Shown here piece by piece: positions 1 through 32,099 of a stretch of DNA of 32,099 bases (the stretch's first letter is position 1; each line of letters opens with the position of its first letter). The notes below the pieces were generated by a model that saw nothing but the letters and a program-made list of their open reading frames with translations, was not told the origin of the DNA and made no database searches. A program made the translations under genes and the position numbers. Source of the DNA: Syntrophaceae bacterium (GTDB lineage Bacteria > Desulfobacterota > Syntrophia > Syntrophales > UBA2185); the NCBI GenBank assembly GCA_003142295.1, contig PLLV01000060.1, positions 1-32,099 of the forward strand, written 5' to 3'.

Positions 1-6
1 ACAAAT

Positions 7-138
7 CTATTTGTTGCTAACATAAGAAATTATATTTTCAGCACAATATGCGTCTTCGGAGGATTCATTTTGCCCTTTCACCATAACGGTCTTCACCGCC
101 CTTAGTATATCCTGCTGGGGTACATCATGATCAGCCAC
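7..138 (-). CDS. Possible 43-aa small protein overlapping the end of the sigma-54 activator gene
   Basis: An open frame of 43 codons starts at a GTG (136-138), overlaps the last 8 bases of the activator gene and ends at a TAG at 7-9. A GGAAG sequence sits 5 nt before the GTG. The predicted peptide is acidic and soluble, with one cysteine and no membrane segment or recognisable motif. The overlap with the upstream gene would allow translational coupling. The frame is short and the start is not ATG, so it may be chance; I do not recognise a family. Confidence 0.25.
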   Translation of the reverse strand: MADHDVPQQDILRAVKTVMVKGQNESSEDAYCAENIISYVSNK

Positions 139-1666
139 GTTTTCTTCCGTAGGGAATCCCCAGTTTCTTCATTTTGCTTCTTAGTGTGCTCGGGTTTATT
201 CCCAGGATGGCGGCCGCACCGCCAGGCCCGTGCACGATGCCGTTCGTCTTTTGCAGGGCCCGCTGTATGTGAAGGGCATTGACTTTGTCGAGATTGAATG
301 GCTCATCCGGCAGGCCGACAAGATCCTCAGGAGGACAGATTTCGTCAACTCCGGCCAGAAGCCTGAAAGTCAGAGGCTCTCCCTTGTTCAGGATCAGCTC
401 GCGCTCCACAACGTTTTCCAGCTCCCGGACGTTTCCCGGCCAGTGGTACGTCATCAGGCGGTCAATCGCTCCGGGTGACAGTTCCGGGGCGGCGGGCAAC
501 TTTAGCTGTTTCATTTGCTTCTTAATAAAATAATAGACGAGCGATGGAATATCCTCTTTCCTTTCTCTTAGCGGCGGAACCCTGATGGGAAATACATTTA
601 TGCGAAACCACAGGTCTTCACGGAATTGCTTTGCCCTGATCATCTCTTGCAGGTCTCTGTGGGTGGCGGCAATGATCCTTATATCTACGGGAATGGCCTT
701 TGTCCCTCCTACACGCTCGATCTCTTTTTCCTGAAGGACGCGGAGCATCCTGATCTGGGCGTGCGCGGGAAGCTCTCCGATCTCGTCAAGAAAAATGGTC
801 CCGTGATTTGCGCGCTCGAAACGCCCGCGCTTCTGCTCGATGGCACCCGTGAAGGCGCCCTTTTCGTGCCCGAAGAGCTCGCTGTCTATGAGGGTTTCCG
901 GAATGGCGCCGCTGTTGACGGTGATGAAAGGAGATTTCCTTCTGGGAGAGAGATAATGTATGGCGCTTGCTATGACCCCCTTCCCCACTCCCGTTTCTCC
1001 CAGGAGCAGCACAGGACTTTCCAGAGGCGCCACTTTCCTCACCATCTCCATGACATCCTTCAGGCCGAAGTCCGTGCCGATGATCTCATCGCCCGACATG
1101 CGCAGCAATTCCTGACTGAGATAACGGTTGTCATCGGTCAGCATGTCCTTCAGCCTGAGGACCTGCTGATGCGTGAGGGCATTGGAGAGGGCCATTGCAC
1201 ATGGTTCATTGAGGAGAGAGAACAGCCGGGCATGTTCCTCTTCATATCTGTCTTTTCCGTCCGCCGTCAGTGTCAGGGAACCCAATCGCTCGCCTTCAAT
1301 GACGAGGCGCATTACCAATGCGGAGGAATTCGGCATCTTGAAAGATTCGGCGATTTTTTTGATGACAGGATCCGTTTCGGGACGGTTGACAATCCTGACA
1401 TTCGGTACGCCGGGCTTTTCAAAACTGTTCCGGCCTTCGCGGGTCAAGGGCGTTATCTTTTCCATGGTTCTGGTCTCTCCGGCCTTGACCTCGGTGATCG
1501 TGCGGATGGCGCCCATGCTCTTCTCATAGAGGTGCAGGAAGATGCTGTCCACGGGCATGTATTTCACAAGATAATTGAGCGATCGCTGCAGGGCCGTTTC
1601 CAGATCGAGGCTGCTGCATATGAGCGCTGTCATCTGACGAAAGAATTCGTTTTCAACTATGTTCAT
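131..1666 (-). CDS. Sigma-54-dependent transcriptional activator (GAF-AAA+-Fis HTH, FhlA/NorR-like)
   Basis: This 511-aa enhancer-binding protein activates RNA polymerase-sigma-54 by ATP hydrolysis. The order is an N-terminal GAF-like sensor (about residues 15-165), an AAA+ domain (about 195-425) with Walker A GETGVGKG (223-230), the sigma-54-contacting loop GAFTGA (270-275) and Walker B TIFLDEIG (290-297), then a C-terminal Fis-type helix-turn-helix (about 470-505). There is no receiver domain, so it probably senses a small molecule through GAF rather than phosphorylation. The ATG at 1664-1666 has a purine-rich site, GGAGAGGGAG, just upstream. It is divergent from a gene preceded by a sigma-54 promoter and paired inverted repeats, which are its likely targets. 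The ligand cannot be told from sequence. Confidence 0.95.
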   Translation of the reverse strand: MNIVENEFFRQMTALICSSLDLETALQRSLNYLVKYMPVDSIFLHLYEKSMGAIRTITEVKAGETRTMEKITPLTREGRNSFEKPGVPNVRIVNRPETDPVIKKIAESFKMPNSSALVMRLVIEGERLGSLTLTADGKDRYEEEHARLFSLLNEPCAMALSNALTHQQVLRLKDMLTDDNRYLSQELLRMSGDEIIGTDFGLKDVMEMVRKVAPLESPVLLLGETGVGKGVIASAIHYLSPRRKSPFITVNSGAIPETLIDSELFGHEKGAFTGAIEQKRGRFERANHGTIFLDEIGELPAHAQIRMLRVLQEKEIERVGGTKAIPVDIRIIAATHRDLQEMIRAKQFREDLWFRINVFPIRVPPLRERKEDIPSLVYYFIKKQMKQLKLPAAPELSPGAIDRLMTYHWPGNVRELENVVERELILNKGEPLTFRLLAGVDEICPPEDLVGLPDEPFNLDKVNALHIQRALQKTNGIVHGPGGAAAILGINPSTLRSKMKKLGIPYGRKRG

Positions 1667-1682
1667 GTTTCTCCCTCTCCTG

Positions 1683-1762
1683 AAAATCCCCTGTGGCCCC
1701 CTTTACAAAGGGGGCAAAAAGAAAGGACAGTGCGCCTGGATTCCCGCTTTCGCGGGAATGAC
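1683..1762. repeat. Composite dispersed repeat: C5T3/A3G5 hairpin followed by ATTCCC...GGGAAT hairpin
   Basis: Two palindromes lie side by side: GCCCCCTTT (1696-1704) pairs with AAAGGGGGC (1707-1715), and ATTCCCGC (1740-1747) pairs with GCGGGAAT (1752-1759) around a TTTC loop. The same two units recur in the same order at 18061-18161. They look like non-autonomous REP/MITE-type repeats common in intergenic DNA of such genomes. Confidence 0.75.
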
Positions 1763-1799
1763 ACCTCTAGGTTGTTGTATTTCGCAATTTAGCACAGCA

Positions 1800-1837
1800 T
1801 TGCGATATGACGCAAGCATTATTGCGATTATTCGCAG
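1800..1837. promoter_or_regulatory. Two inverted repeats, likely enhancer (UAS) sites for the sigma-54 activator
   Basis: TGCG-N6-CGCA occurs at 1801-1814 (extended as TTGCG-N6-CGCAA at 1800-1815) and again at 1823-1836. The two centres are 22 bp apart, about two helical turns, so both face the same side of the DNA. They lie roughly 80-115 bp upstream of the predicted start of transcription, typical for enhancer-binding-protein sites. A further TCGCAA half-site is at 1782-1787. That the adjacent activator binds here is inferred from position. Confidence 0.65.
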
Positions 1838-1887
1838 TTGTAAGGGCTACCCATTTGCAACTATTGAATATGATAGGAATTATATTC

Positions 1888-1903
1888 TGGCACGCTATAT
1901 GCT
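1888..1903 (+). promoter_or_regulatory. Sigma-54 (-24/-12) promoter
   Basis: The sequence TGGCACGCTATATGCT matches the consensus TGGCACG-N4-TTGCW at every conserved position but one, with the essential GG (1889-1890) and GC (1901-1902) at the correct spacing. Transcription would start near 1914, about 25 nt before the next ATG. It lies next to a divergent sigma-54 activator gene. Confidence 0.8.
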
Positions 1904-1938
1904 GTATCATATGACAGAATGAGGCCGGAGGTAAGTTA

Positions 1939-2217
1939 ATGCAGTGGATGGAGGTAGTAAAGCTACGGATAGCCGAAAAAAACCCGGAATCAATAGAAAA
2001 AGAAGTTATGAAACTAATAAAGGAACTCGGCAATAACGGCAACATGAAGGACATAAAACTCTACCACGATGCGGTGGTGGACAACGACCTGATGGTCCAT
2101 CTCTATTGGGAAACGGATAATGCGGAGCCGCAAGGCAGTGCCACCGGTCTCTGCCTGGTTCATGTCCTCAGAGACTACGGTCTGATTTCTCATTCTGTTT
2201 GGGTGGAGGGGATATAG
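1939..2217 (+). CDS. Conserved small protein of unknown function (92 aa)
   Basis: This 92-aa soluble protein has a strong ribosome site (GGAGG, 6 nt before the ATG) and a sigma-54 promoter just upstream. It starts with a strand-like stretch, continues with a charged helix (about residues 14-33), then strands around LMVHLYWET and a C-terminal SHSVWVE. That alternation would suit a small dimeric alpha/beta-barrel (ferredoxin-like) fold, but this is a guess from the pattern and not a recognised domain. There is no signal peptide or metal-binding motif. It is the first gene of the unit controlled by the divergent activator and precedes the Cache protein gene by 147 bp. Confidence 0.7.
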   Translation: MQWMEVVKLRIAEKNPESIEKEVMKLIKELGNNGNMKDIKLYHDAVVDNDLMVHLYWETDNAEPQGSATGLCLVHVLRDYGLISHSVWVEGI

Positions 2218-2364
2218 GGACATAGGAACAAAAGACATATTGGAGGCAGCGCTGATTCTATAGAGAGTCGGCTTAGAACTTGATACGGCGGCATCTGGCA
2301 AGATCGAAACATAACTTGCGTAATTAAATTTTATTGATCATTAAATAAATATAAGGAGGCGCAT

Positions 2365-2775
2365 ATGTACGGAGCATCAGGAAAAGAGGCGAAAGAGTTT
2401 GTGACGAAGGCAAAAGGTTTCTACAAGAAAGCAGGCAAGTCGATTGCTTTGGCAGAGTTCACCAATCCCAAAGGACCATTCAGCGAAGGCGAGCAGTATG
2501 TTTTTGTGTTGAACCTCAAAGGGACGATGCTGTCACACGGGGTCAATGAAAAATACATAGGGCAGGACTTCATTGACGTCAAAGATTCCGACGGCAGGAG
2601 CTTTATCCGGGAGATCGTCGAAGTCGCCGATAAGAAAGGCAGTGGCTTTGTAGATTACAAGTGGTACAACCCCGTCACCAAAGAGGATCTGGTGAAGCAC
2701 GTGTACTTCGAAAAAGTCGATGACTTGATCATCTGCAGCGGCGTCTACAAAGAAATGTGGAAGGACCTGCTATAG
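2365..2775 (+). CDS. Stand-alone single Cache domain protein (136 aa)
   Basis: The protein consists almost entirely of a single Cache (Cache_2-type) sensory domain. Characteristic stretches are the helix before FTNPKGPF, the strand YVFVLNLKGTMLSHG, the segment GQDFIDVKDSDGRSF and the WYNPVTKE loop before the final strands. Cache domains normally bind small ligands outside the cell at the front of chemoreceptors or kinases. Here there is neither a membrane segment nor a signal peptide nor an output domain, so it is a free, apparently cytoplasmic, ligand-binding protein. AAGGAGG lies 6 nt before the ATG. It probably belongs to the sigma-54-controlled unit with the upstream 92-aa gene and ends before a strong terminator. 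Confidence 0.85.
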   Translation: MYGASGKEAKEFVTKAKGFYKKAGKSIALAEFTNPKGPFSEGEQYVFVLNLKGTMLSHGVNEKYIGQDFIDVKDSDGRSFIREIVEVADKKGSGFVDYKWYNPVTKEDLVKHVYFEKVDDLIICSGVYKEMWKDLL

Positions 2776-2833
2776 ACTGCAGCCCCCCATATGGCGCGTA
2801 GAAGCAGACCTGCATCTGTAGACACGCTTTCCG

Positions 2834-2867
2834 AGCCGCCTCACATTCCAGTGGGGCGGCTTTTTTT
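2834..2867 (+). terminator. Rho-independent terminator
   Basis: AGCCGCCTCAC (2834-2844) pairs fully with GTGGGGCGGCT (2851-2861), including one G-U pair, around a 6-nt loop, and runs into seven Ts. It closes the Cache gene transcript. Confidence 0.9.
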
Positions 2868-2987
2868 ATGAAATCAAAATCGGCGGGAAATAAGAAAGTT
2901 CAGTGAATGGGAAAGACGGCAATAACGAAGGCGCGCCGGTGGGAGTGTGATACGATCAGGCAGAGGTGTGCTGGACGGTTGCGGCAA

Positions 2988-3884
2988 TCACAGGATTACC
3001 TTTGCCTCACAGAAAATAGCCATCATAAGGAGAATCCCGAAAACAGTATCAAACTGGGCTGTCAAGGCATCGGCCATATCCGGGACCTTATTCTTGAAGG
3101 TTCTCAAAAGACTTACCGCTTTGGGTATAGAAAGGAAGATGAGCAGTCCCCAGAGGCTCATGATTCCTGTAAGGATCATGCCGAGGACATACGCGTAGGC
3201 AAGCGCGATTAGTCCCGCAAAGAGGATGTAGCTGTTGCGGCTTCCCAGCATGATGCTCACGGTCTTGACGTTATGGCGTGAATCGTAGGCGATGTCTCTC
3301 ATGTTGTTGGCGAAGAGAACAAGGGCGACGAGGACTCCGAAGGGAACCGATACATACAAGGCCTTCATGGAAAGAGCCTGGCGCTGCACCGCGTAAGCCC
3401 CTTCGATCATGAGAGGGCCCCACATCGTAAAGACGGCAACCTCGCCGAGAGCGCGGTACTTGAACTTCACCGGACCGGCCGTATAGTAGATGCTCGTAAA
3501 AAGGCCGATAAGCCCGATCCACAGGATATGCCAGGAACGGATCACGGCCGCTGTCATGCCGATAGCGATTGTTAAGACCAAGAAGACAGAGGCTTCAGCC
3601 ATGGTCTGGCGGGGCGTGAGCATGCCCGAGATGATGGGCTGTGGCCGATATTTCGCCGTAGGCGAATCCTGCTGGTCGATGTCGTAGAGGGTGTCGAAAT
3701 AGTCGTTGATCAAATTGGCGGCGGCGTGGAAAAGGGTAATCCCGATTGCGGTTATGGCAAACCATAACCACGACACGGATCCCTCTGCGGCTGCCAGAAG
3801 CGTCCCCACGGAAACGGAAATGAGGGACATCGTGAATGACCAGGGACGGGTTGCGATGATATATTTCTTGATATCGTTGAACAT
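2988..3884 (-). CDS. UbiA-family polyprenyltransferase (MenA-like)
   Basis: This 298-aa integral membrane enzyme belongs to the UbiA superfamily, which transfers a polyprenyl chain from its diphosphate to an aromatic acceptor. Both Mg-diphosphate motifs are visible: NDYFDTLYD (60-68, N-D-x-x-D-x-x-x-D) and RDIAYD (196-201). Eight or nine hydrophobic helices fit the family, and the length is usual. The opening (ATRPWSF) and the second motif resemble 1,4-dihydroxy-2-naphthoate prenyltransferase of menaquinone synthesis. No other quinone gene lies nearby, so the acceptor remains uncertain. It is a single gene on the minus strand with a GGGA site upstream of the ATG. Confidence 0.85.
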   Translation of the reverse strand: MFNDIKKYIIATRPWSFTMSLISVSVGTLLAAAEGSVSWLWFAITAIGITLFHAAANLINDYFDTLYDIDQQDSPTAKYRPQPIISGMLTPRQTMAEASVFLVLTIAIGMTAAVIRSWHILWIGLIGLFTSIYYTAGPVKFKYRALGEVAVFTMWGPLMIEGAYAVQRQALSMKALYVSVPFGVLVALVLFANNMRDIAYDSRHNVKTVSIMLGSRNSYILFAGLIALAYAYVLGMILTGIMSLWGLLIFLSIPKAVSLLRTFKNKVPDMADALTAQFDTVFGILLMMAIFCEAKVIL

Positions 3885-4279
3885 GAATTATTTCCCATTT
3901 TTTCTTGTCTGGGAGGTCGGCGCAATTTAATAATAATGGGCTCTGATGTCAAGCTAATTGTGAGCGCACGCAGTGTGCGCGGCAATCTCTGGGACTGCCG
4001 CGTCGGGCTATAGCCCTCCTCGCAGTGACTAACCGAGACAAAAAAGCTTCTTGAAAAATTAATGATATTTTGATTGCCTTAAGGTAGGAATATTGATAGT
4101 AAACCAGCTTGTAATAAGTCTTCCCACATTTCATTTAGAAAAATGCGACTTTTTTTGTAAAGGCTTAAGGTCAAATCTCAGGAAGAAACACACGGAAAGC
4201 GCTGGCCGGATCCGACTGAAGGATGCCGATTATGGAACCGGCACCGGTTGCGGTGTTACACTAATAACGGGAACTATCG
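3885..4279. other. Intergenic region between the divergent prenyltransferase gene and mla operon
   Basis: This 395-bp gap holds a dispersed repeat (3953-4033) and then AT-rich DNA that must contain the mla promoter. I see no convincing -35/-10 pair. No credible gene is present; short frames here lack ribosome sites. Confidence 0.6.
3953..4033. repeat. Dispersed palindromic repeat of the GTCAxTGCGAG...GCAATCTC type
   Basis: The segment contains a GCGCAC-GCAGT-GTGCGC hairpin (3963-3979), the core GCGGCAATCTC, a GGGCTATAGCCC palindrome and a right end CTCGCAGTGAC. It resembles a degenerate copy of a MITE-like element with ends related to GTCATTGCGAG. A partial relative occurs near 32019-32050. 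Confidence 0.6.
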
Positions 4280-5128
4280 ATGGAACTCAGTGCAAAGAGT
4301 CAGAGCGGCACGGAAAGCAAAACTGCCTGGCGGCTTGTCAAGCTGCTGCTGTCGCCATTCACCGCAGCCGGCAGGAGAGCGGTCAGCTGGGTCAACAATT
4401 CCGGGGCCGCCGCAATTTTTCTCGTTCTCGCCCTTGTGAAGACCTTCTGGCACAAGCAGCTATCCAAGATAGTCCAGCAGCTCTATTACATCGGAGCGAG
4501 TTCCACGACCATCATTGCGCTGGTCGGCTTCTTCACAGGTATGGTCCTGGGTCTCCAGTCTTACCATGCCCTGGTTAAATTGGGCGCACAGGGGGCAATC
4601 GGCACACTCGTAGCTCTCTCGCTGGTAAGGGAATTGGGGCCCGTTCTCACTGCCATCATGATTACAGCGAGAGCCGGCTCCGCCATCACCGCGGAGATCG
4701 GTGTCCAGCGAATCTCCGAGCAGATCGACGCCCTGGACACCATGCGTATTGATCCAATGCGGTACCTCATCAGCCCGAGAATTATCGCTTCCATCATCAG
4801 CTTTCCCCTGCTCACCGCCCTGTTTGACCTCGTCGGCATCATCGGCGGCTACATCTCGGCAGTGGTGCTCCTGGGCGCTAACGCCGGCACCTACTTACAT
4901 CGTGTCCAGGCCAGCCTGGAAATGAAAGACCTCACAGACGGTTTTATCAAGGCAGTGGTTTTTGCCGTCATCGTCTCGACCGTTTGCTGTTACCAGGGCT
5001 ACTTCGCACACATGCGCCAGGACAGCCATGGGGCCAAGGCCGTCGGACTCTCCACCACCTCGGCCGTCGTGCTTTCCTGCGTACTCATTCTTGTGACGGA
5101 TTATGTAGTGACTTCCTTGCTGTTATAG
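4280..5128 (+). CDS. mlaE: MlaE-family ABC transporter permease
   Basis: This 282-aa inner-membrane permease is the channel subunit of the Mla phospholipid transporter, which moves lipids between the inner and outer membranes. It has five or six hydrophobic segments and the conserved family core: FTGMVLGLQ (85-93), the RELGPVLTAIMITARAGSAITAEIG stretch (about 117-141) and EQIDALDTM (147-155), which couples to the ATPase. The first 35 residues are hydrophilic and slightly longer than in the E. coli protein. The ribosome site is weak (GGGAAC). It leads a plus-strand operon, with mlaF starting 8 bp after its stop. Confidence 0.95.
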   Translation: MELSAKSQSGTESKTAWRLVKLLLSPFTAAGRRAVSWVNNSGAAAIFLVLALVKTFWHKQLSKIVQQLYYIGASSTTIIALVGFFTGMVLGLQSYHALVKLGAQGAIGTLVALSLVRELGPVLTAIMITARAGSAITAEIGVQRISEQIDALDTMRIDPMRYLISPRIIASIISFPLLTALFDLVGIIGGYISAVVLLGANAGTYLHRVQASLEMKDLTDGFIKAVVFAVIVSTVCCYQGYFAHMRQDSHGAKAVGLSTTSAVVLSCVLILVTDYVVTSLLL

Positions 5129-5136
5129 AGAGACCC

Positions 5137-6381
5137 ATGGATACTCCACTGATTGAATTCAAAAATGTCACGAAGCGCTTCGGAAGGCGGACTATCCTCG
5201 AGCGCGTTAACCTCAAAATCTATGAGGGAGAGGTGACGACCATCATCGGACTGAGCGGCGGAGGCAAGACGGTTCTCCTCAAGCATATCATAGGGCTCCT
5301 CAAACCTGACGAGGGAACCATCCTCTTCCGGGGCAAACCCCTCAACGGGATGAGCAAGATCGAAATGAATGCCTCCCTCGCCCAGATGAGCTACATGTTT
5401 CAGGACAACGCCCTGTTCGACTCCATGACGGTCTATGAAAATATCGCCCTGCCCCTTCGGGAAACGACGACCATGACAAAGGCTGAAGTCGACCGCAAGG
5501 TTATGGCAAGAATAGAGCAGACAGAACTCACCGACTCAGCCCGCAAGTTTCCCTCCGAGCTATCGGGAGGCATGCAAAAGCGGGCAGCCCTGGCCCGTGC
5601 TCTGGTAATAGACCCGAGTATTGTCCTCTTTGACGAGCCCACCTCCGGCCAGGATCCGGTCCGGAAAAATGCGATACTGGGCATGATTGCACAGTACCAG
5701 AGAAAATTCGGCTTCACGGCGATCGTGGTCAGCCATGAGATTCCCGACGTGTACTTTATCTCGAACCGCATTCTCGCCCTCTACGGCCGCGAAATCGTTT
5801 TCCAGGGCACTCCGGAGGAGCTTGAAAACTTCGACCACCCTTTCAAAGACGAGGTCATCCGCAGCCTGGAAGGTCTGCAAAAGGAATTGACGGGTCTGCA
5901 CTCCAGGCGGCAGTTCAAGGTTATGTATCATGGTCAGATGAAACGGAGATCCCTCAGGGATACATACTGTGTCGCGGTTTTTAAGCTGGAGTCACTGGAT
6001 GCCATCATTACGGGCCTGGGCCACGAATCGGCACAGGAGGCTATACAGTCTATGGGGGTGTATATCGATAAGCACTTTGGCGCCATAGGGGGCTTTTCCA
6101 CCCGCCGCAGCATCAATGAATTCGTTACGGTCCTTCCCTATTCGGAACTGGACGAAGCTGAGGACATGCTGAAAGATTTTGTCAAGGATTTTCAAGAGCA
6201 CGGAATTAGCGAGATTTGGGCGGGGGCCCGCGAGAGGACGGCACCGGGGACGTGCGTTGACTTCACCATCCTCGCCGGACTTGCCCAGGGACGGCCCATT
6301 GCAGAAATAGAAACCATTATAGCATCTGCTGAGAGTCAGCAGAAAGAAATTGGACGGCTACGGTGCGCCGCCGGGGAGTAA
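5137..6381 (+). CDS. mlaF: MlaF-family ABC ATPase with a C-terminal degenerate GGDEF-like domain
   Basis: This 414-aa protein energises the Mla lipid transporter. The ABC domain (1-245) has Walker A GLSGGGKT (38-45), signature LSGGMQKR (142-149), Walker B IVLFDEPT (162-169) and switch His200. The usual MlaF is about 250-270 aa; this one has about 160 extra residues. In the extension, residues 276-400 follow the order of a GGDEF domain: hydrophobic strand CVAVFKL, helix, FSTRRSINEFVTVLP (320-334) at the place of the RxGGDEF active-site hairpin, then a helix and a strand like the usual SIGIA. SINEF replaces GGDEF, so no cyclase activity is expected. The ATG at 5137 was chosen over an upstream in-frame start, which lies inside mlaE. 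Confidence 0.93.
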   Translation: MDTPLIEFKNVTKRFGRRTILERVNLKIYEGEVTTIIGLSGGGKTVLLKHIIGLLKPDEGTILFRGKPLNGMSKIEMNASLAQMSYMFQDNALFDSMTVYENIALPLRETTTMTKAEVDRKVMARIEQTELTDSARKFPSELSGGMQKRAALARALVIDPSIVLFDEPTSGQDPVRKNAILGMIAQYQRKFGFTAIVVSHEIPDVYFISNRILALYGREIVFQGTPEELENFDHPFKDEVIRSLEGLQKELTGLHSRRQFKVMYHGQMKRRSLRDTYCVAVFKLESLDAIITGLGHESAQEAIQSMGVYIDKHFGAIGGFSTRRSINEFVTVLPYSELDEAEDMLKDFVKDFQEHGISEIWAGARERTAPGTCVDFTILAGLAQGRPIAEIETIIASAESQQKEIGRLRCAAGE

Positions 6382-6385
6382 GCAA

Positions 6386-6874
6386 ATGAAAAAGTACCTC
6401 ATGGAGACAACTGTCGGCATCTTTGTCGTTTTGGGACTGCTCTGTATAGCGTATATGAGCGTCAAGCTTGGCCATGTATCCTTGCTTGGTGACAACTCCT
6501 ACTCTATCTTCGCGCGATTCACGTCCGTGTCCGGACTGAGAGTCGACAACCCTGTAAATATGCTGGGTCTGGAGATCGGGCGGGTGGAGCGGCTTTCCAT
6601 GGATCAGGCCGATCAAAGGGCAGTTGTGGAAATGCGAATAAAAAAGGATGTCAAGATTTACGATGATGCCATCGCTTCTATCAAGACGGAAGGGCTGATC
6701 GGTGACAAGTACGTCAGCATCGATCCCGGTGGCGCAGGTACAGTCCTCGAACCCGGCGGGACCATTACGGAGACGCAGCCGGCCGTGGACATTGCAGAGC
6801 TTATCGGCAAGTATGCCTTCGGTGACGTGAAAAAAACGGATGATGCCAAAAAAAATTCTGAGGTAAAGCCATGA
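6386..6874 (+). CDS. mlaD: MlaD-family MCE-domain lipid-binding protein
   Basis: This 162-aa protein is anchored in the inner membrane and forms the periplasmic ring through which phospholipids pass to MlaC. One N-terminal membrane helix (about 8-27) is followed by an MCE domain (about 38-116) containing the typical FTSVSGLRVDNPVNMLGLEIGRV and KTEGLIGDKYVSI stretches, then a short Lys/Asp-rich tail. Length matches MlaD of other bacteria. The ATG at 6386 lies 4 bp after mlaF and was preferred over an upstream frame that overlaps mlaF. Its TGA overlaps the ATG of mlaC, so the two are coupled. Confidence 0.95.
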   Translation: MKKYLMETTVGIFVVLGLLCIAYMSVKLGHVSLLGDNSYSIFARFTSVSGLRVDNPVNMLGLEIGRVERLSMDQADQRAVVEMRIKKDVKIYDDAIASIKTEGLIGDKYVSIDPGGAGTVLEPGGTITETQPAVDIAELIGKYAFGDVKKTDDAKKNSEVKP

Positions 6875-7464
6875 AGCGACTGTTCGTTGGATTAAGCATC
6901 CTGATGCTCTTTCTCATATCTCTTCCCGTGTATGCCGGCGCACCGCTTGACACGGTCAAGGCAAATGTCAACAAGGTTCTGGATATCTTGCGCGATCCAA
7001 AGATTAAAGCCGCATCGGCCAAAGAAATAAAAAAGGACAAGCTCCGGGTCATCTATGTCAACATGTTCGATGAAGTGGAACTTTCCAGGAGATCCCTGGG
7101 GCTGAATTGGAACAAACTCAACAACAATCAGCGCCAGGAGTTTGTTAAGCTGTTTGAACAGGTACTGGAAAAGGCTTATGCCGACAAGATTCTTGCTTAC
7201 ACCAACGAGAAGATCGAGTTTACCAAAGAATCCGTGATCTCGGGCAACCTGGCCGAGGTGCGGACGAGAGTTATCACCGCATCGAAGGAAATCCCGATTT
7301 CCTACAGAGTCATCTCGAAGGATGGCGCCTGGAAAGTGTATGACGTTGTTATAGAGAATGTGAGTCTGGTGCAGAATTACCGCACCCAGTTCAATGATAT
7401 ACTGGCAAAGAATTCGCCCGAACAGTTGCTTGAGATCCTGAGAAAAAAGGTGAAGGCGCAATAG
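6871..7464 (+). CDS. mlaC: MlaC-family periplasmic phospholipid-binding protein
   Basis: This 197-aa protein begins with a clear signal peptide, with likely cleavage after VYA (residue 22), so it is periplasmic. The mature part matches the Tol-Tol-Ttg2/MlaC family: an N-terminal helical region, an RRSLGLNWNKLNNNQRQEFVKLF stretch, and a C-terminal beta-sheet ending in YRTQFNDILAKNSPEQLLEILRKK. MlaC shuttles phospholipids between the MlaA complex in the outer membrane and MlaFED in the inner membrane. It overlaps mlaD by 4 bp (ATGA). Confidence 0.95.
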   Translation: MKRLFVGLSILMLFLISLPVYAGAPLDTVKANVNKVLDILRDPKIKAASAKEIKKDKLRVIYVNMFDEVELSRRSLGLNWNKLNNNQRQEFVKLFEQVLEKAYADKILAYTNEKIEFTKESVISGNLAEVRTRVITASKEIPISYRVISKDGAWKVYDVVIENVSLVQNYRTQFNDILAKNSPEQLLEILRKKVKAQ

Positions 7465-7508
7465 GGCATGAGAAGCAATAACAAACCTCTGAAGAGTGGT
7501 CCCATCTC

Positions 7509-8447
7509 ATGAAATCTTTCTCGTTTGCGGTTCTGCTGTTAGCCTTCATCGCCGTGGGGTGTGCTCACGCGCCACAAGTCGCCTCTTCACCTGCATCACC
7601 GGCTGCATCCCTCCAGCCGCAACCGATTCTGGTTGCTTCCACCTCGGACGAGGTTCCTCCGAAACCGCCGGAGGCAACGGTCAAATCCCCGCAGACGCCG
7701 GTAAACCCTGAAAAGGGAACTGTCAATAACGATGCGAGCATGGATTACACGGAAGAAGGGAAGGAGGAACAGGCTCCAACAATTGCAGATCCCATCGAAC
7801 CCTTCAATCGGGCCATGTTCGAATTCAACGATAAGGTGTACTTCTGGCTGCTCAAACCCGTGGCGCAGGGATACAAAGCAGTCGTTCCCGAAGAAGCAAG
7901 GGTGAGCGTGAAAAATTTCTTCTCCAACCTGGGATTCCCGGCCCGTTTTGTGAGTTGCCTGCTGCAGGCGGACATAAGCTGCGCGGCCACGGAAGTTGGG
8001 CGCTTCACTGTAAACACCGTATGGGGCATCGGGGGACTGATGGACCCTGCGTCCAGCAAGGACTTGAATCTCCAGAAACAGGATGTGGACCTGGGACAAA
8101 CACTGGGAGTATGGGGAGTGGGACAGGGTTTCTACATTGTCTGGCCCCTCGCAGGACCCTCGAGCGCGCGGGATTCTATTGTCATACCCGGTGAATATTT
8201 CCTCTACCCCCCCTCCTATATGAGTGAGATCGCTCCCTGGTATGTATGGCCCATAATCAGGTCATACGAGGAGGTGAACAGGACATCTCTCAGGATCGGC
8301 GACTATGAGGCTCTCAAAGAGGCGGCCATCGATCCCTATGTGGCTCTCCGCGACGCCTATGTCCAGTATCGCTGGAAAAAGGTAAAGACGAAGAGGGGAA
8401 CGCAAATGGAGGAATCTGCTCCTGGGGGAGTAAGGATGGAGAGATGA
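7509..8447 (+). CDS. mlaA: MlaA (VacJ)-family outer-membrane lipoprotein
   Basis: This 312-aa lipoprotein removes misplaced phospholipids from the outer leaflet of the outer membrane. The signal peptide ends in AVG-Cys18, a somewhat weak lipobox. A Pro/Ala-rich linker of about 75 residues precedes the MlaA core, which starts at the diagnostic DPIEPFNRAMFEFND (about 97-111) and continues with FFSNLGFPARFVSCLLQ and RFTVNTVWGIGGLMDPA. The linker makes it longer than the roughly 250-aa E. coli protein. In E. coli mlaA lies apart from mlaFEDCB; here it is in the same operon. Its TGA overlaps the next ATG. Confidence 0.95.
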   Translation: MKSFSFAVLLLAFIAVGCAHAPQVASSPASPAASLQPQPILVASTSDEVPPKPPEATVKSPQTPVNPEKGTVNNDASMDYTEEGKEEQAPTIADPIEPFNRAMFEFNDKVYFWLLKPVAQGYKAVVPEEARVSVKNFFSNLGFPARFVSCLLQADISCAATEVGRFTVNTVWGIGGLMDPASSKDLNLQKQDVDLGQTLGVWGVGQGFYIVWPLAGPSSARDSIVIPGEYFLYPPSYMSEIAPWYVWPIIRSYEEVNRTSLRIGDYEALKEAAIDPYVALRDAYVQYRWKKVKTKRGTQMEESAPGGVRMER

Positions 8448-9277
8448 CGGGCCTGGGCGGGAATAACACAAAAAAATATAAGGCAGGAATTCTTACGAAA
8501 GCCCTCAGAATAATCGCGATGTCAGTATTCATGGCTCTCACCATCCATGGAATAGCTGCGGCCGGCGGGCCGTTCGGTCCACCCCAACCCATCGCAAGAG
8601 AGGCGGGAGGATTACACACGGCCATCGGCTACTGGCATCATGAAGACAGATACAAAAATGGCACAGAATTCGTAACTAGGCAGGATCAGGTTTATTCGGA
8701 AGCAGGCTACGGCGCGCAAAATCGCTGGGACATATATGCGCGAATAGGTGTGTCGAATCTGAAAATCCAGGATGCCTTCAGCTCTTCAAATGCTTTGACT
8801 ACGACATCCAGTAATGATTTTGACGAGAACTGGAAATTTTTTGGCACTCTGGGAGCAAAAGTGTTCTATCCTTTTAGCAAGACCTTCGGAATGGGGGCAT
8901 TTATACAGGGAACCTATTCCTTCAACAGTCTCAAAGATGATGTTTCGGGAACCAATGCCGGCACTCCTTATAGAGCGGTGCTCACTGTGCAAGATATGTG
9001 GGATGTGAATTTCGGCATTGGTTTTCAGGCCACCATTCCATATGGCATAAGGCTCTATGCCGGACCTTACGTCTATTATTCGGAAGCAACGGCATCTTTG
9101 TCCACGAACGTGCCGGGTCTTCAATTTTCAACAGCGGATACTACGATCAAAAATAAGACGAATGCAGGAGGGTTTGCGGGAATCGACTTGCCTCTCGCCA
9201 AGGGATTCCGCCTGAACGTCGAAGGACAATATTCCGAAAGATTCTCTTCCGGCGGCGCCATTACCTATACATACTGA
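8444..9277 (+). CDS. Outer-membrane beta-barrel protein, last gene of the mla operon
   Basis: This 277-aa protein starts in an ATGA overlap with mlaA. A basic N-terminus and hydrophobic stretch (about 19-40, MSVFMALTIHGIAAAGG) form a signal peptide; an internal ATG at 8519 would give a more typical start. The rest alternates polar and hydrophobic residues with many aromatic and Gly residues (WDIYARIGVSNL, WDVNFGIGFQATI, GIRLYAGPYVYYS), the pattern of an OmpA/OmpW-sized barrel of roughly 8-10 strands ending in aromatic TYTY. I cannot place it in a named family. Its position suggests a link to lipid trafficking or outer-membrane maintenance. Confidence 0.8.
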   Translation: MTGLGGNNTKKYKAGILTKALRIIAMSVFMALTIHGIAAAGGPFGPPQPIAREAGGLHTAIGYWHHEDRYKNGTEFVTRQDQVYSEAGYGAQNRWDIYARIGVSNLKIQDAFSSSNALTTTSSNDFDENWKFFGTLGAKVFYPFSKTFGMGAFIQGTYSFNSLKDDVSGTNAGTPYRAVLTVQDMWDVNFGIGFQATIPYGIRLYAGPYVYYSEATASLSTNVPGLQFSTADTTIKNKTNAGGFAGIDLPLAKGFRLNVEGQYSERFSSGGAITYTY

Positions 9278-9296
9278 ACCGCGCTCTCCCGGTTCA
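9275..9296 (+). terminator. Hairpin at the end of the mla operon (weak terminator candidate)
   Basis: TGAACCG (9275-9281) pairs perfectly with CGGTTCA (9290-9296), and the stem contains the stop codon of the barrel gene. No T-run follows, so termination would need another factor; it may instead protect the 3' end of the mRNA. Confidence 0.35.
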
Positions 9297-9342
9297 CCAC
9301 TAATTGTCAAATCACTCCATTACCAAAATTGCCACCTTTATA

Positions 9343-9413
9343 AAGAGAAAATCCCCCCGTACCCCACCTTTTCCAAAGGGGGGAGGGAGGGGGATTTTTT
9401 AAAAGGGGTTTAG
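9343..9413. repeat. Dispersed CCCC/GGGG-rich hairpin repeat
   Basis: AAAATCCCCCC is followed by CCACCTTTTCC-AAAGGGGGG and GGGGGATTTTTTAAAAGGGG. It is related to the first half of the composite repeats at 1683-1762 and 18061-18161, without the ATTCCC...GGGAAT unit. It lies between the convergent mla operon and TPR gene. Confidence 0.6.
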
Positions 9414-9420
9414 GGTTGCT

Positions 9421-11592
9421 CTATGACGACTTGCCCTGCATATTGAGCAGAATGTTCAGGTTTTTCTTTGCTTCTTCATAATCTGGCTGCAGCTGCAAAG
9501 CCTTCCTGAGGTGGCTGATGGCTTCGTCTGTCCTGCCTTGCTGCGCCAGCGCAACGGCAAGGCTGTTATGCGCTTTCGCAAATCTTGGATTGATCTTCAG
9601 GGCCGTCTCAAAATGTTCCACGGCCTCATCCAACGCCCCCTTATATGTTAAAGCCACGCCAAGGCTGTTGTGGGCTTCTGCAATATCAGGTTTAATTTTG
9701 AGAGCCTTGCGAAAATGATCGATAGCCTTATCAAGGTTACGCTTCTGCGCCATAATCAAACCCAGCGAGATGTGTGCCGCCACGAGTTTCGGGTTTAGCC
9801 GCAGCGCCTCTTCGAACTTGGGAATGGCTTCATCGGCCCTGCCCGCCTGAAAAAGGGATAGGCCCGTGCGCAGCTGACCTTCGGCACTATTCGGGTCCGC
9901 CGGTTGAATAGCCACTTTTTCGGGAACTGGTTTTTTCGTTCTTGTCTGCCCCATAAGCGCCGTTTCCAGGTTCGATCCTGCATCCTGAAAATCGGGTTTT
10001 ATTCGGAGCGCTTCGCGGAAATGATCAATGGCCTCGTCGGTTCTCCCCAATTGAGACAATGCTATGCCCATGTTGTTGTGGACAGCCGCAGCATCAGGCT
10101 GTGTCGGCAGGATCGCGGCATAGTGAGAGACGGCCTCTTCCATTTTGCCCTGCCTTGCCAGGGCATTGGCCAGATTGTAACGGGCTTCAAAATCTTCCGG
10201 CTTGATTCTCAAAGCCTCTTGATAATGGGCAATGGCTTCCCCGAATTTGCCCTGTTCCGCGAGAGACGCACCCATGTTGGTTTCGACCACAAAATTATTT
10301 TTTGTAACACCGAGGGCCCGTGCAAATAGGGTCATGCTGTTTTGCCAATAGCGGATTTGAAATAGCGATACTGTCATCAGAGCCGCAATCACACACGCTG
10401 CCAGTGCGGTAAGGGCAATGCGATGGAAACGCCAGCGGGCCAGCAAATCCGGCACCGCCCAGGCGATTGCCACAAACAGTCCGATCATGGGCAGATACGT
10501 GTACCGGTCCGCCATGGACTGGTATCCGACCTGCACCAACCCGATGACAGGCACGAGAGTTCCCAGATACCACAACCACCCTGCTATCACACAGGGATAG
10601 CGCCTCCTCAAACGCACGGCAACTGCGGTAATCAGAATCAGCAGCAAACTGGAGACGCTGATTTGCCACGAAGGGATTACATCCGGATAGGGATAGAATA
10701 CCGCCAGGTCCGCAGGCCAGATCATTTTCCCCATGTAGGAAATATAAGAGACAAGGGCATTACTGATCCGTGTAGCAAACGGCAGCGACACGATCGGGGC
10801 AATACCGGACCACTGCGCAAAGAGTGTAACGCAAATGGATGCGCCTGAGAGGATGAACAGGGGAATCTTTTCAATAATCAGTCCCATGCCTGATCTCTTC
10901 TCGTTCCCGTCTCCGACGGCTTTCATGTCGTTTGGATCTCTATTGAAGACTGGCCCTTCTAAGTGCAAACGGCCAAGGGGCCAGAAGTCCAAAAGAAGCA
11001 AAACAAAGGGCATGGTTACCAGCATCGGTTTAGACATCAGCCCAAGGGCAAAGAATAAAAGAATCGCAAGATAACGATAAATGCCCGGATGCTCCACATA
11101 GCGGACATACGCCCAGATGGTCAACATGAAGAACAATGTGCTTAACACATCCTTGCGCTCTGCTACCCAGGCCACAGATTCAATGTGGAGTGGATGGATG
11201 GCAAACAGCGCGGCCACAAAGGCGCTCCGCCAGGGAAAATCCGTCATCCGCTTTAGAATTAAGAAAAGCAGAAACGTGTTTATAATATGGAAAAATAAAT
11301 TGGTGAGATGGTGGCCGGCCGGATTTGCTGCGAAGAGCTGGCAGTCCAGCATGTGCGAGAGCCATGTCAGGGGATGCCAGTTGTTGGCATAGACGGAAAG
11401 AAACGCCCAGGCAATGCCGCCCCTTGTCAGTCCCGCTTGTACATGGCGATTCTCGGTGACATATTTGTCATCATCATAACGGACGAAGTCAAAGCTGCTC
11501 ACCTGCCAGAATACGGCAGCGGTAACCAGGACAAGAAAAAAGGAAATAATAAGATCGCGATGGATAGGCTTTAGTTTATGCATAATCTGCAC
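9421..11592 (-). CDS. Multi-spanning membrane protein with C-terminal TPR repeats (TMTC/PMT-like)
   Basis: This 723-aa protein has an N-terminal half (about 1-415) with about ten membrane helices and a C-terminal half (about 435-720) with about seven tetratricopeptide repeats, interrupted by a linker near residues 560-580. The membrane part contains the stretch FDFVRYDDDKYVTENRHV (acidic first loop), NNWHPLTWLSHMLDC, HHLTNLFFHIINT and AIHPLHIESVAWVAERKD, typical of the bacterial TMTC-like group related to GT-C protein O-mannosyltransferases. Those enzymes use lipid-linked sugars, but activity here is unproven. The TPRs likely bind protein partners. It lies 109 bp downstream of the amidohydrolase gene, with a dispersed repeat between. 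Confidence 0.85.
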   Translation of the reverse strand: MQIMHKLKPIHRDLIISFFLVLVTAAVFWQVSSFDFVRYDDDKYVTENRHVQAGLTRGGIAWAFLSVYANNWHPLTWLSHMLDCQLFAANPAGHHLTNLFFHIINTFLLFLILKRMTDFPWRSAFVAALFAIHPLHIESVAWVAERKDVLSTLFFMLTIWAYVRYVEHPGIYRYLAILLFFALGLMSKPMLVTMPFVLLLLDFWPLGRLHLEGPVFNRDPNDMKAVGDGNEKRSGMGLIIEKIPLFILSGASICVTLFAQWSGIAPIVSLPFATRISNALVSYISYMGKMIWPADLAVFYPYPDVIPSWQISVSSLLLILITAVAVRLRRRYPCVIAGWLWYLGTLVPVIGLVQVGYQSMADRYTYLPMIGLFVAIAWAVPDLLARWRFHRIALTALAACVIAALMTVSLFQIRYWQNSMTLFARALGVTKNNFVVETNMGASLAEQGKFGEAIAHYQEALRIKPEDFEARYNLANALARQGKMEEAVSHYAAILPTQPDAAAVHNNMGIALSQLGRTDEAIDHFREALRIKPDFQDAGSNLETALMGQTRTKKPVPEKVAIQPADPNSAEGQLRTGLSLFQAGRADEAIPKFEEALRLNPKLVAAHISLGLIMAQKRNLDKAIDHFRKALKIKPDIAEAHNSLGVALTYKGALDEAVEHFETALKINPRFAKAHNSLAVALAQQGRTDEAISHLRKALQLQPDYEEAKKNLNILLNMQGKSS

Positions 11593-11635
11593 GATTCGGA
11601 AAGAGTCCCGTGCAACCGTCCTTTCCCAACGTTTT

Positions 11636-11689
11636 AAGATTTCTCCCGGAGTTTACCCTGAGTGAATGCGAAGGAGCCGAAATGGCAAA
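11636..11689. repeat. Dispersed repeat, copy 1 (AAGATTTCTC...GAAATG type)
   Basis: The first 28 bases, AAGATTTCTCCCGG through TACCCTGAGT, and then GAAGGAGCCGAAATG are repeated in inverted orientation at 15070-15121, differing at only a few positions. The ends resemble the common AAGATTTCTC...TCGAAATGAC intergenic element. Confidence 0.75.
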
Positions 11690-11701
11690 TCGGTTCGTTT
11701 C

Positions 11702-12871
11702 TCACTTCGGCAGCAGTGTCTCCACGAGAGTCGCCCAGTAGCTTGCGCCCACGGGCAGGATACGGTCGTTGAAATCATACAGGACCTGGTGCAGCCGGCC
11801 GCTTTCCCTTGGATTTCCACCACCGATCCCCATGTATGCTCCCGGTTTCTCCTTGAGGAGAAAGGCAAAATCCTCCGAGGTCATGACAGGTGTGATGTCG
11901 GTTAAGACCCTGCCCTCTCCCGCGACCATGGTCGCGGCCCGGACGGCCTCATCAGTCTCCCGATCCGTATTGACGAGCGGTGGATAGCGTCTCTCATAGG
12001 CCATGTCAACGGCAACGCCAAAAGAGGCTGACACGCCGGCACATATCTCGCGCATGCGTGCTTCCACCCGGTCCTGCACTGCGGGAAGGAAATGGCGCGT
12101 CGTCCCCCGGAGCCTGACCGTATCGGGGATTATGTTGTAGGAGGTGCCGCCGCGGATTTCCGTGACACTGACCACAGCCGCCTGCATCGGATTAATATCG
12201 CGGCTCACTATGCTTTGGAAAAGATTTACCAGATAAGCTGATGCGAGGATCGGGTCCTTCACATTCTGAGGGGTGGCGGCATGGCCGCCCTTCCCGGTAA
12301 TCTCTATCGCAAAGACATCGTAGGCCGCCATCATGGGGCCCTTGCAGATGGCGAACGTCCCTTCCGGCATAACGGGAAAGTTGTGCAGGGCGAAGACGGA
12401 CCGGACGGGAAACCGGTCGAAGAGCCCTTCCCGGACCATCCTTCCCCCTCCTCCCTCGTTTTCTTCGGCAGGCTGGAAGATGAAGTGCACCGTCCCGCGG
12501 AAAGTATCATTCCCGGCGAGATATTTCGCCGCCCCGAGAAGCATGCTCATGTGGCCGTCATGGCCGCAGGCGTGCATCTTCCCCTCGTTGCGAGACGCGT
12601 AAGAAAGACCGGTTGCTTCCGTAATATCAAGAGCGTCCATATCGGAACGGAGACCTATGGCCGGCGAACTTCCCTTGCCCCTCTGGATGGTTGACACAAT
12701 GCCCGTACCGGCAATGCCCCGATGAATATCGAGGCCGAAGGAGATCAATCTTTCGGCCACGTAGGCGGATGTCTCTTTTTCCGTAAAGGCCGTTTCCGGG
12801 CAGGCATGGAGCTCACGACGCCACTTTGTCATTTCCTCCGTCATCGCCACTATCTTGTCATGGACCGCCAT
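11702..12871 (-). CDS. M20D-family metallo-amidohydrolase (hippurate hydrolase / N-acyl amino acid amidohydrolase-like)
   Basis: This 389-aa cytosolic enzyme hydrolyses an amide bond in N-acylated amino acids or similar substrates. Metal and catalytic residues are visible: SDMDA (76-80), HACGHDGH (100-107; Cys102, His104) and PAEE (134-137), plus ITGKGGHAATP in the lid domain and TSEDFAF near the C-terminus. Length and order match the AmhX/HipO subgroup throughout. A strong AGGAG site lies 7 nt before the ATG. It follows the matrixin gene by only 26 bp and is probably cotranscribed with it. The true substrate cannot be predicted. Confidence 0.92.
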   Translation of the reverse strand: MAVHDKIVAMTEEMTKWRRELHACPETAFTEKETSAYVAERLISFGLDIHRGIAGTGIVSTIQRGKGSSPAIGLRSDMDALDITEATGLSYASRNEGKMHACGHDGHMSMLLGAAKYLAGNDTFRGTVHFIFQPAEENEGGGGRMVREGLFDRFPVRSVFALHNFPVMPEGTFAICKGPMMAAYDVFAIEITGKGGHAATPQNVKDPILASAYLVNLFQSIVSRDINPMQAAVVSVTEIRGGTSYNIIPDTVRLRGTTRHFLPAVQDRVEARMREICAGVSASFGVAVDMAYERRYPPLVNTDRETDEAVRAATMVAGEGRVLTDITPVMTSEDFAFLLKEKPGAYMGIGGGNPRESGRLHQVLYDFNDRILPVGASYWATLVETLLPK

Positions 12872-12897
12872 CGTTTGTCTCCTGTTTTTCCCTTAAC

Positions 12898-13836
12898 TCA
12901 ATCGCTGCATCGCTCTTTGAGTGCAGCAATGTCATCCGGAGCGAGGTTTGAGGAATCCGATTGTATCAGCCTATACATTACGGCCTTGGGATTGTCGTTG
13001 TGCTTCAATCCCAATGCATGGCCGAATTCGTGGGCCAGCACCCGCACCAGTCTGTTTTCGTCGTCAAACTGGTAGATTGTAATTGTCTGCTTGCCGTCCT
13101 TGCTGACATAATTTCCCCCGCAAAACTCACTGCCCAGGCGATTGCCTGTATCATGTGACTTGACGACGTCGAGGTTATAGTTGGCGGCAATATCGTTTAT
13201 AACAACGGTCATGCTGTTGAGGATATCCGCAATCCTCTTGAGTTCCTCCTGGCGCGCTTGCAGGTTTTCACGCATGTTATTCAATTCGCCCTTCTCCGCC
13301 GCCAGCCGCCTGTAGACAGCTTCCGTAACTGCGCCTCGCTGACGCCCGGCTTCAATCTCGGCATTGTAGGCGCCGAGACGCTTGTGGTACACATTAGAAT
13401 CGCTCGCCAGGGCTGCACTCTTCCTTTCGTATTCTGCCTTCAGGTTTTCAAAACGAACCTTCATATCATCATATGTACCTTTAGTGGTCCCAATGGAGTA
13501 GTGGAGTCTTTTCAGTTTGTCCGCAGCCTCCTGCCGGTAGTCATAGACCAGATTGATCTCTATCTTGCCGCCAGGCTCCTCACGGAAAAGCGCGCGGGCG
13601 TATGGTTTTCCCCAGATTGACGCAGCCTTCCTGACCGAATCGACAAACTCCTGGCGGCTCAAACCGAACCGTGCGTCTACTGTTCCTATGCGGTAGGTCA
13701 GCGGCTCCTGGCACGGCCGGGGCATGCGGAAGAATATTATGACAAGGACGATCAGAGTGATAAGAAGGGAATAAACTCTCAGGCTGGCTCTCCCTGATGA
13801 GCCCGGTATTCCAGGATGGCTGAATGCAGGTTTCAT
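12898..13836 (-). CDS. Membrane-anchored matrixin-type zinc metalloprotease with coiled coil
   Basis: The C-terminal part carries the metzincin zinc motif HEFGHALGLKH (H-E-x-x-H-x-x-G-x-x-H) and a following Met-turn (AVMYRL), typical of peptidase family M10A. The N-terminus has one membrane helix (about residues 21-37), after which an exported domain begins with YRIGTVDARFGLS. A long charged segment (about 115-215) looks like coiled coil. No propeptide cysteine switch is evident. I chose the ATG at 13836 because the DNA between it and an upstream GTG (13896) resembles a noncoding dispersed repeat. The GTG start, with GAGG 9 nt upstream, would add 20 residues. It probably shares its promoter with the amidohydrolase gene. 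Confidence 0.85.
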   Translation of the reverse strand: MKPAFSHPGIPGSSGRASLRVYSLLITLIVLVIIFFRMPRPCQEPLTYRIGTVDARFGLSRQEFVDSVRKAASIWGKPYARALFREEPGGKIEINLVYDYRQEAADKLKRLHYSIGTTKGTYDDMKVRFENLKAEYERKSAALASDSNVYHKRLGAYNAEIEAGRQRGAVTEAVYRRLAAEKGELNNMRENLQARQEELKRIADILNSMTVVINDIAANYNLDVVKSHDTGNRLGSEFCGGNYVSKDGKQTITIYQFDDENRLVRVLAHEFGHALGLKHNDNPKAVMYRLIQSDSSNLAPDDIAALKERCSD

Positions 13837-13849
13837 AAAGCGTGCGTTT

Positions 13850-13873
13850 GATACCGGCGAAGGCGGGAACCCA
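13850..13873. repeat. Degenerate copy of the ATTCCC...GGGAAT hairpin repeat
   Basis: On the minus strand GGGTTCCCGC-CTTC-GCCGGTA aligns with the hairpin units at 1740-1759 and 18138-18157, but the right arm has diverged. It lies in the leader of the metalloprotease gene. Confidence 0.45.
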
Positions 13874-13942
13874 ATAATTATTGCATGGTTCCCCACCGGA
13901 GCCTACCTCGAATGTAATCGATACTTGTTCTCTTGCTCGCGG

Positions 13943-13971
13943 AGTATAATGGGAAAGATACTGAGTGTCAA
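13943..13971 (-). promoter_or_regulatory. Sigma-70-type promoter for the metalloprotease-amidohydrolase unit
   Basis: Read on the minus strand, TTGACA (13966-13971) is separated by exactly 17 bp from TATACT (13943-13948). Transcription would begin near 13936, giving a leader of about 100 nt to the ATG or 40 nt to the alternative GTG. Confidence 0.7.
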
Positions 13972-14115
13972 TTACAAATGACCGCACCCAGAAGCAGGCT
14001 CACAGGCTTTTTCAGCAGTGCCCTGAAGGATGACACGATGGTCGAATTATTGAGGTAAATCAAAAATACCGTCCCTAATGCTGCATTCATTAAAAACACC
14101 CCGTCAGACTGATGC

Positions 14116-14144
14116 TTGACATAATCAACGGGGCATCGTATAGT
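14116..14144 (+). promoter_or_regulatory. Sigma-70-type promoter
   Basis: TTGACA (14116-14121), a 17-bp spacer and TATAGT (14139-14144) form a near-consensus promoter. The start would be near 14151. It reads toward a terminator-like hairpin at 14185-14217 and the 52-aa gene at 14279. Confidence 0.7.
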
Positions 14145-14184
14145 AAATTAACTTTTAGAGCCGGTTCTTGTCCGAGTCCGTTAC

Positions 14185-14217
14185 CCCAGAGCTTATAAAA
14201 GGGCACTGGGTTTTTTT
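14185..14217 (+). terminator. Terminator-like hairpin in the leader of the 52-aa gene
   Basis: CCCAG (14185-14189) pairs with CTGGG (14206-14210); after an A-A mismatch GCTT pairs with GGGC (two G-U pairs) around an ATAAAA loop. Seven Ts follow directly. Between the promoter and this hairpin a transcript of only about 67 nt would form, so it is either an attenuator or the end of a small RNA. Confidence 0.55.
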
Positions 14218-14278
14218 GGGGCTGAAAGTAATTTCCCCACAAGCGGCATAGACCACGCCGTACGAAGGCAGGTAGAAT

Positions 14279-14437
14279 ATGGCAAGGCAGAGTCAAAACA
14301 AGTTCATTAAGAGGCAAAAAGAACTTGAGCGCATGCGAAAAGCAAAGGAAAAAATGGTGAGGCGACAAGGCAAAAGAGACAGGGTGACAGAGTCTGATGA
14401 GGCACCGGCATTGGCCGAGCCGGCAGATCAGTCCTGA
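14279..14437 (+). CDS. Small basic conserved-type protein (52 aa)
   Basis: The frame encodes 52 aa. The first 36 residues are very rich in Lys, Arg, Gln and Glu (for example SQNKFIKRQKELER) and should form one long charged helix; the tail is acidic and Ala/Pro-rich. Short proteins of this composition, starting with a SQNxFxKxQxE-type segment, occur in many deltaproteobacteria as uncharacterised proteins (recalled from general knowledge, not searched). A GGCAGG site lies 7 nt before the ATG. The high positive charge suggests RNA or ribosome binding, and an RRM protein gene follows 280 bp downstream. Frames on the opposite strand across this region are judged to be shadows. Confidence 0.6.
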   Translation: MARQSQNKFIKRQKELERMRKAKEKMVRRQGKRDRVTESDEAPALAEPADQS

Positions 14438-14685
14438 AAAACTCAGGTGACTGAATATCAGTAGTTTGGTATGAGCCCCCAAACAGACCCCCGGTACGAC
14501 AGATATTTGATTCCTGCACTGGTGATAGAGCCTGTTTCAAGTCTTCGGCACGGATGGCAGCATCTGTAGAAAAAAGCGCCTGTCTTCAGTCTTCAGTTAT
14601 TCCCGGTTTACATAGCGAAAACAAGGCAGTATCCGTTGATGGGAAAAGCAAGAAAAATTAAATATACAAAAGAGGAATAAACGGA
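14438..14685. other. Intergenic region before the RRM gene
   Basis: About 250 bp with no credible gene. I see a short ACTGA-TATCAGT dyad near 14451-14463 and otherwise AT-ric DNA leading into the RRM promoter; no RNA gene is recognisable. Confidence 0.4.
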
Positions 14686-14691
14686 TATAAT
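14686..14691 (+). promoter_or_regulatory. Probable -10 element of the RRM gene
   Basis: A perfect TATAAT lies 26 bp before the RRM start codon. The -35 region is poor (ATACAA at 17 bp), so the promoter is likely weak or regulated. Confidence 0.4.
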
Positions 14692-14717
14692 GCCACAAAT
14701 TAAATGAAGGAGATGTT

Positions 14718-15026
14718 ATGAATATTTATGTAGGGAACTTGGCTTACACTGTTACGGAAGAAGATTTACTTCAGGCTTTTGGAGAATTCGGGCAGGTAGC
14801 GTCCGCGTCCATCATTAAGGACCAGTCCAGCGGCCATTCTAAGGGATTCGCATTTGTAGAGATGCCGGTGGCAGAGGAAGCCCAGGCGGCCATCAGCGGG
14901 CTGAACGGCAGGGAGGTAAAGGGACGGAAGTTGAACGTCAATGAGGCGCGCCCCCGCACCGAGGAGCGCCGCGGTGGCGGTGGAGGAACCGGAAGACGGC
15001 CCGGCGGCGGCAGACCGCGCTATTAG
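14718..15026 (+). CDS. RRM-domain RNA-binding protein with Gly/Arg-rich tail
   Basis: This 102-aa protein has one RNA recognition motif (1-80) followed by an Arg/Gly-rich tail. RNP2 is IYVGNL (3-8) and RNP1 is KGFAFVEM (42-49), with the aromatic RNA-stacking residues Tyr4, Phe44 and Phe46 present. Such small bacterial RRM proteins resemble cyanobacterial Rbp proteins and plant glycine-rich proteins, and several are induced by cold. They bind single-stranded RNA and probably act as RNA chaperones. The ribosome site is strong (AAGGAG, 6 nt before ATG). A repeat-rich gap follows. Confidence 0.95.
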   Translation: MNIYVGNLAYTVTEEDLLQAFGEFGQVASASIIKDQSSGHSKGFAFVEMPVAEEAQAAISGLNGREVKGRKLNVNEARPRTEERRGGGGGTGRRPGGGRPRY

Positions 15027-15069
15027 TAAAATTTCCACACCGTTGTCAGAACTTTGAGAATTTCCCATC

Positions 15070-15121
15070 TTGTCATTTCGGCCCCTTCGGTTTACTCAGG
15101 GTAAACTCCGGGAGAAATCTT
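15070..15121. repeat. Dispersed repeat, copy 2 (inverted relative to 11636-11689)
   Basis: TTGTCATTTCGG at one end and GAGAAATCTT at the other flank an internal GTTTAC-TCAGG-GTAAAC palindrome. The reverse complement matches 11636-11689 nearly throughout. It fits a small non-autonomous palindromic element. Confidence 0.75.
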
Positions 15122-15154
15122 GTTGGCCGTTGATAAATCATAAGATTGCCATGT

Positions 15155-15184
15155 CGCAGCCCCTTCGCGTTGCTCGGGGCTGCG
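15155..15184. repeat. 9-bp stem hairpin in the gap after the RRM gene
   Basis: CGCAGCCCC (15155-15163) pairs perfectly with GGGGCTGCG (15176-15184) around a 12-nt loop. No T-run follows. It lies 34 bp from the preceding repeat and may be part of a larger degenerate element; it could also end the RRM transcript. Confidence 0.5.
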
Positions 15185-15314
15185 GCGGGCCATAGCAATT
15201 ACATCAGGTGCAGATTTTCAAAGGTCTCAAGTGCAAGAAAGGATATCGGGACTGTTCCAATTACAGAACTAATTGGCAGAAGTGTCCCCTGTATCACCTC
15301 AAGTACCTTATGCC

Positions 15315-15755
15315 ATGAATAAGCGCCAATCTTTATTTATCTTTCTATTGCCTCTCATTTTTTCCATCAGTTTTCTTCTGACCTCCTGTAGAGAAGGGGA
15401 AGAAGTCATTTCCAAGCCGGACGAATTTACGCACGTCTATGAGGCCAGCGAAAATAAGCTCATTCGGGCTATTGCACAGGTCTTCAAAGACAAGGGATTC
15501 GGAACTGCCACGATAAATCAGGAGACGAACCAGGTGGAATCGGATTACCTGATTCAGGATGACTGGAGGACCAAGGGCATAGCCCGTGTAAAAAAGATCA
15601 ATTGGAAAGAATGTGAAGTTGTTCTTTCCGTCATTACTGAGAAGAAGATCTCAAAAGGCTGGGAAATGCGGAGGCTCCTCGGGAAAAACCAGTACGACAC
15701 TTTTTTCGACGCCATCGAGCTTCAGCTTTATCAAGAGATGTATAAGGTCAAATAA
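15315..15755 (+). CDS. Putative lipoprotein (146 aa)
   Basis: The N-terminus has a basic start, a hydrophobic core and the lipobox LTSC (22-25), so Cys25 would be lipidated. The mature part of about 120 aa contains alternating strands and helices (EFTHVYEASENKLIRAIAQVF, DKGFGTATINQETNQVES, WKECEVVLSVITE) that could form a small alpha/beta fold of the kind found in outer-membrane lipoproteins. I do not recognise the family. The ATG at 15315 was chosen over an upstream TTG because it starts directly at the signal peptide; no clear ribosome site is visible. It converges on the AAA+ gene. Confidence 0.7.
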   Translation: MNKRQSLFIFLLPLIFSISFLLTSCREGEEVISKPDEFTHVYEASENKLIRAIAQVFKDKGFGTATINQETNQVESDYLIQDDWRTKGIARVKKINWKECEVVLSVITEKKISKGWEMRRLLGKNQYDTFFDAIELQLYQEMYKVK

Positions 15756-15809
15756 GGCGGCGGCAGTCCGTGATATTGCGATATCTTTTTTTCTTCTCTT
15801 TCAGGCCAT

Positions 15810-16895
15810 CTAAAAGCGGGAATAGGTGACACTGTCTTTTTCGAATTCAGTAATGATCTCATCAGTCAGAGACGGACGGATTTTGGGTATAATCTCAAAA
15901 ATAGTATCCGTTGTTACCTGGTAATCTTGCTTCGTGACAAGTTCCTGTTCAAAAGCGAACTGTGCAACCTGCTGGAAGAGATATTCCATATCGGCTGGTG
16001 TGAACGGGGATGTCATCTTTTTTACTATACGATCAATATCTATCTCTCCTGTATGAAGCTTGGAAAGGTAGTGTTCCAGAATAGTTTTTCTCTCATCTTC
16101 GTTTAAGCCACCCACCGGAATAATACAATCAAATCTTCCCGGGCGAAGCAGCGCGGTATCGAGTTGCCTGATATAATTGGTAGCGCAGATGAGGAGTATA
16201 TTGTTTCCCTGGTTTTTGAGCTGCGGGACCTGCTTGAGAAATTCATTTGTAATGGACTTGTCAACCCGGTTAGCGTCATCTCGACTCCCCGCGATCTCTT
16301 CAAACTCATCGATAAAGATGACAGCTTCTTCCAGGTTTCGTGCCTTTTCCATTATTATACGCAGATTAGCACCCACCTTTTCAGTTCCGTCAACCATCAG
16401 CATACTCGGAGAAATCTCAATAAACCACCAGGAAAGGGCCCCGGCTATTGCTTTAGCAAAATGAGTTTTCCCCGTGCCGGGAGGTCCAAAGAAAATGATC
16501 GTCTTTGGAGTGACTACTCCATGCTTTTTCGAAAGACCTAACTCCGTCAACGGAAGTATAATTTTCCTCTGAACTAGCTGCTTTGGAGGTTGAGAATCAG
16601 AGATGGTGTCCCATATTTCTTTTCTGATAGTCTGCGCCCCCATCTCATTGAGGATGTCCCTCCTTTTATAGGCTAAATATTCCTCACTGGCTTGCTCTAT
16701 ATTTTCGAGGAAATCGATGCAAGCGACCCGCAATCCTACATCCCGACGGAGTTTTTCAGACATGAGCCATTTATGCTGCAAAATTCTTGGCCACAGGTCA
16801 GCGGCAGCATCAGGATCAAATTTTGTGCCGCTGATCTCAAATATTTTACTCGCACACAGCTCGGGTGATAGTGCCTCTGTTAAATCTTCATTCAT
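15810..16895 (-). CDS. AAA+ ATPase, single AAA domain (classical FtsH/CDC48-like clade)
   Basis: This 361-aa protein has an N-terminal helical region (1-105) of no recognised family and one AAA+ module: Walker A GPPGTGKT (137-144), Walker B VIFIDEFEE (192-200), sensor-1 Asn240 in ICATN, and the arginine-finger segment LLRPGRFD (249-256). The C-terminal lid covers about 265-340. The RPGRFD motif places it with classical AAA remodelling ATPases such as FtsH, spastin or CDC48 rather than with sigma-54 activators. There is no membrane segment or protease domain, so it would act on a partner protein. Nothing in the flanking genes reveals that partner. Confidence 0.88.
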   Translation of the reverse strand: MNEDLTEALSPELCASKIFEISGTKFDPDAAADLWPRILQHKWLMSEKLRRDVGLRVACIDFLENIEQASEEYLAYKRRDILNEMGAQTIRKEIWDTISDSQPPKQLVQRKIILPLTELGLSKKHGVVTPKTIIFFGPPGTGKTHFAKAIAGALSWWFIEISPSMLMVDGTEKVGANLRIIMEKARNLEEAVIFIDEFEEIAGSRDDANRVDKSITNEFLKQVPQLKNQGNNILLICATNYIRQLDTALLRPGRFDCIIPVGGLNEDERKTILEHYLSKLHTGEIDIDRIVKKMTSPFTPADMEYLFQQVAQFAFEQELVTKQDYQVTTDTIFEIIPKIRPSLTDEIITEFEKDSVTYSRF

Positions 16896-17002
16896 GGTTC
16901 TCCTCCCCGCAAGATCCTGGTACTTTTCCGGGTTAATATCCTGTGACAGCCTCAGGAAACGACCGGTAATTTTTTTCTATAAACCAGCTTTCGGGTGATG
17001 TA

Positions 17003-17029
17003 AGTATAAGATAAATGATTTTATGTCAA
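17003..17029 (-). promoter_or_regulatory. Candidate sigma-70 promoter of the AAA+ gene
   Basis: On the minus strand TTGACA (17024-17029) and TATACT (17003-17008) are both near consensus but only 15 bp apart, shorter than the best spacing. The leader would be about 100 nt. Confidence 0.4.
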
Positions 17030-17153
17030 GGAGAAGGGCAGGCCCGAAGATCAGGTGTGCCAATATTTTCTGTTGTGTGTGTGAAATTGCTCGACGATAC
17101 GCTCCATTTCGTGAGAAGTGAACAGTCGCCGGCATGGCCATGAATCCGAAAAG

Positions 17154-18026
17154 TTATAGGAAATTTCCGATCCAGCTTGCGGAGTATTCGCAAAGGCTGG
17201 CCGGCTTTTCGATCTTAGGTTCCTTAATGTCCCACCTGCCTTTTAAGCCAAGTTCGCCCGCGGCCATCTCGAAATGACACATGGCGATGCCCATATCTAC
17301 CCGCTGCAAATCCGCTATGTTTAAGAGTTTGAAAGTAAGAGTGTCGCCATACCCCCTGGTACGCTGCATATAGAAGTGCCAGGAATCACCGTCTTTGATA
17401 ATTCTCCAGGGCTGCTTGTTTGTAGCGGATGGCCCTATCCGCACCATTTCCAGCGGCGCTGCATAGGAACCGGCTTCATCAGGCGAGAGAGGAATGCCAA
17501 ATTTCTCCCGGAAGAATAGATTCCCCCAAGGCTGCCGGTTATGTCCTCCCACAATCTGACGGACTGTGACATCCGATTGCTCCTTCTTCAAAATATATCC
17601 AACGGAAGTTACAGCAGGCACAAGTTCTTCAACTGTTGCGGAAATCTTTTTTGCAAAGCTGCTTCTGGTGAAAGTGCCTCCCAGCCAGCATGTGCCGAGC
17701 CCCATGTCCGTCGCGAACAGAATTACGCTCTCCATCATGTAGCCAAAGTCTTCCAGGTTCTTCCGGGAAGGTCCCGCGGCGCCCACGATAAATCCCGTGG
17801 CGCCCTTGATAAAGCCGTATGTGCCCAGTCCCTTCAGGGCCTTTCGATCCTGATCCGTTGCTGCTACAAGTCTAAAGCGCACCGCCGCGCCAAATGGTCC
17901 TGCGCCGATAGCAGAGAGGTAATCGGACAGACGCTCCCGGTCTTCTTCCGCGATGGGCTTATCAATATATGTCCGGCAGGAAAAGCGTTTCTCAATGATC
18001 TCCGTTACGGGTTTGCTGTAAAGCAT
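17154..18026 (-). CDS. Nitroreductase-family protein (TM1586-like, two-lobed)
   Basis: This 290-aa protein fits the putative TM-nitroreductase group, in which one chain contains two half-domains that together bind FMN. The N-terminal RFSCRTYIDKPI (about 14-25) corresponds to the FMN-phosphate-binding RxSxRxF motif, and the middle MGLGTCWLGGTF is the conserved glycine-rich segment. The second half has the paired GPSATNKQPWRII motif. Length is about 100 aa more than typical NfsB-like enzymes, as expected for this subgroup. It probably reduces an unidentified substrate with NAD(P)H. It stands alone, following the MFS gene in the same direction after a repeat. Confidence 0.85.
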   Translation of the reverse strand: MLYSKPVTEIIEKRFSCRTYIDKPIAEEDRERLSDYLSAIGAGPFGAAVRFRLVAATDQDRKALKGLGTYGFIKGATGFIVGAAGPSRKNLEDFGYMMESVILFATDMGLGTCWLGGTFTRSSFAKKISATVEELVPAVTSVGYILKKEQSDVTVRQIVGGHNRQPWGNLFFREKFGIPLSPDEAGSYAAPLEMVRIGPSATNKQPWRIIKDGDSWHFYMQRTRGYGDTLTFKLLNIADLQRVDMGIAMCHFEMAAGELGLKGRWDIKEPKIEKPASLCEYSASWIGNFL

Positions 18027-18060
18027 AATTTCTCACCATTCACCTTAGTTCCCGAGTATA

Positions 18061-18161
18061 AAATCCCCCCAACCCCCTTTATAAAAGGGGGCGGACGGGG
18101 ACTTTTCCCCTTAATAAAAGGGAGACTTGAAATCTGGATTCCCATCTTCATGGGAATGACC
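18061..18161. repeat. Composite dispersed repeat, second copy
   Basis: CCCCCTTT (18073-18080) pairs with AAAGGGGG (18084-18091), followed by a CCCC/GGGA-rich stretch, then ATTCCCAT (18138-18145) pairing with ATGGGAAT (18150-18157) around CTTC. Order and orientation match 1683-1762. In the second hairpin the two innermost base pairs differ from the first copy, yet both arms still pair. Confidence 0.75.
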
Positions 18162-18192
18162 AGTGGAATATAGTCATCTGTGAGACGCTACA

Positions 18193-19326
18193 CTAACTGT
18201 CGGATGCGGACCGCCTGGCCGGCACAGTTACGAACATACCGCCCACGCATAGGGCGGCGGCGAAAAGCATAACGCCGCGGTACCCCCATCCCTGGGCTAT
18301 AAGACCGCCGAGCAGCGGCCCTACGGCATTGCACAAATTAAGGGTAGACTGGAATATGCCCCCGGCAGTACCCTTTTCTTTCCCGGCTCGCAAGACGATC
18401 AGCAGGGCGCCGACATAGAGACATGACCAAGCCACTCCCAGGATCACCTGCAATATAACCAGGGAAAACCGGCTTGTAAAAAAAGCATACGCTGTGAACA
18501 CAAAAACTGAAAGCACTTGACCATAGAAAAAAGTCTTGAATTCGGAAAATCTCTCGAGCTGGCGCATCACCAGAAATTGCACGACAAAATTAACGCCCCA
18601 TAAGAGACCGATCCAAAAATGATCGAGGCCTATGGAAACCAGATACAACGGGAAAATGACCCAGACGGCGCTCGCCCCCAGATGCCGGAGGAATACGGCA
18701 AGGTAAACCCTATAGTCCCGGCGCATTACGAGCCACAGATTGGGAGGTTTGGAGAATTTATGCGAAGGCATCTTTTGAAAGGCCAGGGAGATAAAGAAGG
18801 CAATCAGGCAAAACAGAAAACTGAGCCAGAAAAGAAGTTCAATGTCGCCAACCATTGCCGCCGCCGCGGCTCCGAAAATCCATCCCAGGGACCCGTAGGA
18901 GCTGTATTTCCCCATATTAGCGCCGCATTCAAAGGCGTACGTGATTGTTGCCGCAACGGCAATGCCGAGGGCAAAGCCTACGGCTGCCCGAGCGATAATT
19001 AATGCCGGGACGCTATGCGCCAGGAGCTGGGCGGCAAAGGCCACGCTGCTCATCAGAAGCCCCCACCGCACAAACAGAAGCCTTCCCAGGTGGTCGGACT
19101 TCCAGCCCGAAATAAGCGAAGAAAATAAGAACGCGATCCCATAGGCTGCGCCCACAAGGCCGACCTCAAAGTCGGACGCCCCTAACTGTGCACCCAGGAG
19201 GGGAACAAAGATAAATGAGCTCATCGTAGCGAAGCTGAGAAAAAGGTTAACGAGGCCTATGAGCCAGCGGTAAGACCACTCCCCTGCGTGATCTTCCTTC
19301 TCTATAATAATATCTTGTTCTAACAT
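18193..19326 (-). CDS. Major facilitator superfamily (MFS) transporter
   Basis: This 377-aa protein has eleven to twelve hydrophobic helices spread over the whole chain, preceded by a short acidic cytoplasmic N-terminus. Loop 2-3 contains GWKSDHLGRLLFVRWG, a version of the MFS signature GxxxDRxGRR. The second half begins after a central cytoplasmic loop (QKMPSHKFSKPPNLW). The overall pattern resembles drug or small-solute exporters, but the substrate is unknown. It is a single minus-strand gene flanked by a terminator upstream and a repeat downstream. Confidence 0.9.
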   Translation of the reverse strand: MLEQDIIIEKEDHAGEWSYRWLIGLVNLFLSFATMSSFIFVPLLGAQLGASDFEVGLVGAAYGIAFLFSSLISGWKSDHLGRLLFVRWGLLMSSVAFAAQLLAHSVPALIIARAAVGFALGIAVAATITYAFECGANMGKYSSYGSLGWIFGAAAAAMVGDIELLFWLSFLFCLIAFFISLAFQKMPSHKFSKPPNLWLVMRRDYRVYLAVFLRHLGASAVWVIFPLYLVSIGLDHFWIGLLWGVNFVVQFLVMRQLERFSEFKTFFYGQVLSVFVFTAYAFFTSRFSLVILQVILGVAWSCLYVGALLIVLRAGKEKGTAGGIFQSTLNLCNAVGPLLGGLIAQGWGYRGVMLFAAALCVGGMFVTVPARRSASDS

Positions 19327-19378
19327 GATGGTTCTTTATCGCATAAATGCGGCTGTCATATCAACTCGTGCAAAAGCA

Positions 19379-19404
19379 GAAAAACCCCGGAAGGGCCTCC
19401 GGGG
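19379..19404 (-). terminator. Rho-independent terminator of the kor-hdr operon
   Basis: Read on the minus strand, CCCCGGA (rc of 19398-19404 is CCCCGGA) pairs with TCCGGGG (rc of 19385-19391), loop 6 nt, followed by TTTTTC. It lies 60 bp beyond the pspC-like stop and closes the long operon. Confidence 0.85.
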
Positions 19405-19464
19405 CTCATTTTCTTAATCGCGAGGAACATATTATTCAATTCATCGCTCTCGCGCCTTCTTGTC

Positions 19465-19671
19465 CTAATCCCGATCCTGCGATGTATCCGGCCTCTTCGG
19501 AATTATGAACCACATGGCAAAGTAGGCGGGAATCGCAAATCCAAATGATAACAGGACAAGCATAACAAAAACAATTCTTATCAAGGTGGGATCCCGGTCA
19601 AAATACTCCCCAATACCCCCACAGACGCCGCCTATCTTTTTGTCAGCAGCCGACAGATACAATCTTTTCAT
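19465..19671 (-). CDS. PspC-domain small membrane protein (68 aa)
   Basis: This 68-aa protein is a single PspC domain: RLYLSAADKKIGGVCGGIGEYF at the N-terminus, DPTLIRIVFVMLVLLS, and one or two membrane-spanning stretches ending in AMWFIIPKRP. PspC-type proteins sense or respond to cell-membrane stress in the phage-shock system. The ATG at 19671 is chosen because the PspC motif starts there; the same frame continues upstream into hdrA as a shadow. It begins 23 bp after hdrA and is the last gene before the terminator, so it is probably cotranscribed with the redox genes. No pspA or pspF gene lies nearby. Confidence 0.9.
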   Translation of the reverse strand: MKRLYLSAADKKIGGVCGGIGEYFDRDPTLIRIVFVMLVLLSFGFAIPAYFAMWFIIPKRPDTSQDRD

Positions 19672-19694
19672 TTGAAGCACCATTCCAAAATCGG

Positions 19695-22151
19695 TTAACC
19701 ATCTTTTGCAAAAGCTGAGGCCTTGCTTCTTGAACGGGTCTTTTGCTCTTTCACGATGCGCATGGTTTCGGCGATTTCCTTGGGAGTGACGCTTTTTCTG
19801 ATCTTTTCCATCTTCTCCATGACCTCCTGGAAGCGAAGCCCTTCCGCCGCGCTTATCCATTCCAGGTTTAGCCTTTCGGTGCGGAGGCCCATCTTTTCCA
19901 TCTTCTTCCAGATGCGTTTGATACGGCGCTCCGTCCACTGATTGGCGTTCATGTAGTGGCAGTCGCCGATGTGACAGCCCGATACCAGTACTACGGGAGC
20001 CCCCTTGGCGAAAGCGCGCCAGATGAACTTCTCGTGCACCCTTCCGGAACACATGGTCCGGATCAGGCGGGTGTTGGGCGGGTAATGAAGCCGCGAGACA
20101 CCGGCAAAATCGGCGCCCGCATAGGAGCACCAGTTGCACGCGAAGACCGGTATCCTGTCGGCCGCATTCCCTTCCAGGACGGCGTCAATCTGAGCCTCGA
20201 TCTGCGCGTCAGTGAAATGATTCATCGTGATGGCCATGGTGGGACATTCGGCCGCGCATGTGCCGCATCCCGCGCATGCCGCTTCGGTGACTTCCGCCGC
20301 CGTCTTTGCCTTCGTATCCACGGTGATGGCATTGTAAGGGCATACCTTTACGCACAGGCCGCAGGAGTTACACAGTTCGGAGTCAACTTCTGCTGTGATC
20401 GCCTCCACCTTGAGCGAACCGGGATTCATGAGGCGCATGGCCCGGGCAGTGGCCGCAGAAGCCTGGGTAACGGAATCTTTTATGTCTTTGGGACTTTCGG
20501 CGCAACCGGCAAAAAAGATCCCCCGGGTCGCAGCATCCACAGGCTGCAGCTTCGGGTGGGCCTCCATGTAAAAGCCGTCGGATGTTGTCTGGAGGGCCAG
20601 CATCTCCTGAATAACCTTCATGTCCGAAGGCGGTTCGAGACCGACAGCAAGGACGACCATTTCGGTATGGTGGCTATCCAACTCATTGGTCGCCGTGTTT
20701 TCCACCGTCAGTATCAGATCCCCAGTTGCGGGGTCCTGTTTTATGTCACCGGGAAGGCCGCGGATGTAACGGACACCCATGCCCTTGCTTCGCCGGAACA
20801 AATCCTCGAATCCCTTGCCGAAGGCCCGGATGTCAATATAAAACACCTTCACTTCTATGTCCGGATAGTGTTCTTTGAGCATGATCGTGCTTTTCACAGT
20901 GTTCATGCAGCAGACATTCGAGCAGTAAGGCCGGCCCCGCCGCTGGGATCTGGACCCCACGCATTGGACAAAGGCGACGGACTTAGGAATCTTGCCATCC
21001 GTCAGGCGGATGACCTTACCGCCGGTCGGTCCGCCAGCATTGATGAGCCGCTCCAGCTCCATGCTCGTCAGCACGTTTTCATAGCGTGTGTAACCATATT
21101 CATCGAGGATAGCGGGATCATAAGCCTCCATCCCCGTGGCCACGATGATTGTACCGACGTCGAACTCCATCTCCTCATCGTTCATGTCGAAGTCGATACA
21201 GCGTTTCTTGCATTTCTCGATGCACTTTCCGCAGATGATGGGATTGTGGCCCAGGCACCGGGTGATATCCACGGCAAAAGCCCCCGGCACCGCCTGTGGA
21301 AAAGGCGAATAGATGGCCCGGCGGGAGCTCAGGCCCATGTTGAACTCATCGGGAATGATGACCGGGCAGACCTCAACGCAGTCGCCGCAGGCCGTGCACT
21401 CCTTCTCCTTCACATACCTCGACCTCTTCAGTATGCGCACGTGAAAGCTGCCCACGAACCCCGTGATCTCTTTCACCTCACTCATCGTCAGCAGCGTAAT
21501 GTTGGGATGCCGACCGGCATCCGTCATCTTCGGCCCGAGTATTCAGATGGAACAGTCCATAGTGGGAAAGGTCTTGTCGAGCCTCGCCATAATGCCGCCT
21601 ATGCTCGGCTGTTTTTCGACGAGTATCACCTTGTAGCCTGCATCAGCCAGATCAAGCGCCGCCTGGATACCCGCCACACCGCCGCCTATGACAAGGGTTG
21701 CGGGCGTAACGGGAACCTCCATTTCTGTTTGTGCATCAAGCAGGCGGACTCTCGCCACGGCGGAGCGCACCAGATCCTTCGCTTTGATAGTGGCCTCCTT
21801 GGCAGCATGGCCGTGCACCCACGAGCATTGCTCACGGATGTTCGCCATTTCCATGAGATAGGGATTCAGTCCCACCTCACTGACACACTGCCGGAACGTC
21901 GCCTCATGAAGCCGCGGTGAACATGAGGCAACCACTACCCGGTTGAGAGCGTATTCCTGTATGTCGTTCTTGATCTGATTCTGGCCGGGCTCGGAGCATG
22001 TGTAGCCCTGGTTCCGGCAAATCACGACGTCCGGCAGTTTGCCCGCATACTCCGCTACTGCGTCACAATCGACAACGCCTGCGATATTCGATCCGCACTG
22101 GCATACATAGACGCCTATTCTGATTGTGTTATTTTGTTTTAATTCTTCCAT
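19695..22151 (-). CDS. hdrA: HdrA-MvhD fusion, selenocysteine-containing (in-frame UGA at 21543-21545)
   Basis: This flavin-bifurcating Hdr subunit is 818 aa if the UGA is read as Sec203. An N-terminal Cys domain ([15 protein letters not shown]), an FAD-binding fold with [22 protein letters not shown] (about 153-174) and [12 protein letters not shown]-Sec-ILGPK lead to ferredoxin motifs [11 protein letters not shown] (252-262) and two more near the C-terminal half ([11 protein letters not shown] 594-604, [11 protein letters not shown] 626-636). An MvhD domain follows (about 668-778: [29 protein letters not shown]). HdrA proteins carry Cys at the UGA site. The downstream reading restarts only at Met209, without a ribosome site, and both parts are in the same frame. 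A gene finder will split it into 21543-22151 and 19695-21527. Confidence 0.9.
21505..21522 (-). promoter_or_regulatory. Bacterial SECIS element for the hdrA UGA
   Basis: In the mRNA, GGAUGCC pairs perfectly (7 bp) with GGCAUCC around the loop GGUC. The loop begins 27 nt after the UGA. Known bacterial SECIS elements need a stem, a small loop with G in the first two positions and a loop 16-37 nt from the UGA; all are met, and the GGUC loop resembles that of E. coli fdhF. It lies inside the coding sequence, as usual in bacteria. Confidence 0.85.
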
Positions 22152-22180
22152 TCATCGCCCTCTTTATTCAAACCTCTATG

Positions 22181-23335
22181 CTACTCGATCTGGTCGGCCA
22201 GAATGGACACCAGATCCCGTATTTCCATTTGTATCTTCTTCCCATGCATCAACGGATCACGTATGGTGCAGGTGAGATGGATCATGCATTTGGGACATGC
22301 CGTAACGAGAAGGTCCGCACCGGTTGCACGCGCCTCCTGGAGTCTCTGCACCTGAATCTGTTTGGAGGAGGCATCACAATTGATGAATCCGCAATTGCCG
22401 CAGCATAACGCACTCCTGCCCGAGTTTTCCATTTCCCGAAACTCCATCTCCGGAATCAGGCCGAGCAATTCTCTCGGGCCGGCACAGCGGTTCAGCATGC
22501 GCCCAAGCCTGCATGGATCCTGGAAGGTGACCTTACGCTTGAGCGGTCGGAAGGCCGTGCCGCCCAGCTGCATTTCCCGCTGGAGGAGATCCAGCAGCAA
22601 GGTGACTCTAATATCAAACCCCGGTATGATACGAGGCATGTGTTCACTTAAGACCTGGAAACACTCGGGGCACGAAACTATGATCTCCTTCACCCCGGCG
22701 TCCTTGATGGATGTGTAGTTCAGCCGGCAGAGCGCTTCAAAATTTTCAATATCCCCAGACCAGAGCAGGTCGTGTCCACAGCATCTTTCATTCGGCAGCA
22801 GAACAGGCTTTATGTCCAGAAAGTTCAACAACCGTATACTGTCTCTCGCTATAGAGAGGGTATCCACATCGATGCCGGCAAAGAAGACATTGAAATAGGG
22901 CGCGCATCCGGTGAAGAATGCCACTTCTCCGGATGAAGCCACCTTAATGCCTGCATCCAGCCAGTCGAGACGGTTCTGTTTGAGGTGCGGGGCAGTCATC
23001 ATCCTCATCCAGGAATGAATGGCGCCGTCGTGGGCGCGGTAGCCCTTCAAGCCTTTTGTTTTGGCCAACAGCGTACGCATTTCCATGATGAAACGGTTGA
23101 AGTCCACGCCCGAGGGGCAGCGTTCACGGCATAAGCCGCAAGTCAGACATTCCCAGACCGAATTTTCGATGTAGGCCTCGTCCTGGCGCTCGGCGATCAC
23201 CTTGTGCGCCAATAATCTGGGGGAGTACTCCTTGCCTGACAGCCTTCGCGGGCATGAAGCTGTACACTTGCCGCACTCCAGGCACTGGTACAGCGACATA
23301 TCCACAATCATCTGATCGATCTTCGGGTCGTTCAA
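22181..23335 (-). CDS. HdrC-HdrB fusion (HdrD-like iron-sulfur subunit)
   Basis: This 384-aa protein joins an HdrC-like ferredoxin domain to an HdrB-like catalytic domain. The first part has two [4Fe-4S] motifs, CLECGKCTASC (18-28) and CLTCGLCRERC. The second has two complete CCG repeats: TGC...ERCCG...CPECF and DPC...LCCGNCG...CPKCM, which in HdrB bind two noncubane [4Fe-4S] clusters at the disulfide-reduction site. The TTG start (23333-23335) overlaps the mvhD stop as TTGA and has GAGGAG 8 nt upstream. The physiological acceptor need not be CoM-S-S-CoB, since methanogen cofactors are not expected here; the true substrate is unknown. Confidence 0.9.
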   Translation of the reverse strand: MNDPKIDQMIVDMSLYQCLECGKCTASCPRRLSGKEYSPRLLAHKVIAERQDEAYIENSVWECLTCGLCRERCPSGVDFNRFIMEMRTLLAKTKGLKGYRAHDGAIHSWMRMMTAPHLKQNRLDWLDAGIKVASSGEVAFFTGCAPYFNVFFAGIDVDTLSIARDSIRLLNFLDIKPVLLPNERCCGHDLLWSGDIENFEALCRLNYTSIKDAGVKEIIVSCPECFQVLSEHMPRIIPGFDIRVTLLLDLLQREMQLGGTAFRPLKRKVTFQDPCRLGRMLNRCAGPRELLGLIPEMEFREMENSGRSALCCGNCGFINCDASSKQIQVQRLQEARATGADLLVTACPKCMIHLTCTIRDPLMHGKKIQMEIRDLVSILADQIE

Positions 23336-23763
23336 CTCTTTAACTCCTCATGTTTTCGGCCGTTCTTTGCCATGAGAGTACCCAGCGCCTCCATCTCTTC
23401 CGTGAAATTCCATAAAGTTTGAACCAGTTCTTCTTTTTCATTGGCGCCAAATGTGCGCTCCACCAGCCGTTCCTGGCGGATTCCAAGAAGGTGGAGGATC
23501 CTGCGTACACGGTGCACATTTTCATGACCCACTTCAGGTCCCGGGCCGTAACGACAATCCTCGTCCGTGCATTCCAGGAGGATTACGCCGTCTGCGCCAA
23601 ATTCAAAGGCCCTCAGGATCAGCGCCTGGTTGATGCGGCCTATGCACATTACCCGTATCAGGTGGAAGTTCGCAGGCATGCTCATCCCCGTCATCCCCGC
23701 TGCGTTGTAGCAGGCGAAAGGACTCCAGTTGCAGCATATCCCTAAGATACGGACCGGTTGCAT
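23332..23763 (-). CDS. MvhD-like hydrogenase/Hdr iron-sulfur subunit
   Basis: This 143-aa protein belongs to the MvhD family, which passes electrons to HdrA through a [2Fe-2S] cluster. The fold markers are ILGICCNW, LIRVMCIGRIN, FEFGADGVILLEC and DEDCRY. The canonical first pair (CNWC) is rearranged: here CCNWSPFAC has Ser at the second ligand position and an extra Cys four residues later. The ATG at 23763 has GGGAG 7 nt upstream and lies 4 bp after the hdrA/gltD stop; an upstream in-frame start lies inside that gene. Its end overlaps hdrC-hdrB. A second MvhD module is fused to the selenoprotein HdrA of the same operon. Confidence 0.85.
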   Translation of the reverse strand: MQPVRILGICCNWSPFACYNAAGMTGMSMPANFHLIRVMCIGRINQALILRAFEFGADGVILLECTDEDCRYGPGPEVGHENVHRVRRILHLLGIRQERLVERTFGANEKEELVQTLWNFTEEMEALGTLMAKNGRKHEELKS

Positions 23764-23767
23764 ATAA

Positions 23768-26700
23768 TTACTCCCTGACCAGTGCGCCCGCAACGATCTC
23801 TTCCAGGAGCCGATTTGTAAAGTAGGGCATGTCCATGGCAGTCACTGGACAGCGTCCCACACAGCCGCCGCACCCAACACAGTTGTAGCGCAATACTTCC
23901 GCCGTGTAAAAGCCGCGCTCGTTGGCTACAAGTTTTACGGCGTCAAAAGGACATATCTCGACGCAGCGGCCGCAACCGCGGCATCGTTTCCGATCCACCT
24001 TGGGACTGAGTTCATGGTCTTTCAAAAAGGCCTCTGCTGCCGTAGTTGCCACGTGCGCGGCCAGGGCCGCTCCTGCCTGGAAAGCCGTCACTCTCTTGAG
24101 TGTCCTGGGCATTACCCGGTAGACGCCGATCTGAGGGCTGTGGAAAAATTTAAAGTTGTAGCGATAAAATTTCTTGAGGCCGAACATTCCCACGGGAATT
24201 GCAAGGGGAAGGACGTTCAAGTCAGCAAGACAGACTATATCTGCATGGAAATTCTTGCGAACGCCGTTTTCACGCACGGCCACCGTAAAATCGCCCAAGT
24301 GCCCCTTGATTCCTTCAATAAGGGCTTCCTCTACGTGCGTGATAGAAGCCCCAGCGACGCGGTTCACAGGCCTTTCCCGTATCTCCTTGGGCACTTCGGA
24401 GTCATCCTTCAGACTGCAACGATGGACCAGGCGCACCTTGAATCCCTGCATGTTCAGGTTGAGGGCGCAGCTCATGCCCACTTCCGAACCGCCCAGAATC
24501 AGTATCCGGTTTCCAATCTTCGTTGTGCTCTGGCGGAGCGGCCCCATGACCCGGGCGCGAATGAAGGCCTCTCTCAGAAAATTACGCATTCTTTCTACGA
24601 GCATTTCTTCCGATAAATTTAGAGAACCCAGGTGGTCCCTGATGTTGATTGTTTCAAACCGGCAGCGGTCGAGGCCATTCCTCTCAAATAGATGGATGCG
24701 GGCACGGTTTCTTTGATCGTTACAGGAAATGCACTGAAATTCCAGGGGGCAGCACACGCAGGAGGCCAAAATGACTCTGCCCAGCCTGTGCTCCCGCACG
24801 GCGGCGGCAATCTGATCTGCCCCGCGTGGATGGCAGGCCGAAAAAATCAGCTCACTGTGCATCACGCCGGGCATCCTCAGTGCCATATCCCGGATACGCT
24901 CAAGCGCGCCAGGGGTTGCCAGGGTTCCGTTGCACGTGCAGGTGAATACCCCGAACCGCACTTCCTCTTCAGAAGCGATTGGGACCGGCTGGCATGGGAC
25001 ACCGTTGGTCCGCAGGGAGGAGCACTCCGCCATGGCCTGACCTGCCGATGCACTGCCGGCTATCAATACATTCACGAGGTCCGTAGCGCTCCGGAAGTCT
25101 CCCACGCGGTAGACGCGTTCCTCATCGGCCAAGTCCAGGTGCGCAATCTCTTCATCGCCGGCCACAATGACTGCAGGACTGGAAACGGTCAAGAGCTGTC
25201 TGTTCTTGAAATGATTGATGGCCCCTATATCACTACAGACGCTTTCACATAGGCGGCACTCACAGCAGGAGCTGCAGTGAACACAGCGTGAGGCTTCAGC
25301 CACCGTCTGCTCCTCGGTCAGTCCCAGTTCCACTTCTTTAAAATCCCGACTTCTCAGTTTCGCCTGCCTGCGTGACATTTCCGGTCGAAACCTTCGGGGA
25401 GTGTCCTCGGAAATTTCCACATGTTCACCGGCGCCGCGAGATTCATCAGGCAGCGCACCCCACAAGGGAGATGTCCCCGTAAGATATTCCACAGCCCATG
25501 CAGCGGCCCGGCGGCCCTGAGACATAGAGCCTACCACCGTATCGGGTCCGGTCACCGCGTCACCGGCGGCAAAAACGCCTGCCTGCGAGGCCGAGAGCCG
25601 CGCATCCACATTAATCGTCCCGGACCGGCCTGTAATCAGCTCTTTTCCGAGCCCCGTTTCCGCTAAGGATGGCTGTTGTCCGATGCCTATAATTACTGCA
25701 TCTGCCGGCCGGAAAAACTCTGAACCTTTGACCGGTTCGGGTTTTCTTCGTCCGCTTTCATCGACGGCGCCCTGCTTCATGCGGATCATGTCAAGGCCGC
25801 TCACTCTTCCTCTCTGGGAAACGATCCGGACCGGCGCCACCAGGTATTCAATCTTTACCCCTTCCTCTTGCGCTCTCCGTATCTCTGATCCGTGCGCCGG
25901 CATATCGCTGCGCTTACGGCGGTAGCAGATGGTGACGGATTTAGCTCCCAGCCGGATAGCGGACCGGGCCGCATCAATGGCGGAATTGCCGCCACCGATG
26001 ACGACTACATTGCCCCGGATGTTCAGCTTACCACCGGTGTTGAGTTTCTTCAGCATCTCCAGGGCGCCATATACACCCTTCGCATCTTCACCGGGTATAT
26101 TGAGGCGGAGATCCCGGTGCGCCCCGGTACACAGAAGGACAGCCTGGAAACCCTGATCAATCAGATCCCTGATGGAGCGGACCGGTGCGCCTGTACGTAT
26201 CTCTACGCCGGCATCTGCGATGGCCTGTATTTCGGCGTCCAGGACGGCACGGGGAAGTCTGAAGGCATTGATTCCCATCCGCAGTATTCCTCCCGCTTCA
26301 TGATGGGCATCAAATACGGTGACGCTGAAACCCTCCCGGTTGAGGAAGTAGGCGGCCGTAAGGCCGGCCGGACCGCCGCCGACTATGGCCACTCTTTCCG
26401 GCCTTCCCGGCTTTTGGGCGCCCGGTAACCGCGGCCGTCGCTCCGCCATTTCACGGTCGGCAAGAAAACGTTTGATGCTGCAGATCGCCACCGCCTGGTC
26501 CAGCGAACTGCGGCGACAGGCGTCCTCGCAGGGGTGGTGACAGACGCGCCCGCATATGCCCGGCAGGGGATTGTCCTGCCTGATGACATCAAGGGCCTCG
26601 TCGAATCGGGAGGCTGCAGTCAGCGCCATATAGGCCTGAACATTTACGCCGAGGGGACAGCTTATTCTGCAGGGAGCGGGCTTGCGCTTATCCAAATCAA

Positions 26701-27136
26701 GGGCCCGGGAAGGGCAGTAGGCCGGCGTTCTGCGCAGGGGAGGATGACTCGAATTCTGAAGGGGACAAATCTCCATGCAGCGCCCGCATCCGGTGCACAG
26801 ATCGTAGTCCACATATACGGGGTCTTGAATGATGACAGCCCGATAGCCATCGGGACCCCGCTTGATAGCTTCGACGCGTGCATGGGTTAAGGCGGTAACC
26901 AGGGGATGACGCGTTACCTGCAGGTACAGCGGGCGGAACTGGAAATCCAGATCATCGGGGTAATCTGTAAAGGGCGCGACTCCCCCTGGGTGTTCCAGGA
27001 AGTGAATGGCTTTCGTGACCCAGACCAGGGGCATGCCGGATTGCGAGAGGTCCTGCGCCACCTTAAGGGCGCCGTAACCGGAGCCTACCAGGAGAACGGC
27101 TTTTTTCAGGTTGCTGGTTGAGGAACTCCTATGCAT
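23768..27136 (-). CDS. Giant HdrA-like / GltD-like fusion flavoprotein (1122 aa)
   Basis: Domains in order: a truncated HdrA-type FAD fold (10-100), a ferredoxin motif CTGCGRCMEIC (115-125), a GltD-type helical Fe-S domain (157-225), a GltD/NfnB-like FAD-NAD(P)H module (247-560; GGGPAGLTAAY, GGGNSAIDAARSA), a Cys-rich cluster (619-636), an HdrA N-terminal-like domain (727-870; GVFTCTCNGTL), a second dinucleotide fold (877-907) and two C-terminal [4Fe-4S] motifs (1053-1100). It should exchange electrons between NAD(P)H and iron-sulfur partners. The catalytic Cys/Sec segment found in true HdrA (TFPTxDCS) is missing. The ATG at 27136 follows korC by 2 bp with AGGG upstream; a GTG 3 nt earlier is possible. 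Confidence 0.9.
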   Translation of the reverse strand: MHRSSSTSNLKKAVLLVGSGYGALKVAQDLSQSGMPLVWVTKAIHFLEHPGGVAPFTDYPDDLDFQFRPLYLQVTRHPLVTALTHARVEAIKRGPDGYRAVIIQDPVYVDYDLCTGCGRCMEICPLQNSSHPPLRRTPAYCPSRALDLDKRKPAPCRISCPLGVNVQAYMALTAASRFDEALDVIRQDNPLPGICGRVCHHPCEDACRRSSLDQAVAICSIKRFLADREMAERRPRLPGAQKPGRPERVAIVGGGPAGLTAAYFLNREGFSVTVFDAHHEAGGILRMGINAFRLPRAVLDAEIQAIADAGVEIRTGAPVRSIRDLIDQGFQAVLLCTGAHRDLRLNIPGEDAKGVYGALEMLKKLNTGGKLNIRGNVVVIGGGNSAIDAARSAIRLGAKSVTICYRRKRSDMPAHGSEIRRAQEEGVKIEYLVAPVRIVSQRGRVSGLDMIRMKQGAVDESGRRKPEPVKGSEFFRPADAVIIGIGQQPSLAETGLGKELITGRSGTINVDARLSASQAGVFAAGDAVTGPDTVVGSMSQGRRAAAWAVEYLTGTSPLWGALPDESRGAGEHVEISEDTPRRFRPEMSRRQAKLRSRDFKEVELGLTEEQTVAEASRCVHCSSCCECRLCESVCSDIGAINHFKNRQLLTVSSPAVIVAGDEEIAHLDLADEERVYRVGDFRSATDLVNVLIAGSASAGQAMAECSSLRTNGVPCQPVPIASEEEVRFGVFTCTCNGTLATPGALERIRDMALRMPGVMHSELIFSACHPRGADQIAAAVREHRLGRVILASCVCCPLEFQCISCNDQRNRARIHLFERNGLDRCRFETINIRDHLGSLNLSEEMLVERMRNFLREAFIRARVMGPLRQSTTKIGNRILILGGSEVGMSCALNLNMQGFKVRLVHRCSLKDDSEVPKEIRERPVNRVAGASITHVEEALIEGIKGHLGDFTVAVRENGVRKNFHADIVCLADLNVLPLAIPVGMFGLKKFYRYNFKFFHSPQIGVYRVMPRTLKRVTAFQAGAALAAHVATTAAEAFLKDHELSPKVDRKRCRGCGRCVEICPFDAVKLVANERGFYTAEVLRYNCVGCGGCVGRCPVTAMDMPYFTNRLLEEIVAGALVRE

Positions 27137-27138
27137 CA

Positions 27139-27735
27139 CTAATCCCTTGCCAACCTGCCCTGTTTTGCCCGGCTCTTGAGGGTAGCCTTACCGTATTCAC
27201 TGCCGCACTCGAAGGCCCGTGCATTCATTTCCCTCGTTGGTGCCGGCACAGATGTCAGCATGGCTTTGCGCAAAGCCTTCGCGCTTACTAAATCATATAT
27301 GGCAGCAAGAAATCCGAGCATAACGATGTTCGCCATCATTTTATTGCCCAGCTCTTCGGCGAAACGGGTCGCCGGTATATTGTATGCGGTGACGTCTGAA
27401 GAAATGTTTTTTGTCCGCACAAGATCCGACTCCAGAATCAGCATGCCGCCTTCACGCAGACTGTCGATATTCTTGGAATAGCCTTCCTGGCTCAGACAGA
27501 TCAGGACATGCGGCTCCTTTATGTAAGGGAAAAGGACTTCCTCTTCGCTGATAATAACCTGGACCGAGCAGGCGCCGCCCCGGGCCTCCGGTCCGTAGGC
27601 CTGCGTCATGGTGGCAAATTTTCCGTCGTAAAGGGTAGCTGCCGTTCCGAGGATGTCGCCGGCCATGATGACCCCCTGTCCACCGAAGCCCGTTATAAGA
27701 ATGTGCTTTTCATTATTCATGATAGTATATCTCAT
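27139..27735 (-). CDS. korC: 2-oxoacid:ferredoxin oxidoreductase, gamma subunit
   Basis: This subunit of about 198 aa is the domain that carries CoA-binding and stabilising roles in 2-oxoacid:ferredoxin oxidoreductases. The hallmark ILITGFGGQGVIMAGDILG (about 12-30) opens the POR gamma fold; GPEARGGACSVQVIIS (about 48-63) is also characteristic. The ATG at 27735 follows korB by 8 bp with GCAGG nearby; GTG 27738 and ATG 27720 are alternatives. Its TAG is 2 bp from the ATG of the HdrA/GltD fusion, so oxoacid enzyme and redox proteins are coupled. Confidence 0.9.
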   Translation of the reverse strand: MRYTIMNNEKHILITGFGGQGVIMAGDILGTAATLYDGKFATMTQAYGPEARGGACSVQVIISEEEVLFPYIKEPHVLICLSQEGYSKNIDSLREGGMLILESDLVRTKNISSDVTAYNIPATRFAEELGNKMMANIVMLGFLAAIYDLVSAKALRKAMLTSVPAPTREMNARAFECGSEYGKATLKSRAKQGRLARD

Positions 27736-27743
27736 CACCCTGC

Positions 27744-28628
27744 CTAATTTTCCGGCATGATCGTGCCTTCAAAATCCGGCCAGTCCCCGATCCGATTCTT
27801 GCAGCTCAACTGATAGTTATCCATAAATGTCGGCCTTTCCGTGTCCACAAATTTTCCCACCACAATATTGCTGCCGAAGTCTATGGGCGCCTCTTTCGGG
27901 TCGATATCATTGCGAATGACGGAACGCTCATGATAAAACTTCAGAGTCTCCAGAGCAGTCCCTATCTTATTACGGCGCCCGAAGGAGGTGGGGCAGGGAG
28001 TCAGGATCTCGACAAATCCGAAACCGCGCTTCTGCATTGCCTCAGTAATGGAGTTCGTGAGTCTGCGTATATGCAAAGATGTCCAGCGTGCGACGTAAAC
28101 CGCCCCACATGCAGAGGCCAGATAACAGAAATTGAACGGTTCCTCCGGACAGCCCGTGACGCTTGTGGTAGTCTTAGCCCCGAAAGGCGTACTGGGAGCG
28201 AGTTGCCCGCCAGTCATCCCATAGTTCAGGTTGTTCACGCAGATGACGGTGATGTCAATGTTCCGCCGGGCCGCATGGATGAAATGATTGCCCCCTATAG
28301 CAAGCAGGTCACCGTCACCGGAGACGACGAGCACCTTCAGCTCCGGTTTCGCCAGCTTCAGGCCTGTGGCGAATGGCAGGGCACGGCCGTGCGTTGTGTG
28401 AAAGGAATCCAGCCGGATATATCCGGCCATCCGCGCGGTGCAGCCGATACCGGAAACCATGGCAGTCTTGTCCAGGTCGTAGCCTGATTTCTGAATGGCT
28501 GCCATCACAGACCCGAAAACGGTGCCGATGCCGCACCCGGCGCACCATATATGGGGGAGTCGCTCACTCCGGATCAATCCTTCCATGGGATGCCGCGGCA
28601 TGGTCTTTTCTGCCTTTTTCGTCTTCAT
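27744..28628 (-). CDS. korB: 2-oxoacid:ferredoxin oxidoreductase, beta subunit (TPP-binding)
   Basis: This 294-aa subunit binds thiamine diphosphate, which attacks the 2-oxoacid. Motifs are WCAGCGIG (28-35), the GDGD...NNLNYGMTGGQ (104-142) Mg-TPP signature and cysteines that may coordinate a cluster. Length and order match KorB. The ATG overlaps the korA stop as ATGA. Whether the preferred substrate is 2-oxoglutarate, a branched-chain or an aromatic oxoacid cannot be told reliably from sequence; Kor is the best guess from the four-gene D-A-B-C order. Confidence 0.93.
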   Translation of the reverse strand: MKTKKAEKTMPRHPMEGLIRSERLPHIWCAGCGIGTVFGSVMAAIQKSGYDLDKTAMVSGIGCTARMAGYIRLDSFHTTHGRALPFATGLKLAKPELKVLVVSGDGDLLAIGGNHFIHAARRNIDITVICVNNLNYGMTGGQLAPSTPFGAKTTTSVTGCPEEPFNFCYLASACGAVYVARWTSLHIRRLTNSITEAMQKRGFGFVEILTPCPTSFGRRNKIGTALETLKFYHERSVIRNDIDPKEAPIDFGSNIVVGKFVDTERPTFMDNYQLSCKNRIGDWPDFEGTIMPEN

Positions 28629-29785
28629 TTTCTCCCCTTTATAGAGTCTTCAATGGCACTTAAGATGGTTGCAGGGTGGATTATGGAACCGCCGAAGTGG
28701 GACACCAGATGAACGGGACACGCTCCTCCGGCGCACCGCTGCAATTCAAGGACCATCTGGCCTGCGTTAATTTCAGGCATAATGAGGGCGCGCACCCGGC
28801 TGGCTACATCTCTGATAAGTGTTTCCGGAAAGGGCCATACCGTTTCCAATTTGATAAGTCCCGCGCGTATGCCTCTGCTTCGCGCATCGCGCACGGCCTG
28901 TCTGGCGGACCGCGCACTGATTCCGTAAGCAACTACAACGACATCGGCATCATCGAGGCAAATGTTTTCCGTCCGGATGATCTTGTCCCTGTTGCTTACG
29001 ATTTTCTGGATCAGTCGATTGACCATCTGCGCCTGAGTCTTCTCGTCCATCCCCGGATAACCGCGCTCGTCATGCGTCAAACCGGTGATGTGGATCCTGT
29101 AACCGTCCCCGCAGTTGGCCATGGGGGCGACCCCGTCCGGATCAGGGTGATAGGGCAGATAATCGCGTGGAGGTACCTTGGGTTTCCGTCGCCCGACAAG
29201 CTTTATTTCCTCCCTCCGCGGGATGACGACACGCTCGTTCATGTGACCGACAACCTCATCGGCCATGATCATGACGGGTATACGGTACTGCTCGCTAAGG
29301 TTGAAGGCACGGATGGTCAAGTCAAACATCTCCTGGGGACTGGTCGGAGCAAGCGCAATGACCTCGTAATGGCCGTGTGACCCCCAGCGGGCCTGCATCA
29401 TGTCTCCCTGGCCGACGAGCGTCGGGAGTCCCGTACTCGGCCCTGCCCTCTGCACATTACAGATCACACACGGTGTCTCCGTACAGATTCCGAGACCGAT
29501 ATTCTCCATCATCAGGGAAAAGCCCGGACCAGACGTGCTGGTCATGGCCTTCACGCCTCCCCAGCTTGCGCCCAGGATAGCCGCCATGGATGCAATCTCG
29601 TCTTCCATTTGTATATATATGCCACCGAGTTCCGGCAGCCTGCGAGACATGCGCTCGGCAATCTCCGTTGCCGGGGTAATCGGATACCCTGCGAAAAATC
29701 GGCAGCCCGCAGCCAGAGCGCCCTCGCAGCAGGCATAGTCACCGTTCATGAAATAGGTCCCCGTCAATACAGCCTTGTCAGCCAT
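28625..29785 (-). CDS. korA: 2-oxoacid:ferredoxin oxidoreductase, alpha subunit
   Basis: This 386-aa subunit provides the pyrimidine-binding half of the TPP site. It opens with NGDYACCEGALAAGCRFFAGYPITPATEIAERM-like sequence, whose YPITP (34-38) is diagnostic, followed by the ISSxGPG-like STSGPGFSLM and a C-terminal transketolase-type domain with EINAGQMVLELQR. A strong GAGGAG site precedes the ATG by 6 nt. It overlaps korB by 4 bp. Unlike many bacterial Kor enzymes, alpha and gamma are separate polypeptides. Confidence 0.93.
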   Translation of the reverse strand: MADKAVLTGTYFMNGDYACCEGALAAGCRFFAGYPITPATEIAERMSRRLPELGGIYIQMEDEIASMAAILGASWGGVKAMTSTSGPGFSLMMENIGLGICTETPCVICNVQRAGPSTGLPTLVGQGDMMQARWGSHGHYEVIALAPTSPQEMFDLTIRAFNLSEQYRIPVMIMADEVVGHMNERVVIPRREEIKLVGRRKPKVPPRDYLPYHPDPDGVAPMANCGDGYRIHITGLTHDERGYPGMDEKTQAQMVNRLIQKIVSNRDKIIRTENICLDDADVVVVAYGISARSARQAVRDARSRGIRAGLIKLETVWPFPETLIRDVASRVRALIMPEINAGQMVLELQRCAGGACPVHLVSHFGGSIIHPATILSAIEDSIKGRK

Positions 29786-29842
29786 GCAGCTCTCCTCGAA
29801 TAACAGATACTTCTTTAAACGGCATGCGGTAAGTTCTCTCCC

Positions 29843-30145
29843 TTACTTATTCTTCCTTCGAGACCGGGCCGTCTCACCCTGCATCTCTTCAGTTGCCTCT
29901 ATAGAGTATATTGCAAATTCCGGACACAGGGCCTCGCAGAAATGGCAATTGACACATTTTGACTCGTCTATGACTGCAGGCGTATGATAGCCTCTTACAT
30001 TGAATGTCTGCGACATGCCAAGCACATCCCGCGGACAGTATGCGACGCAGAATTCGCACCCTTTGCATCGATCCTCAATAATGATTACCTTTCCCCTGCT
30101 CGCCTTGATGCTCTCCAGATCCAGGGGTTTTCTCCAGTATTTCAT
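29843..30145 (-). CDS. korD: Ferredoxin subunit of 2-oxoacid oxidoreductase (delta)
   Basis: This 100-aa protein has two [4Fe-4S] motifs, CKGCEFCVAYC (about 27-37) and CVNCHFCEALC (about 64-74), in the arrangement of Kor/Vor delta subunits, with a basic tail (SRRKNK). It takes electrons from the TPP-bound intermediate toward an external ferredoxin or the Hdr partner. It is the first gene of the operon: GAGAGG lies about 9 nt before the ATG and a sigma-70-type promoter about 60 bp upstream. A 57-bp gap precedes korA. Confidence 0.93.
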   Translation of the reverse strand: MKYWRKPLDLESIKASRGKVIIIEDRCKGCEFCVAYCPRDVLGMSQTFNVRGYHTPAVIDESKCVNCHFCEALCPEFAIYSIEATEEMQGETARSRRKNK

Positions 30146-30203
30146 GCGACAATTCCTCTCTTCAAACGCATGTCCTTGAAGGATTCAATGAATAAAGAGA
30201 GTT

Positions 30204-30232
30204 TATATATGAGAAATAACTGTATATGTCAA
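30204..30232 (-). promoter_or_regulatory. Sigma-70-type promoter of the kor-hdr operon
   Basis: On the minus strand TTGACA (30227-30232), a 17-bp spacer and TATATA (30204-30209) form a near-consensus promoter; transcription would begin near 30197, leaving a leader of about 50 nt to korD. Confidence 0.75.
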
Positions 30233-30485
30233 TAGCCCATGTAGTCTTCAACTCTATGCTGTAATATCCGGAACATACGGATACACAGGGGAAACACTTG
30301 TTAAGATATGCCGCGAGACAAGGGAATGCAGGCATAACACCGCATGCATTGACCTGACAGGAGATGTATTTTTTGCGATTTCCTGATATAATCATTGACA
30401 ATGCTTACTATGAAAATCTTGAGCACTGCGGATCATTTTGGTCACAACTTTCAGGGAATTAAAGTGCAGTAAGGGAAGGAGGGTT
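30233..30485. other. Intergenic region between the kor promoter and aldehyde dehydrogenase
   Basis: About 250 bp with no gene I can support. It contains a TATAAT (30387-30392) and a TTGACA (30395-30400), but neither is paired with a partner at a usable spacing, so the promoter of the dehydrogenase cannot be placed. No hairpin or repeat stands out. Confidence 0.4.
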
Positions 30486-30488
30486 ATG

Positions 30489-31910
30489 ATGGATACATAT
30501 GACATTTGCATTGGCGGATCGTTTCAAAAAACCGACAAAATTCTGAAAGTCGTCAACCCGTTTAACAATGAGCTCTTTGCTGAGACATATTTGGGCCGCG
30601 AAACTGATCTGGAAGAAGCCATCTCAAAAGCTCAGTCGGCGGAAAATGTCATGAAGGGACTAAGCTCTTTCGAGCGATTTGAGATTCTCAGGTATATTGC
30701 CAATACCCTTATCCAGAGGAAAGAGCGTTTATCAAGGGTGTTGGCACAGGAGTCGGGAAAACCTCTGATATATGCAGGCGCCGAAATTGACCGCTCCAGC
30801 CAGACTTTTCTCATCGCGGCGGAAGAATCGAAGAGGCTTCCCAAAGAATATTTAAGCCTTGACTGGACTCCCGGCGGTAAAGACAAGGAAGGGCTCGTTA
30901 AATATTTTCCCGTGGGTCTCGTGGCGGGCATCTCTCCTTTTAACTTCCCGATGAATCTGGCCGCGCACAAGATTGCGCCGGCCATAGCAGCAGGTTGCCC
31001 CATCATAGTGAAGCCGGCATCGGCAACGCCGCTTTCCACACTGGAACTCGCAAAAATCATCGACGAGACTTCCTTGCCGAAAGGGGCGCTGTCCATTATT
31101 CCGATGGATCGAACGACGGGTATGAAGCTTGTGACTGATGAGAGGTTCAAGCTCCTCACATTCACAGGTTCTCCGGAGGTAGGATGGAAAATGAAGAAAG
31201 AGGCGGGCAAGAAAAAGGTGGTCCTCGAACTTGGCGGGAATGCCGGCGTCATTGTATGCGGAAGTGCCGATGTCAACTTTGCCGTGAAAAGGTGCATTTT
31301 CGGCGGTTTTGCCTACTCGGGGCAGATCTGCATCCATGCCCAGAGGATCTTTGTGGAAAGAAAGATTTTTGATGAATTTCTGGAGAAATTCGTCGTGAGC
31401 GCACAGAGCTTAAGATTCGGTGACCCTCTCAAGCCAGAAACACAGATCTCTGTCATGATCGATGAACCGAATGCGAAACGAGTCGAAGACTGGGTGAGAG
31501 AGGCAGTCAGCGGCGGTGCAAAAACTGTCTGCGGCGGGAAAAGAGAGGGTGCATTTTGTGATCCAACAGTGCTCACAAACACGAAGAGATCGATGAAGGT
31601 CAACTGTCTCGAGGTTTTCGGGCCAGTGGTTACCGTAGAGCCTTATACAACCATAGAAGAAGCAGTCCATATGGTAAATGATACGAACTTCGGATTACAG
31701 GCTGGAATCTTCACTCATAACATGAATGAAATAAACTACGCGTTTATAAACCTGGAAGTCGGAGGCGTCATTGTCAATGACGTTCCCACATTCCGTGTAG
31801 ATCACATGCCATATGGGGGTATAAAGGATTCAGGTCTGGGAAGGGAAGGCCTCAAATATGCCATCCTGGATATGATGGAGCCGAAGATACTGGTTACGGA
31901 TATGCGTTAA
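30489..31910 (+). CDS. NAD(P)-dependent aldehyde dehydrogenase
   Basis: This 473-aa enzyme oxidises an aldehyde to the acid (or to an acyl product) with NAD(P). Asn152 in SPFNFPMNLA, Glu247 in LELGGNAG and the nucleophile Cys281 in SGQICIHAQRI form the active site; FTGSPEVG is the cofactor-binding loop. The chain is full length. I chose ATG 30489 because GGAGG (30478-30482) lies 6 nt away; ATG 30486 directly before is equally open. The protein fits the succinate-semialdehyde/lactaldehyde type of the superfamily, but the substrate is not fixed by sequence. It is divergent from kor-hdr, so a shared metabolic theme is possible. Confidence 0.93.
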   Translation: MDTYDICIGGSFQKTDKILKVVNPFNNELFAETYLGRETDLEEAISKAQSAENVMKGLSSFERFEILRYIANTLIQRKERLSRVLAQESGKPLIYAGAEIDRSSQTFLIAAEESKRLPKEYLSLDWTPGGKDKEGLVKYFPVGLVAGISPFNFPMNLAAHKIAPAIAAGCPIIVKPASATPLSTLELAKIIDETSLPKGALSIIPMDRTTGMKLVTDERFKLLTFTGSPEVGWKMKKEAGKKKVVLELGGNAGVIVCGSADVNFAVKRCIFGGFAYSGQICIHAQRIFVERKIFDEFLEKFVVSAQSLRFGDPLKPETQISVMIDEPNAKRVEDWVREAVSGGAKTVCGGKREGAFCDPTVLTNTKRSMKVNCLEVFGPVVTVEPYTTIEEAVHMVNDTNFGLQAGIFTHNMNEINYAFINLEVGGVIVNDVPTFRVDHMPYGGIKDSGLGREGLKYAILDMMEPKILVTDMR

Positions 31911-32099
31911 CATAAATGAAACCCCCTCGCATTTGAGACTGAATCGTCGCTGTCTGTTATTGTGAACAGCCAAAAGGGGTGTGTTAGGCTCCTATTGTTT
32001 AGGCCGTTTCACTCACTCGCAGTGTCATTGCGATGCAGTCTCGCGAGGGGGAATACAAATAATCTTTCCACCCCTCCCTTATCCTATGGCCTTGCCGCC
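31911..32099. other. Intergenic tail of the window
   Basis: No gene is visible. Around 32019-32050 the sequence AGTGTCATTGCGATGCAGTC...CGCGAGG resembles an end of the dispersed palindromic element at 3953-4033. Confidence 0.4.

Follow-up and report, generated by a model that had tools for sequence, protein, structure and literature searches.

A degenerate GGDEF domain at the C-terminus of a Desulfobacterota MlaF ATPase, a candidate regulatory module of phospholipid transport

The window analysed here is a contig of 32,099 nucleotides from a Syntrophaceae bacterium, and it contains the genes mlaE, mlaF, mlaD, mlaC and mlaA in this order as a single run on the + strand. The run starts with the permease gene mlaE (4280..5128; 282 aa; Pfam MlaE, 5.7e-78), the product of which gave no match to a STAS domain in Pfam. 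This is followed by mlaF (5137..6381; 414 aa), which encodes an ABC ATPase with a C-terminal degenerate GGDEF domain, by mlaD for the MCE protein (about 6386..6874; Pfam MlaD, 1.1e-21), by mlaC (6871..7464; Pfam MlaC, 2.2e-46), and by mlaA for the lipoprotein (7509..8447; Pfam MlaA, 7e-67). Directly after mlaA there is an open reading frame (8444–9277) that by eye resembles an outer-membrane beta-barrel protein. The genome also encodes a second, distant MlaE-family permease (G000:C67:13653-14276; L201).

The first 245 residues of MlaF (5137..5871, + strand) form an ABC ATPase domain (Pfam ABC_tran, 1.3e-33). All the ATPase motifs are present, namely the Walker A GLSGGGKT, the signature LSGGM, the Walker B IVLFDE and His200, and the motif columns are nearly all invariant across 41 relatives. 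The closest NCBIfam model is MlaF (NF008809), at 200 bits and below its equivalog cut-off of 441. The assignment as MlaF draws on the intact motifs together with an operon shared with mlaE, mlaD and mlaC.

The remainder of the protein, residues 250–409 (5884..6363, + strand), was identified as a degenerate GGDEF domain by Pfam and by fold search against the PDB. The Pfam GGDEF profile (PF00990), the cut-off of which is 23.8 bits, matched the protein (E 1e-5) and scored 25.6 bits with the whole MlaF and 28.1 bits with the domain by itself. It also matched 39 of 41 homologous tails, and among remote MlaF relatives the tails reach E-values as low as 4.4e-24 against GGDEF (L269). A single-sequence phmmer search of the PDB found no relative, and a profile built from the tail family retrieved SadC (5.6e-8), DgcR (4e-7), DgcB (2.6e-6) and PleD (1e-4). 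The AlphaFold2 model of the tail alone (pLDDT 81, pTM 0.79) led Foldseek to SadC, DgcB, PleD and other GGDEF structures with E-values down to 8e-8, the 50 fold-search matches listed being GGDEF-domain proteins, and VIA-align superposed the model on PleD with a Z-score of 15.0 and an rmsd of 3.2 Å over 151 residues. At the start of the domain, KELTGLHSRRQF (ELTGLHSRRQF; aa 249–260) matches DxLTGLxNRR, the motif that is canonical for the N-terminus of a GGDEF domain. From the profiles and the predicted fold taken together we regard the homology of the tail to GGDEF domains as settled: the ancestor of the pseudo-GGDEF domain was a diguanylate cyclase domain.

An earlier note on this DNA had described a normal ABC domain with about 160 extra residues and had proposed that MlaF ends in a degenerate GGDEF domain. 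Both points hold, the former with the ABC domain at residues 1–245 and some 165 residues beyond it, the latter through the sequence profile, the predicted fold and the relatives. The RxGGDEF-like hairpin to which it had pointed was likewise recovered, as FSTRRSINEFVTVLP is present and SINEF falls on the GGDEF hairpin in the PDB profile alignments. The DxLTGLxNRR-like KELTGLHSRRQF, which the note overlooked, is in our reading of the sequence a stronger GGDEF sign than those it listed. The note had further suggested a profile search with the last residues, a structure prediction and a look at close relatives; these gave, respectively, a Pfam GGDEF match above the cut-off, a GGDEF fold, and a full or nearly full fusion in 26 of the 60 genomes related to that of the window. 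It had also reasoned that a general MlaF C-terminal extension would speak against its proposal. Such an extension is indeed common to many Desulfobacterota MlaFs, but this does not refute the GGDEF identity, because the extension itself is a GGDEF domain. The note's wider suggestion, control of phospholipid transport through nucleotide binding or docking, is plausible as a hypothesis.

The genomes sampled are Desulfobacterota, many of the assemblies being metagenome bins. In a second Desulfobacterota class (that of genome G216), the MlaF profile found 85 full-length copies in 71 of 241 genomes, as counted by hand from the profile-search table, and below these there is a sharp break to copies ending at about residue 245–285. 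Long and short MlaFs occur in the same E-F-D-C-A operon, and the long form is so placed across distant families. A chance reading or a frameshift artefact was considered as the origin of the tail, and is ruled out by conservation over the full length, at 49–93% identity and in at least dozens of genomes, together with the dN/dS of 0.16–0.38 within the domain. A further GGDEF-like open reading frame of 360 aa (L325:7751-8830) lies near the Mla operon of another genome (G612). In the titles and abstracts of the open-licence literature, we found no prior description of an MlaF-GGDEF or ABC-GGDEF fusion.

What the domain has lost is consistent across the family. Lys283 (5983..5985, + strand) occupies the position of PleD Asp327, the metal-binding aspartate, and Asp is found there in 2 of 127 distinct fusions. 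At the position of PleD Asp344, the guanine-binding residue, the window has Gln300, and 96 of the 127 have Gln. Residues 325–329 (6109..6123, + strand) read SINEF where, by alignment to PDB GGDEF chains, GG(D/E)EF would stand; neither GG at the catalytic site nor GG(D/E)EF was found in any of the 127, in which the site appears as SINEF, RSNEF, GMNKI, SRDQI and others. Arg323 (6103..6105, + strand), the arginine of RxGGDEF, is kept in 125 of 127. Since the catalytic residues are lost family-wide, diguanylate cyclase activity, and with it c-di-GMP synthesis, is not expected in any sampled fusion. With the GTP and metal residues gone, the former active site of the window's domain is likewise unlikely to bind a nucleotide.

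The inhibitory site tells a different story in different branches. In the alignment of the 127 fusions, the window has AIGG (aa 316–319; 6082..6093, + strand) where the RxxD of the I-site would stand; RxxD is thus lost, and in the window's branch AIGG falls within a near-invariant GGFSTR. RxxD is kept in 21 of the 127 fusions, which form a separate branch in the second class and carry RITD, RLTD, RVTD, RISD and other forms. When 25 sequences were selected for the I-site Asp, the Arg was present in 84% of them, at a mean pairwise identity of 42% over the domain. Furthermore, the position of PleD Arg390, the third I-site residue, is Lys or Arg in 19 of the 25 Asp-keeping sequences versus 4 of the 102 others (Fisher p 7e-14, uncorrected for shared ancestry). 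In the window's branch the same position is mostly acidic, with 57 Asp and 3 Glu in 87 sequences. The RxxD branch therefore looks like the pattern expected of a PelD-type c-di-GMP receptor, the motif of which is absent from the window's domain, and we consider c-di-GMP binding plausible mainly in that branch rather than in the window's.

It could still be argued that the window's own domain binds c-di-GMP or another nucleotide and in this way gates transport. The GGDEF fold of the AlphaFold2 model and its fold-search matches, the near-invariant GGFSTR at the old I-site and the RxxD of the sister branch would all fit. Moreover, c-di-GMP is probably present in the cell, as other GGDEF proteins are encoded in the genome (10 matches, 9 of them over the cut-off). 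However, the replacement of RxxD by AIGG, the mostly acidic Arg390 position and the lost GTP and metal residues make this account improbable. For the window's lineage, the best reading of the sequences is that the domain is ligand-independent or has another ligand, while the ancestral role was perhaps c-di-GMP sensing. A broader scenario, which we put forward tentatively and would not bet on, is that the Desulfobacterota MlaF pseudo-GGDEF family began as a c-di-GMP receptor, that the branch with RxxD and the third residue ties phospholipid transport to c-di-GMP, and that the window's branch was rewired to another signal.

A domain with so many lost residues might also be a decaying passenger without present function. 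In a phylogeny of the ABC part, made with a quick method and having many weak branches, domain presence changes at least seven times; the true number may be smaller, because two (L084, L085) of the four rows scored as short within the long group are contigs that are cut or frameshifted. Some losses are clear. Two proteins within the long group (L219, L089) keep a vestige of the first helix (EELRRELTDPYARSRF) and stop directly beyond it, and a short protein (L301) is sister to a long, further decayed one (L338) with an SH-aLRT of 99. Evolution is also faster in the domain than in the ABC part. In comparisons of the window with six relatives, dN/dS is 0.16–0.38 for the domain and 0.05–0.12 for the ABC part, the more distant pairs being near saturation at silent sites. 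Such losses and rates are what a passenger would leave behind, but the domain's ratio is well below 1, its frame is open throughout, Gly319, Ser321, Arg323 and Thr331 are invariant or nearly so among homologues, and the domain is kept in dozens of families. A passenger is thus hard to credit. As judged from these substitution rates, the domain is under purifying selection, constrained less than the ABC part. At its C-terminal end, Cys410 (6364–6366) is found in 60 of 67 close homologues and also in many remote members.

How might such a domain act? In the full-length AlphaFold2 model, the last ABC helix continues into the GGDEF-like domain through a linking helix (aa 235–252; 5839..5892, + strand) with a local pLDDT of about 60–75, the placement of the domain being uncertain (pTM 0.61). 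GGDEF domains function in dimeric form, carried at the tip of a helical stalk. Our preferred reading, to which we give a probability of roughly 0.6 from the model and by analogy, is that the ATPase is otherwise intact and the tail serves it as a module for regulation or dimerisation. Thus, the last ABC helix would serve as the stalk for the pseudo-GGDEF domain, the two pseudo-GGDEF domains of an MlaF dimer would pair below the ATPase domains, and this pairing would tune the approach of the ATPase domains and hence ATP-driven phospholipid transport. In the RxxD branch, pairing would probably be set by c-di-GMP at the kept I-site; in the window's lineage, the module would act without c-di-GMP, or with some other ligand, perhaps at GGFSTR. 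Regulation based on dimerisation is favoured because C-terminal domains of some other ABC ATPases self-associate, GGDEF domains dimerise on a stalk, and the helix is continuous in the model. Several lineages keep the operon without the domain, which indicates that it is not required for transport as such.

A simpler role would be that of a structural stand-in. E. coli MlaF pairs via a C-terminal handshake, and both this tail and the STAS protein MlaB are needed for assembly (PMC7367683). In the window's MlaF, the position of the handshake tail is occupied by the GGDEF-like domain, and the domain might merely hold the MlaF dimer together and on MlaE in place of MlaB and the handshake. In keeping with this, deletion of the E. 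coli tail is largely rescued by GCN4-forced dimerisation (PMC7367683), and a search of the window's genome, in an assembly that is 93% complete, gave no match with STAS_2, the one Pfam STAS family used for it. Nor was a STAS gene found inside any GGDEF-bearing mla operon examined, using PF13466 or a local profile of limited sensitivity, which missed an expected STAS-MlaE fusion (L218). However, a STAS gene was also missing (0 of 20) from operons of this type that encode a short MlaF, a form lacking a long tail as well as the domain, so that the lack of MlaB does not call for the domain. Replacement of MlaB as the sole explanation is weakened accordingly, and we regard the stand-in role as rather unlikely, if less so than nucleotide gating in the window's domain.

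STAS domains do occur elsewhere in these genomes. Many relatives have a further MlaE of about 390–440 aa that carries a STAS domain at its N-terminus and is encoded apart from the GGDEF-bearing operon (for example L217), and in one case (L337) a separate STAS gene lies just beyond the operon on the opposite strand. Another transporter type (L181–L199), in relatives from the same taxonomic order, consists of mlaE, a short mlaF (about 250 aa) and a large MCE protein (about 480–500 aa). It tends to occur where the GGDEF-bearing Mla operon is absent, and a few genomes (G020, G042 and G057) have both.

The post-translational regulation of Mla-type lipid transporters is an open question (PMC7367683). 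Under the regulatory reading, a built-in, signalling-derived domain on the ATPase would offer a direct handle on it. For the RxxD branch, the prediction is that lipid homeostasis at the outer membrane responds to c-di-GMP, the biofilm switch. Among close relatives there are natural pairs, one member having the domain and the other not, that permit a clean comparison.

Several known systems share features with this arrangement. First, E. coli MlaF has in common with the window's MlaF the ABC domain, the LSGGM signature with its Met, and the partner genes mlaE, mlaD and mlaC; it differs in having a C-terminal extension of about 25 residues (PMC7367683), as opposed to a 160-residue pseudo-GGDEF domain in an operon lacking mlaB. 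Second, MetNI, MalFGK and ModBC have C-terminal domains that associate with one another beneath the ATPase domains and regulate these (PMC7367683). The domains that follow the ABC part in MetN (ferredoxin-like) and in MalK and ModC (TOBE) are thought to regulate ATPase association, as is proposed here; by their description in the same report, they are not GGDEF domains, which sets them apart from the MlaF tail. Third, an ammonium transporter (PDB 8qj3) has a putative GGDEF-like C-terminal stretch, a weak match (E 0.46), and unlike the window's MlaF it is not an ABC ATPase. Finally, PelD and BcsE are, like the MlaF tail, GGDEF-derived and non-catalytic. In Bacillus cereus PelD, c-di-GMP binding depends on RxxD together with another Arg (PMC7112168), and BcsE, a second degenerate GGDEF precedent, binds c-di-GMP by RxxD (PMC7439463). 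The same binding motif is found in the RxxD branch of the MlaF fusions; unlike PelD and BcsE, the MlaF tail is fused to an ABC ATPase, and the window's copy is without RxxD.
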